The position numbers were made by a program, and so were the translations under genes. From assembly GCF_020193575.1 (NCBI RefSeq), contig NZ_JADYVD010000001.1:124001-188000 (forward strand): a DNA stretch of 64,000 nucleotides. The letters run 5' to 3'. This document shows positions 1 to 64,000 of the stretch, piece by piece; position 1 is the first letter of the stretch, and each line of letters begins with the position of its first letter. The notes under the pieces are model-generated. The model was not told the origin of the DNA. It was given only the letters and a program-made list of their open reading frames with translations, and ran no database searches. The DNA comes from Ensifer sp. IC4062. GTDB taxonomy: Bacteria > Pseudomonadota > Alphaproteobacteria > Rhizobiales > Rhizobiaceae.

Positions 1-63
1 GAGGCCGGCCGTGCGCAAAACCGCCGCGTCGAAATCTCGATTGCCCCAATCAAACAGGGCTGA
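1..63 (+). CDS. OmpA-family protein, C-terminal end only (partial)
   Basis: Frame 1 is open from the first base and ends at TGA 61-63. The 20 residues read contain GRAQNRRVEISIAP, the usual end of the peptidoglycan-binding OmpA C-terminal domain, where the Arg of NRRVEI lies in the domain core. The protein is therefore probably an outer-membrane lipoprotein or porin of the OmpA/YiaD type that anchors the outer membrane to peptidoglycan. The rest of the gene lies outside the window. A strong bidirectional hairpin follows 21 bases after the stop. Confidence 0.75.
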   Translation, partial: EAGRAQNRRVEISIAPIKQG

Positions 64-83
64 TCCGCAAAATCACCGATCCG

Positions 84-107
84 AAAAGGGGCCGCGCGGC
101 CCCTTTT
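84..107. terminator. Rho-independent terminator, bidirectional
   Basis: A perfect 24-bp palindrome, AAAAGGGGCCGC/GCGGCCCCTTTT, stands between the end of the OmpA-family gene (+) and the convergent MFS gene (-). A and T runs on both sides allow it to terminate either transcript. Confidence 0.85.
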
Positions 108-279
108 CCTTGATCGCCAACAACGCATCAAAATCGATATCGAAGCAGGCGCCCAATCGGCGGCAGCATCGGCATCGCCTCGAGCACCTGAAGCGCGATC
201 TGCGCAAGGGGGCGTCATACGCGCCGCCTCGGCAACGCTCCAGTTGCTGCGGTCCTCGGCGAGCACCAGGCCGGTATCT

Positions 280-1728
280 CTAATGCATTTCTTGGTTCTG
301 CGTATGTCGATTTGAGCTTCCGCCAACCGTCCTCCGGGCGGAGGCGATGCCCAGGGCCGGTGCGAGTGAGAAGAGCCCAAAGAGCCAGATCGCGGCTGAG
401 GTGGCGCCCTCCGTCGTGCCCTCGCCAATCCCTGCCAGGTTGGCTGTCATGCCGGCAAGTGCGGCGCCGAGCGATGCGGCGAAGAGCTGGATCGTCGTGA
501 TCGACGCTGCCGCCTTTTCCTCTTCGCCAGCGGGCGCCGCGGCATAGACCGCCGTGACGATGTGCGGCCAGGCGAGCCCGATGCCGAAGCCGACTGCAGC
601 GATCCCGAGGCACAGTGGCACCGCGATCGCGGCAAAGCCAGCCGCGGTGATCGGCATGAAAGCGGCGATCGCCAGGAGACCGGCAAGGCCGAAGAACGGG
701 CCGGCAGCAATGGTCTTGCGAGCGCGGCGGCCCTCCCAATGCGCGCTCGTCATCGACCCGGCTGTCCAGCCGAGCGCCATCAACGCGGCAATGTAGCCGG
801 CAACGAGGGGAGACCGCCCGTGCAGTTCCTGCAGCAGATAGGGAACGTAAATCTCCGGCTGCATGCCGATCATCGCCAATGCAATGGTCGCATAGAGCGC
901 CGCGAGCGGCGAGCGAGGATTGAGGGTGCCCTGCGGCAACAGCCGCGCTGCCGCGCTGCGTTCGCTGGCAACGAGCATCGCGAAGAGAATGAGCGCGGCA
1001 CTGACGCCGGCGATCTGTTCGGCGGTCGCCGTGAGGGTGCCGCTCACCGAAAGCACCAGGACAATACCGATGAGCAGCGTGAGTTGCGTCAGTGGCAGCG
1101 GACCGCGCGCGCCTGAGGTCGTCCGCGGCAGAGTCGAGAGAGCGAGGGTGGCGAGCACCGCCGTCAGGGGCAGCAGCGACCAGAAGGCAGCCCGCCACGC
1201 GCCATATTCGGCAAACACGCCGCCAACGGCCGGGCCGACGAGCGTCGCCGTGCCCCAGGTGGCGGATATGAGTCCGATCGCGCGGGCCCAGAGTGCGGCC
1301 GGGAAGACCATGCAGATGACGCCATAGGCGAGCGCGTAGAGAAGTCCGCCGCCGAAGCCCTGGATTGCGCGGCCGGTAAGCAGCAACGGCATGCCCGGGG
1401 CGAGGGCGCACGCGAACGAGCCAAGTCCGAAGACCAGTGCACCGACGGCATAGGCGCCCCCGGCGTCGGCCCGAGCGAGCAGCCGCGCCGAGAGTGCCGC
1501 ACCGAGAATGGATGCGGCAACGAAAAGCGTCGTGCTCCAGGCATAATAGTCGAGCCCGCCGATGTCCCGCACGACCGAGGGCATGACGGTCGTGACGATA
1601 TAGATATTGAGTGCGTGCAGCGCGACGCCGCCGCTCAGAACAAGCGAATGGATGGCGTTTCCGCCGGAGAAAAGGGTGAGCCAGCCGGCATCGGATGCGG
1701 TCGCGGCCTTCTTGGTCTTGTCGAGCAT
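280..1728 (-). CDS. MFS transporter, DHA2/EmrB-like
   Basis: A 482-residue, very hydrophobic inner-membrane protein. The segment LNIYIVTTVMPSVVRDIGG resembles the first helix of drug:H+ antiporters, and GRAIQGFGGG matches MFS motif C-like glycine-rich sequence of the DHA2 group. The likely role is proton-driven export of a toxic or redox-active small molecule; the substrate cannot be read from sequence. It lies 29 bases downstream of the ECF41 sigma factor gene in the same direction, so it is probably the third gene of that operon and part of its stress response. The ATG at 1728 is the first in frame. Confidence 0.85.
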   Translation of the reverse strand: MLDKTKKAATASDAGWLTLFSGGNAIHSLVLSGGVALHALNIYIVTTVMPSVVRDIGGLDYYAWSTTLFVAASILGAALSARLLARADAGGAYAVGALVFGLGSFACALAPGMPLLLTGRAIQGFGGGLLYALAYGVICMVFPAALWARAIGLISATWGTATLVGPAVGGVFAEYGAWRAAFWSLLPLTAVLATLALSTLPRTTSGARGPLPLTQLTLLIGIVLVLSVSGTLTATAEQIAGVSAALILFAMLVASERSAAARLLPQGTLNPRSPLAALYATIALAMIGMQPEIYVPYLLQELHGRSPLVAGYIAALMALGWTAGSMTSAHWEGRRARKTIAAGPFFGLAGLLAIAAFMPITAAGFAAIAVPLCLGIAAVGFGIGLAWPHIVTAVYAAAPAGEEEKAAASITTIQLFAASLGAALAGMTANLAGIGEGTTEGATSAAIWLFGLFSLAPALGIASARRTVGGSSNRHTQNQEMH

Positions 1729-1757
1729 ATGTCGAGCCTCGTTGATGGGTCACCGTC

Positions 1758-2648
1758 TCAATGGACGGTTGCGTCGTCAAGATGAGCGAGCTTGTCCGGA
1801 TTGCGGACGATGAAGATATCGGCGACCCGGCCGTCGTGGTCGTAGCCGAAGGAAACCGTCGCGGCGACATCGTCGCCATCGCCCCTAAGTACGATGCCTC
1901 GTCCGCCATTGAGCTCAGCAGTTTCCCACCGGTAGTGCGACCAGTATTCGGTGAGTCGATCGGCGATGAAGGCCACGACGGTCTCCTTGCCGGAAAGAAT
2001 GCCGAGCACGGTCGCGGCCTTGCCGCCACCGTCGGCAGTGAGCTTCACGTCGGCCGACAGCAGCGCCGAAAGGCCGGCGATGTTGCCGCCGTGAATGGCG
2101 TCATGGAAGGCGGCGAGGAGTTCGTCCTGCCGTTCGCGCGGTGTCGCATGTCGGGTCTGGACCACACCGATATTGGATTTCGCGCGTGAGACCAGCTTGC
2201 GGGTGGTCGCCTCCTGCATGTCGAGCGTTTCGGCAATCTCGTCATACGGTTGGCCGAAAATCTCATGCAACAGATAGGCAGCCCGCTCCTTGGGCGTCAG
2301 CCGTTCGAGCATCAGCAGGAATGCGGTCGTGAGCGAGGAAGTGAGCGCAAGCTTCTCCTCCACGTTGTCGTCGCTTGCGGTATGGATCGGTTCCGGCAGC
2401 CACGCGCCGACATAGTTGACACGCTTGCGATGCGCGGATTTCAGCAGATCGAGGCAACGGCGGGTGCAGGCGGTGGTGAGCCAGGCGGCCGGACTTTCGA
2501 TCGCGGAAAGATCGGCCGCCTGCCATTTCAGGAACGTATCCTGCACCGCATCCTCGGCATCGGCGCGCGAACCCAGAATGCGGTAGGCGAGGCCGAGGAG
2601 GCGGGGTCGCGCCTCCTCGAACGTGTCGCTCTTGTCGTTGCGGACCAT
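1758..2648 (-). CDS. ECF41-type RNA polymerase sigma factor with SnoaL-like C-terminal domain
   Basis: A 296-residue protein. Residues about 1-160 hold sigma regions 2 and 4 (AEDAVQDTF near 31; the region 4 helix-turn-helix near 134-158). The remainder is a SnoaL/NTF2-like domain. The three signature motifs of ECF group 41 are all visible: WLPEP (83-87), DGGGK (206-210, usually DGGGR) and NPDKL (283-287). In ECF41 factors the fused C-terminal domain replaces a separate anti-sigma factor and tunes activity. The start codon lies one base past the stop of the upstream CMD-family gene, so translation is probably coupled. The SigJ subgroup is a close alternative name for the same architecture. Confidence 0.93.
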   Translation of the reverse strand: MVRNDKSDTFEEARPRLLGLAYRILGSRADAEDAVQDTFLKWQAADLSAIESPAAWLTTACTRRCLDLLKSAHRKRVNYVGAWLPEPIHTASDDNVEEKLALTSSLTTAFLLMLERLTPKERAAYLLHEIFGQPYDEIAETLDMQEATTRKLVSRAKSNIGVVQTRHATPRERQDELLAAFHDAIHGGNIAGLSALLSADVKLTADGGGKAATVLGILSGKETVVAFIADRLTEYWSHYRWETAELNGGRGIVLRGDGDDVAATVSFGYDHDGRVADIFIVRNPDKLAHLDDATVH

Positions 2649-2649
2649 G

Positions 2650-3081
2650 TCAGTGCCTCGAAATCTGGATGCGGTTCCAAAGGTTGATCATCGCCACGGT
2701 CGACGTGATGACGCCGATCTCATTGTCGCTGAAGTGCTCGCGAAGCCGAGCACGCAAGCTTGCGAAATCCGTCCGGGGCTCAAGCTCCGTCAAGGCCTCG
2801 GTCCACGCGAGTGCGGCCTTTTCGCGCTCGGAGAAATCGCCGATCTGATCCCAGACGATAATGCGGTCGAGCCGTTCGCTCGTCTCGCCGTCGGCACGGG
2901 CTTCCTTCGTATGCATCTTCACGCAGAAGCCGCACCGGTTGATCTGCGAGGCGCGAAGCTGGACGAGGTGGTGGATTGTCCGGTCGAGGCCGTGGCTGTC
3001 CATTTTCGCGTGCACTTCGGCAAGTGCGTCGAGCACATCCGGGATTTCCTGTTCGTAACGCACGGCTTTCATATCGGTCAT
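2650..3081 (-). CDS. Carboxymuconolactone decarboxylase / AhpD-like protein
   Basis: A 143-residue all-helical protein of the CMD/AhpD superfamily with the redox motif C50-GF-C53-VKM-H57. Members of this type act as peroxidase partners or as decarboxylases; the CxxC-xxx-H motif favours a thiol redox role. It is the first gene of a leftward operon with the ECF41 sigma factor and the MFS exporter. CMD proteins are one of the standard gene partners of ECF41 sigmas. GGAGA sits 6 bases before the ATG. An ECF41-type promoter lies 42-68 bases upstream of the start codon. Confidence 0.9.
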   Translation of the reverse strand: MTDMKAVRYEQEIPDVLDALAEVHAKMDSHGLDRTIHHLVQLRASQINRCGFCVKMHTKEARADGETSERLDRIIVWDQIGDFSEREKAALAWTEALTELEPRTDFASLRARLREHFSDNEIGVITSTVAMINLWNRIQISRH

Positions 3082-3122
3082 GGTCTGTCTCCATTGGGGT
3101 CAATTGAAGCTTTCGACCAGTT

Positions 3123-3149
3123 GACGATTGATCGTCGGCACCTGTGACG
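3123..3149 (-). promoter_or_regulatory. Candidate ECF41 promoter
   Basis: Read on the minus strand: CGTCACA, 16 bases, then CGTC. The published ECF41 target consensus is TGTCACA-N16-CGTC, so the -35 matches at 6 of 7 positions and the spacer and -10 match exactly. It stands directly upstream of the CMD-like gene, the usual position for autoregulated ECF41 operons. Confidence 0.75.
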
Positions 3150-3187
3150 TGCAGCGCGAATTTTTCGGGAGATCGGCCCTTACAGAG

Positions 3188-4243
3188 TCACCGTGATCTC
3201 GGCGGATAGGCGTGCTCGTTTCCGCGGAAATCGGTGATGGTGTAGCAGCCGCCCCCTTCCGCAGCGATTGTGCTTGCGTTGATGACGGCCTTGCCATGGC
3301 CGCCGGGGATGTCCAGGATGTAGGTCGGCTGGCAGAGGCCGGAAACGCGGCCGCGAAGTGCAGCGACGAGTTTCTGCCCCTCTTCGATCGACAGCCGGAA
3401 ATGGCCGGTGCCAGGGGCGAGATCGGGGTGATGCAGGTAATAGGGCTTGATTCGCGTCTCGACGAATGCGCGCATCAGGTCCGCGAGCACGTTCGGATCG
3501 TCGTTGACGCCCTTGAGCAGCACCGACTGGCTGACCATGACGATGCCCGCGTCGATCAGGCGGGCCGAAGCGGCGCGCGCCTCCGGCGTCAGCTCGCGCG
3601 GGTGGTTGGCGTGGAGTGCCACATAGGTGGCCTTGCCGCTCGCCTTCAACGCCGCGACGAGGTCGGCGTCGACGCGCTCCGGTTCGACGACGGGCACGCG
3701 TGTGTGGAAGCGGACGATCTTGAGGTGGTCGATCGCGCCGAGCCGCCCCATGACTTCGCCGAGCCGACGGGGCGAAAGCACCAGCGGATCGCCGCCGGTG
3801 AGGATTACCTCCCAGATTTCGGAATGGTCCTCAATGTAAGCGATCGCGGCGTCGAGTTCGGCCGGCGTCAAAGTGCCGAGCCCCTGCGGCCCGACCATTT
3901 CGCGACGGAAACAGAAACGACAATAGACCGGACACACATGCACCGCCTTGAGCAGTACGCGGTCGGGATAGCGGTGGACGATCCCGGTGACCGGGCTGTG
4001 CGAACCGTCGCCGATCGGATCGGCGCGCTCTTCCGGCGTGAGCGTCAGCTCGGCTGCGTCCGGCACAAACTGCCGGGCGATGGGGTCGTCCTTGGCCTGA
4101 GTGTCGATGAGATCCGCGATTGCCGGGCTGACCGACACGGCATAGCGCGACGCCACGCGCGAGATCGCTTCTTCGTCCGCCGGCTCTATGAGGCCAGCGT
4201 CGACGAGCTCGCGCGCCGTTCTGATGGAGCGCTGCGCAGTCAT
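3188..4243 (-). CDS. epmB: EF-P beta-lysylation protein EpmB (lysine 2,3-aminomutase)
   Basis: A 351-residue radical-SAM enzyme of the KamA family. The cluster-binding motif is C104-PVY-C108-RF-C111. EpmB converts (S)-alpha-lysine to (R)-beta-lysine, which EpmA attaches to EF-P. The ATG at 4243 overlaps the stop of epmA in an ATGA arrangement, so I prefer it to the upstream in-frame start at 4270. Its length is nearer the short EpmB form than the clostridial lysine aminomutases, which carry extra C-terminal segments. Neighbouring epmA and efp confirm the role. Confidence 0.93.
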   Translation of the reverse strand: MTAQRSIRTARELVDAGLIEPADEEAISRVASRYAVSVSPAIADLIDTQAKDDPIARQFVPDAAELTLTPEERADPIGDGSHSPVTGIVHRYPDRVLLKAVHVCPVYCRFCFRREMVGPQGLGTLTPAELDAAIAYIEDHSEIWEVILTGGDPLVLSPRRLGEVMGRLGAIDHLKIVRFHTRVPVVEPERVDADLVAALKASGKATYVALHANHPRELTPEARAASARLIDAGIVMVSQSVLLKGVNDDPNVLADLMRAFVETRIKPYYLHHPDLAPGTGHFRLSIEEGQKLVAALRGRVSGLCQPTYILDIPGGHGKAVINASTIAAEGGGCYTITDFRGNEHAYPPRSR

Positions 4244-5292
4244 GCGCTTGCCTCCGCCACCGGCGCCCAAAGGACCTGATCAATGCGCGAAGCCCCCGTC
4301 GCCAGCATCGCCAGGCGATCGAAGCCGAGCGCGATGCCGCTCGCCTCGGGCATGATGGCGAGAGCCGACAGGAAGTCTTCGTCGAGCGGATAGGTTTCGC
4401 CATAAACGCGCGCCTTCTCCGCCATCTCCAGCTCGAAGCGGCGGCGCTGTTCGGCAGCATCCGTCAGTTCGCCGAAAGCATTGGCAAGCTCGACGCCGCA
4501 GGCATAGAGCTCAAACCGCTCAGCGACGCGGCGATCTCGCGCCGTCGGCCTGGCGAGCGCCGCCTCCGCTGTCGGATACTCGTCGAGGATCGTGGGCCGG
4601 CCGAAGCCGAGATTGGGCTCGACCTTTTCCACGAGCACGCGGCTGAAGAGGTCAGCCCAGGTGTCGTCGTCGGCGACGCGGAGGCCAGAAACCCGCATCG
4701 CCGCGGCCAGCCGGTCGCGATCCGTCCCGCCGTCCTCGGCGATCGAGGCGAGCAGATCGACGCCCGCGAAGCGCTCGAAGGCTTCGGCCAGCGACAGCCG
4801 CTCCGGTTCGAGAAACGGGTCGGTGGTCCTGCCTTGGTAGGAGAGGGAGCGCATGCCTGTCGTCTCGGCGGCGAGGGCGAGAATCTCGGCACAGTCGCGC
4901 ATCAGCGTCGCATAGCTTTCGCCGGCGCGATACCATTCGAGCATGGTGAATTCGGGATGGTGCAGCGGCCCGCGTTCGCGATTGCGGTAGACATGGGCAA
5001 AACAGGCGATGCGCTTTTCGCCCGCGGCCAGCAGTTTCTTGCAGGCGAATTCCGGCGAGGTGTGGAGATAAAGCGGCTGGGCAGCACCGTCGTGGCCGAG
5101 TGCCTGCGTTGCAAAGGCATGCAGATGCGCCTCATTGCCCGGCGACACCTGCAGGCTCGCGGTATCGACTTCGACGAATTCCCGCTCGTCGAAAAACCGC
5201 CGCAACGCCGATTGGATCCGGTTGCGCCCGATCAGAAAGGGGCGCCGGTCAGCATGGACATCCGGTGTCCACCAGGGAGAAGCATGCGGCAT
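4240..5292 (-). CDS. epmA: EF-P lysine ligase EpmA (PoxA/GenX)
   Basis: A 350-residue class II lysyl-tRNA-synthetase-like protein without the N-terminal anticodon-binding domain. The class II motifs are readable: RNRERGPLHHPEFTMLEWY (motif 2 region) and GIALGFDRLAML (motif 3). It ligates beta-lysine to the conserved lysine of EF-P. The start MPHASPWW at 5292 fits the family better than the upstream ATG at 5325. It overlaps epmB by 4 bp, and the pair diverges from efp across 176 bp. Confidence 0.93.
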   Translation of the reverse strand: MPHASPWWTPDVHADRRPFLIGRNRIQSALRRFFDEREFVEVDTASLQVSPGNEAHLHAFATQALGHDGAAQPLYLHTSPEFACKKLLAAGEKRIACFAHVYRNRERGPLHHPEFTMLEWYRAGESYATLMRDCAEILALAAETTGMRSLSYQGRTTDPFLEPERLSLAEAFERFAGVDLLASIAEDGGTDRDRLAAAMRVSGLRVADDDTWADLFSRVLVEKVEPNLGFGRPTILDEYPTAEAALARPTARDRRVAERFELYACGVELANAFGELTDAAEQRRRFELEMAEKARVYGETYPLDEDFLSALAIMPEASGIALGFDRLAMLATGASRIDQVLWAPVAEASA

Positions 5293-5309
5293 GATCGGTC
5301 GGTCCAAAC

Positions 5310-5339
5310 TTTCTTCGCGTGCCAAGTTTCTTCGCGTGC
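5310..5339. repeat. Tandem 13-bp direct repeat in the epmA-efp intergenic region
   Basis: TTTCTTCGCGTGC occurs at 5310-5322 and again at 5327-5339, 17 bp apart start to start, just upstream of epmA and on the promoter side of efp. The spacing is near two helical turns, so it may be a pair of protein half-sites. No regulator is identified. Confidence 0.6.
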
Positions 5340-5468
5340 ACGCCGGCGCAGGCTGGCTATTTGCGCGAAATTAGGTTAGTTGCGGCGCGAAATCTAAGTT
5401 TTCGCGTCCTTCAGGGCCGAGTTTCCCGGCTCGCCGTGTCGCGCATACCTCTGTTACAAGGAAGACTA

Positions 5469-6038
5469 ATGGTCAAGGTCATCGCTTCTTCTGTCCGCAA
5501 GGGCAACGTTCTCGACGTCGACGGCAAGCTCTATGTCGTGCTTACCGCACAGAACTTCCACCCGGGCAAGGGCACGCCGGTCACGCAGGTCGACATGCGC
5601 CGCATTTCCGATGGCGTGAAAGTTTCCGAGCGCTACCGCACGACCGAGCAGGTCGAGCGCGCGTTCGTCGAAGACCGCGAACACACGTTCCTCTATGAAG
5701 ACGGCGAAGGGTTCCACTTCATGAACCCGGAAAGCTACGACCAGTTGGTCATGTCGGCCGAAGACATCGGCGACCAGAAGGCCTACCTTCAGGAAGGCAT
5801 GGCGGTCATGCTGTCGATCCACGAAGGCGTTGCGATTGCCATCGACCTGCCGCGCCACGTCATCCTCGAGATCACCGAGACCGAACCGGTGGTAAAGGGC
5901 CAGACCGCGTCGTCCTCCTACAAGCCGGCGCTTCTTTCGAACGGCGTTCGCACCTCCGTGCCGCCGCACATCCAGGCCGGCACCCGCGTCGTCATCGCGA
6001 CCGAAGACGGTTCCTACGTCGAGCGCGCCAAGGACTGA
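5469..6038 (+). CDS. efp: Translation elongation factor P
   Basis: A 189-residue protein of the usual three-domain EF-P length. It relieves ribosome stalling at polyproline stretches. The modification loop reads HPGKGTP, with Lys34 as the acceptor for beta-lysine. The start MVKVIASS at 5469 is preceded by AAGGA at a good distance. The enzymes that modify Lys34 (epmA, epmB) are divergent neighbours. Confidence 0.97.
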
Positions 6039-6252
6039 TTGAGAAATCCCCACGGGAAATCAAACGGGGACGGTGGTCGCTGACTGCCGTCCCCGTTTTC
6101 GTTTCACATTCGGGTGCCTACACCTGCAAATAGGGGGCGCATTTTGTGAAGCCGGTGCTAGGATGCCGCCTTCCGAAGCGGGGCGCGACGCAAGGTGGCC
6201 TCCCAACTGCGTCCTTTCTCATTCTCGGCGATCCTGTCACGCGAGGTTTTGC

Positions 6253-7494
6253 ATGTTCCCACTGTCGCATATGATGAAGTCCTTCATTCGCAAGGGTCGC
6301 CTGACGGTGATCGATGCGGATGGCAAACGCCACGTCTTCTCCGGAGAGCCCGGGCCACACGTGACAATGCGTCTGACGGACAAGCGGCTTTATCGCAGCC
6401 TCGTCTTCAACGCCGAACTTGCCGCGGGCGAAGCCTATATGGATGGCACGATGCGCTTCGAGGAGGGCTCGACGCTTCGGGATTTCCTCACGCTGTTCTC
6501 GATCAACCGGCTCTCGCTCGGTTCCTATCCGGTCCAGAAGGTGCTGCGCGCGATCAAGATGCGCTTCCGCAAGCGCCAGCAGGCAAACCCTAAGGGCAAG
6601 GCCCAGCAGAACGTCGCGCACCACTATGATCTCGGCAATGATTTCTACAAGCTCTTCCTCGACGAGAACATGCTCTATTCCTGCGCCTATTTCCGCGCGC
6701 CCGACGAGACGCTTGAGGCGGCGCAACGAAACAAGCTCCGGCTGCTCGCCGCGAAACTCTGCCTGAAGCCGGGGATGAAGGTGCTCGATATCGGCTGCGG
6801 CTGGGGCGATCTGGCGCTCTACCTAGCGGCGCTCGAGAATGTCGAGGTCCTGGGGGTGACGCTTTCGAAGGAGCAGCAGGCACTCGCTTCAGAGCGGGCG
6901 CGCAAGGCGGGCATGGCCGATCGCGTGCGTTTCGAGTTGAAGGATTACCGCGACGTCCAGGGCCCGTTCGATCGCATCGTCTCGGTCGGCATGTTCGAGC
7001 ATGTCGGCGTGCACCACTACGACGAGTTCTTCAAGAAGCTGAATGCGTTGATGCCGGACAACGGGCTCGCGGTGCTGCACTCGATCGGGCACATGAGCCC
7101 GCCCGGCATGGCAAGTCCGTGGCTGCGCAAATACATCTTCCCCGGTGCCTATTCGCCGGCGCTTTCGGAAGTCTTCTCGGTTGTCGAGCAGAACAGCCTG
7201 TGGGTGACCGATCTGGAATTCCTGCGGGTGCACTATGCGACGACGCTCGCGCACTGGGGCAAGCGCTTCGAGGAAAACCGCGACAAGGTGATCGCGATGT
7301 ATGACGAGCGCTTCGCCAGGATGTGGGAGTTCTACTTGATCAGCGCGGAGATGATGTTCCGCACTGGCAGCCAGCTCGTCTTCCATATGCAGCTTTCGCG
7401 CTCGCGCGACGCCGCCCCGATCGTGCGCGACTACATCACTGATCAGCAGCGCGCCTATATCGACCAGGAAAAGGCGCTCAGTCTCTCGATCTGA
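6253..7494 (+). CDS. cfa: Cyclopropane-fatty-acyl-phospholipid synthase
   Basis: A 413-residue protein. It transfers a methylene from S-adenosylmethionine to the cis double bond of membrane phospholipid acyl chains. Motif I of the methyltransferase fold is VLDIGCGWGDLALYLA (from about residue 177). Before it lies QQNVAHHYDLGNDFYKLFLD (119-138), a hallmark of the CFA family, followed by the catalytic Cys region MLYSCAYF. The start MFPLSHMM at 6253 has a GAGG-like site upstream; the ORF could be read further upstream, but family alignment begins here. Rhizobia often have two cfa genes; which copy this is cannot be told. Confidence 0.93.
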   Translation: MFPLSHMMKSFIRKGRLTVIDADGKRHVFSGEPGPHVTMRLTDKRLYRSLVFNAELAAGEAYMDGTMRFEEGSTLRDFLTLFSINRLSLGSYPVQKVLRAIKMRFRKRQQANPKGKAQQNVAHHYDLGNDFYKLFLDENMLYSCAYFRAPDETLEAAQRNKLRLLAAKLCLKPGMKVLDIGCGWGDLALYLAALENVEVLGVTLSKEQQALASERARKAGMADRVRFELKDYRDVQGPFDRIVSVGMFEHVGVHHYDEFFKKLNALMPDNGLAVLHSIGHMSPPGMASPWLRKYIFPGAYSPALSEVFSVVEQNSLWVTDLEFLRVHYATTLAHWGKRFEENRDKVIAMYDERFARMWEFYLISAEMMFRTGSQLVFHMQLSRSRDAAPIVRDYITDQQRAYIDQEKALSLSI

Positions 7495-7547
7495 GCCGGT
7501 GCATCCGGTCGGTCCGCGATCTCCGTTGCTTTCCTATCAAGTTTGCG

Positions 7548-7656
7548 CCTCACCCTAGCCCTCTCCCCGTCATGACGGGGAGAGGGGACCGACGTCGGCG
7601 CGGCTTACACCTTCTCCCCGCCGCTGGGAGAAGGTCCCGGCGCGGGATGAGCGGCG
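7548..7656. repeat. RIME-like palindromic mosaic repeat
   Basis: It consists of two hairpins. The first is a perfect 28-bp palindrome at 7559-7586 (arms CCCTCTCCCCGTCA and its complement). The second is at 7609-7635 (ACCTTCTCCC paired with GGGAGAAGGT). The sequence class and the flanking CCTCACCCT and GCGGGATGAG ends match the rhizobial intergenic mosaic elements. It sits downstream of cfa and upstream of the mbfA promoter. Confidence 0.8.
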
Positions 7657-7687
7657 TTGCGGTGCAGTAAGCTTCGCCGCTCCGTGC

Positions 7688-7716
7688 CTTGACGCTTCAC
7701 GTTCCGGGTCCTATTT
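7688..7716 (+). promoter_or_regulatory. mbfA promoter
   Basis: CTTGAC, 17 bases, CTATTT. This is 5-6 of 6 in each box against the rhizobial housekeeping pattern CTTGAC-N17-CTATAT. It stands 30 bases before the mbfA start and its -10 abuts the ICE box. Confidence 0.75.
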
Positions 7717-7732
7717 TTAGAATTATTCTAAA
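7716..7732. promoter_or_regulatory. ICE (iron control element), Irr-binding site
   Basis: TTTAGAATTATTCTAAA, a 17-bp near-perfect palindrome matching the Irr-bound ICE motif (TTTAGAA and TTCTAAA half-sites). It overlaps the end of the -10 box and the likely transcription start of mbfA, the placement expected for repression by Irr when iron is scarce. Confidence 0.88.
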
Positions 7733-7746
7733 GAAGGTTCTTGCCG

Positions 7747-8730
7747 ATGTTTTTCCGCCTCTTCTCCCGTTTCAAACGCCCGTTTCTTTCCCTAAGCGAG
7801 CAGGAAATCCTCGCGCTGGCGATCTCCTCGGAGGAGGACGACGGCCGCATCTATCTCGCCTATGCGGATGCGCTGCGCGAAAAATATCCGCATTCCGCCA
7901 GGGTTTTCGAGGAGATGGCGGAGGAGGAAAGCCATCATCGTCAAGCGCTGATCGATCTGCATGTCGCCCGTTTCGGCAACCGCATCCCATTGATACGGCG
8001 CGAGCATGTGCGCGATTTCCCGGAGCGCAAGCCCGATTGGCTGATCGCCGAGATGCCGATCGAAAAGGCGCGCGAGGAGGCGGAGGCAATGGAGGAGACA
8101 GCCCACCGTTTCTACGTTGAGGCTGCCGCGCGAACGCAGGATGCGGCGACGCGCAAGTTGCTCGGCGACCTTGCGATTGCCGAGAAATCCCATGAATCGC
8201 TTGCACGCCGGCTGGGCGAGAAACACACGCCCGAAGACGTGCGCGCTGAGGAAGAGCAGACGTCGCGCCGGCAGTTCATCCTCACTTACGTACAGCCGGG
8301 TCTTGCCGGCCTGATGGACGGTTCGGTCTCGACCCTGGCGCCGATCTTTGCTGCCGCCTTCGCAACCCAGGACACGTGGCAGACCTTTCTCGTCGGCCTG
8401 TCGGCCTCGGTCGGCGCCGGCATCTCGATGGGCTTCACCGAGGCAGCCCATGACGACGGCAAGCTTTCCGGGCGCGGCTCACCGATCAAGCGTGGGCTTG
8501 CCTCGGGCATCATGACGGCGCTCGGGGGGCTCGGCCACGCGCTGCCCTATCTGATCCCGCACTTCTGGACGGCGACGGTGACGGCGGCCGCCATCGTCTT
8601 TGTCGAGCTTTGGGCGATCGCCTTCATCCAGAACCGTTATATGGAGACGCCATTCCTCAGGGCAGCCTTTCAGGTCGTCCTCGGTGGCAGTCTGGTGCTC
8701 GCCGCCGGCGTCCTGATCGGGAATGCCTGA
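7747..8730 (+). CDS. mbfA: Membrane-bound ferritin / iron exporter MbfA
   Basis: A 327-residue protein. Residues about 15-165 form a ferritin-like (erythrin) di-iron domain with EExxH-type motifs (EEESHHR near 60; AEKSHE). The C-terminal third is a VIT1/CCC1-type membrane domain with about five helices (GLAGLMDGSVSTLAPIFAAAF; GLSASVGAGISMG). MbfA of Agrobacterium and Bradyrhizobium exports iron and protects against iron and peroxide stress. The ATG at 7747 has AAGAAGG 9 bases upstream; the TTG at 7741 is too close to it. An ICE box at 7716-7732 indicates Irr control. Confidence 0.93.
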   Translation: MFFRLFSRFKRPFLSLSEQEILALAISSEEDDGRIYLAYADALREKYPHSARVFEEMAEEESHHRQALIDLHVARFGNRIPLIRREHVRDFPERKPDWLIAEMPIEKAREEAEAMEETAHRFYVEAAARTQDAATRKLLGDLAIAEKSHESLARRLGEKHTPEDVRAEEEQTSRRQFILTYVQPGLAGLMDGSVSTLAPIFAAAFATQDTWQTFLVGLSASVGAGISMGFTEAAHDDGKLSGRGSPIKRGLASGIMTALGGLGHALPYLIPHFWTATVTAAAIVFVELWAIAFIQNRYMETPFLRAAFQVVLGGSLVLAAGVLIGNA

Positions 8731-8777
8731 TGCATGTCACCCCAAAAGTGCATGGCGGTTTTGGGAGAATGACATGC
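8731..8777. repeat. Short dispersed repeat, copy 1 (TGCATGTC...GACATGC)
   Basis: Ends TGCATGTC and GACATGC are inverted, enclosing CCCAAAAGTG and GCGGTTTTGGGA. A closely related copy is at 31411-31459. It lies right after the mbfA stop. Confidence 0.7.
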
Positions 8778-8793
8778 GCCGAAAAACGACATG

Positions 8794-8820
8794 AAAAAGG
8801 GCCGCAAGCCGGCCCTTTTT
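8794..8820. terminator. Rho-independent terminator between convergent genes
   Basis: AAAAAGGGCC and GGCCCTTTTT form a 10-bp stem with a 7-base loop. A and T runs on both sides serve mbfA (+) and the LapG-like gene (-). Confidence 0.85.
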
Positions 8821-8841
8821 GATAGCTCTTTTCTGGTTTGG

Positions 8842-9462
8842 TCAGTTGCCGACCGAGCCGACGAGGACCTCCCCGCCGTTATCGATGGTCACCCAGCGGC
8901 CGCTGTTATAGGAGGCCTGGCGCTTGAGATAGCGATAGGGCGTCTGGGTCCAGAGCCTCACCCTGTTCTCGAGATTGTCGAGGATGAAGTCGCCCTGCGC
9001 GGTGCGCACGGTCAGGACCGCATGGCCCTCGCCGTCGGGCTTGCGCACGACAGTCATTAGCAACTGGCTGGCAGAAAAGCCTCGTTTCATCAGCCGGCGG
9101 CGCTTTTCGAGCGCGAAGTCTTCACAATCACCAGTGGTAGTCGGGTAAGACCAGACCTCGTCCCTGCCGTGAAGCTGAAGGTCGGTTACGGGCGTGATCT
9201 CGCGATTGACCGCTGCATTGACCTGCCGGATGACGGCCCAGCCTCTGTCGGTGACACGCGGCGCGACGGTGGTCTTGGACCGCGCACGGCATTCACCGCG
9301 ATACCTCTGGCAAAACTCGTAATGCCCGATCGGCTGGGAGGTTACCGTGCCGGTCTGCATCCATGGAGAGGGCCCCGCCTGGGCCGGAATTGCCGTGTTT
9401 GCTGAAATGAAAACTGCGCAAAAAGCCGCAATGCTTGCCTTAAGCCCTGTCCAAGACGCCAT
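8842..9462 (-). CDS. Transglutaminase-like periplasmic cysteine peptidase (BTLCP, LapG-like)
   Basis: A 206-residue protein. An N-terminal signal peptide runs to about residue 29 (LKASIAAFCAVFISANTAIPAQA). The catalytic triad of the BTLCP family (PF06035) is visible as Cys113 in GDCEDFAL, His147 in GHAVLTV and Asp162 in FILDNL. LapG members cleave surface adhesins in the periplasm under c-di-GMP/LapD control, but no LapD or adhesin gene is in view, so the substrate is unknown. The ATG at 9462 follows GGGGATC; the upstream TTG at 9477 would run through that ribosome site. A perfect CtrA box stands 110 bases upstream. Confidence 0.85.
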   Translation of the reverse strand: MASWTGLKASIAAFCAVFISANTAIPAQAGPSPWMQTGTVTSQPIGHYEFCQRYRGECRARSKTTVAPRVTDRGWAVIRQVNAAVNREITPVTDLQLHGRDEVWSYPTTTGDCEDFALEKRRRLMKRGFSASQLLMTVVRKPDGEGHAVLTVRTAQGDFILDNLENRVRLWTQTPYRYLKRQASYNSGRWVTIDNGGEVLVGSVGN

Positions 9463-9571
9463 ACAGATCCCCTGCAACGCGGCGTGCCGGCTCTTCCTGT
9501 CCGGACCTTTCCGCGCAATCCTGAGTTGACGACAGCTTCTGTAGGATTTCCCCCGACTGCTGCTCTAATCG

Positions 9572-9586
9572 TTAACAAAGAGTTAA
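9572..9586. promoter_or_regulatory. CtrA box
   Basis: TTAACAAAGAGTTAA, an exact match to TTAA-N7-TTAA bound by the cell-cycle regulator CtrA. It lies 110-124 bases upstream of the LapG-like gene start, where a promoter would be. Confidence 0.65.
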
Positions 9587-9727
9587 TATTGTTAGATCGA
9601 TGGAGTCAATCTTCTGATTCGCGGATCGGCCCTTATGGTTAAAAACGCCCAGATTTGGCGGCAATAACGCTTGCGCCGCAACAGCGTTGCGCGACGCGCA
9701 GTGAAAAGATGCTTGATTGTGCGGTCG

Positions 9728-10537
9728 TCAGGCTTGCGTCAGCATGGCGCCGATCGCCTGTTTCAATTTGGCAATATCCTCGTCGCGCGACAGCCGATGG
9801 TCGCCGTCGCGAATGAGAGTCATCACGACATCGTCCGCCGGCATATGCTCCATCAGCTTTAGTGCATGGGCATAGGGCACATCGGGATCGCGCATGCCTT
9901 GGAGGATATGGACCGGGCAGCCCGTTTCGACGGGGCCCAAGAGCACGCGATTGGCGCGGCCGTCTTCGATCAGTGCCCGCGTAAAGATGTTGGGCTCTGG
10001 ACTGTATTGCGACGGCTCCTCGAAATAGCCGCGTTCCGCAAGCGAGGTTTTCTCGGCTTCGGTGAGATTTGGTTCGATCAGCTCCGCCGTGAAGTCCGGG
10101 GCGGGGGCGATCAATACAAGGCCGGCGACACGGCCAGTCTCGCCGCGCCGTTTGAGCTCCTGAAGGAGCCGCAAGGCGACCCAGCCACCCATCGAGGAAC
10201 CGATGAGGATCAGGCGCGCTGCCGGCGCGGCGTGGTCGATGACAGCAAGGCTTTCCTCGATCCAGCGCGAGATCGTGCCGTCCCGGAAATCGCCGCCGGA
10301 GGAGCCGTGGCCGGAATAGTCGAAACGGATGCAGTCGGTTCCGGCCGCGCGGGCATAGTGCTCGACTTCGACGGCTTTCGTGCCGGTCATGTCCGAGCGA
10401 TAGCCGCCGAGCCACACGAGCGCAGGGCGCTCAGAGCGCGGCTCCGCGCGGAAGATCCGCATGGCGATCGAGCGCGCGGAAGCACCGGTGCCCACCTCCA
10501 TCCGCGTGATTTCCGTTTCGGCTGATGCTGTTGACAT
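9728..10537 (-). CDS. Alpha/beta hydrolase
   Basis: A 269-residue single-domain hydrolase. The nucleophile elbow is GSSMGGW (Ser near 114). The oxyanion region is WLGGYRSDMTGTK, and the catalytic Asp and His are probably in GMRDPDVPY and DGDHRLSR near the C-terminus. The early GHGSSGGDF is typical of the ABHD10/serine aminopeptidase-like S33 group, which act as esterases or acyl-thioesterases. The substrate is not known. It diverges from infC. Confidence 0.85.
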   Translation of the reverse strand: MSTASAETEITRMEVGTGASARSIAMRIFRAEPRSERPALVWLGGYRSDMTGTKAVEVEHYARAAGTDCIRFDYSGHGSSGGDFRDGTISRWIEESLAVIDHAAPAARLILIGSSMGGWVALRLLQELKRRGETGRVAGLVLIAPAPDFTAELIEPNLTEAEKTSLAERGYFEEPSQYSPEPNIFTRALIEDGRANRVLLGPVETGCPVHILQGMRDPDVPYAHALKLMEHMPADDVVMTLIRDGDHRLSRDEDIAKLKQAIGAMLTQA

Positions 10538-10756
10538 CGGATATCCTCTTGAAAGACGGCGGTGGCGAAGATTTCCTTCTAAAACAGATTCGCCTATGCT
10601 TCGACAGAGGGTGATTTTCCTTGCGAGCCATGCTATTGACTCTGGCGCCGCAATTCACACATTGCCGTCGGTGACAGTTTCAAGCGCTTCGTTTGAGATC
10701 GCGCTGATCGTTCAAGCAGACCATAGATACGTAAATAGCTCGAGGAGAGTACGACC

Positions 10757-11293
10757 ATTCGCAGACCGTTCAAAGCGGACGCCCCGGTTAAAGAGGGGCC
10801 GCGCTCAAACAAGGAAATCCGGGTCCCCCGGGTTCAGCTTATCGATGCCGAAGGCCAGAATGTCGGCGTCGTTCCGATCGACCAGGCGCTCCGCATGGCG
10901 GACGAAGCCGGTCTTGATCTGGTAGAGATCGCACCGAATTCCGAACCGCCGGTGTGCAAGATTCTTGATCTGGGCAAGCTGAAATACGCGAACCAGAAGA
11001 AGGCCGCGGAAGCGCGCAAGAAACAAAAGATCGTCGAGATCAAAGAAATCAAGATGCGTCCGAACATCGACACCCATGACTATGAGGTGAAGATGAAGGC
11101 CATGAACCGCTTCTTCGAGGAGGGCGACAAGGTCAAGGTGACGCTGAAGTTCCGTGGCCGCGAAATGGCCCACCAGGAACTCGGCATGAAGCTGCTCTTG
11201 CAGGTGAAGGACGACACCCAGGCGATCGCCAAGGTGGAAGCCGAGCCGAAGCTCGAAGGCCGCCAGATGATGATGGTGCTGGCGCCGAAGTGA
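10757..11293 (+). CDS. infC: Translation initiation factor IF-3
   Basis: A 178-residue protein. IF-3 binds the 30S subunit, blocks premature 50S joining and checks the start codon and initiator tRNA. The N-domain begins IRRPFKAD...[13 protein letters not shown] and the C-domain holds [18 protein letters not shown]. The start is ATT at 10757, preceded by GAGGAGAG at 10742-10749. The first in-frame ATG (10895) would remove 46 conserved residues. Non-standard starts are known for infC and let IF-3 repress its own translation. A terminator separates it from rpmI. Confidence 0.95.
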
Positions 11294-11324
11294 TCGGGCG
11301 CGCCCACGCATGATAAATAACGGG

Positions 11325-11349
11325 AAGCCGCCGCGTCAGGCGGCTTTTT
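11325..11349 (+). terminator. infC terminator
   Basis: AAGCCGCC, loop GCGTCA, GGCGGCTT, then a run of five T. It ends the infC transcript, so rpmI-rplT need their own promoter. Confidence 0.9.
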
Positions 11350-11433
11350 GTTTGATCGGCATCTCCCCGGGCGGGTGGCTGCCGAGCCAAGTGACACGGG
11401 CTTGGGGTGGTGTCCGGTTCCTTCCTTTGTCCG

Positions 11434-11462
11434 CTTGCGTTTTTCAGGATGCGCGGGTATAA
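11434..11462 (+). promoter_or_regulatory. rpmI-rplT promoter
   Basis: CTTGCG, 17 bases, GTATAA, close to the rhizobial sigma-70 pattern. It leaves a leader of about 100 bases before rpmI, long enough for L20-type autoregulation, though I cannot identify a defined leader fold. Confidence 0.6.
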
Positions 11463-11566
11463 GCCCCCGTCCGAACGGTCCGGCAGGGCATGCCGTGGCC
11501 GTTCTTAACGCTGGAAATGGGCCGCGTCTGCCTGTTTCGCACTATTAAGAACAATGGAGTAGCAAA

Positions 11567-11770
11567 ATGCCCAAGATGAAGACGAAATCGTCTGCCAAGA
11601 AGCGGTTCAAGATCACCGCCTCGGGCAAGGTGAAGGCGCAGGCTGCCGGCAAGCGCCACGGCATGATCAAGCGTACCAACAAGTTCATTCGCGACGCGCG
11701 CGGAACCATGGTTCTCGCCGAAGCTGATGGCAAGAAGGTCATCAAGAACTACCTGCCGAACGGTCTCTGA
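11567..11770 (+). CDS. rpmI: 50S ribosomal protein L35
   Basis: A 67-residue, highly basic protein starting [15 protein letters not shown], the universal L35 N-terminus, and ending with KNYLPNGL. The start has GGAGTAGCAAA in front. It is 36 bases upstream of rplT and shares its transcript. Confidence 0.98.
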
Positions 11771-11806
11771 GACGTCAGGCATATTGGATACTAAGGAGAT
11801 CATGAC

Positions 11807-12211
11807 ATGGCACGTGTAAAACGCGGTGTAACCGCCCACGCCAAGCACAAGAAGACGCTCAAGGCCGCCAAGGGTTTCTACGGCCGCCGCAAGAACACCA
11901 TTCGCGCCGCCAAGGCCGCAGTGGACCGTTCCAAGCAGTACGCCTATCGCGACCGTAAGGTTAACAAGCGCAACTTCCGCGCTCTCTGGATCCAGCGCAT
12001 CAACGCTGCCGTCCGCGAGCATGGCCTGACCTATGGCCGTTTCATCGACGGTCTCAATAAGGCCGGCATCGAAGTCGACCGCAAGGTCCTGTCCGACATG
12101 GCAATCCATGAGACGGCAGCATTCGGCGCCCTCGTCGAAGCCGCCAAGAAGGCGCTCGCCTACCTCAAGGAAGCCGGCACGGCAAACGAGTTTGAAAGCG
12201 CTGTCCGTTAA
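11807..12211 (+). CDS. rplT: 50S ribosomal protein L20
   Basis: A 134-residue basic protein. The long N-terminal helix ([19 protein letters not shown]) and the C-terminal globular domain ([20 protein letters not shown]) are typical. L20 is an early 23S rRNA assembly protein and, in enterobacteria, represses its own operon. It has an AAGGAGAT ribosome site. A terminator follows. Confidence 0.98.
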
Positions 12212-12250
12212 GCCAGCGTTTTCCCAAGACCGTTTCTGAAATTGTTGGGA

Positions 12251-12283
12251 AACCCGCGCTGGCAGGGCTGGCGCGGGTTTTTT
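12251..12283 (+). terminator. rpmI-rplT terminator
   Basis: AACCCGCGC and GCGCGGGTT pair across an 11-base loop, followed by a T-rich tail. Confidence 0.85.
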
Positions 12284-12404
12284 CTTTTCGGCTCGCCAGC
12301 CGTGATCGGAGCCACGGTCGACCTCTCCGGCCGACATTGCGCGATCACATTGCTGAAGAATTGAACCGATACACCGAACCATTCCCGCATCGAGGCAGGA
12401 CAGA

Positions 12405-13487
12405 ATGAGCGAACTGGAAACATTGGAACGAACATTGCTGGCGGAAATCGATGCCGCCGGCGACGAGGGAGCAATCGAGGCGGTGCGCGTCGGCGCACTC
12501 GGCAAGAAGGGCTCCATTTCCGAACTCTTGAAGACGCTCGGCACGATGACGCCGGAAGAGCGCCAGACGCGTGGCGCCAAGATCAATGCGCTGAAGAACA
12601 CGGTAACGGATGCGATCTCCGCCCGTAAGCTGGCGCTCAAGGATGCGGCAGTCGCCGAGCGACTGGCGCGCGAAACGGTGGACATCAGCCTGCCGGTCCG
12701 CTCCTCGCCGGCCGAGCGGGGGCGCATCCATCCGATCAGCCAGATCGTCGACGAGATCACCGCGATCTTCGGCGACATGGGCTTCTCGATCGCCGAAGGG
12801 CCGGATATCGAAACGGACTACTACAACTTCACGGCGCTCAACTTTCCCGAAGGCCATCCGGCCCGCGAGATGCACGACACCTTCTTCTTCCATCCGGACG
12901 AGAAGGGCGAACGCAAGGTGCTGCGCACGCACACCTCGCCGGTGCAAATTCGCACGATGGAAGCACAGAAGCCGCCGATCCGCATCATCATTCCCGGCAA
13001 GACCTACCGGCAGGACTCGGATGCCACCCACTCGCCGATGTTCCACCAGGTCGAGGGTCTGGTGATCGACAGGACGGCGAATGTCGCCAACATGCGCTGG
13101 GTGCTGGAAGAGTTCTGCAAGGCCTTCTTCGAGGTGGATCAGGTGACGATGCGTTTCCGCCCGTCCTTCTTCCCCTTCACCGAGCCGTCCTTCGAGGTCG
13201 ACATCCAGTGCGACCGTTCCGGCCCGATCGTCAAGTTCGGCGAAGGCACGGATTGGATGGAAATCCTCGGCTGCGGCATGGTCCATCCGAACGTGCTGCG
13301 CGCTGGCGGTCTCGATCCGGACGAGTATCAGGGCTTCGCCTGGGGCATGGGCCTCGACCGTATCGCCATGCTGAAATACGGCATGCCGGACCTGCGCGAC
13401 TTCTTCAACGCCGATGTGCGCTGGATGACGCACTACGGCTTCCGTCCGCTCGACATGCCGACGCTCTTCGGCGGCCTTTCGGCGTAA
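12405..13487 (+). CDS. pheS: Phenylalanine--tRNA ligase alpha subunit
   Basis: A 360-residue class II synthetase subunit holding the catalytic core of the alpha2-beta2 enzyme. The N-terminal coiled coil is followed by motif 1 ([22 protein letters not shown]), motif 2 ([18 protein letters not shown] region) and motif 3 ([17 protein letters not shown]). The tandem order with pheT, 35 bases downstream, is standard. The 120-base leader shows no clear attenuator or T-box. Confidence 0.98.
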
Positions 13488-13522
13488 CCCGGCGTGAGAA
13501 TTTTTAGGATACAGGTGACAAC

Positions 13523-15949
13523 ATGAAGTTCACGCTTTCCTGGCTGAAGGACCATCTGGAAACCGACGCCACGCTCGAGGAAATCTGCGCCCGTCTGACG
13601 ATGATCGGGCTGGAAGTCGAAGAGGTAGACGACAAGGCGGCCTTCAAGCCCTTCGTCATCGCCAAGGTGGTCTCCGCCGAGCAGCACCCGAATGCCGACA
13701 AGTTGAAGGTGCTGATGGTTGACACCGGCAACGGCCAGCCGGTGCAGGTTGTCTGCGGCGCGCCGAACGCACGCAAGGGACTTATCGGCGCCTTTGCGGC
13801 CCCCGGCACCTATGTTCCGGGCATCGATGTCACGCTTTCGGTCGGCAATATCCGCGGCGTCGACAGCCGCGGCATGATGTGCTCGGAAAAGGAGCTGGAG
13901 GTTTCCGACGACCACACCGGCATCATCGATCTACCGGAGGATGCTCCAATCGGCACGAGCTATGCGGCTTACGCCGGGCTCGACGATCCGATCATCGAGA
14001 TCAACCTGACGCCGAACCGGCCGGACTGCACGAGCGTTCACGGCATCGCCCGCGACCTCGCCGCCTCTGGCCTAGGCACTTTGAAGACGCGACCGGTACC
14101 GTCCTTCGCGGTCGAAGGTGAAACGCCGGTCAAGGTGAGACTCGATCTCGGCGAAGACAAGCACCTCTGCCCCGGCTTCGCACTTCGCCTTGTGCGCGGC
14201 GTCAAGAATGGCCCGAGCCCGGCCTGGATGCGCCAGCGGTTGAACGCGATCGGTCTGAGGCCGATCAACGCGCTGGTCGATATCACCAACTACCTGACCT
14301 TCGATCAGGGCCGGCCGCTGCACGTCTTCGATGCCGCCAAGGTCACCGGCAACCTCACGGTTCGCCGGGCGAAGGAGGGCGAGAAGGTGCTGGCGCTCGA
14401 TACGCGCGAATACACGCTGTCGCCGGCCAATGTGGTGATCTCCGATGAGGATGGGATCGAGTCGATCGGCGGCATCATGGGCGGCGAGCACTCCGGCTGC
14501 GACGAGAACACGACTGACGTCTTGATCGAATCGGCGCTCTGGGATCCGATGAACATCGCCAAGACCGGCCGCACGCTCGGCATCATCACCGATGCGCGTT
14601 ATCGCTTCGAGCGCGGCGTCGATCCGGAATACATGGCGCCGGGCCTAGAGCGGGCCACGGAGCTGGTGCTGGAACTTTGCGGTGGAACGGCCGCCAAGCT
14701 GGATGTGGTCGGCTATGAGGGGCATACGCCCAAGGTGGTCGACTTCCCGGTGTCTGAGGTGAAGCGCCTGACCGGCCTCGAGGTCTCGACCGAGGAAAGC
14801 GTCTCGATCCTGACCAAGCTCGGCTTCGGCGTGGAGGGCTCCGGCGAGCGCTTCCGCGTTACCGTGCCCTCCTGGCGCCCGGACGTGGACGGCAAGGCGG
14901 ATCTCGTCGAGGAAGTCATGCGCATTCACGGCGTCGACAACATCGTTGCGGCGCCGCTCGAAAGCCACAATGTCGTCAACGGCAAGATCCTGACGACGCT
15001 GCAGATCCGCACGCGCCAGGCCAAACGCGCGCTCGCAAGCCGCGGTATGCTCGAAGCCGTCACCTGGTCCTTCATCTCGGAAGAGCAGGCGAAGCTCTTC
15101 GGCGGCGGCCAACCGGCGCTGAAACTCGCCAACCCGATCGCCGCCGACATGTCGGACATGCGGCCGTCGCTGTTGCCGGGCCTGCTGACGGCTGCGCAGC
15201 GTAATGCCGACAAGGGCTATGGCGATGTCGCGATCTTCGAGGTCTCCGGCACCTATGAAGGGGATACGCCGGAAGGCCAACGCCGCGTTGCAAGCGGTGT
15301 CCGCCGCGGTACGGCGTCGCTGAACGGCGCCGGCCGGCTCTGGTCGAATGCGGCAAGGGGCGGCGGCAAGGCGGTCGATGTTTTTGACGCCAAGGCCGAT
15401 GCCATCGCGGTACTTGAAGCCTCCGGCGTGCCCATGGGCAATATCCAGTTCGAGGCCGGTGGCCCGGCCTGGTATCACCCCGGCCGCTCCGGCACGATCA
15501 AGCTCGGTCCGAAGATCGTGCTCGGCAGCTTCGGCGAGTTCCATCCGAAGACGCTCGATGCCCTCGACGTCTCGGGCGCGCTTTGCGGTTTCGAGATCTA
15601 TATCGACGCTATGCCCGAGCCGAAGAAGAAGGCAACGCGCACCAAGCCGGCGTTGGAACTTTCGCCGTTCCAGGCGGTCAAGCGCGATTTCGCCTTCGTC
15701 GTCGACAAGACGGTCGAGGCGGCTGCGATCCTTCGGGCCGCATCCGGTGCGGACCGCAAGCTGGTGACCGGTGTCAACGTCTTCGACGTGTTCGAGGGAG
15801 CCTCCCTTGGCGAGGGGAAGAAGTCCGTCGCGATCGAGGTGACGATCCAGCCGGTGGAACGTACGTTGACCGACGAGGATTTCGAGGCGCTGACCTCGCG
15901 CATTGTCGCGAACGTTGCCAAGAGCACCGGCGGCGTGCTCAGGGCTTGA
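13523..15949 (+). CDS. pheT: Phenylalanine--tRNA ligase beta subunit
   Basis: An 808-residue beta subunit of normal length. In order it has an N-terminal tRNA-binding/EMAP-like domain ([17 protein letters not shown]), the B3/B4 editing domain, a B5 domain, a catalytic-like core, and the C-terminal anticodon-binding ferredoxin-fold domain (FPAVKRD-like [32 protein letters not shown]). It hydrolyses mischarged Tyr-tRNAPhe and binds tRNA. Confidence 0.98.
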
Positions 15950-16006
15950 TGCGAAGAGTGCTGGCGCGTTGGCGATTGACGAGACTGCATGGTCTTGCCT
16001 GTCATC

Positions 16007-16070
16007 GCCCCTCATCCGGCCTGTCGGCCACCTTCTCCCCGTTTTGACGGGGAGAAGGTGACTCGCGGCG
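16007..16070. repeat. RIME-like palindrome
   Basis: CACCTTCTCCCCGT and ACGGGGAGAAGGTG form a perfect 14-bp stem with loop TTTG (16029-16060), preceded by the RIME-type CCCTCATCCGGCCTG. It lies just after pheT. Confidence 0.85.
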
Positions 16071-16115
16071 CCGGCGCAGCAACTCGATGCCGATTTAAGG
16101 GATCACGCAGTAGCG

Positions 16116-16512
16116 CTACAGGAACTGCAGCAGCTCAATGCGGTTGCCGAATGGGTCGCTGACATATCGGCGGACGAATCCCGCAAGCGGCTCGTCCTCC
16201 GTTGCTTCAATCCGGCCCCGTCGAGCCGCGCTATCAGTGCGAAAAGATCGTCGACGATAAAGGCGGGTGCGCCTTGCAAGCGGGTGAGAAGTCCTTCTCG
16301 ACACCGAGGTGGACTTTGAGTCCGGGACGCTCGAACCAGCAGCCGCCGCGTGCGGAAAGGTTGGATGGTTTAGGCACCTCCGGAATGCCGAGAAGGCCGG
16401 CATAGAAACGCCGCGCCTCGGCTTCGCCACCCTCCGGCATCGCGAGCTGCACATGATCAATCCCGATCACTGTTCCAGCGGCTGGCATTGGCTCGTCTGC
16501 ACCAGCACTCAT
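16116..16512 (-). pseudogene. VOC (glyoxalase/bleomycin-resistance) family gene with two frameshifts
   Basis: The N-terminal part (MSAGADEPMPAAGTVIGIDH, then HVQLAMPEGGEAEARRFYAG) is in one frame. The middle (PAFIVDDLFALIARLDGAG) is in a second, and the end (ATEDEPLAGFVRRYVSDPFGN, then RIELLQFL) in a third. Together they give a complete VOC domain of about 130 residues. The breaks fall near 16265 and 16215, and each looks like one missing base. The start ATG (16512) overlaps the stop of the upstream NTF2-like gene by 4 bp. It is either a recent pseudogene or the result of two sequencing errors. Confidence 0.8.
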
Positions 16513-16868
16513 GAATGGACGTGCCACACCTTGTTGACGATCAGCCACCGTCCGTCGACTTTCAGCAGCGACAGGTAATCCGTATAGCGTGAGCCGGCGA
16601 ATTCATCGACGACCTTCACGCTCGCCGCGTCGCCGGTGATGTGGATCACCTCCACATCCATGAGAGGCTGCTTTTCCGGTGGCGCCGAGCCTTCCTTCAG
16701 GATCGCTGCTATGAAGGCGTCGCGGGTCAGCCACTCGATGGCCCCCTCATAATTGCCGACGATCGAGGCGTTCGGGTGGAAGGCCTTGCGCAGCGCTGCC
16801 TCGTTGGCGAAGGCCATGCCGTCGACGTAGAGATGGACCACTGCGCTGATCGCCTGCTCTTCGGACAT
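16509..16868 (-). CDS. Nuclear transport factor 2 / SnoaL-like protein
   Basis: A 119-residue NTF2-fold protein of the putative lumazine-binding type. It begins with a helix (SEEQAISAVVHLYVDGMAFAN) and ends with the usual sheet strands (SRYTDYLSLLKVDGRWLIVN, then KVWH). This fold serves as a small ligand pocket or isomerase; the ligand is unknown. It is translationally coupled to the downstream VOC gene (ATGA overlap), so the two probably acted together. Confidence 0.85.
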   Translation of the reverse strand: MSEEQAISAVVHLYVDGMAFANEAALRKAFHPNASIVGNYEGAIEWLTRDAFIAAILKEGSAPPEKQPLMDVEVIHITGDAASVKVVDEFAGSRYTDYLSLLKVDGRWLIVNKVWHVHS

Positions 16869-16970
16869 TCCTCATTCCTCCTCTTTGGGCTGATTGCACT
16901 ATAGGTAGGGCATCGCAGGTGAAATGCGATGCCCTCCTGACTGCCGGAATGTTCGGGAGAAGAATGCGTG

Positions 16971-17966
<996 letters not shown>

Positions 17967-18144
17967 GGGAGGTCCTTTCAGGCTTAAACGCCGATTTCCA
18001 GGGCGTGAGAGGCGGCGAGGCTGGCGTCGAAGGATGGTCGTCGTGGATGCGCAGCGGCTTTCGACGACGAAGGTAAAGATAGGACGACCATTCGTAGTAG
18101 AAAATCTCTGTCAATTCTCACGGGTTGTTCTATTATTTCGATCA

Positions 18145-19035
18145 ATGAATCGCACGCAGCTTTCCCAACTCGCCGTCCTCTCTGCCGTCGCTGCGCATGG
18201 CAGCTTCCGCGGCGCGGCAAAGGAGCTCGGCGTCGCCCCGTCCGCCGTCAGCCATGCTGTCGGCAGTCTCGAGGCGAGCCTCGGCGTCCGATTGCTCTCC
18301 CGCACCACGCGCAGCGTCGCACCGACGGAAGAAGGGCGGCGGCTCCTGGAACGGCTGCGTCCGGCACTCGACGAGATCGCCCATGCGCTGGAGGCCGCGG
18401 CCGAGGCACGAGAGCGCCCCGCAGGAAATCTGCGCATTACCGCGCCGCGTTTTGCAGCCGATCTCATCCTTGCGCCTCGTCTCGGCGCCTTTCTCGATCG
18501 CTATCCCGATATTGTTCTGGAGATCGCCAACGAAGACGGCTTCACCGACATTGTCGAGCAGGGTTACGACGCCGGCATCAGGCTCGGCGAAAGCCTGGAA
18601 GCCGACATGATCGCGGTGAAAGTCGGTCCGGACCTAACAAGCGCTGTTGTCGCCGCGCCTTCCTATTTCAAACGCCACGGGAGACCCGCCCATCCGCGCG
18701 ATCTCGCCGAGCATCGCTGCATTCGCCGGCGCTTTTCAAACGGCACGCTCTATCGCTGGGAATTCGAGAAGGAGGGGGAGGAGATAACCGTCTCGGTGGC
18801 CGGGCCCTTGATACTCGGCGAGGACCGGCCGATCATCAAAGCGACGCTCGGCGGGGCCGGCCTCGCCTACCTCTTCGAAACGCGCGTGACCGAATACATC
18901 GCTGCCGGCAGACTGGAGCGTGTGCTCGAAGATTGGTGCGCCCCCTATGCCGGCCCCTATCTTTATTATCCCAGCCGTCGCCAGATGCGCCCGGCACTCA
19001 GGGTCTTCATCGATTTCTTCCGGCACGTGGAGTGA
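18145..19035 (+). CDS. LysR-family transcriptional regulator
   Basis: A 296-residue regulator. The winged helix-turn-helix is at about residues 4-63 (LSQLAVLSAVAAHGSFRGAA, then KELGVAPSAVSHAVGSLEAS) and a substrate-binding domain follows (from about 90). The ATG at 18145 gives the family N-terminus; upstream in-frame sequence lies in the promoter region. It is divergent from the aldo/keto reductase at 16971-17966, its likely target. The CrgA-like short C-domain with RFAADLILAPRL is typical of regulators next to oxidoreductases. Confidence 0.9.
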   Translation: MNRTQLSQLAVLSAVAAHGSFRGAAKELGVAPSAVSHAVGSLEASLGVRLLSRTTRSVAPTEEGRRLLERLRPALDEIAHALEAAAEARERPAGNLRITAPRFAADLILAPRLGAFLDRYPDIVLEIANEDGFTDIVEQGYDAGIRLGESLEADMIAVKVGPDLTSAVVAAPSYFKRHGRPAHPRDLAEHRCIRRRFSNGTLYRWEFEKEGEEITVSVAGPLILGEDRPIIKATLGGAGLAYLFETRVTEYIAAGRLERVLEDWCAPYAGPYLYYPSRRQMRPALRVFIDFFRHVE

Positions 19036-19048
19036 CGGCGGCCGGCGT

Positions 19049-19139
19049 CTACAGTGCCGCGCGTCTTATCAGACGCGGAAAGGACGCTGTAGCACTTTGA
19101 TTGCTGCATGTTTTTATACGATTTAAGGAAACATGCAGT
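19049..19139 (+). repeat. Structured ~100-bp dispersed repeat, copy 1
   Basis: It begins CTACAGTGCCGCGCGTCTTA, has inner pairing GCGTCT/AGACGC and outer pairing CTACAG/CTGTAG, then the conserved GTAGCACTTTGATTGCTGCA. It ends GATTTAAGGAAACATGCAGT, which pairs back with CTGCATGTTT. Other copies are at 20652-20749 (inverted), 51550-51653 and 56836-56937. Confidence 0.8.
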
Positions 19140-19160
19140 TGCGCCGGCCGCCGTCAACGA

Positions 19161-19652
19161 TCATGCGGCCTTCTTGTTCGCTTGCGCCATGGCGAGTTTC
19201 GTCAACTCCTCGTCGGTGACGAATTCTTCCTTCAGCGTCTTGTCGAGAAGCGATACGGCGTCCTTCAGACCGATCGTTTGCGCCCAGGTCTTCAAGGTGC
19301 CGTAGCGAGCGATCTCGTAATGCTCGACGGATTGTGCGGCGGAGATTAGGCCGGCGTCGAGTGCAGGAGTGCCCTTGAACTCCTCCATGATCTCCTCGCC
19401 TTCGGCGATAATACCTTCAATCGCGTCGCAAGTTTTGCCCTGTGCGCGTTTGCCGATCATGTCGAAGACCTGCTGCAGCCGCTCGACATGGGTTTCCGTC
19501 TGTTCCCGGTGCTTCTCGAAAGCGGCCTTGAGTTCCGGTGCCTGTGCGCCGCGTGCCATCTTCGGCAAGGCCCTCAGGATCTTTCGTTCGGCGTAATAGA
19601 TGTCTTTCAGGGTATCGTGAAAGAGGTCGTTCAGCGTTTTTTCCTTGGCCAT
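19161..19652 (-). CDS. Ferritin-like DUF892 protein (YciE/YciF)
   Basis: A 163-residue four-helix-bundle protein. It starts MAKEKTLNDLFHDTLKDIYY and carries AERKILRALPKMA, both typical of YciE/YciF. Acidic and His residues spread over the helices (KHREQTETHVERL; EHYEIARYGTL) can bind metals. The family is stress-induced (osmotic, stationary phase), but its biochemistry is not settled. The start at 19652 is preceded by GAAAGGAC. It is divergent from an SDR gene, and structured repeats lie on both outer sides of the pair. Confidence 0.88.
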   Translation of the reverse strand: MAKEKTLNDLFHDTLKDIYYAERKILRALPKMARGAQAPELKAAFEKHREQTETHVERLQQVFDMIGKRAQGKTCDAIEGIIAEGEEIMEEFKGTPALDAGLISAAQSVEHYEIARYGTLKTWAQTIGLKDAVSLLDKTLKEEFVTDEELTKLAMAQANKKAA

Positions 19653-19861
19653 AGTTCGGCGTCCTTTCGGCTCGTGATTTGCGGTAGCGCCAACGAAACA
19701 CCGTCGAACCGCGTTTGTTCCGGGCAGGCGAATTTGCCGCGTGGCTGTGCTCCTCAGATCGAATGTCCGCAGCGAGCAGCCTTCTCTCGCACTCGGAAAT
19801 CGGGTGGCTGCTTGGCAGCGGATCTGGGATTGCTTTGTCGCTCTCGAGAAAGGAGTCCATG

Positions 19862-20632
19862 ATGCCAAGACTTGAAGGAAAGATCGCGATCATAACCGGG
19901 GCAAGCTCAGGTATCGGCCGCGCCGCCGCCACGCTTTTTGCCCGTGAAGGCGCAAAGCTCGTCGTTACCGCGCGGCGCGAGCGCGAACTCAAGCAACTCG
20001 TGCAGGAAATCGAGGATACGGGCGGCGAGGCCGCCATGCTCGACGGCGACATCCGCGACGAGGCCCTGAACGAGGCGCTGATCGATCTGGCGGTCCGCCG
20101 CTTCGGCGGGCTGGATATCGCCTTCAACAATGCCGGAACCGTGGGCGCGATGGGCGAACTCCCAGCGCTCTCCCTCGAGGACTGGCGGGAAACGCTCGAC
20201 ACGAACCTGACGAGCGCTTTCCTTGCAGCCAAGCATCAGATACCGGCGATGGTGGCTCGTGGGGGCGGCTCGCTGGTCTTCACGTCGAGTTTCGTTGGGC
20301 ATACTGCAGGCTTTCCCGGAACCACCGCCTATGCGGCGAGCAAGGCCGGTCTTGTCGGCCTCACACAGTCGCTGGCGGTTGAATTCGGGGCGCAGGGGGT
20401 GCGCGTCAACGCGCTGCTGCCGGGCGGCACCGATACGCCTTCCAACCACGCGAACCTGCCGGGTGCTGCGCCGGAAACACGAGGCTTCATCGAGGGCCTG
20501 CATGCGTTGAAACGGATGGGGCGCCCCGAGGAGATCGCCGAAGCCGCGCTCTATCTCGCGTCCGATGCTGCGAGCTTTGTCACCGGGGCGGCGCTGCTCG
20601 TAGATGGCGGCGTCTCGATCAACCGCACCTGA
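19862..20632 (+). CDS. Short-chain dehydrogenase/reductase (glucose 1-dehydrogenase-like)
   Basis: A 256-residue classical SDR. The NAD(P) motif is TGASSGIG near residue 12, NNAG near 89, and the catalytic Ser...YAASK triad near 140-158. The C-terminal GAALLVDGGVSINRT is typical. Two consecutive ATGs (19859, 19862) follow AAAGGAG; the second has the better spacing. The substrate is unknown. It diverges from the DUF892 gene across 209 bp. Confidence 0.9.
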   Translation: MPRLEGKIAIITGASSGIGRAAATLFAREGAKLVVTARRERELKQLVQEIEDTGGEAAMLDGDIRDEALNEALIDLAVRRFGGLDIAFNNAGTVGAMGELPALSLEDWRETLDTNLTSAFLAAKHQIPAMVARGGGSLVFTSSFVGHTAGFPGTTAYAASKAGLVGLTQSLAVEFGAQGVRVNALLPGGTDTPSNHANLPGAAPETRGFIEGLHALKRMGRPEEIAEAALYLASDAASFVTGAALLVDGGVSINRT

Positions 20633-20651
20633 GCTTGCAATCATCGAGCGC

Positions 20652-20749
20652 ACTGCATGTTTCCTTAAATCGAAGTCGATAAAAATATGCAGAAATTTAA
20701 AGCCCTACAGTGTCCTTTGCCCGTCTCAAAAGACGCGCGGCACTATAGG
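20652..20749 (-). repeat. Structured ~100-bp dispersed repeat, copy 2 (inverted)
   Basis: On the minus strand it reads like the other copies: CTATAGTGCCGCGCGTCTTT, then the conserved middle, then TTTAAGGAAACATGCAGTG. It has the opposite orientation to the copy at 19049-19139, so the two bracket the DUF892/SDR pair. Confidence 0.8.
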
Positions 20750-20804
20750 AGCACAGTGCTGTCTCGTAGGCTCCCGCAGCCGCGGCGCGGTAAGGAGGAG
20801 TAGC

Positions 20805-21434
20805 ATGAAGAAACCCGGATCGATGAAGTCGCTTGAGGATCTCGGCCGCGTCAGGCTCTCGCAAAACTTTTTCCTGCGGGACTTCCTGCATTCCGAGATT
20901 GCCGACTTTTATCGCCTTCCGAACATTCCGGACGATCCGGATCTTGCCATCGAGGCGGGTAGCAAGCTGTGCGAGGAACTGCTTGAACCTTTGCAGGCGA
21001 CCTTCGGTCGCCTGCACATCCGCTCCGCCTATCGCAATCGCGCGGTCAATGCCTTCGGCAACGCCAATAAGCTGAATTGCTCCACCAATGCGGCGACGGC
21101 GGCGGACCACATATGGGACATGCGCGACGCCGACGGATGCATGGGCGCAACCGCCTGCATCGTCATTCCCTGGGTTTGGGATCGGGAGCGGGAGGGGGGC
21201 GGCTGGCAGAGCCTTGCCTGGTGGATCCACGACCACCTGCCTTATGCCTCGCTCTGCTTCTTTCCAAAACTCTGGGCCTTCAACATCCAGTGGCACGAGA
21301 GGCCGCGCCGCACCATCAGGAGCTATGCCGAGCCGCGCGGGCTTCTGACGAAGCCGGGTATGGCCAACCACGAGGGTAGCCACGCGCAGCACTATGCCGG
21401 TTTCCCACCGCTCGCGAACGTGGCGAGTGTGTAG
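20805..21434 (+). CDS. Conserved hypothetical protein, possibly peptidase M15-like
   Basis: A 209-residue soluble protein that I cannot assign firmly. RLSQNFFLRDFLHSEIADFY near the start and IRSAYRNRAVN (residues about 68-78) recall the M15 carboxypeptidase and Hedgehog/DD-peptidase fold, where SxxR contacts the ligand. Later His and Asp (AADHIWDMRDADG; WWIHDHLPYASL) could be metal ligands. There is no signal peptide. The ATG at 20805 has a strong AAGGAGGAG site. A structured repeat lies in its leader. If it is an M15 peptidase, peptidoglycan turnover would be the obvious setting. Confidence 0.6.
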   Translation: MKKPGSMKSLEDLGRVRLSQNFFLRDFLHSEIADFYRLPNIPDDPDLAIEAGSKLCEELLEPLQATFGRLHIRSAYRNRAVNAFGNANKLNCSTNAATAADHIWDMRDADGCMGATACIVIPWVWDREREGGGWQSLAWWIHDHLPYASLCFFPKLWAFNIQWHERPRRTIRSYAEPRGLLTKPGMANHEGSHAQHYAGFPPLANVASV

Positions 21435-21438
21435 TTAA

Positions 21439-21577
21439 GCCCTCCCTCACAAGGGGGAGGGGCTAACTGGGCAGCACCGTCTCACTCAACGCAGCATCTC
21501 AACAACGGGCAACGGTGAAGACCAAGCGTGGAGGCTGCCACCAAGCGGCCCCTCCTCTTTGTGGGGAGGGGGGTGGG
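21439..21577. repeat. RIME-like palindromic pair between convergent genes
   Basis: CCCTCCCTCACAAGGGGGAGG near 21440-21461 and CCCCTCCTCTTTGTGGGGAG near 21549-21568 are two hairpins of the same type in a 195-bp gap. They may also help terminate both convergent genes. Confidence 0.65.
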
Positions 21578-21629
21578 AGAGCTTTCTCGTCCGCCGCCGA
21601 TCTCCACCTCTGTCCCTGGTCCGCTTCCG

Positions 21630-22580
21630 CTATTCGCTTACGTCGTTCAGTCTAGCGATCGCCTCGTCGGAAAGCTTGAGCTCCGCGGACTTCACGAGAC
21701 TTGCCAGTTGCTCCAGATTGGTTGCGCTGGCGATCGGCGCGGTCACGCCCTTGCGGGCGATGATCCAGGCGAGCGCGATTTCCGCCTGTTTCGCCCCGGT
21801 TTCCTCGGCGATTTCATCCAGGACGCCGAGGATGCGCATGCCGCGCCCGTCGAGGTATTTCTCGACGCCGCCACCCCGGGCGGAACCCTCGAGGTCGATG
21901 TGCGAGCGGTATTTGCCAGAAAGGAATCCCCTCGCCAGGCTGAAATAGGTGATAACCCCGATTTCCTCGGCTATGCAGAGCTCTCGCAAGGGGCCGTCAA
22001 AGGACGCCCGGTCGTAGAGATTGTATTCCGGTTGCAGCACCGCATAGCGTGGCAGTCCGTCCATCGCTGAGACGTCGAGGGCGTTGCGCAATTGCGTCGC
22101 ATCGAGGTTCGATGCGCCGATGGCGCGGACTTTGCCCTCGGAGAGAAGTGCATCATAGGCGGCAAGGGTTTCCTCGTAAGGCGTTTCTGGATCCGGCCAA
22201 TGCGAAAGGTAGAGATCGACATGATCGGTCTGCAGACGGCGCAGCGAGTCCTCGACCGCCTGCATGATCCAGCGTCGAGACAGACCCTTGCGGTCCGGCC
22301 CCAACTCCGATCCGACCTTGGTGACGATGACGGCCTCGTCGCGCGCACGGCCCGACCGCTTTAGCCACTTGCCGATGATCGTTTCGGATTCTCCGCCGTT
22401 GTTTCCGGGCACCCAAGAGGAATAGACGTCCGCCGTATCGACGGCGTTGAAGCCGGCGTCGAAAAAGGCGTCGAGCAAGCCGAAGGATGTCTTCTCATCT
22501 GCTGTCCAGCCGAAGACGTTGCCGCCGAAGACGAGCGGCGCAATTGAGAGGCCGGTGCGGCCAAGTCTGCGCTTTTCCAT
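21630..22580 (-). CDS. Aldo/keto reductase
   Basis: A 316-residue AKR with the catalytic set Asp/Tyr in FNAVDTADVYSSWVPG, Lys in IVTKVGSELG and His in DLYLSHWPDP. The C-terminus ASATNLEQLASLV binds NADPH. The start MEKRRLGRTGL (22580) is the standard AKR beginning. It belongs to a different AKR subgroup from the one at 16971-17966 and shares its upstream region with the divergent Gfo/Idh/MocA gene. Confidence 0.9.
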   Translation of the reverse strand: MEKRRLGRTGLSIAPLVFGGNVFGWTADEKTSFGLLDAFFDAGFNAVDTADVYSSWVPGNNGGESETIIGKWLKRSGRARDEAVIVTKVGSELGPDRKGLSRRWIMQAVEDSLRRLQTDHVDLYLSHWPDPETPYEETLAAYDALLSEGKVRAIGASNLDATQLRNALDVSAMDGLPRYAVLQPEYNLYDRASFDGPLRELCIAEEIGVITYFSLARGFLSGKYRSHIDLEGSARGGGVEKYLDGRGMRILGVLDEIAEETGAKQAEIALAWIIARKGVTAPIASATNLEQLASLVKSAELKLSDEAIARLNDVSE

Positions 22581-22814
22581 GGTTTCGCTCCACAAGGTTG
22601 GATGAAATCAAGTCTGCGATCGGGAGGATTGCGGCTGAAAGATAAGTCAGCATCGTGCAGAATGACACCTGCCAGATGGCGATGATTTTGATCTGACCGC
22701 CCCAAAATCGTAAGCGTGGTCAACTGCAATAAGTTGAGACGCGGGGACGCGAGCGGAGATGCGCCTGCGCTTTTCCTCATCTCGCTCTGCCGTTTCTGCA
22801 GTCGCGTAGTTGCT

Positions 22815-22826
22815 AGGTACGTACCT
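22815..22826. promoter_or_regulatory. Palindrome AGGTACGTACCT, candidate operator
   Basis: A perfect 12-bp palindrome ending 38 bases before the oxidoreductase start at 22865. Its AGGTA half-site recurs in the XRE-gene palindrome at 23932-23948. Confidence 0.4.
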
Positions 22827-22864
22827 CGGGGCTAGTGTCGGCGCAGCCAAGAAGGAGTTTAGCC

Positions 22865-23851
22865 ATGCTGCGTTTCGGAATTCTGTCGACGGCCAGGATC
22901 GGTCGGGAACTTGTCGTGCCCGCCATTCAGGATGCGGATAACTGCGTGGTCTCGGCGATCGCCAGCCGCGATCTCGCCAAGGCGAGAGTGATGGCCGACC
23001 GTTTTTCGGTGCCGCATGCGTTTGGATCCTACGAGGAAATGCTGGCATCCGATGTGATCGATGCCGTCTACATTCCGCTGCCGACCTCGCAGCATGTGGA
23101 ATGGACGATCAAGGCCGCCGATGCCGGCAAGCATGTGCTCTGCGAAAAGCCGATTGCGCTCAAGGCGGAGGAGATCGACGCTGTCATCGCAGCGCGCGAC
23201 CGCAACAAGGTGCTGGTCTCGGAAGCCTTCATGGTGACCTACAGCCCGGTTTGGCGGAAGGTGCGCTCGCTGCTGGCGGAAGGGGCGATCGGCAAGCTCA
23301 GGCATGTCCAGGGGGCCTTCACCTATTACAATCGCGATCCCGGCAACATGCGCAACGTCCCGGAACTCGGTGGCGGCGGCCTGCCAGACATCGGCGTCTA
23401 TCCGACGATCACGACCCGTTTCGTGACTGGCAAGGAGCCAGCTCGTGTTCAGGCCAACACCGACCGCGACCCGGAATTCGGCACCGACATCTATTCGAGC
23501 GTGCGGGCCGACTTCGGCGATTTCGAGCTGAGCTTCTACATTTCGACCCAACTTGCCGCCCGTCAGGTCATGGTCTTCCATGGCGACAAGGGTTACATCG
23601 AGGTGAAGTCGCCCTTCAATGCGGACCGCTACGGCCGCGAAGAGGTTGAACTGACCAATCAGAATCATGCGCAGTCGCAGCTCTTCCGCTTCCAGGACGC
23701 GCGTCAGTACAAGCTTGAGGCTGAGGCGTTCTCGCGCGCGGCAAGCGGCCAGCCGGAGGAAGTGGTGACGCTCGAGAACTCGCGCCTCAACCAAAAGCTC
23801 ATCGACGCCATCTACCGAGCGAGCGAAAAGGACGGCTGGGAGCCAGTCTGA
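22865..23851 (+). CDS. Gfo/Idh/MocA-family oxidoreductase
   Basis: A 328-residue NAD(P)-dependent oxidoreductase. The N-terminal Rossmann fold starts [20 protein letters not shown]. The family signature [11 protein letters not shown] (about residues 95-105) carries the catalytic Lys, and the C-terminal domain includes [12 protein letters not shown]. Substrates of the family are sugars, inositols and related polyols; which one applies here is unclear. AAGGAG precedes the start. Confidence 0.9.
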
Positions 23852-23873
23852 ACCAAATCATTAGCCGGCGAAT

Positions 23874-23898
23874 GACGGCCCGTCTTGAGCGGGCCGTC
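23874..23898 (+). terminator. Possible terminator hairpin
   Basis: GACGGCCCG and CGGGCCGTC form a 9-bp stem with a 7-base loop just after the oxidoreductase gene. There is no T run after it, so intrinsic termination is uncertain. Confidence 0.4.
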
Positions 23899-23931
23899 TG
23901 CTGGACGCCGCGGCAGGTGATCATCAATCCG

Positions 23932-23948
23932 ATTACCTCCGAGGTAAT
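23932..23948. promoter_or_regulatory. Palindromic operator upstream of the XRE regulator
   Basis: ATTACCTC-C-GAGGTAAT, perfect 8-bp arms around one central base, 53 bases before the regulator start. The likely use is autoregulation by the XRE-family protein. Confidence 0.6.
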
Positions 23949-24001
23949 GGATTTTGTGCTTCCATCGGGCCAATCTGCCGGCGCAATGGAGGAAAGGGCT
24001 T

Positions 24002-24781
24002 ATGGAATTCGGCCGTCACCTGAAGGAATGGCGCGGGCATCGCCGCATGAGCCAGCTCGATCTCGCTGTTGCCGCTGGAATTTCCGCGCGCCACGTTTCA
24101 TTCTTGGAAACCGGCCGCTCGAAACCGTCCGAGGGGATGATTCTCCGGTTGGCGTCGGTGCTCGATATTCCAGCCCGGGATCAGGGCTCGCTCTTTACCG
24201 CCGCAGGCTACCGGCCGCGGCTGACGACCCGTCCCGCTCGCGGGCTCGATTCCATGCCTCCCGCCGTTGCGGGCGCGATCCGGCTGATGCTTGACCGCCA
24301 TGCTCCCTATCCCGGCCTCGTCTTCGACCATGAATACACCGTGTTGCTCACGACTCCCGCTTTTGCCGCGCTTGCGGAAGCCACGAAGATACCGGTCAAC
24401 CCCGGTCAGAACTTCCTCGACGCCTTCCTCGGATCGGAGAGCATCCGTGCGCTCGTCATCAACTGGGAGGCAGCCGCCGCGGACCTTGTCCAGAGAGTGC
24501 GCATGGAGGCCTGGTTGCAGGGTCCACGCAGTCCCTTGCAAAGGCGGCTAGAGCGTCTCGTAGCTGATCCTGCGGTCGCCCGCGCAATCGAAAACTATCC
24601 GGAGACCGACCGGCTGCCGGTGCTGCCGGTCGAACTGCGCGTCGGTGCCACCGAACTGCGCTTCATCACCACGCTTTCGACCTTCGGCTCGACTCAGGAC
24701 GCGCTGGTTGAGGGTGTCTTGATCGAATCCTTCTTTCCGGCTGACGACGCGACGCGGCACTTCTTCGATCGAGCGGCTTAA
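24002..24781 (+). CDS. XRE-family regulator with MmyB-like ligand-binding domain
   Basis: A 259-residue protein. Residues about 5-65 are a Cro/CI helix-turn-helix (SQLDLAVAAGISARHVSFLE, then TGRSKPS). The rest matches the MmyB-like PAS-type domain (PAFAALAEATKIP; RFITTLSTFGSTQDALVEGV, then LIESFFPAD) that binds small lipophilic ligands. Regulators of this class usually repress themselves and a nearby oxidoreductase gene. A perfect palindrome lies just upstream, and the Gfo/Idh/MocA gene is the nearest candidate target. Confidence 0.88.
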   Translation: MEFGRHLKEWRGHRRMSQLDLAVAAGISARHVSFLETGRSKPSEGMILRLASVLDIPARDQGSLFTAAGYRPRLTTRPARGLDSMPPAVAGAIRLMLDRHAPYPGLVFDHEYTVLLTTPAFAALAEATKIPVNPGQNFLDAFLGSESIRALVINWEAAAADLVQRVRMEAWLQGPRSPLQRRLERLVADPAVARAIENYPETDRLPVLPVELRVGATELRFITTLSTFGSTQDALVEGVLIESFFPADDATRHFFDRAA

Positions 24782-24816
24782 TGCTCGGTCGAAGCCACGC
24801 ACCAACTCGGCACAGA

Positions 24817-25182
24817 TCAAGAATTTATGACGATCATGCCGCCGATGATGAGCGCGGCGCCGGCGGCATAGCGAATGGTGAGCGCCTCACCGAGAAAAAG
24901 GGCCGCGAACAGCGGTACGAAGCAGAATGTCAGCGCCATGAAGGAATAGGCAAGCGTCAGCGGCACGGATCTCAAGGTGAAGATCCAGATGATCGTACCG
25001 AGGCCATAGAGCGCGAGCGCCGCAAGAAGCGTCGGATTTGCGACAAGCGCCGCCAGACCTTTGAAATCGAAGCCGTCCGTTCTCGCGCTGGTCAGCTTGA
25101 ACAGAATCTGCCCGGTGGAAATCAGGATCGGCGTGAAGATCAGCCCGAACCAGACCGCCGGCGCGAGATTGAAAGCCATCAT
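24817..25182 (-). CDS. Small EamA/SMR-like membrane protein (ArnE/RgtF-like)
   Basis: A 121-residue protein with four transmembrane helices. The second half (TLRSVPLTLAYSFMALTFCF, then VPLFAALFLGEALTIRYAAG) is the EamA/SMR pattern. Four-helix proteins next to a polyprenyl-phosphate GT2 gene (ArnE/ArnF, RgtF) help make or flip lipid-linked sugars, which is the likely role here. It is 11 bases downstream of the methyltransferase gene. Two tandem ATGs (25182, 25179) are possible starts. Confidence 0.75.
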   Translation of the reverse strand: MMAFNLAPAVWFGLIFTPILISTGQILFKLTSARTDGFDFKGLAALVANPTLLAALALYGLGTIIWIFTLRSVPLTLAYSFMALTFCFVPLFAALFLGEALTIRYAAGAALIIGGMIVINS

Positions 25183-25193
25183 CCGCGGGAGCC

Positions 25194-25889
25194 TCACGAC
25201 TTGTCTTCGCGGTAGAAAATGTCGCGCCCGATGTCGACGCACTCATGGCGCTCGGGCACCGGATGCATCGCCCGCAGGAAAGAATGCGTGTAAGGAAAGA
25301 AGTTGAAATGCGGGTTGAAGGTGTAGCGATATTCCCGCTCACGCGGCACGACGATGATCACCCGCTTCCGCGCGATGCGGCGGAGCTCCGAAATCGCCCG
25401 GCGATAGTCGAGAATATGTTCGATCACATGGGTGCAGACGACCGTGTCGAACTCTCCGTCTGAAAACGGCAGCTCCTCGATCATGGCGGCAACATATTCG
25501 ACGCCGTCGATGGCAGAGGCATCGTCAATGGCGAAATCGACGCCGGCGAGCCGTTCAAGGGCCGGGTTGGTGCTTCCGATCCGCTTGAGTAGGGCGCCGG
25601 TGCCGCAGCCTACGTCGCAGACGCTGGTGCCGCGGATCTCGGCCGCGATCTTGCGGATGCAGGCCTCGGAATTGTCAGTCCCCTCGTGCACACGCGGGTG
25701 CTGCCGGTAAAGTTGTTCATACTCCGCGGCAGAAAGGAACGGCGCCCGCTCGCGAAAGCGAGCGAGATGCGAGATATGGTCGCCCCAGGCAAGACTCGCC
25801 ATCCCCTTAAAGAAGCGCGAATCGCGCAGGATGGGCGGGATAACGTCCTCGATGACGAAGCGTATGCGGTTTGTCGTTTCCCGGTTCAT
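25194..25889 (-). CDS. SAM-dependent methyltransferase (class I, Methyltransf_11 type)
   Basis: A 231-residue protein. Motif I is VCDVGCGTGALLKRIG (from about residue 89). VVCTHVIEHILDYRRAISEL is the post-motif of the UbiE/Methyltransf_11 family. No membrane segment is seen. Its place between the GT2 gene and the EamA-like gene suggests that it methylates a sugar nucleotide, polyprenyl-linked sugar or related surface precursor. The acceptor is unknown. Confidence 0.82.
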   Translation of the reverse strand: MNRETTNRIRFVIEDVIPPILRDSRFFKGMASLAWGDHISHLARFRERAPFLSAAEYEQLYRQHPRVHEGTDNSEACIRKIAAEIRGTSVCDVGCGTGALLKRIGSTNPALERLAGVDFAIDDASAIDGVEYVAAMIEELPFSDGEFDTVVCTHVIEHILDYRRAISELRRIARKRVIIVVPREREYRYTFNPHFNFFPYTHSFLRAMHPVPERHECVDIGRDIFYREDKS

Positions 25890-25966
25890 GGTAACGTTCC
25901 TCGAGCAAATCCAGGAAAAGTGTGTAGCGGCTTCCGTCCGGAATTGCGTCAGTTCAAAGAGTTAGA

Positions 25967-26965
25967 TCATGCGGCGGCTTTCCTGCGCCGGCGCTGCGGC
26001 AGTGGAACAGGGATTACCGTTGTTTTTTCTTCATCGCGCGGCCGTCTCCGCACGATCGTCATATAGTGGATCCGCAATTGCTCCGTTCGAGCGCGCGAGA
26101 CGGAATCGAGAATGAGGCCGGCGGTGAACAGCATGATCGCCATCAGCATGAGCGCCATCGAAAGGACCCAGGTTGGCAGGCGCGGCACAAGGCCGGTTTC
26201 GAAATATTCGATGAGCACCGGCGCCATGAAAATGAGGCTCGCACCCAGGAACGCAAAACTGATCAGGCCGAAAAAAGCGAAAGGCCGCGTCTCCTTCATC
26301 AGCATGGCGAACATCCAGAGGATTTTGGCGCCGTCCCTGAAGGTCGAAAGCTTGGAGTGCGAACCTTCGGGCCTCCGGCCATAGTCGAGTTCGAGTTCGC
26401 TGACTGGCAGCTTGAGCCGAGATGCGTGCACGGACATTTCCGTCTCGATTTCGAATCCGTTTGAAACGGCGGGGAAACTCTTCACGAAACGACGCGAAAA
26501 CGCCCTGTAGCCCGAGAAGATATCGCTGAAGTCGGTACCGAAGATCGAACGGTAAAGAATATTGAAGATACGATTGCCGAAGGCGTGGCCCTGGCGCCCC
26601 GCTTCCACCCGGATATCTCTTCGGGTTCCCACGACCATGTCCGCCTGTTCGGTCAGGAGCGTGCGGACGAGGTCCTCGGCATCGGCTGGCGAATAGGTGC
26701 CGTCCCCGTCGGCCATGACATAGATGTCCGCGTCGATGTCGGCGAACATGCGCCGGACGACGTGACCCTTGCCTTGGCGGCGCTCGCGCACGACCGTCGC
26801 TCCGGCGAGCATCGCCTGCAGCGGCGTGCCGTCGATCGAGTTGTTGTCGTAGACATAGATGCGCGCGGACGGCAGAGCCGCCCTGAAGTCGCGCACGACC
26901 TGACCGATCGTCGATGCCTCATTGTAGCAAGGCAGGAGGACGGCGATGTCTAGCTGATCGAACAT
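25967..26965 (-). CDS. Family 2 glycosyltransferase, polyprenyl-phosphate type
   Basis: A 332-residue protein. The GT-A domain begins IAVLLPCYNEASTIGQVV and carries YVYDNNSIDGT and the metal-binding DGDGTY. Two C-terminal helices (FAFFGLISFAFLGASLIFMA; WVLSMALMLMAIMLFTAGLI) anchor it in the inner membrane. This is the layout of dolichol/undecaprenyl-phosphate sugar synthases such as ArnC, GtrB and RgtE. It probably charges undecaprenyl or dodecaprenyl phosphate with a sugar for use outside the membrane. The start at 26965 is preferred over 27046. It diverges from the GT-C-like gene. Confidence 0.85.
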   Translation of the reverse strand: MFDQLDIAVLLPCYNEASTIGQVVRDFRAALPSARIYVYDNNSIDGTPLQAMLAGATVVRERRQGKGHVVRRMFADIDADIYVMADGDGTYSPADAEDLVRTLLTEQADMVVGTRRDIRVEAGRQGHAFGNRIFNILYRSIFGTDFSDIFSGYRAFSRRFVKSFPAVSNGFEIETEMSVHASRLKLPVSELELDYGRRPEGSHSKLSTFRDGAKILWMFAMLMKETRPFAFFGLISFAFLGASLIFMAPVLIEYFETGLVPRLPTWVLSMALMLMAIMLFTAGLILDSVSRARTEQLRIHYMTIVRRRPRDEEKTTVIPVPLPQRRRRKAAA

Positions 26966-27235
26966 GGATCGCTGCTCCGGTGGCGGGAACTCAAACGATC
27001 CTACACGCGGCGCGGTTAACAAGACGCTATACGCCGCCCGGAGCATCGAGCGCGCGATCCGGAAAGCGCCTCGGCCGCAGCTTTACGCTTTCTTGATTGG
27101 CGCTCGCTAAGATTGCGGTGACTTCAAGCGGAAGCCGTGACGCGGTTCTTCGCATCAAACGAATGATCACGCAGCGTTGTTGGACCGCTTCAACTCCAAT
27201 GGCAGCCGTGATCCCAGCGGCGGGTGGATAGTCCG

Positions 27236-29080
27236 ATGGCAGACACGGGCGGGACATGGATTGCGTCGGATGAGGATGCCGGTGCAAGGTACGCTCCGCT
27301 GTGGTCGCGATTGCGGTGGATGATATTCCTCTACGGTCTGCCGGTTGTTGCCTTTCTCGCCATCGGGATGCTGCGCGCCGAGGACTATGTCGGCCGCGAC
27401 AACGACGATGCGATGCGGCTCGTTCAGGTCCGCGACCTGCTGGCCGGGCAAAGCTGGTTCGACCTCACCCAGACCAGGCTCGGCCTCGATGGCGGCACAT
27501 TGATGCACTGGTCTCGTCTGATCGACCTGCCGCTTGCGGCACTCATTTCCCTATTCGAGCCGATCGCCGGTACCGGGCGAGCAGAAATGATCGCCTTGGC
27601 GATCTGGCCGTTCGTGCTGGTCATTGCGCTGCTTGCCACGATGGGGTTGGCGGGTCGACGGATTGGCGGCCCGCAATGCATGCATTTCTGCCTCGGATTG
27701 ACCGCGATTTTCATCGCGACCAGCAACCGCTTTCTGGCGGGGGCGATCGATCATCATAATGTCCAGCTTGTCCTGGTGGCGACAATGGTGGCGATGGTGG
27801 TCGATCAGCGATATCGGGCGATCAACTTCGCGATCGCCGGTGCCGCCGCGGCCCTGGCAATCGCGATCGGTGTCGAGACGACACCTTTCGTTGCCGCGAT
27901 ATGCCTTGTCGTCGCGGTTATCTGGGCCCGGGAGGGGCGGGTGTTCGCCTCTGCGGCCATCGCCTTCGGTACGGCTCTGGCAGCAACTGTGAGTGCAGCG
28001 TTCTTACTGACCGTCGCGCCGCATCTCTATGGTGCAGTTACATGCGATAGCCTGTCGATCGCGTTCTATACCCTGTCCGCGGCGGGCGGCGTTTTGCTTG
28101 CCGTCGCGGCCACGGTTGCAAGCGGCCTTGATCGGCCCGCGCGGTTTGCGATTCTCGCCGCCGCCGGCGTTGTAATCGCAGGCGTGCTTCTCGGCATTGC
28201 ACCGGAGTGCCTGCGAAATCCGCTCTCCGATCTCGATCCGCTCCTGCGCGAGCTCTGGCTCGACCGTGTTATCGAGGCACGCTCATTCCTGTTCATCGCG
28301 GAGCAGGACCCGGGCAGCCTCGGCGGCTTCTATGCTGCGGGCTTGCTGGCCGTCGGGCTTTGCCTCTGGCGCATCTGGCGGGGCGAACGCACCGGCCTGT
28401 CGCTCATCCTCTTGGTCGTGGTTGCCGTTAACTGGGGCATAGCGCTGATGCAGGTTCGCGCCAGCGTTTTCTCCAATCTGCTTTCCATCCTGCCAATTTC
28501 GCTTCTGCTCGTCGATCTAAGGTCGAGGACGATGCAGGGAGGCGGCGGTCCTTTCGCATCCATCATCTATGTCTTGGCGGTGCTCGTTTCCGTCCCGGCC
28601 GTCTGGGCGGTGGCGGGCGAATTGGCCGTCAACGGCGTGGGAGAAATGGCGGCCGACGGTCAGAAGGGCGCGGACCGCTGCTATTCGGCGGCGGCGATGG
28701 CGGATCTGCAGAAGATCGAACCGACTCTTGTCGTCGATCCGTCCAACATGGGCGCTTCGATCCTGCGCTTCACAGAGCATCGCGCGCTCAGCGCGCCCTA
28801 TCACAGAAATCCGCAAGGCATGTTGGCTGAACTGCGAATCGGATTGGCAGCACCGGATGAGGCGGCGGGGATGCTGAAGGCGCTGGGCCAGCCGATTCTG
28901 GCCTTCTGCGCGGATGATCCGCAAACGCGCATGATCGCCGAGAGGGAGCCCCGGGGGCTTTATGGCCGTCTCGCCGCGGGGGAGCTACCGGATTTCCTCG
29001 AGCCGTTGCCGGTTGCGGCAGGCACAGGCGTAAAACTCTTCCGACTCAAGGCAAATATTCTACCGCAAGTCGCGGAATGA
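27236..29080 (+). CDS. Large polytopic membrane protein, putative GT-C glycosyltransferase
   Basis: A 614-residue protein with about 10-12 transmembrane segments and a C-terminal soluble domain of about 150 residues. The first outer loop has GRDNDDAMRLVQVRDLL and the third region GAIDHHNVQLVLVA. Acidic first loops and DHH-type motifs are typical of GT-C enzymes (STT3, PMT, ArnT-like) that use polyprenyl-phosphate sugars outside the membrane. Divergence from a GT2 gene that makes such donors supports this. The acceptor is unknown. The ATG at 27236 is preferred; a GTG at 27224 is possible. Confidence 0.65.
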   Translation: MADTGGTWIASDEDAGARYAPLWSRLRWMIFLYGLPVVAFLAIGMLRAEDYVGRDNDDAMRLVQVRDLLAGQSWFDLTQTRLGLDGGTLMHWSRLIDLPLAALISLFEPIAGTGRAEMIALAIWPFVLVIALLATMGLAGRRIGGPQCMHFCLGLTAIFIATSNRFLAGAIDHHNVQLVLVATMVAMVVDQRYRAINFAIAGAAAALAIAIGVETTPFVAAICLVVAVIWAREGRVFASAAIAFGTALAATVSAAFLLTVAPHLYGAVTCDSLSIAFYTLSAAGGVLLAVAATVASGLDRPARFAILAAAGVVIAGVLLGIAPECLRNPLSDLDPLLRELWLDRVIEARSFLFIAEQDPGSLGGFYAAGLLAVGLCLWRIWRGERTGLSLILLVVVAVNWGIALMQVRASVFSNLLSILPISLLLVDLRSRTMQGGGGPFASIIYVLAVLVSVPAVWAVAGELAVNGVGEMAADGQKGADRCYSAAAMADLQKIEPTLVVDPSNMGASILRFTEHRALSAPYHRNPQGMLAELRIGLAAPDEAAGMLKALGQPILAFCADDPQTRMIAEREPRGLYGRLAAGELPDFLEPLPVAAGTGVKLFRLKANILPQVAE

Positions 29081-29158
29081 GCCGCCATCAGCAGAAAAAC
29101 GGTAGAAAGGGGGCGCGGGGCTGCTGATCTTCGCGGCGCTGTCGGTTACAAAGGGCGC

Positions 29159-30754
29159 ATGAACTCGTTCTTCGATTCCCCAGTGCCATCGAATCTGGCC
29201 GAATATTCGGTCTCGGAGCTTTCCGGTTCGATCAAGCGAACCGTCGAGCAGGCGTTCGACCAGGTTCGCGTACGTGGCGAGATCTCCGGTTATCGCGGTC
29301 CGCACTCCTCGGGCCACGCGTATTTTTGCCTGAAGGATGATCGCGCCCGCATCGACGCGGTGATCTGGAAAAGCGCGTTTTCGCGACTGAAATTCCGCCC
29401 GGAAGAGGGGATGGAGGTCATCGCCACCGGCAAGGTCACCACCTTCCCCGGCTCGTCCAAATACCAGATCGTCATCGAATCTCTAGAGCCGGCGGGCGCC
29501 GGCGCGCTGATGGCGCTGCTCGACGAGCGCAAGCGCAAGCTCGCGGCCGAGGGCTTGTTCGATGCCGGGCGCAAGCGGCCGCTGCCCTTCATGCCCAAGG
29601 TGATCGGCGTCGTGACCTCGCCGACCGGCGCTGTCATCCGCGATATTCTCCACCGAATCGCCGACCGTTTCCCGGTCCATATCGTCGTCTGGCCGGTGCG
29701 TGTCCAGGGCGACGGTTCGGGTGAGGAAGTGGCAGCGGCGATACACGGCTTCAACGCGTTGGAGAGCGGCGGGCCGATGCCACGGCCGGACGTGCTGATC
29801 GTCGCGCGCGGCGGCGGTAGCCTCGAGGACCTCTGGAGCTTCAACGACGAGGCCGTCGTGCGGGCGGCGGCCGCGTCCGATATTCCGCTGATCTCGGCCG
29901 TGGGCCACGAGACGGACTGGACCCTGATCGACTATGCCGCCGACCAGCGGGCGCCGACGCCGACCGGTGCCGCCGAAATGGCAGTGCCAGTGAAGGCCGA
30001 ACTCGAAGCGGAGGTGTCCGCATTGTCGGCACGGCTGAAGGCGGCCGCTGGACGACAGATGGAGAACCGTCGGCAGGCGGTGCGCTCGCTTTCCCGTGCC
30101 CTGCCTTCGCTCGATCAGTTACTGGCTCTGCCGCGACGCCGTTTCGACGAGGCCTCGGCCGGTCTTGGCCGTGGCCTGCAAATGAATACCGCCAACAAGC
30201 GCCGTACCTTCGAGCGGATAGGTGCGCATCTCCGGTCGGATCTGCTGACGACGAGGATCAGCGATCGCCGGCGGCGCCTGTTGGAGGCGATGAACCGAGC
30301 CGAGCGGATCGTCGAGCGTCAGGTCCATCGCGGTCAGTCGCGCGTCTCCGCCGCCGATGCTTCGCTTCGCGCCTTGCCGTCGCGGCTCATCGGACAGATC
30401 CACCGCGCCTCCGATCGCGTCTCGGGGCTTTGCGCGCGATCCGATGCTGCCATTGCCGGCGAAATGCGCAGGCTCAAGGGCGTGCTCGGCGCACAGGACC
30501 GGGTGCTGCAATCGCTGTCTTATCGCAACGTGCTGAAACGCGGCTTTGCGCTGGTGCGCGATGCGGCCGACCAGCCTGTGAAACAGGCGGCAACGGTCGC
30601 GCCCGGCATGGCGCTTTCGCTGGAATTCGCCGATGGCCGCGTGTCGGCGGTCGCGGGCGAAGGCGGCGCCCCTTCGCCGCAAGAGCCAAAAAAGCGTTCG
30701 TCACGGTCGCCGGAGCCGGCTTCCGGGCCGCCCAAGCAGGGCAGCCTGTTTTGA
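29159..30754 (+). CDS. xseA: Exodeoxyribonuclease VII large subunit
   Basis: A 531-residue nuclease subunit. The N-terminal OB fold runs from [20 protein letters not shown] onward. The catalytic part includes [17 protein letters not shown] and [20 protein letters not shown], then [15 protein letters not shown]-like sequence. A long coiled-coil region follows (about 290-450), then a C-terminal domain with [11 protein letters not shown]. With XseB it degrades single-stranded DNA. The last residues KQGSLF form a possible clamp-binding tail. Confidence 0.97.
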
Positions 30755-30761
30755 GCGGACT

Positions 30762-30800
30762 GGGAAAATGTGCCCGCAGTTTTCCGCCCGTATCCCACCG
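30762..30800. repeat. Short dispersed repeat fragment
   Basis: GACTGGGAAAATGTGCCCGC with GTTTTCCGCCCGTATCCCAC resembles the second half of the repeat at 31474-31559. It lies between xseA and the next gene. Confidence 0.5.
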
Positions 30801-30820
30801 CATCTATTGGGTCGACGACG

Positions 30821-31411
30821 ATGCATATCCTGATGGTGCTCGCCCATCCGCTCGAGGACAGCTTTGCCGCAAGCGTCGCGCGCGTGGCCAGGCAAGCACT
30901 TGAGGGCAGGGGCCACACGGTCGACCTGCTCGACCTCTATCGCGAGGGCTTCGACCCCCGGCTGACCGTTACCGAGCGCGGCAGCTATTTCGACGAACAC
31001 TATGATGCCTCCGCGGTCTCGGGCTGGATCGCGCGGGTCAAGGCGGCGGACGGGCTGATGCTCGTGTTTCCGCAATGGTGGTTCAATTTCCCGGCGATCC
31101 TCAAGGGTTTCTTCGATCGCGTCTTCGCACCCGGCGTCGCCTTCGATCACGATCCGGCGGGCGGGAGGATTGTCCCGCGGCTCGGCAACATCAAGCTGTT
31201 CTGGGCGCTGACCAGCACCGGCTCACCCTGGTGGGTGGTGCATCTCTACATGGGCAATCCGGTGCGGCGGCTGCTCAAGCGCGGCATCGCCGCTTTCTGC
31301 AGCAAGGGTGTCGATTTTCGCATGATCAGCCTACACGACATGGATCGGGCGACAGAGGCAAAACGTAAGCGCCATCTCGAACGCGTGGGCGTTTTGGTGA
31401 GTCGGATCTAA
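30821..31411 (+). CDS. NAD(P)H dehydrogenase (quinone)-like flavoprotein
   Basis: A 196-residue flavodoxin-fold protein of the NQO1/KefF/MdaB type. The FMN/FAD phosphate loop is AHPLEDSFAASV (residues about 8-19). QWWFNFPAILKGFFDRVFAP (about 85-104) is the signature of this family. It probably reduces quinones or azo compounds by two electrons, protecting against redox cycling. The start ATG (30821) follows a long upstream in-frame extension that falls in repeat sequence. Confidence 0.88.
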   Translation: MHILMVLAHPLEDSFAASVARVARQALEGRGHTVDLLDLYREGFDPRLTVTERGSYFDEHYDASAVSGWIARVKAADGLMLVFPQWWFNFPAILKGFFDRVFAPGVAFDHDPAGGRIVPRLGNIKLFWALTSTGSPWWVVHLYMGNPVRRLLKRGIAAFCSKGVDFRMISLHDMDRATEAKRKRHLERVGVLVSRI

Positions 31412-31459
31412 TGCATGTCGCCCAAAAGTGTGCAGCGGTTTTGGGACAAAGACATGCAT
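31411..31459. repeat. Short dispersed repeat, copy 2 (ATGCATGTC...GACATGCAT)
   Basis: Terminal inverted arms ATGCATGTC and GACATGCAT enclose GCCCAAAAGTG and GCGGTTTTGGGA. It is related to the copy at 8731-8777. Both begin within a base or two of a stop codon. Confidence 0.75.
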
Positions 31460-31473
31460 AAAAGCAATGACCT

Positions 31474-31559
31474 AAAGCGCGTCGCATGAGTCCGATTGAA
31501 CGCGCTTTGGAGCAGGATGGGGAAAGTGTGCGCGGTTTTCCGCCCGCATCCCGCTCCAA
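31474..31559. repeat. Two-hairpin repeat downstream of the MarR gene
   Basis: AAAGCGCGT/ACGCGCTTT forms the first hairpin (31474-31508). GGAGCAGGATGGGG and the inverted GCATCCCGCTCC form the second (31509-31557). The pair lies between convergent genes, so it may also act as a terminator. Confidence 0.65.
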
Positions 31560-31567
31560 AGGTGATT

Positions 31568-32065
31568 TCATTCAAATATCGCCAGGAATTTCCGGAGCAT
31601 CCCGTCGAGCGCTTTCCGTTCCTCGGGATCAAGCCCGGCGACCAGGCGCTGCTGGTTGGCGACATGGGCCGCCGCCGCTGCGTCGATGCGTTTGAGGCCC
31701 TCCGGCGTCAGCGCGATGATCACACCACGCCGGTCTTCTGGATTGTCGAGTCGCTCGACGAGGCCGGCCCTCTCGAGTTGGTCGATGCGATTGGTCATCG
31801 TGCCGGAAGTGACCATGGTCGCCGCAAGCAATTCGCCAGGGGAAAGCTGAAAGGGGGGTCCAGAGCGCCGGAGTGTCGCCAATACGTCGAAACTGGCCGA
31901 TGTCAGGCCGTGATCGCTGAAGACCTTTTCCTGCTCCCGGGCGATATGCCCCCTAAGCCGCGCCAAGCGCCCGAGAAGACCCATCGCCGAAACGTCCAGT
32001 TCCGGCCGCTCCCGGCGCCACTGTGCCAGGATCTTGTCCACGTGATCCTTATCCAGCTCTTCCAT
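31568..32065 (-). CDS. MarR-family transcriptional regulator
   Basis: A 165-residue winged helix regulator. The recognition helix lies in SPGELLAATMVTSGTMTNRI (about residues 75-95) and the wing in LVERLDNPEDRRGVIIALTP, the MarR signature DxRRxxIxLT. It is divergent from a DMT-type exporter gene across 131 bp that holds two palindromes with the same core. It therefore probably represses both itself and the exporter until a small-molecule ligand binds. Confidence 0.93.
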   Translation of the reverse strand: MEELDKDHVDKILAQWRRERPELDVSAMGLLGRLARLRGHIAREQEKVFSDHGLTSASFDVLATLRRSGPPFQLSPGELLAATMVTSGTMTNRIDQLERAGLVERLDNPEDRRGVIIALTPEGLKRIDAAAAAHVANQQRLVAGLDPEERKALDGMLRKFLAIFE

Positions 32066-32127
32066 ATCCACCCGCGCGAGTCAGCGCCGAACCGTTTAGC
32101 GCCGTGATGTTCGCTCTAATCCCCAGA

Positions 32128-32145
32128 TATCTTGACGTCAAGATA
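32128..32145. promoter_or_regulatory. MarR operator, site 1
   Basis: TATCTTGACGTCAAGATA, a perfect 18-bp palindrome between the divergent MarR and EamA genes. Confidence 0.8.
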
Positions 32146-32160
32146 ATTAGCGCTAGAATG

Positions 32161-32186
32161 CAAGTATCTTGACGTAAAGATACTTG
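32161..32186. promoter_or_regulatory. MarR operator, site 2
   Basis: A 26-bp palindrome with one mismatched pair, core TATCTTGACGTAAAGATA. It repeats site 1 and ends 10 bases before the EamA gene start. Confidence 0.8.
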
Positions 32187-32196
32187 AGATAAAGAC

Positions 32197-33072
32197 ATGA
32201 ATGCACGCAACTTCGACATCGGCCTGACGGCTGTAGCCCCGGCCATCTGGGGCAGCACCTATCTCGTCACCACGGAATTCCTGCCGCCGGGCTATCCGCT
32301 AACGGTTGCGATGCTCAGGGCGCTGCCGGCGGGGCTGATTCTTTTGCTCATCGTCCGGCAAATGCCGAAAGGCATCTGGTGGCGGCGCAGCTTCGTGCTC
32401 GGCGCGCTCAACTTCTCCTTCTTCCAGGCGATGCTGTTCGTCTCCGCCTATCGCCTGCCCGGCGGCGTCGCCGCGACCGTCGGCGCGATCCAGCCGCTGA
32501 TCGTCGTCGTCTTGTCGCGGATCATTCTCGGCTCCCCGATCAGGGTCGTGAGCATCGTAGCCGGGGTAGCGGGCATGGTAGGCGTGGCGTTGCTGGTGCT
32601 GACGCCGGCAGCCACCCTCGACCGAGTGGGCGTTGCGGCTGGCCTCGCGGGCGCCGTCTCCATGGCTTTCGGTACAGTGCTCACCCGTCACTGGACGCCG
32701 CCGGTCTCGCCGCTAACCTTCACGGCCTGGCAACTGGCCGCCGGCGGCTTCCTGCTGGTGCCGGTGGCACTGTTTTTCGAGCCGGCCTTGCCGCCACTCA
32801 CCGCCACAAACCTCATGGGTTTTGCCTATCTTGGCCTGATCGGCGCCGCATTCACCTACCTGCTCTGGTTCCGCGGCCTTTCGCGGCTGCAGCCTTCCGA
32901 GGTCGCGCCACTCGGATTCTTGAGCCCCGTCGTGGCGATATTGCTCGGCTGGGGCGTGCTCCAACAGCAACTGGCAGCCATGCAGGTGCTCGGGATCATC
33001 GTCGTGTTCGTGAGCGTCTGGATGAGCCAGCAGGCACAGATGGGGCGCCGGGCGGCGCCCGCTCGCGCGTAG
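32197..33072 (+). CDS. EamA/DMT-family transporter
   Basis: A 291-residue protein with ten transmembrane helices in two EamA repeats. It starts TAVAPAIWGSTYLVTTEFLPPGYPL, the YedA/RhaT-like pattern (WGSTY). Such proteins export amino acids, nucleosides or drugs. The divergent MarR gene and paired operators imply induction by the exported compound or a relative. The ATG at 32197 lies 10 bases after operator site 2. Confidence 0.88.
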   Translation: MNARNFDIGLTAVAPAIWGSTYLVTTEFLPPGYPLTVAMLRALPAGLILLLIVRQMPKGIWWRRSFVLGALNFSFFQAMLFVSAYRLPGGVAATVGAIQPLIVVVLSRIILGSPIRVVSIVAGVAGMVGVALLVLTPAATLDRVGVAAGLAGAVSMAFGTVLTRHWTPPVSPLTFTAWQLAAGGFLLVPVALFFEPALPPLTATNLMGFAYLGLIGAAFTYLLWFRGLSRLQPSEVAPLGFLSPVVAILLGWGVLQQQLAAMQVLGIIVVFVSVWMSQQAQMGRRAAPARA

Positions 33073-33114
33073 CGTCTGATTGCGTGGCTACCTAAAAGCC
33101 AGGCGGAGCCCGTC

Positions 33115-33220
33115 ACGCTAGCCCTCTCCCCGCAGCCTGGGAGGGGGAAATTGGGAATGCGCCGCACGTTCCTTCTCCCCGCCTGCGGGGAGAAGGTGGC
33201 CGGCAGGCCGGATGAGGGCT
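33115..33220. repeat. RIME-like repeat between convergent genes
   Basis: CCTTCTCCCCGC and GCGGGGAGAAGG pair perfectly across 2 bases (33171-33196). The flank GTGGCCGGCAGGCCGGATGAGG is the RIME1-type end. A second hairpin of CCCTCTCCCC/GGGAGGGGG type precedes it. Confidence 0.8.
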
Positions 33221-33241
33221 GGCCTGCGAGGCCGAAACCGA

Positions 33242-34498
33242 TCAGGCCCACTCGCCTTTCCGCATGACCGGAGCGCGGCTGCCGTCCGCCCGCACACCGT
33301 CGATATCGACCTTGCCCGAGCCGATCATCCAGTCGATGTGGATCAGGCTCGAATTGCCGCCCTGCGCCCGGACCTGTTCCTTGCTGAGGCTGGCGCCATC
33401 GACGAAGCACTCCGAGTAGCATTGGCCGAGCGCAATGTGGCAGGAGGCGTTTTCATCGAAGAGCGTGTTGTAGAAGAGGATGCCGCTCGCCGAGATCGGC
33501 GAGGAATGCGGCACCAGCGCCACTTCGCCGAGGCGGCGTGCACCGTCGTCGGTGTCGAGAACCTTCTTCAGCACTTCCTCGCCGCGCGACGCCTTGGCTT
33601 CGACGATCCGGCCGCCTTCGAAGCGCACCTGAATATCGTCGATCAGCGTGCCCTGGTGAGAGAGCGGCTTCGTGCTCGATACATGGCCTTCGACGCGCAG
33701 TGCGTGCGGCGTCGTGAACACCTCTTCGGTTGGGATGTTCGGGTTGCAGGTAATGCCGTTCTTGGCCGTCGAGGCGCCGCCGTGCCATTCGTGGCCATCC
33801 GCAAGCCCGACGGTCAAATCAGTGCCTGGGCCGGTGAAATGCAGCGCCGCGAAGCGTTCGCCGTTCAGCCATGCCGAACGCCTTCTGAGGTTCTGATTGT
33901 GCTCTTTCCAAGCGGCGATCGGGTCATCGACGTCGACGCGGGAAGCGGCAAAGATCGCATTTGCCAGCTTTTCGATGGCGACCGACTCGGGATCATCCGG
34001 AAACATCTGCTTTGCCCAGGAAGGGTTTGGATAGGAGACGATGTTCCAGTTGATGTCGAAATTTGTGATCTTCTCGAGCGCCGGCTTGTAGGCGATCGAG
34101 TTCGCCTTGTTGGCCCGCGCGACCTTCGCCGGATCTTGAGCCGAAAGCATCATCGGATTGTCGCCGGCAACGGCGAGCCGCGCGGCGCCGCCGGCATAGG
34201 CTTTGGCCATGCCTTCGTACAGCCAGTCGCTTGCGCGATCAAAACTCTCGTCTGGCGCATGGGCGTAACGGGCAAGGGTGCTTTCCTCATCGGAATAGAA
34301 CGTCGTCACCAGACCCGCGCCGGCCATATAGGCGTGCTTGGTGATGAGGCGCACGAGCGGCAGCGCCGCGATCGGCGCGGTCACCACCAGGTCCTGACCC
34401 CTCTGGAGCTGCAAGCCGACCTTGATGGCGAGCTCCGCGAGCTTTTCGAGTTTTACGGGATCGACGGGATTCCTTGCGGATTGAAGGGGGGCGTTCAT
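33242..34498 (-). CDS. M29-family aminopeptidase
   Basis: A 418-residue metallo-aminopeptidase of the AmpS/PepS (M29) type. The metal ligands lie in conserved segments: NPNIPTEEVFTTPHALRVEG, EVALVPHSSPISASGILFYN, HIALGQCYSECF and SSLIHIDWMIGSGKVDIDG. It is a cytoplasmic dimer that removes N-terminal residues from peptides. No operon partner is obvious: the next upstream gene (GST) is 173 bases away. Confidence 0.93.
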   Translation of the reverse strand: MNAPLQSARNPVDPVKLEKLAELAIKVGLQLQRGQDLVVTAPIAALPLVRLITKHAYMAGAGLVTTFYSDEESTLARYAHAPDESFDRASDWLYEGMAKAYAGGAARLAVAGDNPMMLSAQDPAKVARANKANSIAYKPALEKITNFDINWNIVSYPNPSWAKQMFPDDPESVAIEKLANAIFAASRVDVDDPIAAWKEHNQNLRRRSAWLNGERFAALHFTGPGTDLTVGLADGHEWHGGASTAKNGITCNPNIPTEEVFTTPHALRVEGHVSSTKPLSHQGTLIDDIQVRFEGGRIVEAKASRGEEVLKKVLDTDDGARRLGEVALVPHSSPISASGILFYNTLFDENASCHIALGQCYSECFVDGASLSKEQVRAQGGNSSLIHIDWMIGSGKVDIDGVRADGSRAPVMRKGEWA

Positions 34499-34671
34499 CG
34501 CGGCTCCTGCTGTCCTCTCGCGCCGGTGGGAAACGAGCGCATGGCTTTTGCGTGCCGTCGCCGCCTTGCACGTTCAGGACGCGCGCGGTCGAGCGGTGCG
34601 CCCGTTTTAGACCGGTTCAGCCGAAAACAGAAGGCCTTTACGATGTAGCCCCGCTCGATGCAGCCGCAGTC

Positions 34672-35358
34672 TCACGCGGCGGCCCGCCTCGAGCGAAGAA
34701 GCGCCGCGTTATGCTTGTCGAGAAACGCTATCAGTCGCTCGGGATAATCTTCGGTTACGGCGGCTTTCACGCTCGCCCGTGCGGCAAGCACCTTTCTCCA
34801 GGCGGCGACGCGCGGCAGATTGTCAAAGATGCCCGCTTCCGAAATCGTGTCGAACACGTCGAAATAGCGGAAGATCGGCGCAAAGACGGCATCGACCAGG
34901 CTGAAATCGGCGCCCGCGAAGTAGGGGCCATCGACGAGCTCTGCTTCGACAGTCGCGAACTTCGCCATGAGGACACCGCGCTTGGTTTCGAGCACCTCGG
35001 CATCCTGGGTGGTTTCATAGATCCAGAGATCGGAAAGAATGGCCGAACCGAACTCCATCCAGCCACGACGACGCGCCCGGGTCAGCGGGTCGGCGGGGTG
35101 CAGTTTCGCTCCTGGCTGGGTTTCTTCCAGATATTCGCAGATCACTGAGCTCTCGAAGAGGATCGCTTCACCCTCGTCCTGGGGGATGCGGAGCAGGGGC
35201 ACCTTGCCTAGCGGTGAGATTTTCAGGAACCAGTCCGGCTTGTCGGCGAGATCGATATAGACGCGTTCGAACGGCACGCCTTTCTCGGCGAGCGCGATCG
35301 CGGCGCGCTGGACGTATGGGCAGAGGTGGTGGCTGATCAGGGTCAGTGATGCGGTCAT
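34672..35358 (-). CDS. Glutathione S-transferase family protein
   Basis: A 228-residue GST. The thioredoxin-like N-domain begins LTLISHHLCPYVQRAAIALA, with CPY as the active-site motif, as in omega/Zeta-like and SspA-type GSTs. PLGKVPLLRIPQD with the cis-Pro and ESSVICEYLEE contact glutathione. The helical C-domain follows. It is divergent from a MarR gene with a pair of palindromes between them, so it is a likely MarR target induced by an electrophile. Confidence 0.9.
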   Translation of the reverse strand: MTASLTLISHHLCPYVQRAAIALAEKGVPFERVYIDLADKPDWFLKISPLGKVPLLRIPQDEGEAILFESSVICEYLEETQPGAKLHPADPLTRARRRGWMEFGSAILSDLWIYETTQDAEVLETKRGVLMAKFATVEAELVDGPYFAGADFSLVDAVFAPIFRYFDVFDTISEAGIFDNLPRVAAWRKVLAARASVKAAVTEDYPERLIAFLDKHNAALLRSRRAAA

Positions 35359-35383
35359 CGATATTCTCCCTGCTTTGGCAATG

Positions 35384-35401
35384 TAGATGCAATTGCATAT
35401 A
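35384..35401. promoter_or_regulatory. MarR operator, GST side
   Basis: TAGATGCAATTGCATATA, palindromic with a perfect 12-bp core ATGCAATTGCAT and one mismatched outer pair. Confidence 0.75.
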
Positions 35402-35426
35402 TATCGACTTGCCAAATCCGTCAAGA

Positions 35427-35444
35427 TAGATGTAATTGCATCTA
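35427..35444. promoter_or_regulatory. MarR operator, MarR side
   Basis: TAGATGTAATTGCATCTA, palindromic except one pair. It shares the core of the site at 35384-35401, 43 bp away centre to centre, and abuts the MarR ribosome-binding site. Confidence 0.75.
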
Positions 35445-35458
35445 TGAAGGATGAACGA

Positions 35459-35899
35459 ATGTCAGAGGGCTGCGAGCCGACACTGGCGACCACGCGGGCG
35501 TGGGTCGCGCTCATGCGTGCACAGCGGCGTGTGCTCTCGGCGATCGAGAAGGACTTCAAGGAAGCAGGCCTGCCTCCTCTCGGCTGGTACGATGTGCTTT
35601 GGGAGCTGGCGCGCGCCGAAGCCGGCAGGCTCAGGCCATTCGAGATCGAGGCCCGCACGCTGCTTGCCCAATACAATCTCTCGCGCCTGATCGATCGGCT
35701 GGAAAGGGAAGGCCTGGTGAGTCGGGAAGCCTTCGACGAGGACGCTCGCGGCTGCTGGGTCGTCGTGACCGAAGCGGGCCGTCAGATGCGGGCCCGCATG
35801 TGGCAAACCTATGCGCGCTCGATCGAGAGGCATGTCGGCGCAAAGCTCGGCGACGGAGAGGCGGGCAAGCTCACCGAACTGCTTTCACGGCTGACCTGA
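35459..35899 (+). CDS. MarR-family transcriptional regulator
   Basis: A 146-residue regulator. The winged helix covers about 40-105 (ARTLLAQYNLSRLIDRLERE and GLVSREAFDEDARGCWVVVT). The DxRG(C)WVxxT wing replaces the more usual DRR. The ATG at 35459 has AAGGAT 7-8 bases upstream, whereas the ATG at 35444 would overlap the operator palindrome. It probably represses the divergent GST gene and itself. Confidence 0.9.
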   Translation: MSEGCEPTLATTRAWVALMRAQRRVLSAIEKDFKEAGLPPLGWYDVLWELARAEAGRLRPFEIEARTLLAQYNLSRLIDRLEREGLVSREAFDEDARGCWVVVTEAGRQMRARMWQTYARSIERHVGAKLGDGEAGKLTELLSRLT

Positions 35900-35909
35900 A
35901 ACGACCGGA

Positions 35910-36383
35910 TCATGCTATCAGGGGAGCGGCGATCGCTTTCAGCGCCGCCTGCGCATCCTTGGGTTTAAGCCGCACCTGTAGCCCCCGCTGCCCGCCATTG
36001 ATATAGACGAGCGCTTCGGCAAGTGCTGCTTCCTCGATCGCGGTCGGGACGATCTTCTTCTGGCCGAAGGGACTGATACCGCCGACATGGTAGCCGGTCA
36101 CCCGCTCGGCGTCGGCGGGCTTCATCATGTTGGCGGATTTGCCGCCGAAGGCGGCCGCCAGTTTCTTCATGCTGACTTCCTTATCGGAAGGCACGATGCA
36201 GCAGACCGGCTTGCCGTCGACCTCGGCCATCAGCGTCTTCAGCACGCGGGAAGGATCCTCACCAAGCGCCTCGGCCGCCTGCAGGCCCACGCGCTCGGCG
36301 TCCGGATCGTAGTCGTAGCTGTGCACAGTGAAAGAAACGCCGGCTTTGGCGAGCGTCTGCGTGGCGCGGGTCGTCTTGGACAT
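35910..36383 (-). CDS. ybaK: Cys-tRNA(Pro)/Cys-tRNA(Cys) deacylase YbaK
   Basis: A 157-residue protein of the INS/YbaK editing family. It hydrolyses mischarged Cys-tRNAPro. The conserved catalytic Lys region is VLKTLMAEVDGKPVCCIVPS (about 47-66), and GYHVGGISPFGQKK (about 95-108) forms the substrate pocket. GCAGGAG precedes the ATG at 36383. It is 10 bases downstream of the ArsC-like gene. Confidence 0.93.
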   Translation of the reverse strand: MSKTTRATQTLAKAGVSFTVHSYDYDPDAERVGLQAAEALGEDPSRVLKTLMAEVDGKPVCCIVPSDKEVSMKKLAAAFGGKSANMMKPADAERVTGYHVGGISPFGQKKIVPTAIEEAALAEALVYINGGQRGLQVRLKPKDAQAALKAIAAPLIA

Positions 36384-36393
36384 CTCCTGCCTC

Positions 36394-36744
36394 TTACGCG
36401 CCAAACCGTGCTTCGTAGAGCTCCGGCTTGAAGCCGACCAGCAGTTTGCCGTCGGCATCGAGAACCGGGCGCTTGATCATCGACGGCTGCTTGAGCATGA
36501 GCTCGATCGCCTTCTCGGCCGTCATGTCCTGCTTGTCCGCTTCCGGCAGATTGCGGAAGGTCGTGCCCGAGCGATTGAGCACCGTTTCCCAGCCGAATTC
36601 GTCGCACCAGCGCTGAAGATGCGCCCGATCGATCCCTTCTGCCTTGTAGTCGTGGAACCGGTAGGCGACGCCGTGGCCTTCAAGCCAGCTACGCGCCTTC
36701 TTCATCGTGTCGCAGTTCTTGATGCCGTAGATCGTAGCCGTCAT
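36394..36744 (-). CDS. ArsC-family reductase (YffB/Spx-like)
   Basis: A 116-residue thioredoxin-fold protein. It begins MTATIYGIKNCDTMKKARSW, with a single Cys11 and the YffB-type NCDTMKKA motif; RPVLDADGKLLVGFKPELYE ends the fold. YffB-type members are glutathione-linked thiol reductases and not proven arsenate reductases. Because other ars genes are absent, I would not infer arsenic resistance. It is cotranscribed with ybaK. Confidence 0.9.
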   Translation of the reverse strand: MTATIYGIKNCDTMKKARSWLEGHGVAYRFHDYKAEGIDRAHLQRWCDEFGWETVLNRSGTTFRNLPEADKQDMTAEKAIELMLKQPSMIKRPVLDADGKLLVGFKPELYEARFGA

Positions 36745-36825
36745 GCCGAATCTCTTCCCGTCTCCACCAGTGCGGGAAACACATAGCGGGGCACCGCCTC
36801 GGAGGAAAGCCCGGAAGCGCCCGCT

Positions 36826-37461
36826 TCAGGTTACGCCGACGTAACGGCCGGGTTTGTGGTTGATCGCAAGCATCATGTTGACGACGGCAGCGCCAACGAC
36901 CGAGAGCACGAGGTTCGCTGGCGGCAGTACGAAGGAGGCGCCCCCCAGGATTGCCAGATCGACGGCAAGCTGGAAATATCCGGCGCGGATTCCCCATTTC
37001 TCCTGTAAGTAGATCGCCAGGATGTTGATGCCGCCGAGACCGGTGCGGTGCCGGAAGAGAACGAGGAGGCCCATTCCCATCAGCCCGCCGCCTACAACGG
37101 CAGCGTACACCGGATCGATCCGCGCGAACTCCACCCATTGCGCGGTCAGGCGGGAAAACAGCGAAACGAGGCTGACGGCGAAGAACGTGCGCAACGTGAA
37201 AGCCCAGCCGAGCCGCCGCACGGCAAGAACGTAAAAGGGCAGGTTGACCAGGGAGAAGACCAGCCAGAACCCGGCTCCGGTTGCGTATTGCAGAAGCAGC
37301 GCGAGGCCGGCGGTGCTGCCGGTCAAAAGCACCGCCTTGCTGTAGATCACCACGCCCAGGGAGACGACGAGCGTGCCTGTCAGGATGGCAAGCGCATCCT
37401 CGTAAAGCCTGTGGCGCTCGGCCGGCGCAATGGCAATTTGGGCCTCTCCGTCGACCTTCAT
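36826..37461 (-). CDS. YitT-family membrane protein (DUF161)
   Basis: A 211-residue protein with five or six transmembrane helices. TLVVSLGVVIYSKAVLLTGS with TAGLALLL and RHRTGLGGINILAIYLQEKW are the YitT repeat motifs (the TGG/S-A-GL pattern). The C-terminal DUF2179 domain found in longer YitT proteins is missing. Its function is unknown. The start at 37461 is 14 bases after the aminotransferase stop, so they form an operon. Confidence 0.85.
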   Translation of the reverse strand: MKVDGEAQIAIAPAERHRLYEDALAILTGTLVVSLGVVIYSKAVLLTGSTAGLALLLQYATGAGFWLVFSLVNLPFYVLAVRRLGWAFTLRTFFAVSLVSLFSRLTAQWVEFARIDPVYAAVVGGGLMGMGLLVLFRHRTGLGGINILAIYLQEKWGIRAGYFQLAVDLAILGGASFVLPPANLVLSVVGAAVVNMMLAINHKPGRYVGVT

Positions 37462-37475
37462 CCTCGCTTTCTCCG

Positions 37476-38645
37476 TCAGAGGTTCGTGAAATTGCGGACG
37501 ACGCCGGCGATTTCCGCCGTTTTCAGCCCGGCGATGTTGATGCGGCCCGATGTCGGCATGTAGATGCCATGGTCGCTTCTGAGCCGCAGCACCTCCGCTT
37601 CCGAGAGCGGCAGCATCGAGAACATGCCCTCCTGAGCGGCGATCGCGCCGAGCGCCTGCCAGCGGGCTCTGAGACCTTCCGCAAGCGCCCGGCGGATGCC
37701 GGTCATGCGCAGGCGCATTGCCTCGAGTTCCTCCGCCCAATCGCGTGCGAGGTCTTCGTCCGAGAGGATCGTGCGCACGACGGCGGCGCCATGATCCGGC
37801 GGCATGGAATAGCTGGTGCGGGCGAGTCCGGCGAGGTTGGACCGCACGGCGTCGGTGGAGTTCGGCGAGGCGGTGAGTGCGTAGATGGCGCCGGTGCGCT
37901 CGCGGTAGAGGCCGAAGGATTTCGAGCAGGAAACGGCGACGAGTGCTTCGGGAACAACGCCGATGAGATGCCTCAGGCCGGCAACGTCCTCTTTGAGGCC
38001 GCGGCCGAAGCCTTGGTAGGCGAGATCGACCAGCGGCAGGAGACCCCGCTCCGCGGCCAGCGCGGCGATTTCCAGCCATTGCGCCTCGCTCAGCGCGCCG
38101 CCGGTGGGGTTATGGCAGCTTGCATGCAGCAGCACCGCGTCACCGGCGGCCGCGCCCTCGAGCGCGCTGACGACATTGTCGAAAAGCACCGCCTGCGACT
38201 GAATGTCGAAGAAGCCGTAGGTTGCCGTTTCGAGGCCCGCCGCCTTGAAGATTGCCGCATGATTCGGCCAACTCGGCAGGCCGAGCCAGATCCGCCGGCC
38301 GCCCACGCGATGGATAAGGTCGGCTGCGAGCCTGAGCGCGCCCGAGCCGCCGGGCGTCTGCACGCTTGCGATACGGCTCCGTTCGACCGTATCGCCGCCG
38401 ACGAGCGTCCAGAGATGGTCGAGGAAAACATAGTCGCCTTCAGGCCCGACATAGGCCTTGGTGTCCTGCGCCTCCAGAAGCCGCTTCTCCGCCGCCTTCA
38501 CAGCCCGGAAGATCGGCGTGTGGCCGGTTTCGTCACGGTAGACACCAACGCCAAGGTCCACCTTGCCGGGGCGCTCGTCGTTTCGGTAGAGGCCGATCAG
38601 GGCCAGCAACGGGTCGTCGGGTTGACGGGCGAGAGCATCGAACAT
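37476..38645 (-). CDS. Aromatic/aspartate aminotransferase (class I, TyrB/AspC type)
   Basis: A 389-residue PLP enzyme. The PLP lysine lies in VSCSKSFGLYRERTGA (near 240). HNPTGG near 185 and the N-terminal VDLGVGVYRDETGHTPI match the AspC/TyrB subgroup Ia. It exchanges amino groups between aromatic amino acids or aspartate and 2-oxoglutarate. A divergent Lrp/AsnC gene is its likely regulator. The start MFDALARQPDDP at 38645 is the family N-terminus. Confidence 0.93.
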   Translation of the reverse strand: MFDALARQPDDPLLALIGLYRNDERPGKVDLGVGVYRDETGHTPIFRAVKAAEKRLLEAQDTKAYVGPEGDYVFLDHLWTLVGGDTVERSRIASVQTPGGSGALRLAADLIHRVGGRRIWLGLPSWPNHAAIFKAAGLETATYGFFDIQSQAVLFDNVVSALEGAAAGDAVLLHASCHNPTGGALSEAQWLEIAALAAERGLLPLVDLAYQGFGRGLKEDVAGLRHLIGVVPEALVAVSCSKSFGLYRERTGAIYALTASPNSTDAVRSNLAGLARTSYSMPPDHGAAVVRTILSDEDLARDWAEELEAMRLRMTGIRRALAEGLRARWQALGAIAAQEGMFSMLPLSEAEVLRLRSDHGIYMPTSGRINIAGLKTAEIAGVVRNFTNL

Positions 38646-38751
38646 GCCAGGGGTCCCTCTGGTGCTAACGATTGAGGAATAGTCGTTTTGGGCAGGCGGA
38701 AAGGCAAGCCGCATGCGCAACTTGTTTGTAAATTCTGTAAGATAGCTTGAA

Positions 38752-38775
38752 CGCAAATTCGACGCTGCATTTGCG
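38752..38775. promoter_or_regulatory. Inverted repeat CGCAAAT-N10-ATTTGCG
   Basis: Perfect 7-bp arms in the 219-bp gap between the aminotransferase and the Lrp/AsnC gene; further TTTGCG-like pieces follow downstream. It is a candidate Lrp-type operator. Confidence 0.5.
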
Positions 38776-38864
38776 AACAATCGCAAGAAGGCTTACATGT
38801 TTTTGCGTGAAGAGCGCAGTCTTTGCTTTTGATTTGCGTATCTGTGGGTTGGAGCGAAATCGCG

Positions 38865-39335
38865 ATGGAGCGCGGAAAAACGGAACTGGATGCGATTGAC
38901 CGGCGGATCATCCGCCTGCTCGTCGAGGATGCATCGAGAAGCAACAACGAACTGGCGGAAAAGGTCGGCCTCTCACCGGCGCCCCTGTCGCGGCGTTTGG
39001 CGCGGCTCTATTCGGCGGGGGTCATCCGCCAGACGGTCGTTGTGGATCCGCGGGCGGTCGGCATCGGCTTTCAGGCTTTTGTCGAGGTGACGCTGGAGCG
39101 CACAGCCAGCAAGGTGGGACAGCGTTTTATCGAACTGGTCTCGCGCATGCCGGAAGTGGTCGAATGCCATACGGTCGCCGGCGATTTCGATTTCCTCCTG
39201 AAGATCGCCGTCCGCGATGTTGCGGACTACAAGCGCCTGCTCTGGAGCGAGTTCGAGCAGATCGCCGAAATCAAGACGCTCCGCTCGACCATCCTTCTCG
39301 ATAGCCCAAAAATGCACACGGGTGTCGCGCCGTAG
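38865..39335 (+). CDS. Lrp/AsnC-family transcriptional regulator
   Basis: A 156-residue protein. The N-terminal helix-turn-helix is DAIDRRIIRLLVEDASRSNN, then ELAEKVGLSPAPLSRRL. The C-terminal RAM domain (GFQAFVEVTLERTASKVGQR; VVECHTVAGDFDFLLKIAVR) binds an amino acid. It is divergent from the aromatic/aspartate aminotransferase gene and likely senses its substrate or product. Confidence 0.93.
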   Translation: MERGKTELDAIDRRIIRLLVEDASRSNNELAEKVGLSPAPLSRRLARLYSAGVIRQTVVVDPRAVGIGFQAFVEVTLERTASKVGQRFIELVSRMPEVVECHTVAGDFDFLLKIAVRDVADYKRLLWSEFEQIAEIKTLRSTILLDSPKMHTGVAP

Positions 39336-39353
39336 GTGTGGCAACTGCTCAAG

Positions 39354-39524
39354 GCCCCTCATCCGACCTGCCGGCTACCTTCTCCCCGCAAGCGGGGCGA
39401 AGGAGACTCGCAGCAACGCTTCACTCCCAAATCCCCGTTTTCCGCCCCCGTGAAGAGGAGACTGGCAGGCGCGGCATCGTCCCTTCTCCCCGTCAAAACG
39501 GGTCGCGGCAGCGGGATGAGGGCC
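39354..39524. repeat. RIME-like repeat pair between convergent genes
   Basis: CCCCTCATCCGACCTGCCGG leads to CCTTCTCCCCGCAAGCGGGG at the left. CCCTTCTCCCCGTCAAAACG leads to GCGGGATGAGGGCC at the right. The two ends are inverted relative to each other, about 100 bp apart. Confidence 0.75.
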
Positions 39525-39535
39525 ATTTCAGAGGG

Positions 39536-40597
39536 TCACGCCTCCAGCGTGCCGGGCTTGCGCACCGCCAGCGAAGGCTCCTCGCAAGCAATCTTCATAA
39601 GATCCGACCGGCGGCGTGCCAAACGGGCCGAGACCCGGGTGACGATCAGCCCGTCCTGTGGGGCTCTCACCTCCACAGCGCCGTCCGGCGCGCCGGGCTT
39701 GACGAGGATCGTCGCGAGCAGGTCTCCAGCCTTTACGCTTTCGCCGATATCGCGATGGAAGAGGATCGCGCCGGCTTGAGGCGCGCGGATCATCTCGATG
39801 TTGTCGAGCGGCACGGCTTTGCCGGAGAACGCTGAAAGATCGGCGCGTTCCCCCGCAACCACGCCGCGGCCGACGAGGAACTGCCAGACGCCATCGGCAT
39901 CCTTCCATGCGGTTGCCGGATAGACGTCGCGCGTGCCGCGCAGTTCCACGGTCACGGAAAGCCTCCCGGGCAGGGCGGTCTTTTTCCGGCCCCTATCCTC
40001 GTTCTTCCAGGCATGGCCAACCGCTTCCTCGAAAGCGGAGCTTTCGCCGTCGGAGAGAAAGACGGCTTTCATGTCGAGCGCCGCGGCGAGGTCCGCCGCT
40101 TGCGGCCAGAAGGCCTCGTCGATATAGGCGTATTGCAGCCCCTCGTCGTCGCAGTGTAGGTCGAGCACCAGCTCGGCGCCAAGGGCGATATGGAGCAGCT
40201 GCCGCTTCAGTCGGTCGGTCGCCGAGTACCGGTCGAGATCGTCGAGCAGGCCGTCGCGTTCCCCTAGGGAAATCAACGGGAAGTCCCGGTTGAAATTAGT
40301 GCGGGAGCCGAGATCGAAGCGACCTTGCAACTCGCCGAAGTGGGACTGCGCCGAACCGATCGGGTTTGCTTGCGGAACGACGGTGATATCGCCAAGGATC
40401 GTGCCTTCGGCATCCGCTTGGCGCAGCTTCTCCAGAAGGAAATGCAACAGCGCCGTGCCCGGCAGCTCATTGGCGTGAAGCGCCGCCTGGATATAGGTCG
40501 CGGGCGCTCCGGCTTTCGTGCCCTTGAACCGGAACACCGGCAGCCGCCACTCCACTCCAGGCGTATCGCCGGCGATAATGATCTCGGAAATTTCCAC
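39536..40597 (-). CDS. M14-family succinylglutamate desuccinylase/aspartoacylase-like deacylase
   Basis: A 353-residue zinc amidohydrolase. The zinc ligands are His41 and Glu44 in HANELPG and His148 in LDLHCDDEG. RFDLGSRTNFNRDFP contains the substrate-binding Arg residues. The C-terminal 80 residues form a lipoyl/biotinyl-like beta barrel (IRAPQAGAILFHRDIGESVK; AGDLL). Family members remove an acyl group from an amino acid; those with this tail often process peptide-like or ectoine-related substrates. The true substrate is unknown. Confidence 0.87.
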   Translation of the reverse strand: MEISEIIIAGDTPGVEWRLPVFRFKGTKAGAPATYIQAALHANELPGTALLHFLLEKLRQADAEGTILGDITVVPQANPIGSAQSHFGELQGRFDLGSRTNFNRDFPLISLGERDGLLDDLDRYSATDRLKRQLLHIALGAELVLDLHCDDEGLQYAYIDEAFWPQAADLAAALDMKAVFLSDGESSAFEEAVGHAWKNEDRGRKKTALPGRLSVTVELRGTRDVYPATAWKDADGVWQFLVGRGVVAGERADLSAFSGKAVPLDNIEMIRAPQAGAILFHRDIGESVKAGDLLATILVKPGAPDGAVEVRAPQDGLIVTRVSARLARRRSDLMKIACEEPSLAVRKPGTLEA

Positions 40598-40704
40598 GGT
40601 CTCTCCCCGTCATTTGTCATGAGCGCTTATCGGTGCTCCCGCCGCGTTCTGCAAGCATGCAAGAACGATATCGACGCTGCATCAGCCTCGCTGCTACGCG
40701 CGCG

Positions 40705-41274
40705 TTAGAGCGAAAGCTGCCAGCGGTCGACAATCCTGAATTCTCCCCGGCCTTTGCGCGTATGGACAAGTGCAAAGTCGTGAACTGCCCATGCGATCGG
40801 TCTTGCGAGATCGACCTGGGGAGCTTTGCGGTCGCCGTAGAGAAGCGTCATACGGGGAATAATCTTGCCTGACGCATTTGGCTGGCGCGTGATCTCCCGG
40901 ACCAATGCGGTGAAACCGGCAACAGAGTCGCCGCAGGTCAAAATGCGCGGATACTGGTGACCACGGCGCACACTGACAAGGCGGTCGAAGCATAGATGAA
41001 ACCCGGCGGCTTTCGAGCGTGAACCGAGTTTCGCGGCAAATTCGTTGACTGCCTCCGAAACTCCGCGGCCTTCGTGAACCTTGGCAACGGACACATGCAG
41101 CCGGTTACGATCGTAGATCTTTCCGGAAAGCCCATGTTTCTGCTGATCCCGGCGCGCAAGTTCCAACGCCTGTTCTGCCGCTTGTGTTTCCGGAAAAACA
41201 GCGAAGTAAAAGATATCGACAGCCTGTGGCGGAGAGAAAGGGCCCAGGTTCAGAGAAAGCTGGTCCGAAGTCAT
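40705..41274 (-). CDS. 2'-5' RNA ligase-like (LigT/2H phosphoesterase) protein
   Basis: A 189-residue protein of the 2H phosphoesterase fold. The first HxS/T motif is H60-V-S62. The second position, which should be HxT, reads R141-M-T143 followed by LLYG. The replacement is one base change (CGT for CAT). Members cleave or join 2'-5' RNA or cyclic phosphate substrates; one missing His would weaken this. It is the next gene after guaA on the same strand, with a terminator between. Confidence 0.75.
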   Translation of the reverse strand: MTSDQLSLNLGPFSPPQAVDIFYFAVFPETQAAEQALELARRDQQKHGLSGKIYDRNRLHVSVAKVHEGRGVSEAVNEFAAKLGSRSKAAGFHLCFDRLVSVRRGHQYPRILTCGDSVAGFTALVREITRQPNASGKIIPRMTLLYGDRKAPQVDLARPIAWAVHDFALVHTRKGRGEFRIVDRWQLSL

Positions 41275-41330
41275 GGGATGCTCCCGTGTTCAGCATACCC
41301 AGCGGCGCTGAACCAGATACATGGGAACGC

Positions 41331-41357
41331 GAAAAGGGCGCACCAAGGCGCGCCCTT
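41331..41357 (-). terminator. guaA terminator
   Basis: On the minus strand, AAGGGCGC pairs with GCGCCCTT and is followed by a TTTT-containing tail. It lies about 30 bases past the guaA stop. Confidence 0.8.
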
Positions 41358-41388
41358 CGGAAATTTGGAGCATCGTACCCCTCGGGGG

Positions 41389-42951
41389 CTATTCCCACTC
41401 GATCGTGCCCGGCGGCTTCGATGTGACGTCGTAGACGACACGGTTGATGCCGCGGACCTCGTTGATGATGCGCGTTGCGGCGCGGCCGAGGAATTCCATG
41501 TCGTAGTGGTAGAAATCGGCGGTCATGCCGTCGACGGAGGTGACGGCGCGGAGCGCGCAGACGAATTCGTAGGTGCGTCCGTCGCCCATGACGCCGACGG
41601 TCTGCACCGGCAGGAGCACCGCGAAGGCTTGCCAGATCGCGTCGTAGAGGCCCGCCTTGCGGATCTCGTCGAGATAGATCGCGTCGGCCTCGCGCAGGAT
41701 TTCGAGCTTCTCGCGGGTGATGCCACCGGGGCAGCGGATCGCAAGGCCAGGTCCGGGGAAGGGATGGCGGCCGATGAAGCTGTCCGGCAGGCCGAGCTCG
41801 CGGCCGAGCACGCGCACCTCGTCCTTGAAGAGTTCGCGCAGCGGCTCGACGAGCTGCATGTTCATGCGCTCCGGCAGGCCGCCGACATTGTGGTGCGATT
41901 TGATCGTCACCGACGGTCCGCCGGTGAAGGAAACGCTTTCGATCACGTCCGGATAAAGCGTGCCCTGGGCCAGGAAATCGGCGCCGCCGAGCTTCTTTGC
42001 TTCTTCCTCGAACACCTCGATGAAGAGACGGCCGATGATCTTGCGCTTGGTCTCCGGGTCGCTGACGCCCTCCAGTTCGCCGATGAAGCGGTCGGAAGCA
42101 TCGATGTGGAGGAGGTGGAGGTTGTAGTGTTCTTTGAACATGGCGACGACGTTCGCCGCCTCGTCCTTGCGCATCAGGCCATGGTCGACGAGGATGCAGG
42201 TGAGCTGGTCGCCGACGGCTTCGTGGATGAGAAGGGCTGCGACCGAGGAATCGACACCGCCGGAAAGCGCACAGATCACCTTCTTGTCGCCGATCTGTTC
42301 ACGGATCGCCTCGACCGCCTTGGCACGATAGGCCGACATGGTCCAGTCGCTCTTGATGCCGGCGATCTTGTGAACGAAGTTGGCGATCAGCTTGGCGCCA
42401 TCAGGCGTGTGAACCACTTCCGGATGGAACTGCACGGCATAATATTTGCGCTTCTCGTCGGCGATGAAGGCGAATGGTGCATTGGAAGAGGTCGCGACCA
42501 CCTCGAAGCCTTCCGGGATCGCCGTGACGCGATCGCCGTGCGACATCCAGACCTGATGGCGCGAGCCGACCGACCAGAGACCGTCGAAGAGGGCGCATTC
42601 CTTCTCGACTTCCAGGAAGGCCCGGCCGAATTCGCGGTGATGACCGCCTTCCACCTTGCCGCCGAGCTGCGCGCACATGGTCTGCTGGCCGTAGCAGATG
42701 CCGAAGACCGGCAGACCGCTGTCGAAAATCACCGACGGCGCGCGCGGGGACCCGATTTCGAGCGTAGAGGCCGGGCTGCCGGACAGAATTACTGCCTTCG
42801 GCTTCAGGCGCTTGAAGCCTTCCTCGGCCGACTGGAACGGCACGATTTCGCAATAGACGCCGGATTCGCGAACGCGCCGGGCGATGAGCTGGGTCACCTG
42901 GCTGCCGAAATCGACGATGAGGACGGTGTCGGGGTGGGCTGTCTCAGTCAT
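41389..42951 (-). CDS. guaA: GMP synthase (glutamine-hydrolysing)
   Basis: A 520-residue enzyme that converts XMP to GMP with glutamine. The class I amidotransferase domain has Cys in [17 protein letters not shown] and His/Glu in [12 protein letters not shown]. The ATP-pyrophosphatase domain has the P-loop [18 protein letters not shown]. The C-terminal dimer domain ends KPPGTIEWE, the usual GuaA tail. A long overlapping ORF on the other strand is only a shadow of codon bias. Confidence 0.98.
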
Positions 42952-43041
42952 AGCGGGCCTTCAAGCTTGATCATGGCGAGCCTTTAATGAAAGCCCGCTG
43001 TTGGCGCAACGATTACATTGCACCCCGACAATTTAGGACTT

Positions 43042-43680
43042 TCAGAGCCTGATTTCACCGGCTCCGATGGCCGTCTCCAGCCGGTCGATCGCGGCGGCGA
43101 GCTTCTCGTCGATCACGTGCAGATATTCCTTCCAGTCGTCGACATGCTTCAACTCCGCCTTGCCGTCCGAAATGCCGCGCAGTCCGATCAGCGGCAGGCC
43201 GAAGGACTGGCAGGCGCGCAGAACCGCGAAGGTTTCCATCTCGACCATGTCTGCGTCGATGCCGTTATAGGCCTTTCCCGAGACGATGTTGGCGCCGGTC
43301 GAAAGCCGGGCCTCCTTCACGCCCGGGATGCGCAACGGCAATTTGACGACCGCGGGAATATCGAGGAACGGTGTCGCTCCCTTCTCGAAGCCAAGTGCGG
43401 ACGCGTCCATGTCGCGATAGCCGACCGACGTCGCCTGATAGACCTCGGTCTGTTCGAGTGTCGCGGACCCCGCTGAGCCGAGCGACACGACGAGATTGGG
43501 CAGGCTGTTGGCCGCATAGAGTTCGGCGAGCGTCTTCGTCAATGTGACGGCGGCCTCGACCGGACCGACGCCGGTCATCAGCGGCGCAATGCGAGTGCGC
43601 AGGCTGGGCCCGTATTCCGCATCGACCGCCATAACGTAGAGGATCGTCTTGCCTGCCACGGAATTCAGTTCAAAGCTCAT
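43042..43680 (-). CDS. mtnN: 5'-methylthioadenosine/S-adenosylhomocysteine nucleosidase-like
   Basis: A 212-residue nucleoside phosphorylase-fold protein. The MTA/SAH nucleosidase pattern is seen in VMAVDAEYGPSLRT, TGVGPVEAAV, VVSLGSAGSA and GIDADMVEMETFAVLRACQS (the ribose-binding MExE motif), and the catalytic Asp in ISDGKAELK. It splits adenine from MTA and SAH. The start overlaps the stop of the thioesterase gene by 4 bp. Divergence from E. coli MtnN leaves a small chance of a different nucleoside substrate. Confidence 0.85.
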   Translation of the reverse strand: MSFELNSVAGKTILYVMAVDAEYGPSLRTRIAPLMTGVGPVEAAVTLTKTLAELYAANSLPNLVVSLGSAGSATLEQTEVYQATSVGYRDMDASALGFEKGATPFLDIPAVVKLPLRIPGVKEARLSTGANIVSGKAYNGIDADMVEMETFAVLRACQSFGLPLIGLRGISDGKAELKHVDDWKEYLHVIDEKLAAAIDRLETAIGAGEIRL

Positions 43681-44129
43681 CCTTCGATCCCTTCACGTCC
43701 GCGCACCACCATCATCGTTCCCGTCATCGAGGCGATCAGCTTGGCCGGCCCGTCCGGCCGGATGGCATAGGCCCGCCCGTCCGAAACGATGATCGTCGTG
43801 CCGGGCTTCGTCACCTCGCCGCGGAACAGGAAGCGGTCGCCGCGGCCGGGCGAAAGCAGGTTTACCTTGAACTCGATCGTCAGCAGCGACGCGTCGGGGT
43901 CGATGACGGAATAGGCGGCATAGGTGCCGGCGGCGTCGAGCGCCGCGGAAATCACGCCGGCATGCAGCAGGCCGTGCTGCTGCGTCAGCTTGGGGTCGAA
44001 GGGCAGCTCGATCTCGACCGTGCCCGGCTCGATGCGCGTCAGCTCCGCGCCGATCGTGCGCATCGCCGCCTGGCGATCGAAGCTTTCCCGGATGCGGGCG
44101 TGAAAATCATGCGGCTCGTCGTCAATCAA
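43677..44129 (-). CDS. PaaI-type hotdog-fold thioesterase
   Basis: A 150-residue protein. QQHGLLHAGVISAALDAAGT (about 57-76) is the HGG/HxG(x)-type PaaI thioesterase motif, with strand sequence LLTIEFKVNLLSPGRGDRFL following. It hydrolyses an acyl-CoA; the acyl group is unknown. The start is probably TTG at 44129, with AAAGG about 10 bases upstream; the next ATG would cut the N-terminal helix. It is coupled to mtnN (ATGA overlap). Confidence 0.8.
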   Translation of the reverse strand: MIDDEPHDFHARIRESFDRQAAMRTIGAELTRIEPGTVEIELPFDPKLTQQHGLLHAGVISAALDAAGTYAAYSVIDPDASLLTIEFKVNLLSPGRGDRFLFRGEVTKPGTTIIVSDGRAYAIRPDGPAKLIASMTGTMMVVRGREGIEG

Positions 44130-44317
44130 TAGAAAAAGCCTTTCCGAGGGCGGGGCCGAGCGCCCGCGTCGGGCAGACAGTCGCATGTGAGTGAAAGCAG
44201 GACAAGCGCGGGCGAGGCGGAAAATCAACGCGTTCGGAGGCTGCCGGGTCCCGACATGCGAAATATGCGCCCAATTGGGACACGCGCTCGCTTTCGCGAG
44301 ACCCGGCTGATCCATAT

Positions 44318-44881
44318 ATGTCTAGGATGAGGAACATCAGACGCATTGAAATCCGACCGGCCGAACCCGACGATGTCGTGATGATGGCATCGGTGCTCGT
44401 GGAGACCTGGCGGTCGACGTTTCGGGGCATCATCTCCGACGCGTATCTCGATGCGATGACAGTCGAGGATCAGGCGATCCGGCATGCGCGCCGGATGCGC
44501 GCCGCAGGCGTTTTCCATGTGGTCGCGGCCGATATGGCTTCGCAGAAGGTGATCGGCCTTGCGAGTTACGGGCGAGCACGAGGGATGCCGCCGGCATTCG
44601 ACCGCGAACTCTATACACTTTACGTGCTGGAGGAATTCCAGGGCGCCGGTATCGGCTCCGCACTGGTACGCACGGTTGCGCGGCATTGCCGAGACACGGG
44701 CGCCTCGTCGCTTTTTGCCTGGGTGCTGGCGGGCAATCCAAACCGCGCGTTTTATGAACGGCTCGGGGCGCATGCCGTCGGGCGAGGGCGCGTCAGCGTC
44801 GGCAGAGAAAGCTACGATCAGGTCGCCTATCGCTGGGACGATCTCGTAACGCTTTCAGGCGCCGGGAATGCCGCGATGTGA
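44318..44881 (+). CDS. GNAT-family N-acetyltransferase
   Basis: A 187-residue acetyltransferase. Motif A is YTLYVLEEFQGAGIGSALVR, with the acetyl-CoA pyrophosphate loop Q-G-A-G-I-G (about 107-112). The start region RRIEIRPAEPDDVVMMASVL and the end GNPNRAFYERLGAHAVGRG are standard GNAT. The substrate is unknown. The start may be ATG 44318 or 44327. It is convergent with the DUF1513 gene, 11 bases apart. Confidence 0.87.
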   Translation: MSRMRNIRRIEIRPAEPDDVVMMASVLVETWRSTFRGIISDAYLDAMTVEDQAIRHARRMRAAGVFHVVAADMASQKVIGLASYGRARGMPPAFDRELYTLYVLEEFQGAGIGSALVRTVARHCRDTGASSLFAWVLAGNPNRAFYERLGAHAVGRGRVSVGRESYDQVAYRWDDLVTLSGAGNAAM

Positions 44882-44892
44882 CGTCGCCACTT

Positions 44893-45975
44893 CTACCCTA
44901 ATCTGACGATATGCTGGTCCCAGGCAACCGCGCTCGTGCGCTCCTCGAAGCGCCCGTTGTAGGAGGAGACGGCGAAGCCGTGCGCGGCCGTGGCGACGCC
45001 AGCGGCCTCCGTGACGAACTCCTCATTCAGGACAGCGCCTGTGCGGGCATCGAGCGTGACGGCGACATTGCCCTTCGGAGATGTCAGTCCGACGAGCCCT
45101 TCGCGACGGTTTACCGCGATGGCGCCGACATAGTTGGCGAGCGCCTCGGTCGTACGCTCAGGAAGTGTAAGGAAGGCAAGATCCTCACCGCGCGAGAAGT
45201 GGCCGACGAGTGGGGGCAGGTCGTTGCGCGGACCTTCGTATTGGCAGGCGAACCAAATCTCTCCATCGGCGCCGACATCCACGTGGCGCGTCGATAGCCG
45301 GCTAAGATCCTTCGGTAGCACGTGTTTTTCGATGAGCGCGCCCGTGACGGTGTCGACCAGCGTCAGACTCGGCTCCATATGGTCGAGATTGAGCTTGGTG
45401 CGGCCGAAGTCCGGATGGGTCTCGATGCCGCCGTTGGCGATCGCGAGCGTCCGCCGGTCGGCGGCAAGGGTCATGTCGTGCGGCCCAATGCCGTAGGTCG
45501 GAAATTCGCCGATCCGAGCAAATCCCCTCGTGCCGTCGTAAATGCCGATCATGCCGCGATTGGCGGAAAAGTCGTTCTCGGTCGCATAGAGCAAGCGCCC
45601 GTCGGCCGAAAAGCAACCGTGGCCGAAGAAGTGGCGGCCTTCGGCAGCTGTAATCACGACCGGTTCGGCGGCACCATCGGCCGAAAGGATCATCGCATAG
45701 GTGCCTGGCCGGCGGGCAAAGGCAACGGCTCGGCGGCTTTCCGGCGAGAAGGCCATGCCGTGAGCCCGCGCTGGCAACAGCGTCCGGTCGATGATTTCGC
45801 CCTCTTCCGTCAGGGTCGCGACGCCGTAGCTGCCGTCCGGCGCCATGAAGGCCGAGGCGAAGACGGCGTCCGATCTTTCAAGTGCGAAAGCGCCACGCGG
45901 AGTAAGCGTCGCCAGCCAGGCGGCGCCTGCCATTTTGACGAAGCTGCGTCGATCGATGAGTGGTTTCTCGGTCAT
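44893..45975 (-). CDS. DUF1513 protein, Tat-exported, seven-bladed propeller-like
   Basis: A 360-residue protein with a twin-arginine signal (DRRSFVKMAGAAWLATL). The rest is a DUF1513 beta-propeller: GHGCFSADGRLLYATENDF and YGIGPHDMTLAADRRTLAIA contain WD-like repeats. The family is found next to imelysin and di-heme DUF1111 genes and is thought to take part in periplasmic iron acquisition. It has no assigned activity. It is the last gene of this cluster, 71 bases after corA. Confidence 0.85.
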   Translation of the reverse strand: MTEKPLIDRRSFVKMAGAAWLATLTPRGAFALERSDAVFASAFMAPDGSYGVATLTEEGEIIDRTLLPARAHGMAFSPESRRAVAFARRPGTYAMILSADGAAEPVVITAAEGRHFFGHGCFSADGRLLYATENDFSANRGMIGIYDGTRGFARIGEFPTYGIGPHDMTLAADRRTLAIANGGIETHPDFGRTKLNLDHMEPSLTLVDTVTGALIEKHVLPKDLSRLSTRHVDVGADGEIWFACQYEGPRNDLPPLVGHFSRGEDLAFLTLPERTTEALANYVGAIAVNRREGLVGLTSPKGNVAVTLDARTGAVLNEEFVTEAAGVATAAHGFAVSSYNGRFEERTSAVAWDQHIVRLG

Positions 45976-46046
45976 GCGCGTCTTGCCATAAACGGGACGA
46001 CGTCGGCGGTGATGTTGCCGCCGACAGGGTTCAGCAGATTATCATC

Positions 46047-47036
46047 TCAGAGCCAGCCACGGCGTTTGAAGTAGAGGAACGGCAACAGCGCCGACAGCAC
46101 CATCATCGATAGCGCGTAGGGGTAGCCGAGTTGCCATTTCAGCTCCGGCATGACGTCGAAATTCATGCCGTAAACCGAGGCGACGAGCGTCGGCGGCAGG
46201 AACACGACCGCTGCGACCGAAAAGATCTTGATGATCTGGTTCTGCTCGAGATTGATGAGCCCCAGCGTCGCGTCGAGCAGGAAATTGATCTTGTTCGACA
46301 GGAACAGCGCGTGATCGCCGAGCGAGGTTGCATCGCGCTGGATCAGCTTGATCCGCTGCCGGCTCTCCTTGGCTGCCTTGCGCTGACCGTTTCCCTCAAT
46401 CGCGACGTGGTAGGCGACGAGTCTGCCGACGCTTACCAGGCTTTCACGGATGATCGTCAGCAGGTCGCCCTTCTGGCCGATCTGCTCGATCAGCGATTGC
46501 AGGTCGCGCGTCTTCTTGGTGGCGCTGGCGTTCGACTTGCGAAAGACCTCGCGCGAGATCGCATCGACCTCGTTGCCGGCGCGCTCCAGCGCGTCCGCTG
46601 TGCGATCGATCATCGCCTCGAGCAACCCCAGCATCACCAGTTCGCCCGTTTCGCACGCCGCGCCGTTCGGCCTCTGGATGCGGGTTGCATAGACTTGGAA
46701 CGGCTTCGGGTCGGCGTGGCGTACCGTGACGAGACTCGTTCCCTTGAGAATGAACGTCACCGGCACTTTTGCCGGATTGTCGCTGTCGAGTTTGGCCACG
46801 GCAGTCATCGTCATGAACTCGGCGCCGTCCTCCTGATAGAGGCGGTCGGAAAGCTCGATTTCCTGCATCTCGTCCCGTGTCGGGATCGCGATCGCCAGCC
46901 TCTCTTCGACGAGGCGTGTTTCCTCGGCGGAAGGATTGAAGAGGTCGAACCAGATCACCGGTTCCTGGGATGCCAGGCCGTTGAGGAGGTCGACGGGCGC
47001 GAGATGGTTGTTCTGGCCTTTGTAAATGCGCAGCAT
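46047..47036 (-). CDS. corA: CorA-type magnesium/divalent-cation channel
   Basis: A 329-residue protein. The long cytoplasmic domain ends in two helices, the first carrying the pore signature YGMNFD. The last residues are YFKRRGWL, also typical. CorA is a homopentameric channel for Mg2+ (some paralogues for Co2+, Ni2+ or Zn2+). The start MLRIYKGQNN at 47036 has GGAG 6 bases upstream; ATGs at 47048 and 47060 are alternatives. It lies between the imelysin and DUF1513 genes, an unusual neighbour. Confidence 0.93.
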   Translation of the reverse strand: MLRIYKGQNNHLAPVDLLNGLASQEPVIWFDLFNPSAEETRLVEERLAIAIPTRDEMQEIELSDRLYQEDGAEFMTMTAVAKLDSDNPAKVPVTFILKGTSLVTVRHADPKPFQVYATRIQRPNGAACETGELVMLGLLEAMIDRTADALERAGNEVDAISREVFRKSNASATKKTRDLQSLIEQIGQKGDLLTIIRESLVSVGRLVAYHVAIEGNGQRKAAKESRQRIKLIQRDATSLGDHALFLSNKINFLLDATLGLINLEQNQIIKIFSVAAVVFLPPTLVASVYGMNFDVMPELKWQLGYPYALSMMVLSALLPFLYFKRRGWL

Positions 47037-47267
47037 GTGGGGCTCCATGAGGCGAGTCATCCGACCGCCTGGAGCCCTGATCAATCAGGACCGGACGGCC
47101 GTGAGCGTGAAGGCTCGACTTCGACTGTCGGGGTTCATTCCGGTTGATCCTTGGTAGGTGAAACATGCCCGCGACGGCGGACACGAATTGCGCTTTGCGC
47201 CCAAAAGCGCGGCTTGTCAACCGCCGGCCGGCGGGGCCTCTTCACGTTGCCGTGTCAACCTGCCAGG

Positions 47268-48395
47268 TCAATCGCCGTCGGCAAAGGAAAAACCGGCTCC
47301 GAGGCCGATGGCGCCGCCGAATTCGCGATTGAAGCGATCGAGGAGGTCAGCAGTGTTGAGCGTGATGAAGTCGAGCGTGGTGCGCCGGTTCTCGTCCACC
47401 AGCGCCGCGTCGATCGGTCCCTCGATGCCGTCCGCGGCGCGGATCAGGACCTTGAAGAGGAAATTGATCGAGCCGGCGATCGAGCGGCTGTCGGCTGGAA
47501 GCAGGCTTTCCATGCCGGCCGTATTGAAGAGCAGGTGCAGGGCCCGCAAATTCGCGGAAATGGACGGCATCGTATTGACCGAACGCCAGTAGATGGCGAG
47601 CCTTGGACGGCCCTTGTCGGACTTTCCGTCGGCCGCGCCGGCATAGAAGGGCCGCAGCCGTTGGTCCTTCACCATCTCGATGCTGTGGACGAGAACGCCG
47701 AGGAGCTCGGTTGCGGCTTCCTTGTTGTCGCGGAAGAGCGGATTGTCGGGACCGGGCTTCTTCCAGGCCGCCTGGATTCCGTCCGGCCTTTCCCATTCGG
47801 CAAGGATCTCGCGCGCGATCGCCCGCAGGTTTTCCGATATCGCGACGCCGTAGCGGCAGCGAAAGGCTCCGTCCTTTCCGGCAAGCGTTTCTGCCCCGGT
47901 GCCGTAGAGTACGTATTCGAGCGCGCCGAGGCCTTGGACAGCGACGCTTTTTTTCTTGAGGCTTTCTACCTGCGTTGCGCTTTCGTCTTCCTTGGCAAGA
48001 ATCGCCTGCACCTGCTTGAGACCGGTGCTCTTGCGGTCGGGATAAAAGAGGAAGCGCTCGAAGCGGTTCTGTTCCAGGGCCGGGCCGAGGCGGATGATCT
48101 CGATCGCCGACCATCTCTGTACCACGCCCGAAAAGGCCGAGCGGGAGGCCTCTAGCGCCGCGGCCGAAGGTGCCTCGCAAAGCGCGGCGCTCGTTTCCGC
48201 AAGCTCGACCGTCGCCTCCGCGAGGCGGCGATAGCCGGGGATGATGAAGCCGTCTACGGCCTTTGCCATGACGCCCGGCACGGCGGCCTCGTCGACGACG
48301 CGCGGCGAGAGCGCTTCACCTTCTTGCGCGGCCGTCGGAGTGGCGATGGCCGCGACTAGGGTGATGGCCAGGACAAGGGGAAGGCTCGGGCGCAT
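47268..48395 (-). CDS. Imelysin-family periplasmic protein (second imelysin)
   Basis: A 375-residue protein with a signal peptide (SLPLVLAITLVAAIATPTAA, residues 4-23). It has the imelysin helical-bundle fold: AFSGVVQRWSAIEIIRLGPA, VQGLGALEYVLYG and the long C-terminal helices. The usual GxHxxE motif reads G155-L-G157-A-L-E160, so the metal-ligand His is missing. Its ATG (48395-48393) overlaps the TGA of the DUF1111 gene by one base. It probably works beside the first imelysin in periplasmic iron handling. Confidence 0.85.
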   Translation of the reverse strand: MRPSLPLVLAITLVAAIATPTAAQEGEALSPRVVDEAAVPGVMAKAVDGFIIPGYRRLAEATVELAETSAALCEAPSAAALEASRSAFSGVVQRWSAIEIIRLGPALEQNRFERFLFYPDRKSTGLKQVQAILAKEDESATQVESLKKKSVAVQGLGALEYVLYGTGAETLAGKDGAFRCRYGVAISENLRAIAREILAEWERPDGIQAAWKKPGPDNPLFRDNKEAATELLGVLVHSIEMVKDQRLRPFYAGAADGKSDKGRPRLAIYWRSVNTMPSISANLRALHLLFNTAGMESLLPADSRSIAGSINFLFKVLIRAADGIEGPIDAALVDENRRTTLDFITLNTADLLDRFNREFGGAIGLGAGFSFADGD

Positions 48396-50254
48396 CAGAG
48401 TGACTCCAGGAATGTGATCAGGGCCTTTCGATCGTCCTTCGGCAGCGCGGCGAAGGCGTTGCGAGCCTTTTCCGCTTCACCGCCGTGCCAAAGGATGGCC
48501 TCCGCAAGATTACGGGCGCGGCCATCGTGAAGGAAGAAAGTGTGGCCGCTGACGGTTTGCGTAAGTCCGATCCCCCAGAGCGGCGGCGTGCGCCACTCGC
48601 GGCTGTCGGCGACGCCGACTTGCTGGCCGTCGGCAAGAGCTTCGCCCATATCGTGCAGCAGGAAATCCGAATAGGGCCAGATCAACTGGAACGCCTGCTC
48701 CTTGTGCGATGCATCGCGCCGGGTCACGAATTTCGGCGCATGGCAGCCCGTGCATCCGGACTCGTAGAAAAGCCGCTTCCCTCTCAAGGTCTCCGGAAAG
48801 CTCGCTTTGCGACGGGCGGGCACGGCCAGGTTGGAGGCATAGAACGTCACGAGGCCAAGCACCGGATCGGGCGCCTCGACGGGGCCGAGCCGTTCCTGAA
48901 CGCCGGTCGGAAACGCCCGGCAGCCGGTCTGCGCCTCGGTGCAATCGCCATGGCTACGGTCGTCGTCCGGGCTGGATAGGCCGATGTCGATGGCGAAGGC
49001 GTCGGCGGTCTGTCGTCGGAGCGTCGGGCTTTGGGCCTTCCAGCCGAAACGGCCAAGCATCATGGTTCCGGTTTTGGCGTCGCGGATAAGCGCAGGCCGC
49101 CCGCTGATACCGTCTCGGTCGCGGTCTTCCGGATCTGCGAGCGCGAAAATGTCGGCCTCGTGGATCGTCTCGATCAGTCCGAGACCGATCATCGGGGAAG
49201 CGACGCGCGGTGAAAGCGTCGTTGTCGGATCGAGCGGACCATAGCCGAGGCCGGCGATCGTGTAATGCGGCTTGCGCAGGGAAACCGTCTCGCCGCCCGC
49301 AAGCCTCACCCGCTCTTCCGTATACGTGATCGCTACGCGCCCTTCGGCTGCAAGCCCCGGCACGGCACTGTCCTGAAGTTGCGCACCGTAGACGGGATCG
49401 GGAAAATTGAGCGCGGTATGGGAGGCGATCATCTCCCGTTCGGCATCGTCGCGCGGCGCACGCGCAAGGCGGTAGAACATCGACATTGAGTCGGACGCCC
49501 CTTCCGGCGGTCGGCCGCGTCCGTCGCGGGGATGACAGCTCTCGCAGGAGCGGGCGTTGTAGAGCGGACCGAGCCCGTCGGAGGCTTGGGTGGAGGAGGG
49601 CGACGAAACCCAGAGCTTCTCGAAGAGCGCCTTGCCGAGCTTGAAGTTCTGCTCAGCCTCGAAGGGCAGGTTCGCCGAAAACTGGGAGAAGACTTGCCGA
49701 TCGACCGGCGCAATCGTCGTTGCGGCGCCGGCGGAAAGGGCCTCGAATTGTTCCGCCTTGGAGAAATCCGTCGTCGGCCGGGTGACGGTCCGCACGCGCG
49801 CGCGGTCGTGCTCGGAAAGGTCTTCGCGTTCGGGGCGGCACCCCCCTCTGCCCTGCCGGGCATCTCCCCCACAAGGGGGGAGATCGGCAAGGGGTGATGC
49901 CCCACTCAACCCATTAACCTGCGGGTGTGCCGTTGAATTAACCTGCACGGGGGCCGTTGAATTCGATCCCGGCCTGCGCGCGGTTACTGTCGGGCAAGGC
50001 TTTACCTCCGGCCGATCTCCCTCCTTGTGGGGGAGATGCCCGGCAGGGCAGAGGGGGGTGCCCACACCCGCGCCCCCGCTTTCAGCCGTTGCAACCTGAT
50101 TGGCTTCCGCCTTAGCGACGAGATTTGCATCGCCTCCCATCGCCGCTGCGGTGAGACCGAGAGCGGCGAGCGGCAGCGCTAGGAGGCGGGACGTCACATG
50201 CATTGGACTTGGGCCGGGCCGCACCTTTTGGAAGCGGCCCGCCTTTCGGCTCAT
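48395..50254 (-). CDS. Di-heme DUF1111 oxidoreductase with repeat-derived insert
   Basis: A protein of up to 619 residues. Heme-binding CxxCH motifs are CESCH (237-241) and CTGCH (501-505), so it is a di-heme periplasmic c-type oxidoreductase of the DUF1111 family. The start at 50254 overlaps the stop of the first imelysin by 4 bp; ATG 50203 (MHVTSRLLALPLAALGL) begins the signal peptide proper. Residues about 65-140 have no family likeness and come from a repeat element at 49837-50062. It probably oxidises iron or a thiol together with the imelysins. Confidence 0.85.
   Translation of the reverse strand: MSRKAGRFQKVRPGPSPMHVTSRLLALPLAALGLTAAAMGGDANLVAKAEANQVATAESGGAGVGTPLCPAGHLPHKEGDRPEVKPCPTVTARRPGSNSTAPVQVNSTAHPQVNGLSGASPLADLPPCGGDARQGRGGCRPEREDLSEHDRARVRTVTRPTTDFSKAEQFEALSAGAATTIAPVDRQVFSQFSANLPFEAEQNFKLGKALFEKLWVSSPSSTQASDGLGPLYNARSCESCHPRDGRGRPPEGASDSMSMFYRLARAPRDDAEREMIASHTALNFPDPVYGAQLQDSAVPGLAAEGRVAITYTEERVRLAGGETVSLRKPHYTIAGLGYGPLDPTTTLSPRVASPMIGLGLIETIHEADIFALADPEDRDRDGISGRPALIRDAKTGTMMLGRFGWKAQSPTLRRQTADAFAIDIGLSSPDDDRSHGDCTEAQTGCRAFPTGVQERLGPVEAPDPVLGLVTFYASNLAVPARRKASFPETLRGKRLFYESGCTGCHAPKFVTRRDASHKEQAFQLIWPYSDFLLHDMGEALADGQQVGVADSREWRTPPLWGIGLTQTVSGHTFFLHDGRARNLAEAILWHGGEAEKARNAFAALPKDDRKALITFLESL
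49837..50062. repeat. 52-bp inverted repeat pair inside the DUF1111 gene
   Basis: Arms at 49837-49888 and 50011-50062 are inverted copies matching at 51 of 52 positions; each begins or ends with GGCACCCCCCTCTGCC. Each arm carries a smaller hairpin (ATCTCCCCC... GGGGGAGAT). The 122 bases between contain a 24-bp tandem repeat (TTAACCTGC... GCCGTTGAA twice). The whole keeps the reading frame open. Confidence 0.9.
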
Positions 50255-51531
50255 TGGAAGACGGCGCTAGGATTATCCAGGCTGTCGGAACCTTCAAGCT
50301 CGATCGTGCCGAGATCGAGTGACGCGATGACGCGTTCGACGGTCTTCGCCTGCGCGATCAGGCCGTCGATAGCGGCCTGCACGGTGGCGTTACCCTCCGC
50401 ATTGCCTTCGCCGATCATCTGGTCATAGGCCTCGACCGTTTCGGCGCGCTTCGCCACGGCCTGCATCTTTTCGACAGTGGCCGCAAGGTTGTCCTTCAGT
50501 TCCTTGTCCAGCGCCGCGTCCTTCGCCGCAACGAGTTCGGAAAGCGAGGGACCGGTGAGCTTCGTGCCGTCGACCCGGGTATATTCGCCGGTATAGGCGG
50601 ACTGGATGCCGATCGCGTCATGGAGATGCGAGTTGTGCGTGTTGTCCGAGAAGCAATCGTGCTCTTCTTCCGGATCATGCAGAAGCAGGCCGAGCTTCAT
50701 GCGCTCGCCGGCCAGTTCCCCGTAGGAAAGCGAGCCCATGCCGGTGAGGATGGCGGTGAGGCCGGCCTTAGGATCGGCTTCGACCGCCTTTGTGGCGGCG
50801 CCCTCCGGCGTCCAATTCGCGACCATCTCCTTGAGATCGGAAACGAGCAGGCTCGTGGCTGCCTTCAGGTAGGCGGCGCGGCGATCGCAGTTGCCGTTCG
50901 TGCAGGCCTTGGTGTCGAAGTCGGTGTAGGAACGGCTGCCGGCGCCCGGACCGGTGCCGTTCAGGTCCTGTCCCCAGAGTAGGAATTCGATCGCGTGGTA
51001 TCCGGTCGCGACGTTCGCCTCGATGCCACCAGCTTCCTGCAGCGTCCCGGACAGGAGTTCGGGCGAGATGTTCGTCGCGTCGACGTCCTTGCCGTCGATC
51101 TTGATCGTCTTGTTGGCGATCACGTTGGCGACGAAAAGGGCGTTCTCGTCGCTTTCCGTGCCATAGCTCTGATCGACATAGTCGATCAGGCCCTCGTCGA
51201 GCGGCCAGGCGTTCACCTTGCCTTCCCACTCATCGACGATCGTATTGCCGAAACGATAGACCTCGGTTTCCTGATAGGGGTTGCGCGCCTTTAGCCAGGC
51301 TTCACGCGCGGCCTTCAAGGTCTCTTCGCTCGGGGTTGCGATCAGCGCGTCGACGGCCTTGTCGAGTGCTTCGGCCCTCGTCAGGGCGTCTTCGTATTTG
51401 GCGTGGGCAACGGCAGCATAGTGCTTGACGACCGCAGCGGCGTCGGTGGCGGCATTCGCCGGTTGCAAGGCCAGTACAGACGTTGCCGTCATGAGCGCCA
51501 GCGCGGCAGCGCGGATGAAATTCTTGGTCAC
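50251..51531 (-). CDS. Imelysin-family iron-regulated protein (IrpA/ICMP-like)
   Basis: A 426-residue periplasmic protein with a signal peptide (residues 1-27, cleaved after PANA). The imelysin metal motif is G177-Y-H179-A-I-E182 within GYHAIEFLLWGQD. The family (IrpA, EfeO-related, insulin-cleaving membrane protease) is iron-responsive and is thought to bind iron or haem. The start is GTG at 51531, giving MTKNFIRAAA, with AAGGAGAG upstream. It heads the imelysin-DUF1111-imelysin operon. Confidence 0.9.
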   Translation of the reverse strand: MTKNFIRAAALALMTATSVLALQPANAATDAAAVVKHYAAVAHAKYEDALTRAEALDKAVDALIATPSEETLKAAREAWLKARNPYQETEVYRFGNTIVDEWEGKVNAWPLDEGLIDYVDQSYGTESDENALFVANVIANKTIKIDGKDVDATNISPELLSGTLQEAGGIEANVATGYHAIEFLLWGQDLNGTGPGAGSRSYTDFDTKACTNGNCDRRAAYLKAATSLLVSDLKEMVANWTPEGAATKAVEADPKAGLTAILTGMGSLSYGELAGERMKLGLLLHDPEEEHDCFSDNTHNSHLHDAIGIQSAYTGEYTRVDGTKLTGPSLSELVAAKDAALDKELKDNLAATVEKMQAVAKRAETVEAYDQMIGEGNAEGNATVQAAIDGLIAQAKTVERVIASLDLGTIELEGSDSLDNPSAVFQ

Positions 51532-51549
51532 GACCCTCTCCTTTGCTCT

Positions 51550-51653
51550 CCTGCAGCGCCGCGCGTCCCAATGAGGCGCACAAAGGTCGCTGTAGCACTT
51601 TGCATCGCTGCAGGTTCTACCCTTCAATCGGGTCCGGTTAGGAAACATGCAGT
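51550..51653 (+). repeat. Structured ~100-bp dispersed repeat, copy 3
   Basis: It reads CTGCAGCGCCGCGCGTCCCA, CGCTGTAGCACTTTGCATCG and GGTTAGGAAACATGCAG. It is the most diverged of the four copies and lies in the leader of the first imelysin gene. Confidence 0.75.
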
Positions 51654-51694
51654 GGGCGGCGAGCCAACGTCTCGGAGCCCGCAAAAGCCCTCAT

Positions 51695-51749
51695 GTCATG
51701 GACCAAAAGTAAACTTGTGTCAAAGTGTATAGTTTAGAACGGTTTCAAT
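51695..51749 (-). promoter_or_regulatory. Promoter region of the imelysin operon with ICE-like half-palindrome
   Basis: On the minus strand, TTGACA (51723-51718) with a 17-base spacer leads to a weak CATGAC box. Just upstream, at 51733-51749, TTTAGAA is paired with a degenerate second half, resembling one half of an Irr ICE box. The -35 is perfect; the -10 and the regulator are uncertain. Confidence 0.4.
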
Positions 51750-51794
51750 CTTTTCGCGGGCGCACGTGCCGAAACACCGGCCGGCGATCTGGCG

Positions 51795-53084
51795 CTAGCT
51801 CCTTCGGCCCATAAGGCAGAAGAAGAAGCCGTCGGTTCCCGTCGAAGCGGGCGTCAGCGTAACCGTCTTCATGTCGGCCGACCACGGCTGTGGCTTATCG
51901 GTGCCGAAGAGGGCCGCCCATGTGTCGGCGGCCGAGACGATCTCGAATTCCGGATTCTCGTCGCAGAAACCATAGACCTGCGACTCGTTCTCCTCGGGAA
52001 GCACCGAGCAGGTCACGTAGATCAGATGTCCGCCTGGCCGAACGAAGTGGGCGGCGCTTGCAAGCGCTTCCTCCTGCTGCGCCAGCCTCTCCTCCAGGTT
52101 CTTTTGCGTAAGCCGCCATTTCGTGTCCGGGCGGCGCCGCCAGGTGCCGGTCCCGGTGCACGGCGCATCCACGAGCACGCGATCGAAGCGCCCGGCAAGC
52201 GGCGCCAGCGATTCCGCCGATTCATGCACCTGCACATTGCGGGTGCCGGCGCGCTTCAGCCGTTCGATGATCGGCGCCAGCCGCTTGCGATCGGCATCGT
52301 AGGCATGCACTTGGCCCTTGTTGTTCATCGCTGCCGACATGGCGAGCGTCTTGCCGCCGCCGCCGGCGCAGTAGTCGAGCACCTGCTCGCCTTCCCGCGG
52401 GAAAACGAGATCGGCGACGATCTGCGAGCCCTCGTCCTGAACTTCGAACCAGCCCTTCTGGAACGAGATCTCCGCCGTGACGTTCGGAAGGCGCGAAGCG
52501 CCTTCACCGGCCGGGATGCGCACCCCGTGGCGCGCGATCGTAGCCGGTTCGGCGCCGCTGCGTTCGAGCGCCTTCAATACCTTGTCACGGCTCGCCTTCA
52601 ACGTGTTGACGCGCAGGTCCAGTGTCGGCCGCCCGGCAAGCGCCTGGGCCTCCTCGAGCCAGTGGTCGGAGAAGTTCTCCTCGAAAGAGGGCTGCGTCCA
52701 CTCCGGAATATCTGCCTGCACATGCTTGGGGGCATCTTCAAGCCGGCGCCCGGCAAAGGCCATCATCATTTCCGCTGAAGGCGCCTCGGGCGCGAACTTG
52801 TCGTAGGCGAGCTCCGCAGCAAGCGTCTCGGGGGTGAAGCCCCATTGCCGATACATGACCGCATGGCCAAGCGCTGCGGCACTGTCGCTGTCCATAAGAT
52901 AGGCGTGGGAGAGCTTCATCCGCAGCGCGTCGTAGACGATGTTGCCGATGGCGGCACGGTCGCCCGAGCCGGCGAAGCGGTGCGAAAGGCCCCAGTCCTT
53001 GAGTGCGTCGGCGACGGGACGCTTCCGTTTCTCTATGTCGTCAAGAACCTCAATGGCTCCGGCGAGCCTTCCGCCCAATCGCAT
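51795..53084 (-). CDS. RsmB/NOP-family RNA (cytosine-5) methyltransferase
   Basis: A 429-residue protein. An N-terminal NusB-like helical region (GRLAGAIEVLDDIEKRKRPV; NIVYDALR) is followed by a Rossmann methyltransferase. The SAM motif is VLDYCAGGGGKTLAMSAAM, and the two catalytic cysteines are in VDAPCTGTGTWRR and YVTCSVLPEENE. It is probably the 16S rRNA m5C967 enzyme or a paralogue. The start at 53084 is preferred to 53183. The RlpA-like gene is 138 bases upstream. Confidence 0.9.
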   Translation of the reverse strand: MRLGGRLAGAIEVLDDIEKRKRPVADALKDWGLSHRFAGSGDRAAIGNIVYDALRMKLSHAYLMDSDSAAALGHAVMYRQWGFTPETLAAELAYDKFAPEAPSAEMMMAFAGRRLEDAPKHVQADIPEWTQPSFEENFSDHWLEEAQALAGRPTLDLRVNTLKASRDKVLKALERSGAEPATIARHGVRIPAGEGASRLPNVTAEISFQKGWFEVQDEGSQIVADLVFPREGEQVLDYCAGGGGKTLAMSAAMNNKGQVHAYDADRKRLAPIIERLKRAGTRNVQVHESAESLAPLAGRFDRVLVDAPCTGTGTWRRRPDTKWRLTQKNLEERLAQQEEALASAAHFVRPGGHLIYVTCSVLPEENESQVYGFCDENPEFEIVSAADTWAALFGTDKPQPWSADMKTVTLTPASTGTDGFFFCLMGRRS

Positions 53085-53181
53085 CTTCGATGAACTCCTT
53101 TTTCGCCGTGGTAGCGGCGATGACACCGAAGAGCAAGTCGGAAGCGGTAGAAATGGAGGGGGACTGGTAGTCTCCATAAGC

Positions 53182-53210
53182 AAATCCGCCCGGAGCGAAA
53201 ATCGGGCGGA
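53182..53210 (-). terminator. Terminator of the RlpA-like gene
   Basis: On the minus strand, TCCGCCCG pairs with CGGGCGGA and is followed by TTTGCTT. Confidence 0.7.
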
Positions 53211-53222
53211 AGTATTGGCGGA

Positions 53223-53597
53223 TCAGGAATTGATGACCTGGTAACAGATGCTGGCGGTTCCCGAGCGGATCATGCCGATTTGCGAGGCGGCGGCCTTCGA
53301 CAGATCAAGCACCCGGCCGCGAATGAACGGGCCGCGATCGTTGATCCGGACGACGACTGTCTTGCCGTTGCGCTTGTTGGTGACCGCGACCTTCGTGCCG
53401 AATTTGAGGCTGCGGTGGGCGGCCGTGAGGCGTGCGGCGTTCATTCTTTCGCCGGACGCGGTCTTGGAAGTCAGTGCGTACCAGGATGCACCGCCGCAAG
53501 CGGACCCTGCTGCCTGACTATCGGATGCCGAGACCAACCCCATCCCGACGGTGAATAGCACTGCTGCGGCAGCAGTCTTAATGTTCGCTGGTTTCAA
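53223..53597 (-). CDS. RlpA-like septal ring lytic transglycosylase, short form
   Basis: A 124-residue exported protein. A signal peptide runs to about residue 29 ([16 protein letters not shown]). The double-psi beta-barrel domain is almost complete: [20 protein letters not shown], the conserved RxL...[14 protein letters not shown] and [20 protein letters not shown], whose His and Asp form the catalytic centre. There is no SPOR domain, so septal recruitment must come another way. The start is probably TTG at 53597, preceded by GGGGGT. Confidence 0.85.
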
Positions 53598-54059
53598 GCG
53601 ACGACCCCCACGGTTTGAAAGTTTAGTTAATTTTCCCTGCTGATCGAGCTAATTGAGGCGAAAAATGGCAAAACCGTGCTTCAACCGTTAACCATGCATT
53701 AGGAATTATTGAAATGCAGTAAAAATTTAAAATGGAAGATTGTTTGAATTATTTTAAAGTTTGCTACGAAGTTCCTTGGAATCAGGGGTTAGACGTCGAA
53801 ATGAGCTCCGCTCCGAGTGCAGGCTCCTTGTGATCAAAAAAAATCATTTAAAATTTCGATTCGCATGAATTTCCATGAATCGGGCTCGTGAAAATCCCCT
53901 AACTATCGCAAAGGTTGCATAAGTAGGCGAAGTATAGGCCAAATATGGGCAAGCGTTAGGCTGTCAAACCAAAGTCGTGCTCATCGTTACTATCGGATGA
54001 TCTGAAGACATGCTTTCATCCGAACGGAGGTATTCTGAATACACGAATTGTGGGGGAGT
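53598..54059. other. 462-bp AT-rich intergenic region
   Basis: No CDS is seen. It is much more AT-rich than the neighbours. Near 53688-53702, TTAACCATGCATTAG matches the CtrA box TTAA-N7-TTAA with one mismatch. A minus-strand TTGACA-N16-TATTTG lies at 53967-53940. Hairpins occur at 53994-54022 (CGGATGA/TCATCCG) and 53857-53882. A long 5' UTR of the RlpA-like gene or a small RNA could fit, but I see no defined one. Confidence 0.5.
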
Positions 54060-54935
54060 CTACTTCCCGCGCCAAGTGCCAGTTTCCCACAACTGTGCAA
54101 GCGACACGCGATAGTTCGGGAAGGCGAATTGGAAGCCGGCCTCGCGAAGGCGAGCATTCGAAACGCGCTTGTTCTCGCCGTAAAAGGAGCGCGCCATCGG
54201 CGACAGTTCGGCGGTCTCGAAAGGAATTTCCGGTGGTGGCTCGACGCCCATCAGCCGGGCGGCTTCCGCTACCACGTCCTGCGGCGCGGCCGGTTCATCG
54301 TCGGTGACGTTGAAGACTCCACCAATGCCACGATTGGCGAGGAAGGCGGCAGCCGATCCGATGTCTTCGACGCGGATGCGGTTGAAGACCTGATTGGGCT
54401 TCACCAATCGGCGTGCCGTACCCTCGGCGAGGTTGCGAAACGCATTGCGGCCCGGGCCGTAAATGCCGGCAAGGCGCAGGACCGCGACGGGAATGCCGTG
54501 CTGGGCACCATAGTTAAGCCAAGCATTCTCAGCCTCGACCCGCTCGACCGAACGCTGGGAAACCGGTTTATACGGCGTTTCTTCCGTCACCCAGGCGCCC
54601 TTGTGGTCGCCATAGACGCCGACGGTAGAAAGATAGCCGATCCAGCGAAGGTTCGGCAAAAGCTCGGGCAACGGCTGGACGCCGGCCCGGAACATCGGGT
54701 CTCCGTCGCGGCCCGGGGCAATCGACTGAACGAGGTGCGTTGCCTGGTGCATCGCATCCGCGAGCTCGGCGGATATCGCCGTTCCATCGTAAAGGAGGGG
54801 GCGAATCCCGGCTTGCGCAAGCTCGGTGAGCCTTTCGGGTGAGCGGGTGGTGCCGGTCACGGACTGGGCAGCAGGCGCCAGCGCTTTCGCGATCGCCGTG
54901 CCGGAATAGCCGGCGCCAAGAATCAGGACATGCAT
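54060..54935 (-). CDS. NAD-dependent epimerase/dehydratase-like protein (YeeZ-like SDR)
   Basis: A 291-residue extended SDR. The Rossmann motif is [16 protein letters not shown] (from residue 4). It has [18 protein letters not shown] and AENAWLNYG in place of the usual YxxxK, suggesting altered catalysis. [15 protein letters not shown] ends the substrate loop. The start MHVLILGAG at 54935 has AGGAGT upstream. It overlaps queG by 13 bp. Confidence 0.87.
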
Positions 54936-56095
54936 CGGTCTACTCCTGCCATTTCCCATTCCGAAAGAACGTCGTTGTCGGTTTCAGGACCGCATAGGCC
55001 GGCGAAGGCGACAAGTTCGTCGCGTGGCAATAGTCGCGAGAGCGCCCAGATGGCCATGCCTCTTACCGTTGGGGAGGCGTCTCGCGCCAACGCCTTGCAA
55101 TGCGGTATCAGGTCTTTTTCGCCGGAATTGCCGGCCGCGATCAAGGCGTTTCTGACGAAACGGTCGCGACCGATGCGTTTGACCGGAGAACCGGAGAAAA
55201 AGGCGCGAAACGCCGCATCTTCCAAGGTCAACAGGAAGTTCAGCTCCGGCTCCTTCAAGTCGTCGCGCGCTTTGAGCTTCATTTCAGAGGCCGAGTGCGC
55301 GAACTTGTTCCACGGACAGGCGGCGAGACAGTCGTCGCAGCCATAGATCCGGTTGCCGATCAGCGGGCGGAGTTCGGGCTCGATCGGCCCCTTGTGCTCG
55401 ATCGTCAGGTAGGAAATGCAGCGCCGGGCATCGATCTGGTAAGGCGCCGGAAAGGCGCCGGTCGGGCAGGCATCGAGGCAGGCGCGACAGGAGCCGCAAT
55501 GGTCGCGTTCGGGCTCGTCGAGATCGAGATCGGCGGTCGTGAAAATGCTGCCGAGAAACAGCCATGAACCGTATTCGCGGCTGACGAGATTGGTGTGCTT
55601 GCCCTGCCAGCCGATACCGGCCTTTTCGGCGAGCGGCTTTTCCATTACCGGGGCCGTGTCCACGAAGACTTTAACGTCCTCGCCGGCGCGGGCAGCAAAG
55701 CGCGTCGCGACCTCTTTGAGCCGCCCCTTGACGACATCGTGGTAATCGCGGTTCTGCGCGTAGACGGAAATCGCTCCGCGGTCCAGCCTGCTGAGGATTG
55801 CGCGTGGATCGTCCTCGGGGCCGTAGTTCATGCCGAACATGACGATCGAGCGTACGTCGCTCCACAGCACGCGCGGATCGGACCGACGGTCTGCCGTTTC
55901 GGCGAGCCATTCCATCGTACCGTGAGCGCCTTCGGCCAGAAACTGTCTCAGCCGCGCCGGCGCCTCCGGAATGGCGTCCGGTCGCGTGATGCGACAGATA
56001 TCGAAGCCCTTGTCCGCCGCCTCGCTCTTCAGGAACGCGGTGAGTATGCTGCGCTTCCTGCCCTGGTTCTCCGCTCTTACGGCGCCGCCAGGCAT
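54923..56095 (-). CDS. queG: Epoxyqueuosine reductase
   Basis: A 390-residue cobalamin-dependent iron-sulfur enzyme. It reduces epoxyqueuosine in tRNA to queuosine, the last step of the pathway. The two [4Fe-4S] sets are [14 protein letters not shown] and [10 protein letters not shown] (the second fed by a Cys-Pro). The C-terminal HEAT-like region ([20 protein letters not shown]) binds tRNA. The ATG at 56095 has GAGGAC in front and follows the GST stop by 10 bases. Other que genes are not in view. Confidence 0.95.
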
Positions 56096-56105
56096 CGTCT
56101 TGTCC

Positions 56106-56798
56106 TCAAAAATCGAGGTCCGCATAGTGCGAAACCGGTGTGACGCCGCGCACGCGTTCGCCGAGCAGCGGCCGGAAGGACGGGCGGGATTTCAATCGCT
56201 GGTACCACTCCTTGGCCGTCGGCGCCTCGGACCAGTCGATCTCGCCGAGGTAATCGAGCACGGAGATCGCGGCTGCCGCGGCGAGGTCTGCATAGGAGAT
56301 GCGGTCGCCCGCAAGCCACGGGCGCGAGCCGGCGAGCCAGGAGAGATATTTCATGTGCTGGCGGATATTGGCGCGCGACGTCCGCAGGATTTTCGAATCC
56401 GGTGCACCACCGCCCTGATCCGGCGTCATCTGCAGCTTGAAGATGCGTTCACGCACCAGCGGGCGCGTCACATCGGCCTCCATCTTCTGCAGGAACCATT
56501 CGGTGAGCCGGCGAATCTCCGCTCGCTGGAACGGATCCTCGGCGAGCAGCCGGCGGTCGCGCTTCATGATGCCGCTGGTTTCGTCGAGATATTCCGAAAT
56601 GATCGTCGCGCCGCAAAGCGCGCGCATGCTGTCATCGACATAGACCGGCAGCGTGCCCGCCGGGTTGAGGGCCAGAAAGTCCCGCCGGTTCTCCCAAGGC
56701 TGCTCCTCGCTCAGTTCGGTCTGGTAGCCGTATTCCGAAAGAATCAGGCGTACGAACCGGGAGGCGGAGGACATGGGGTGATGATAGAGTGTCGGCAT
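56106..56798 (-). CDS. Glutathione S-transferase family protein
   Basis: A 230-residue GST. The N-domain starts [20 protein letters not shown], with a Ser in place of the usual first active-site Cys/Tyr. [13 protein letters not shown] has the cis-Pro, and [12 protein letters not shown] binds the gamma-Glu group. It is the first gene of a GST-queG-SDR operon. Confidence 0.9.
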
Positions 56799-56835
56799 CG
56801 AGGGTCGGCTTCGTAGATCTATTTTTCCGGGAGCG

Positions 56836-56937
56836 CTACAGCGCCGCGCGTCTCATCAGACGTAATGCAGCTGCAGCACTTTGAATTGCCGCATGTTCTT
56901 AGCCTTAAATCGGTTATGATTTAAGGAAACATGCAGT
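56836..56937 (+). repeat. Structured ~100-bp dispersed repeat, copy 4
   Basis: It reads CTACAGCGCCGCGCGTCTCA, then the conserved CAGCACTTTGAATTGCCGCA, then TTATGATTTAAGGAAACATG. It is the closest match to the copy at 19049-19139 and lies between the GST and uppP promoters. Confidence 0.8.
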
Positions 56938-57059
56938 AGCATCGCGGCACACGTGTCTGGCCACGGCTCGTTAGTACGAGCTATAGGTAGTTCAGGTGGC
57001 AAACACAAGCAAATCGACCTTCTCCTCCCAAATCCCAACATGTCAGGAACATCTTATTT

Positions 57060-57866
57060 ATGGCGGATCAATCGATCATCAGCGCGCTCGTACTCGGGCT
57101 TGTCGAGGGACTGACCGAGTTCATTCCTGTGTCGTCGACGGCGCATGTTCTCCTTGCCGGCCACTTCCTTGGCTTCAGATCACCCGGGAATACCTTCGCC
57201 GTTCTCATACAGCTCGGTGCGATCCTTGCGATCCTGCTGGTCTATTCCCAGCGGCTGCTCAAGATCGCGCTGGCCTTGCCGTCGAGCGCGCTGGCACGTC
57301 GCTTCGTGCTCTCGGTGCTGATCGCCTTTCTTCCCGCGGCCGTCATTGGTGCCGCAGCCCATGGCTTCATCAAGTCCGTGCTTTTTGAAACACCGATGTT
57401 GATTTGTACCGTATTGATCGTCGGCGGCGTCATCCTTTACGCGATCGACCGTCTGCCGCTGAAGCCGCGCTACACCGATGTGATGGACTATCCGCCATCG
57501 CTCGCCTTTAAGATCGGCCTCTTCCAGTGCCTTGCGATGATTCCGGGGACGTCGCGTTCCGGTGCCACGATTGCCGGTGCCCTGCTGATGGGGACCGACA
57601 AGCGTTCTGCGGCCGAGTTTTCATTCTTTCTCGCCATGCCGACGATGGTGGGTGCCTTCACCATCGACCTCTACAAGAACCGCGACGCGCTGTCCTTCGA
57701 CGATATGACGCTGATTGCGGTCGGGTTCATCGCCGCCTTCGTGGCCGGGGTGTTCGTGGTGCGTTCGCTGCTCGATTTCGTCTCGAACCGCGGCTTTACG
57801 CCCTTCGCGATCTGGCGGATCATCGTCGGGGTCGCAGGTTTGATCGGACTTTGGCTTCTTGGATAG
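57060..57866 (+). CDS. uppP: Undecaprenyl-diphosphatase UppP (BacA type)
   Basis: A 268-residue membrane protein with about eight helices. It dephosphorylates undecaprenyl diphosphate so that the carrier lipid can be reused in peptidoglycan and surface glycan synthesis. The two signature loops are [15 protein letters not shown] (residues about 16-30) and [10 protein letters not shown] (about 161-170). The name bacA is also used, but this is not the peptide transporter BacA needed for symbiosis. The start is ATG 57060, after AGGAAC. Confidence 0.97.
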
Positions 57867-57867
57867 G

Positions 57868-57909
57868 CAAAAATAAAGCCGCATGCGCTCCTTCGAGACG
57901 CATGCGGCT
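57868..57909 (-). terminator. Terminator hairpin
   Basis: AGCCGCATGCG and CGCATGCGGCT form a perfect 11-bp stem. The T-rich tail (TTTATTTTTG) is on the minus-strand side, so it best ends the leftward small gene. It can also stall uppP transcription. Confidence 0.75.
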
Positions 57910-57995
57910 CCCTGGCCCCCGCCAAAACTGAATATCACCGTCGCAGTGCCGTCGGTCTCCGAGAGAACCGCTGCGGCTACGCAACAGGTGCCGGC

Positions 57996-58157
57996 TTACT
58001 CGCCGGAAAACTCGATCGACGCCGTCGTGCAGGGGTCGACGCCATAGGCGGGCGCGCATCCCTTGCTGCTGCTTGCCACGGTGCTCGGAGCCATGAATGA
58101 GCCAGCCAGAATGATCAGTGCCGCAGACGCAAAAAAGATTGCGATCGACTTGCCCAT
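57996..58157 (-). CDS. Small exported protein, 53 residues
   Basis: Read from ATG 58157 to TAA 57996. The first 22 residues are a membrane or signal segment (MGKSIAIFFASAALIILAGS). The remaining 31 are polar, with two Cys (positions 34 and 43) in GCAPAYGVDPC, which could form a disulfide in the periplasm. I recognise no family. The start has AAAGG about 12 bases upstream, rather far. A matching terminator follows on the same strand. It is too short to be certain without expression or conservation data. Confidence 0.6.
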   Translation of the reverse strand: MGKSIAIFFASAALIILAGSFMAPSTVASSSKGCAPAYGVDPCTTASIEFSGE

Positions 58158-58340
58158 GGGACGTCATGCCTTTCGAGTGTGATGTTGACACCAACTGCGC
58201 TCGCCGAGCGATGTGGCGCGAGGGGTGTTTATTCGCTGGATATGTCATGATCAATATCAGGACATGCTGAATCCGCGGTAAACGCCATTCGCGCTTGGCA
58301 ACTGCGGCAGAACTGCAACGCTGTTGCATCGTTGCAACAA

Positions 58341-58367
58341 ACAAAAACCGCCGGCAAAGCCGGCGGT
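58341..58367 (-). terminator. Terminator of the pmtA-pyrF-NDUFA9-like series
   Basis: On the minus strand, ACCGCCGGC, loop TTT, GCCGGCGGT and then TTTTTG. It lies 29 bases after the NDUFA9-like stop. Confidence 0.85.
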
Positions 58368-58396
58368 CACAGCGCGAAATCCGAAGGGGTGGGATG

Positions 58397-59377
58397 TCAG
58401 GCCGCCCGTCCGCCCCGCGTATACTGCCCCTGCGGGCGATAGCGCACCAGATAGCTCGGCAGGATGGAATCGAGCATCGTCGCTTCAATGCCGATTCCGG
58501 CGAGCGTGCGTCCTTCGGTTTCGGCTCGCGCGGAAACGACATTGTCGGTTTTGAGCAACACTACCTGATCCGCCGTGAGTGGCGGCGTGATGAACGGCAC
58601 CAGCGAAGCGACCCTACCCATCAACGAAGCGACACCGAAGGGCAGCGATACGAGATGCCGTTTGCGGTCGATCGTCTTCAGCATAAGCTCGAGACATTCG
58701 CGGAACGAAAGGACCTGCGGCCCCCCGAGCTCGTAGATCTTGCCTTTCTCGACCTTGCCGTCGACCGCGCGGGCGACCGCTTCGGCAACGTCGGTCACAT
58801 AGACCGGCTGAAACTTCGTGTGACCACCGCCGATGAGGGGCAGGACCGGCGAGAACCGTGCCATTTCGGCGAACTTGTTGAAGAAGCCGTCCTCGGGTCC
58901 GAAAATGATCGACGGCCTCAGGATGATCGCTTCGGGAAGTGTTTCGAGGATCGCCGCCTCGGCGCGGCCCTTGGTGCGGGCATAGCTCGACTCGGACTTG
59001 GCGTCGGCACCGATCGCGGAGATGTGGGTTAGCGTCGCCCCGGCTGCCCGTGCCGCTTCGGCGACGGCCCGCGCTCCAAAATCCTGAACCGCGTCGAACG
59101 TGTTTCGGCCGCGCTGGAACAGGATGCCGACACAGTTGATCACATGGTCGGCACCTTCGACGGCGCGGTCGATCGATTTGCGATAGCGCAGATTGGCCTG
59201 GACGAAGGAAATCTGGCCGACATTCCCGAGTGGCTGGAGATGACCGGCGAGGTCGGGCCGACGGACCGCGACACGAATGCGATAGCCGCGCTTGGCGAGC
59301 GCGCGCACCACATGACGGCCGACAAATCCGGACCCGCCGAAAATCGTCACCAGCGGCGGAAGGTTGGACAAGGTCAT
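58397..59377 (-). CDS. Complex I NDUFA9-family protein (atypical SDR)
   Basis: A 326-residue NAD(P)-binding protein. TIFGGSGFVGRHVVRALAKR is the Rossmann start, and HISAIGADAKSESSYARTKG carries an SDR-like YxxxK. The C-terminal VLSFRECLELMLKTIDRKRH is typical of the NDUFA9 relatives of alphaproteobacteria. In mitochondria the homologue stabilises complex I; the bacterial role may be similar. The start at 59377 is preferred. Confidence 0.88.
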   Translation of the reverse strand: MTLSNLPPLVTIFGGSGFVGRHVVRALAKRGYRIRVAVRRPDLAGHLQPLGNVGQISFVQANLRYRKSIDRAVEGADHVINCVGILFQRGRNTFDAVQDFGARAVAEAARAAGATLTHISAIGADAKSESSYARTKGRAEAAILETLPEAIILRPSIIFGPEDGFFNKFAEMARFSPVLPLIGGGHTKFQPVYVTDVAEAVARAVDGKVEKGKIYELGGPQVLSFRECLELMLKTIDRKRHLVSLPFGVASLMGRVASLVPFITPPLTADQVVLLKTDNVVSARAETEGRTLAGIGIEATMLDSILPSYLVRYRPQGQYTRGGRAA

Positions 59378-59494
59378 GGGAAACGCACTCCTGATATCAT
59401 GGAAGATTTGCTTGCTACATAGCCCAAGCGATGGACGAGGTGAAGGCCAATCCACATGGCCGCACAAGCACTTTCGTGACGCCTTCCGCGGGCC

Positions 59495-59782
59495 TCAGAC
59501 GCCTTCGACCACCACCATCTCGGCGTCGGCCACTTCCTGGCGGATCGCCGCGGCAATCTGGTATTCGGGTGAGTTGTAACAGTCGACTGCGGCCTGAAGG
59601 GAGGGGAACTCGATGACGACGTTGCGAGAGCGAACAGCGCCTTCCAGGCGGTGGAAATTGCCGCCTCGGGCAAGGAATTTGGCGCCGTATTTCTCGAAGG
59701 CCGGCTTTGCCGCTGCCACATAGTCCTTATAACGCTCAGGATCCCGTATATCGACCCGAGCGATCCAATATCCCTTGGCCAT
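59495..59782 (-). CDS. DUF1330 protein
   Basis: A 95-residue dimeric ferredoxin-like protein of the DUF1330 family. It begins MAKGYWIARVDIRDPERYKD and includes GGNFHRLEG and RNVVIEFPSLQAAVDCYNSP, all family hallmarks. No catalytic function is known. It sits between pyrF and the NDUFA9-like gene. Confidence 0.92.
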   Translation of the reverse strand: MAKGYWIARVDIRDPERYKDYVAAAKPAFEKYGAKFLARGGNFHRLEGAVRSRNVVIEFPSLQAAVDCYNSPEYQIAAAIRQEVADAEMVVVEGV

Positions 59783-59919
59783 GGTAAGCTCCTCGTCTTT
59801 CGGTAGAATACACAGACGGGATCGTTACTTCCGGCAATTCGCGGTCAACGTCAAGCGCAGCTTCTTGCCAATGGACGGAAGCTTGCAGAATAACGGCGAA
59901 GCTTGCCTTCGCCGGCACA

Positions 59920-60624
59920 TCAAGCGGAAAACGCGCTCTCCATCTCGGTCAGTATCGCGCGGGCGGCAGTCAAAGGCTCTGCAGCCTGGACGATCGGCCG
60001 CGCAACGACGAGATGGCTCGATCCGGCGCGAAGCGCTTCAGCCGGCGTCATCACACGCTTCTGATCACCCTTGTCGGCGCCTGCCGGACGGATGCCGGGC
60101 GTGACGAGCGCCATGTCCGCTCCGATGATCTTGCGCACGGCCGCAGCCTCCTCGGCGGAGCAGACAATGCCGCCCATTCCCGCGGCGCGCGCCTGTTCGG
60201 CGCGGCGCAGCACCAGCGTGTGCGGATCGTATTCGTAACCGGCATCGATGACGTCCTGCTCGTCCATGGAGGTGAGAACCGTAACGCCGAGCAGGCAGAG
60301 GCCGGATCCGCGCGCCGCCTCCACCGCCGCCTTCATCGCCTTGGGATAGGCATGCAGCGTCAGCATCGACACGCCCATCTTCACAATGTTCTCGACGCCC
60401 TTCGCCACCGTGTTGTCGATGTCAAGCAGCTTCATGTCGAGGAAGACCTTCTTGCCGCTTGCGGCAAGGTCGCGCGCGAATTCGAGTCCGCCGGCGAAGG
60501 CGAGCTGGTAGCCGATCTTGTAGAAGACGATGCTGTCGCCAAGCGTCGAGACGATCTTTTCCGCCTCGGCAATCGTCGGAAGATCAAGGCCAACGATCAG
60601 CCGGTCGCGCGCGCTCATGGTCAT
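59920..60624 (-). CDS. pyrF: Orotidine 5'-phosphate decarboxylase
   Basis: A 234-residue TIM-barrel enzyme that makes UMP from OMP. The catalytic Lys-Asp tetrad is in [34 protein letters not shown] begins the first strand and [17 protein letters not shown] holds the phosphate loop. The ATG at 60624 has a GGGGTG site; ATG 60618 is also possible. It follows the phosphatase gene by 7 bases. Confidence 0.97.
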
Positions 60625-60631
60625 GTCGAGA

Positions 60632-61213
60632 TCACCCCTGCCAGAATTCCATTGGCGTCCAGTCGCACGTGACGGCGCGATCCGCAAGGCGAAAAGCAAA
60701 GAGGTTGCCGCCCCCTGCCGGCTGGTCCGCGTCGCGCGCGATCGCGGCGCCGGTCATGCGGCATTTGAGCAGCGTCCCGACGCCGCCATGGCCGACGAAA
60801 GCGATCGGGATCGCCGGGTCGTGGCGATCGAGAATGTAGGAAACGGCATGCCAGATGCGCGTCTGCGCGTCGATTGCCCGTTCCCACCCTTTGAAGCTTG
60901 CGTTCGGGTGGGCAAAAAACCAGTCGGCGGCCTCCTCGAACGCATCCGGCGGAAGGAAGCCTGTCGCGGAGCGGTCGTTCTCGCCCATCTCTTCGTCTGT
61001 CTCGACCGGGATGCCTGCCGCCTGCGCCAATATGGCCGCCGTCTCCACCGCTTTCGTCTCATGGCTCGATACGATGCGGCCGAGGGACCGGACCCATGGG
61101 TTCGAAGCCGCCGCGCGGGTGCGGTCCCTGCCGAGCTCGGACAGTCCCCATTTCGGCACGGCGATTGCCGGGTCAATTGTGACCTGCGGATGGGTCAGAT
61201 AGACGCCGAACAC
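60632..61213 (-). CDS. Histidine phosphatase-family protein with THP in place of RHG
   Basis: A 193-residue member of the histidine phosphatase superfamily. The nucleophile site is VYLTHPQV with His8; the Arg of the usual RHG is Thr. [29 protein letters not shown] and [11 protein letters not shown] give the other phosphate-pocket residues. The start is GTG at 61213, with GAGGCG before it. It lies 8 bases after pmtA and 7 before pyrF. The substrate is unknown. Confidence 0.82.
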
Positions 61214-61221
61214 GCGACGCC

Positions 61222-61824
61222 TCAATGCGCCCTGCGATAGACCCAGAGCTGAGCGGGCGGAATGTTGCGCACGACGAAGTCGAGATGCTGGATGCTGTAG
61301 CGATCGGGCATGGCAACAACCGGCGAGAGCGGACCGTAGGAAATCTGCACGACGGGCCGTCCGACCGGTATGCGCGAAAGCAGGTCTTCGACAAGTTCGA
61401 CACGGCGGTGCATCGGAAAGTTCAAAAGCGGGACAGCGGACACCACGCTGTCGAACTGCCGGTCCTTCAGCGATCCGAGCGTGTGTTCGAGATCGAATGC
61501 GTCGCCGTTGATGAACTGCACGCCGGCGAAACGGGTTTTCAGCTGGTTGAAGAAATCGGTCGAGTATTCGACCGAGACGAGTTTTTCCGGCGCGATACCG
61601 CGCTCCAGGATCGCCTTGGTGATCACGCCGGTCCCGGGACCGAGTTCGAGCACCGGCAGTCCTGACTGCGGATTGACCACGCTCGCCATCCGTCGCGCGG
61701 TGATCGAGGAGGTTGGGAGGATCGCTCCGACGGCACGGGTGTTGCTCATCCAGCCCCTGAAGAAGCGGATTTCCTCGTCGAACTTCCGGCCGAACCTTTC
61801 CTTCACCTTCAAGCGCAAACTCAT
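61222..61824 (-). CDS. pmtA: Phosphatidylethanolamine N-methyltransferase, rhizobial PmtA type
   Basis: A 200-residue soluble or peripheral methyltransferase. The SAM motif is VLELGPGTGVITKAIL (from residue 58), and EIRFFRGWMSNTRAVGAILP, then TSSITARRMA, is characteristic of Sinorhizobium-type PmtA. It makes phosphatidylcholine from phosphatidylethanolamine in three steps. The start MSLRLKVKERFG at 61824 has GAGGGGG before it. It lies directly upstream of the phosphatase and pyrF genes. Confidence 0.88.
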   Translation of the reverse strand: MSLRLKVKERFGRKFDEEIRFFRGWMSNTRAVGAILPTSSITARRMASVVNPQSGLPVLELGPGTGVITKAILERGIAPEKLVSVEYSTDFFNQLKTRFAGVQFINGDAFDLEHTLGSLKDRQFDSVVSAVPLLNFPMHRRVELVEDLLSRIPVGRPVVQISYGPLSPVVAMPDRYSIQHLDFVVRNIPPAQLWVYRRAH

Positions 61825-61996
61825 CGAACCCCCTCGGAAAATCATTCTCATTTCGGTCGCGCGCGGCCCACGCTGCGTTCTGATTCGGCATGTCGCGCAA
61901 ACGTATGGAGCATAATGTGCCCCCATCTGCGGCAAAAACAAGTCTGTCCGCGTCTAAAAGCGACAGATCATCCACAATGCGCGACCACAAATTTCA

Positions 61997-62026
61997 TAAA
62001 AAACCCGCCGTCCAGTGCCGGCGGGT
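61997..62026 (-). terminator. dnaN terminator
   Basis: On the minus strand, ACCCGCCG, an 8-base loop, CGGCGGGT, then TTTTTTAT. It lies about 30 bases past the dnaN stop. Confidence 0.9.
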
Positions 62027-62057
62027 CAGCTTTTCATGCCGCGGTCGAAGAAAACCC

Positions 62058-63176
62058 TCAGACGCGCATCGGCATGAGGACGTAGAGCGCGTCCTCGGCG
62101 GCAAGATCACGCACCAGCGTCGGCGAACCGGGATCGGCGAGCATGAAGACCGCATCGTTGCCGGTGAGCTGGGCGGTGATATCGAGCAGGTATTTGGCGT
62201 TGAAGCCGATTTCCAGAGGATCGCTTTCGTAGCCGACCGGCAGTTCTTCCGTAGCACTGCCTGAATCCGGATTGTTGACCGTCAGCGTCATCTGTCCGTC
62301 CGTGAGCGCAAGCTTCACCGCGCGGCCACGCTCGGAGGAAATGGTCGAGACGCGATCGACGGCCTGGGCAAAGGACTGGCAATCGACGCGCAACTCCTTC
62401 TCGTTGTTGGCCGGAATCACCCGCTGATAGTCGGGGAAAGTGCCGTCGATCAGTTTCGAGGTCATGATGATCGAACCGATCGTCAGGCGGATCTTGGCGT
62501 CCGAGACTTCGACCGTCACGACGATGTCGGGATTGTCGAGCAGCTTCTGCAACTCGCTGACTGTCTTGCGCGGAATGATGATGCCCGGCATGCCTTCCGA
62601 ACCCGCCGGAGCCTCGACGTCGGCGCGGGCAAGGCGATGGCCGTCGGTAGCAACGGCGCGCAGCTTCAGCTGTCCCTTGTTCTCGACCGTGTGCATGAAA
62701 ATGCCGTTGAGATAGTACCGGGTCTCCTCCGTCGAGATCGCGAACTGCGTCCGGTCGATCAGCATCTTGAGGTCCGTCGCCTTCAGTCGGAAGGAATGCG
62801 AGAAGCTTCCGGCCGTCAGATCCGGAAAATCCGACTGCGGCAGGCACTGCAGCGAAAACTTCGAGCGGCCGGAGGCAACCGTCATCGCCGTGCCTTCGGC
62901 GTTGGTGGCAAGCAGCACTTCCGCCCCGTCAGGGAGCTTCCGGACGATATCGTAGAGGAGATGCGCCGGAACGGTGGTGGCGCCCGCCTGTTCCACTTGC
63001 GCCGGCGTCGCCTCGGTGATCTCGAGATCGAGGTCGGTTGCCTTCATTTCGAGGCTCGCTCCGTCGGAGCGCAGCAGCACGTTCGAGAGGATCGGGATCG
63101 TGTTTCGCCGTTCGACCACGCGGTGAACATGGTTCAGCGACTTCAGGAGATTGGACCGCTCGAGAGTAATGCGCAT
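62058..63176 (-). CDS. dnaN: DNA polymerase III beta subunit (sliding clamp)
   Basis: A 372-residue, three-domain clamp of normal length. It begins MRITLERSNLLKSLNHVHRV and ends VLMPMRV, the universal tail. The hydrophobic peptide-binding cleft is expected in domains 2 and 3. It encircles DNA and tethers DNA polymerases and repair proteins. It is separated from dnaA, as in many rhizobia. It is divergent from rsmI. Confidence 0.98.
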   Translation of the reverse strand: MRITLERSNLLKSLNHVHRVVERRNTIPILSNVLLRSDGASLEMKATDLDLEITEATPAQVEQAGATTVPAHLLYDIVRKLPDGAEVLLATNAEGTAMTVASGRSKFSLQCLPQSDFPDLTAGSFSHSFRLKATDLKMLIDRTQFAISTEETRYYLNGIFMHTVENKGQLKLRAVATDGHRLARADVEAPAGSEGMPGIIIPRKTVSELQKLLDNPDIVVTVEVSDAKIRLTIGSIIMTSKLIDGTFPDYQRVIPANNEKELRVDCQSFAQAVDRVSTISSERGRAVKLALTDGQMTLTVNNPDSGSATEELPVGYESDPLEIGFNAKYLLDITAQLTGNDAVFMLADPGSPTLVRDLAAEDALYVLMPMRV

Positions 63177-63445
63177 GGGATGCTACCGCTTTCAACCATT
63201 GCCCGGCGGGCGAACCCGCCGCGGCGTCAACTGCGAGTGTCCCGGCCGATCAGCCGGAAGGATGTGGACGGGCAAAATGGCAGAAAGAGAGCCGCAAAAG
63301 CAAGGGGTTTCGCCGGGAGTTTCCCCAATTGCACAAGGGCGCGGCCGCGACGCGTCCTTGCCTCACGCCATCAGCTCGCCCATAAAGGCTGAAGCCAGGA
63401 CGACCGTCATAGCGGGTGGGAAGGTAAGCAATTGGAAAAACACGG

Positions 63446-64000
63446 ATGACCGAAGCGGCGGACAGGGAGAAACAGCGCGGCTACCGGCTGCACAATGCGA
63501 GCATACCGGCGCGTCCGCTGGAGCCGGCGCTCTACCTCGTTGCGACACCGATAGGCAATCTCGCCGACATTACGCTTAGAGCCCTTGAGACGCTTGCCGG
63601 TGCCGACGTTCTCGCCTGCGAGGACACGCGCGTGACCCGCGTGCTGCTTGATCGTTACGGCATCGTCAATCGCCCCTTGTCCTATCACGAGCACAATGCC
63701 GACGAGACCGGTCCGCGGCTGCTGGCGGCGCTCGGCGAGGGCAAATCGGTGGCGCTCGTCTCCGATGCCGGTACGCCGCTCGTGTCAGATCCCGGCTATC
63801 GCTTGGCGCAGCTGGCGATCGAGGCCGGCCACCGGGTCGTGCCGATCCCGGGGCCTTCGGCTCCCCTTGCCGCCCTTGTCGGCTCGGGCCTTCCGAGCGA
63901 TGCGTTCCTTTTTGCCGGATTCCTGCCGGTAAAGGACAAGGCGAGGCGCGATCGCCTCGGCGAGCTTGCCGCGGTGCCGGCGACGCTGCTCTTCTTCGAG
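63446..64000 (+). CDS. rsmI: 16S rRNA (cytidine-2'-O)-methyltransferase RsmI, N-terminal part
   Basis: The gene runs off the right end with 185 codons read. LYLVATPIGNLADITLRALE, ADVLACEDTRVTRVLLDRYG, SDAGTPLVSDPGYRLAQLAI and PIPGPSAPLAALVGSGLP are the RsmI/tetrapyrrole-methylase motifs. It methylates the 2'-O of C1402. The ATG at 63446 begins with an extra N-terminal segment of about 25 residues before LYLVATPIG. Confidence 0.95.
   Translation, partial: MTEAADREKQRGYRLHNASIPARPLEPALYLVATPIGNLADITLRALETLAGADVLACEDTRVTRVLLDRYGIVNRPLSYHEHNADETGPRLLAALGEGKSVALVSDAGTPLVSDPGYRLAQLAIEAGHRVVPIPGPSAPLAALVGSGLPSDAFLFAGFLPVKDKARRDRLGELAAVPATLLFFE

What the first reader, a model, noticed from the sequence alone, without database searches (positions are those of the whole stretch)
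49837..50062. A 52-bp inverted repeat pair has been absorbed in frame into a di-heme DUF1111 gene
Two arms matching at 51 of 52 positions lie 122 bp apart, inverted, inside the coding sequence just past the signal peptide. The reading frame stays open through both arms and adds about 75 residues of low-complexity, Cys- and Pro-containing sequence before the first heme domain. Elements of this class normally sit between genes. Translation through such a strong hairpin in mRNA could also affect expression. It may be a recent insertion turned into a linker, or a real gene break with a start further downstream.
Basis: seen in the sequence. Interest (0 to 1): 0.7.

Follow-up and report, generated by a model that had tools for sequence, protein, structure and literature searches.

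The report
Palindromic DNA repeat translated inside enzyme
A dispersed palindromic DNA repeat of the rhizobia sits in frame inside a periplasmic di-heme enzyme gene, seems to have been there since early in the genus Sinorhizobium, and its two arms have stayed nearly unchanged as DNA while the stretch between them drifted.

Summary
In detail: 51 of 52 arm positions match, 122 nt apart, frame open. The element lies behind the only signal peptide, so it should be translated. It is not recent: of 33 Sinorhizobium genomes 20 carry it whole in this gene, 6 keep remnants, 7 show no trace; none of 78 orthologues read outside the genus has the arm. It belongs to a dispersed family (16 sites in this genome). 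The family is also in frame in CobN (two sites), FtsY (arms in 30 of 30 loci) and a PBP1C N-tail. The arms have no stop codon in any of six frames. The insert's protein shows little sign of purifying selection, but the arms are frozen as DNA: four-fold sites differ by 0.03-0.06, against 0.37 in the domain. In this gene the spacer follows the species; the arms do so weakly or not at all. I read it as a protein-coding palindromic repeat, of the kind known from Rickettsia and as intragenic REPs, tolerated as a linker and sometimes lost by deletion between the arms. Conversion by other copies, or selection on the hairpin, keeps the arms; I could not separate the two.

The parts
48395..50203 (-). 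DHOR / DUF1111 di-heme oxidoreductase gene, ATG at 50203, 602 aa
   Evidence: PF06537 E 3.1e-92; orthologues in 33 of 33 genus genomes
50126..50203 (-). signal peptide region (MHVTSRLLALPLAALGLTAAAMGGDA), upstream of the insert
   Evidence: most hydrophobic stretch of the first 275 residues or so; alike in the orthologues
50011..50062 (-). 5' arm (mRNA order), read as GTPLCPAGHLPHKEGDR
   Evidence: 51 of 52 inverted match
49889..50010 (-). spacer of the element; its ends resemble spacer ends of a subfamily of dispersed copies (by eye)
49837..49888 (-). 3' arm, read as ADLPPCGGDARQGRGGC
50251..51684 (-). upstream imelysin gene (Peptidase_M75), ORF from its first possible start
   Evidence: PF09375 E 1.8e-90
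47268..48395 (-). downstream imelysin-like gene
   Evidence: PF09375 E 5.3e-46

Best explanation
The insert is one copy of a dispersed rhizobial palindromic repeat: two inverted arms of about 50 nt around a spacer of about 60-160 nt. It entered in frame between signal peptide and first heme domain of the DHOR gene in an ancestor of most of Sinorhizobium. The arms have no stop codon in any of six frames, so such a unit can be read through in either orientation if its length and spacer allow. It is translated as a periplasmic linker with little selection on its amino acids; the gene only needs it to stay open. It is sometimes lost by deletion between the arms. The arms are held near the family sequence by a process that acts on DNA or RNA and not on the protein: in this gene most likely occasional conversion by other family copies, otherwise selection on the hairpin. 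Shown: presence, frame, sharing across the genus, family, losses, DNA-level arm conservation. Inferred: mobility, a single old insertion, translation in the cell, a flexible linker, and the conversion step.
For: Whole insert in 20 of 33 genus genomes, remnants in 6, no trace in 7. 16 family sites in the own genome, 11 distinct inverted pairs among the loci fetched. In frame also in CobN (1422 aa, PF02514 over 138-1399, two inserts), FtsY (PF00448; arms in 30 of 30 loci fetched) and a PBP1C N-tail in three genomes. Four-fold sites, 20 rows: arms 0.030 and 0.059, spacer 0.422, domain 0.369. Raw N/S of one-letter codon differences: left arm 5.58, right arm 0.81, spacer 1.35, domain 0.31. Spacer distance follows the domain (Mantel 0.60, p 0.0002); ungapped 43-nt arm cores do not (-0.04, p 0.63) (19 rows). 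Orthologous arms differ by 0.042 and 0.050, as do DHOR arms from 92 little-changed dispersed arms (0.046, 0.049).
Against: Conversion is not proven. Codon-aligned DHOR arms taken together do show weak signal (Mantel 0.26, p 0.0075; left 0.09, p 0.20; right 0.25, p 0.014). In CobN the arms carry signal (0.21-0.41, three of four p 0.011 or less), and at its second site 8 of 10 printed rows keep a TGTCC-type left arm while 10 of 10 keep a TGCCC-type right arm. FtsY's second minus arm has signal (0.27, p 0.01), and its middle arm keeps its own form (20 rows). The arm equality uses 92 of 112 dispersed arms picked for few changes; against all 112 it is 0.072-0.075. No donor was found for the replaced-looking G032 insert (best non-DHOR copy 73-74% over most of its length). 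Two genus loci are out of frame: L022 (within the arm's C run) and L033 (collapsed remnant). Translation is untested; the AlphaFold model was poor (mean pLDDT 45.8).
Confidence: 0.8

Rival explanations
1. The arms are kept by selection on the nucleic acid itself: a hairpin in mRNA or DNA (protein binding, mRNA processing, translation pausing) that works in each gene.
For: The inner hairpin of the CobN and FtsY arms mostly stays paired although its letters vary between three forms. Very strong fold, z -14.8. Locus-specific forms persist in CobN and FtsY, and CobN arms keep phylogenetic signal.
Against: The element is lost, collapsed or one-armed in 13 of 33 DHOR genes, and 8 of 30 CobN loci have no arm core at all. 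DHOR arm variants hit many positions (25 distinct in a 43-nt core over 19 rows, a few from the 3-nt deletion of L002), yet left-arm divergence does not grow with species divergence (0.044 in the nearest bin of 7 pairs, 0.045 in the farthest of 96; right arm 0.040 and 0.051).
Confidence: 0.35
2. The insert peptide itself is useful (its four Cys, or as a spacer) and protein selection keeps it.
For: All four Cys are kept in 20 of 20 whole inserts; 19 of 20 are in frame with the signal peptide.
Against: Synonymous sites in the arms are frozen too, and amino-acid changes are not avoided (N/S 5.58 and 0.81 against 0.31). The same DNA is read in other frames in CobN and FtsY and is conserved there as well. 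Many losses.
Confidence: 0.07
3. Gene break: translation starts after the insert and the part before it is not coding.
For: Frame lost upstream in L022 and L033.
Against: No signal-peptide-like stretch after the insert; signal peptide and open frame kept in 19 of 20 whole-insert orthologues; domain under purifying selection (N/S 0.31).
Confidence: 0.04
4. Repeated insertion or replacement by young copies at a hot spot explains the alike arms.
For: CobN site 1 holds very different spacer types in different species. Sister genomes G021/G032 differ by 2% at third positions of the domain but by 18% in this element. Other repeats entered the same gene in Rhizobium.
Against: DHOR spacers align as one set whose distances follow the gene (Mantel 0.60); remnants at the same point in six species suggest old presence.
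Confidence: 0.2

Closest known systems
Rickettsia palindromic elements (RPE)
   Same: Palindromic repeats of about 150 bp inserted in frame in unrelated genes and encoding peptides (passages of PMC10969869; passages and section 15 of PMC3733652).
   Different: Other hosts; here a GC-rich element of free-living rhizobia with arms open in all six frames. No NCBIfam model matched three insert peptides; that this library holds an RPE model is recalled.
Intragenic REP repeats (GTAG/CGTC families)
   Same: Mostly intergenic palindromes, some inside ORFs, some twice in one gene (section 15 of PMC3733652).
   Different: Those are 20-40 bp units (abstract); here 50-nt arms in units of about 160-260 bp. 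Membership was not tested.
Rhizobium-specific intergenic mosaic elements (RIME) and other S. meliloti palindromes
   Same: Host group and repeated intergenic elements (passages of PMC2573895; PMC2873474).
   Different: RIME sequences could not be compared; the 1995 paper is not held. 'Intergenic' does not hold for 5 of 16 sites here.

Membership tests
Rickettsia palindromic elements (protein-coding palindromes) | in-frame insertion in conserved genes of unrelated function | tested here: met
   DHOR, CobN, FtsY, PBP1C
Rickettsia palindromic elements (protein-coding palindromes) | sequence relation to an RPE family | tested here: inconclusive
   no NCBIfam hit up to E 10 for three insert peptides; RPE sequences themselves were not compared
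RIME | sequence match to a published RIME | not testable with these tools
   paper not held; no Rfam match at gathering score in the window
RIME | lies between genes | tested here: not met
   5 of 16 sites of this genome are in frame in conserved genes
MITE | target-site duplication and a partner transposase | not tested
   CobN sites with and without the element were aligned, but I could not name a duplication; no transposase was sought
REP/REPIN (RAYT-linked) | GTAG or CGTC tag and a RAYT gene | not tested
   no RAYT search was made

The most novel reading that the evidence does not exclude
A dispersed DNA repeat family keeps control of coding sequence inside conserved genes. Its arms are renewed or selected as DNA, whatever the frame and gene, so short stretches of FtsY, CobN and DHOR evolve as members of the repeat family and not as parts of their genes.
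Probability: 0.35. Interest if true: 0.75.

Novelty: new variant of a known kind. Interest (0 to 1): 0.52.

Why it matters
Protein-coding palindromic repeats are best known from Rickettsia. Here is a set in tractable soil bacteria, with occupied, element-free and collapsed sites in related species and in several genes, FtsY among them. It offers a test of what keeps repeat arms alike: gene conversion, or selection on a hairpin inside coding sequence. It also warns that synonymous sites and residues in such inserts are not ordinary evolutionary signal.

Tried and rejected
AlphaFold2 on the 32-row alignment A1 gave mean pLDDT 45.8 and is not used; by mistake its first row began two residues after the start Met. 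A donor for the G032 insert was sought in three genomes; outside the DHOR locus the best long match was 73-74%. Rfam: nothing at gathering score in the window, two chance-level hits (E 0.36 and 0.72) around the element. NCBIfam: nothing for three insert peptides. Papers: none of the held library carries any of four arm words of 16-19 letters; searches on rhizobial or in-frame palindromes and on cobN listed no report of this, by titles and abstract starts. Most subscription papers are not held, so this is no proof of absence. A stop-free frame was not taken as a gene: ORFs across the elements at L228, L229, L232, L235 had no Pfam hit, and by eye stop codons of flanking genes precede the element in the alignments that hold L050 (same site as L228), L065 (L232) and L067 (L235). 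L241 was left out although its ORF has hydantoinase domains, because only a 24-nt arm piece lies at the start of that ORF.

Rows dropped and labels: the tree used 4 remnants and 9 absences among the 33 genus rows (plus 6 outgroup rows); later moved L027 and L033 to remnants. On the earlier labels 'whole' needs 7 changes, 5 forced by well-supported branches. L022 was left out and the N/S counts. One search used 19 of the 20 whole-insert rows (L005's right arm has a 3-nt deletion and fails its cut-off). The ungapped cores overcount pairs with L002 and L005 for the same reason. One search used 15 of 30 CobN rows per arm and 20-25 of 30 FtsY rows. 'No trace' was read on DNA for L024, L025, L031 and on protein plus an arm-core scan for L026, L028, L029, L032.

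Full report
What is there. The two arms are real: 51 of 52 positions, 122 nt apart, or 59 of 65 with 96 nt between. They lie in a minus-strand gene for a DHOR (DUF1111) di-heme protein between two imelysin genes. The gene starts at 50203 with a signal peptide, and the element takes up residues about 48-122, before the first heme domain. No second signal-peptide-like stretch follows. A downstream start would leave the protein without export, so the insert should be translated; that is inference. As RNA the stretch folds at -182.9 kcal/mol, z -14.8.

Age. All 33 genus genomes held have the gene. Reading them: 20 carry the whole element. Six keep pieces: the right arm only in L010; short or collapsed ends in L013, L023, L027, L030, L033. 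Seven show no trace (L024, L025, L026, L028, L029, L031, L032). Among the whole ones L022 has lost the frame within the arm's C run; among the remnants L033 is out of frame. The named collection identifies several carriers as Sinorhizobium/Ensifer (terangae, psoraleae, aridi). Outside the genus, 78 of 79 fetched orthologue loci could be read (L034-L043 and L080-L148 without L103), and none has the arm core within 14 mismatches; L081 has what looks by eye like a related palindrome in another frame, with unread bases. Spacer distances follow the domain (Mantel 0.60, p 0.0002). I conclude one old insertion with several losses, though local replacement also occurs: G021 and G032 differ by 2% at third positions of the domain but by 18% in the element.

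Family. The own genome has 16 sites with at least a piece of the element; three other genomes gave 65, 72 and 19 arm matches. Paired copies are mostly inverted arms around a spacer, about 160-260 nt in all; pairings inside one multi-arm region run from 135 to 309. On plasmids the family is in 186 records, 73 Rhizobium and 71 Sinorhizobium; of the 40 rows listed, 32 have an annotated record and none of these shows a feature under the match, in a gene table known to be incomplete. The arm has no stop in any frame.

Other genes. Of the 16 sites, 5 are in frame in conserved genes: DHOR; two in CobN (1422 aa, PF02514); one region with two elements in FtsY (PF00448, PF02881); and the N-tail of a PBP1C-like protein. 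In CobN, 18 of 30 loci fetched have two or more arm cores, 4 have one, 8 have none. In FtsY each of the 30 loci fetched (of 33 found) has at least two arms, in the same frames throughout. The PBP1C insert is in frame in three genomes.

What is conserved. In 20 DHOR genes four-fold sites differ by 0.030 (left arm) and 0.059 (right arm), against 0.366 before the insert, 0.422 in the spacer and 0.369 in the domain. Amino-acid changes are not avoided in the arms (raw N/S 5.58 and 0.81; spacer 1.35; domain 0.31). So the protein is not what is conserved. Left-arm divergence is 0.044 in the nearest bin of pairs and 0.045 in the farthest; right-arm 0.040 and 0.051. DHOR arms are no nearer to their orthologues (0.042, 0.050) than to dispersed arms with at most 4 mismatches (0.046, 0.049; 92 of 112 used); against all 112 it is 0.072-0.075. 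Picking little-changed arms favours this equality.

Against a simple conversion story. Codon-aligned DHOR arms together show weak signal (Mantel 0.26, p 0.0075), although the ungapped cores show none. CobN arms are also slow (0.046-0.075, against 0.33-0.34 at four-fold sites) but keep signal, and particular paired variants stay at particular arms. FtsY arms differ by 0.070-0.095 against 0.27-0.28; the middle arm keeps its own form. At CobN site 1 single arms differ from other species in both paired letters at once, which fits conversion or compensated change. I hold conversion and nucleotide-level selection both open, and lean to conversion for DHOR.

Known or new. In-frame palindromic repeats are known from Rickettsia and, as REPs, from other bacteria (passages of PMC10969869; passages and section 15 of PMC3733652). 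Rhizobial palindromes are described as intergenic or extragenic (passages of PMC2573895; PMC1525189; PMC2873474). I found no report of this coding family in the held library. I file it as a new variant of a known kind.

Noticed in passing
L083, L100, L101, L104, L106, L110, L112, L114, L120 (Rhizobium DHOR loci): A different repeat (peptide VLVTGIQPRRV...SSAPKDLGALDSCD and variants) lies in the open frame upstream of the signal-peptide core of the same gene in nine loci; whether it is translated is open. The L100 copy has 602 matching places in 186 plasmid records.
   Followed up: partly
L231:4823-9088 (own genome, CobN): CobN carries two family elements in frame; site 1 holds different spacer types in different species, and L261 keeps what looks like a collapsed remnant at site 2.
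   Followed up: partly
L233:4623-6470 minus (own genome, FtsY): FtsY's acidic N-terminal region is partly built of family arms in each of 30 Sinorhizobium loci read.
   Followed up: partly
L030:1249-3000: In G017 the DHOR element has lost its middle and holds another inner palindrome between the outer arm ends.
   Followed up: no
L004 and L006 (G021, G032): Sister genomes with 2% third-position divergence in the domain but 18-19% in the element.
   Followed up: partly
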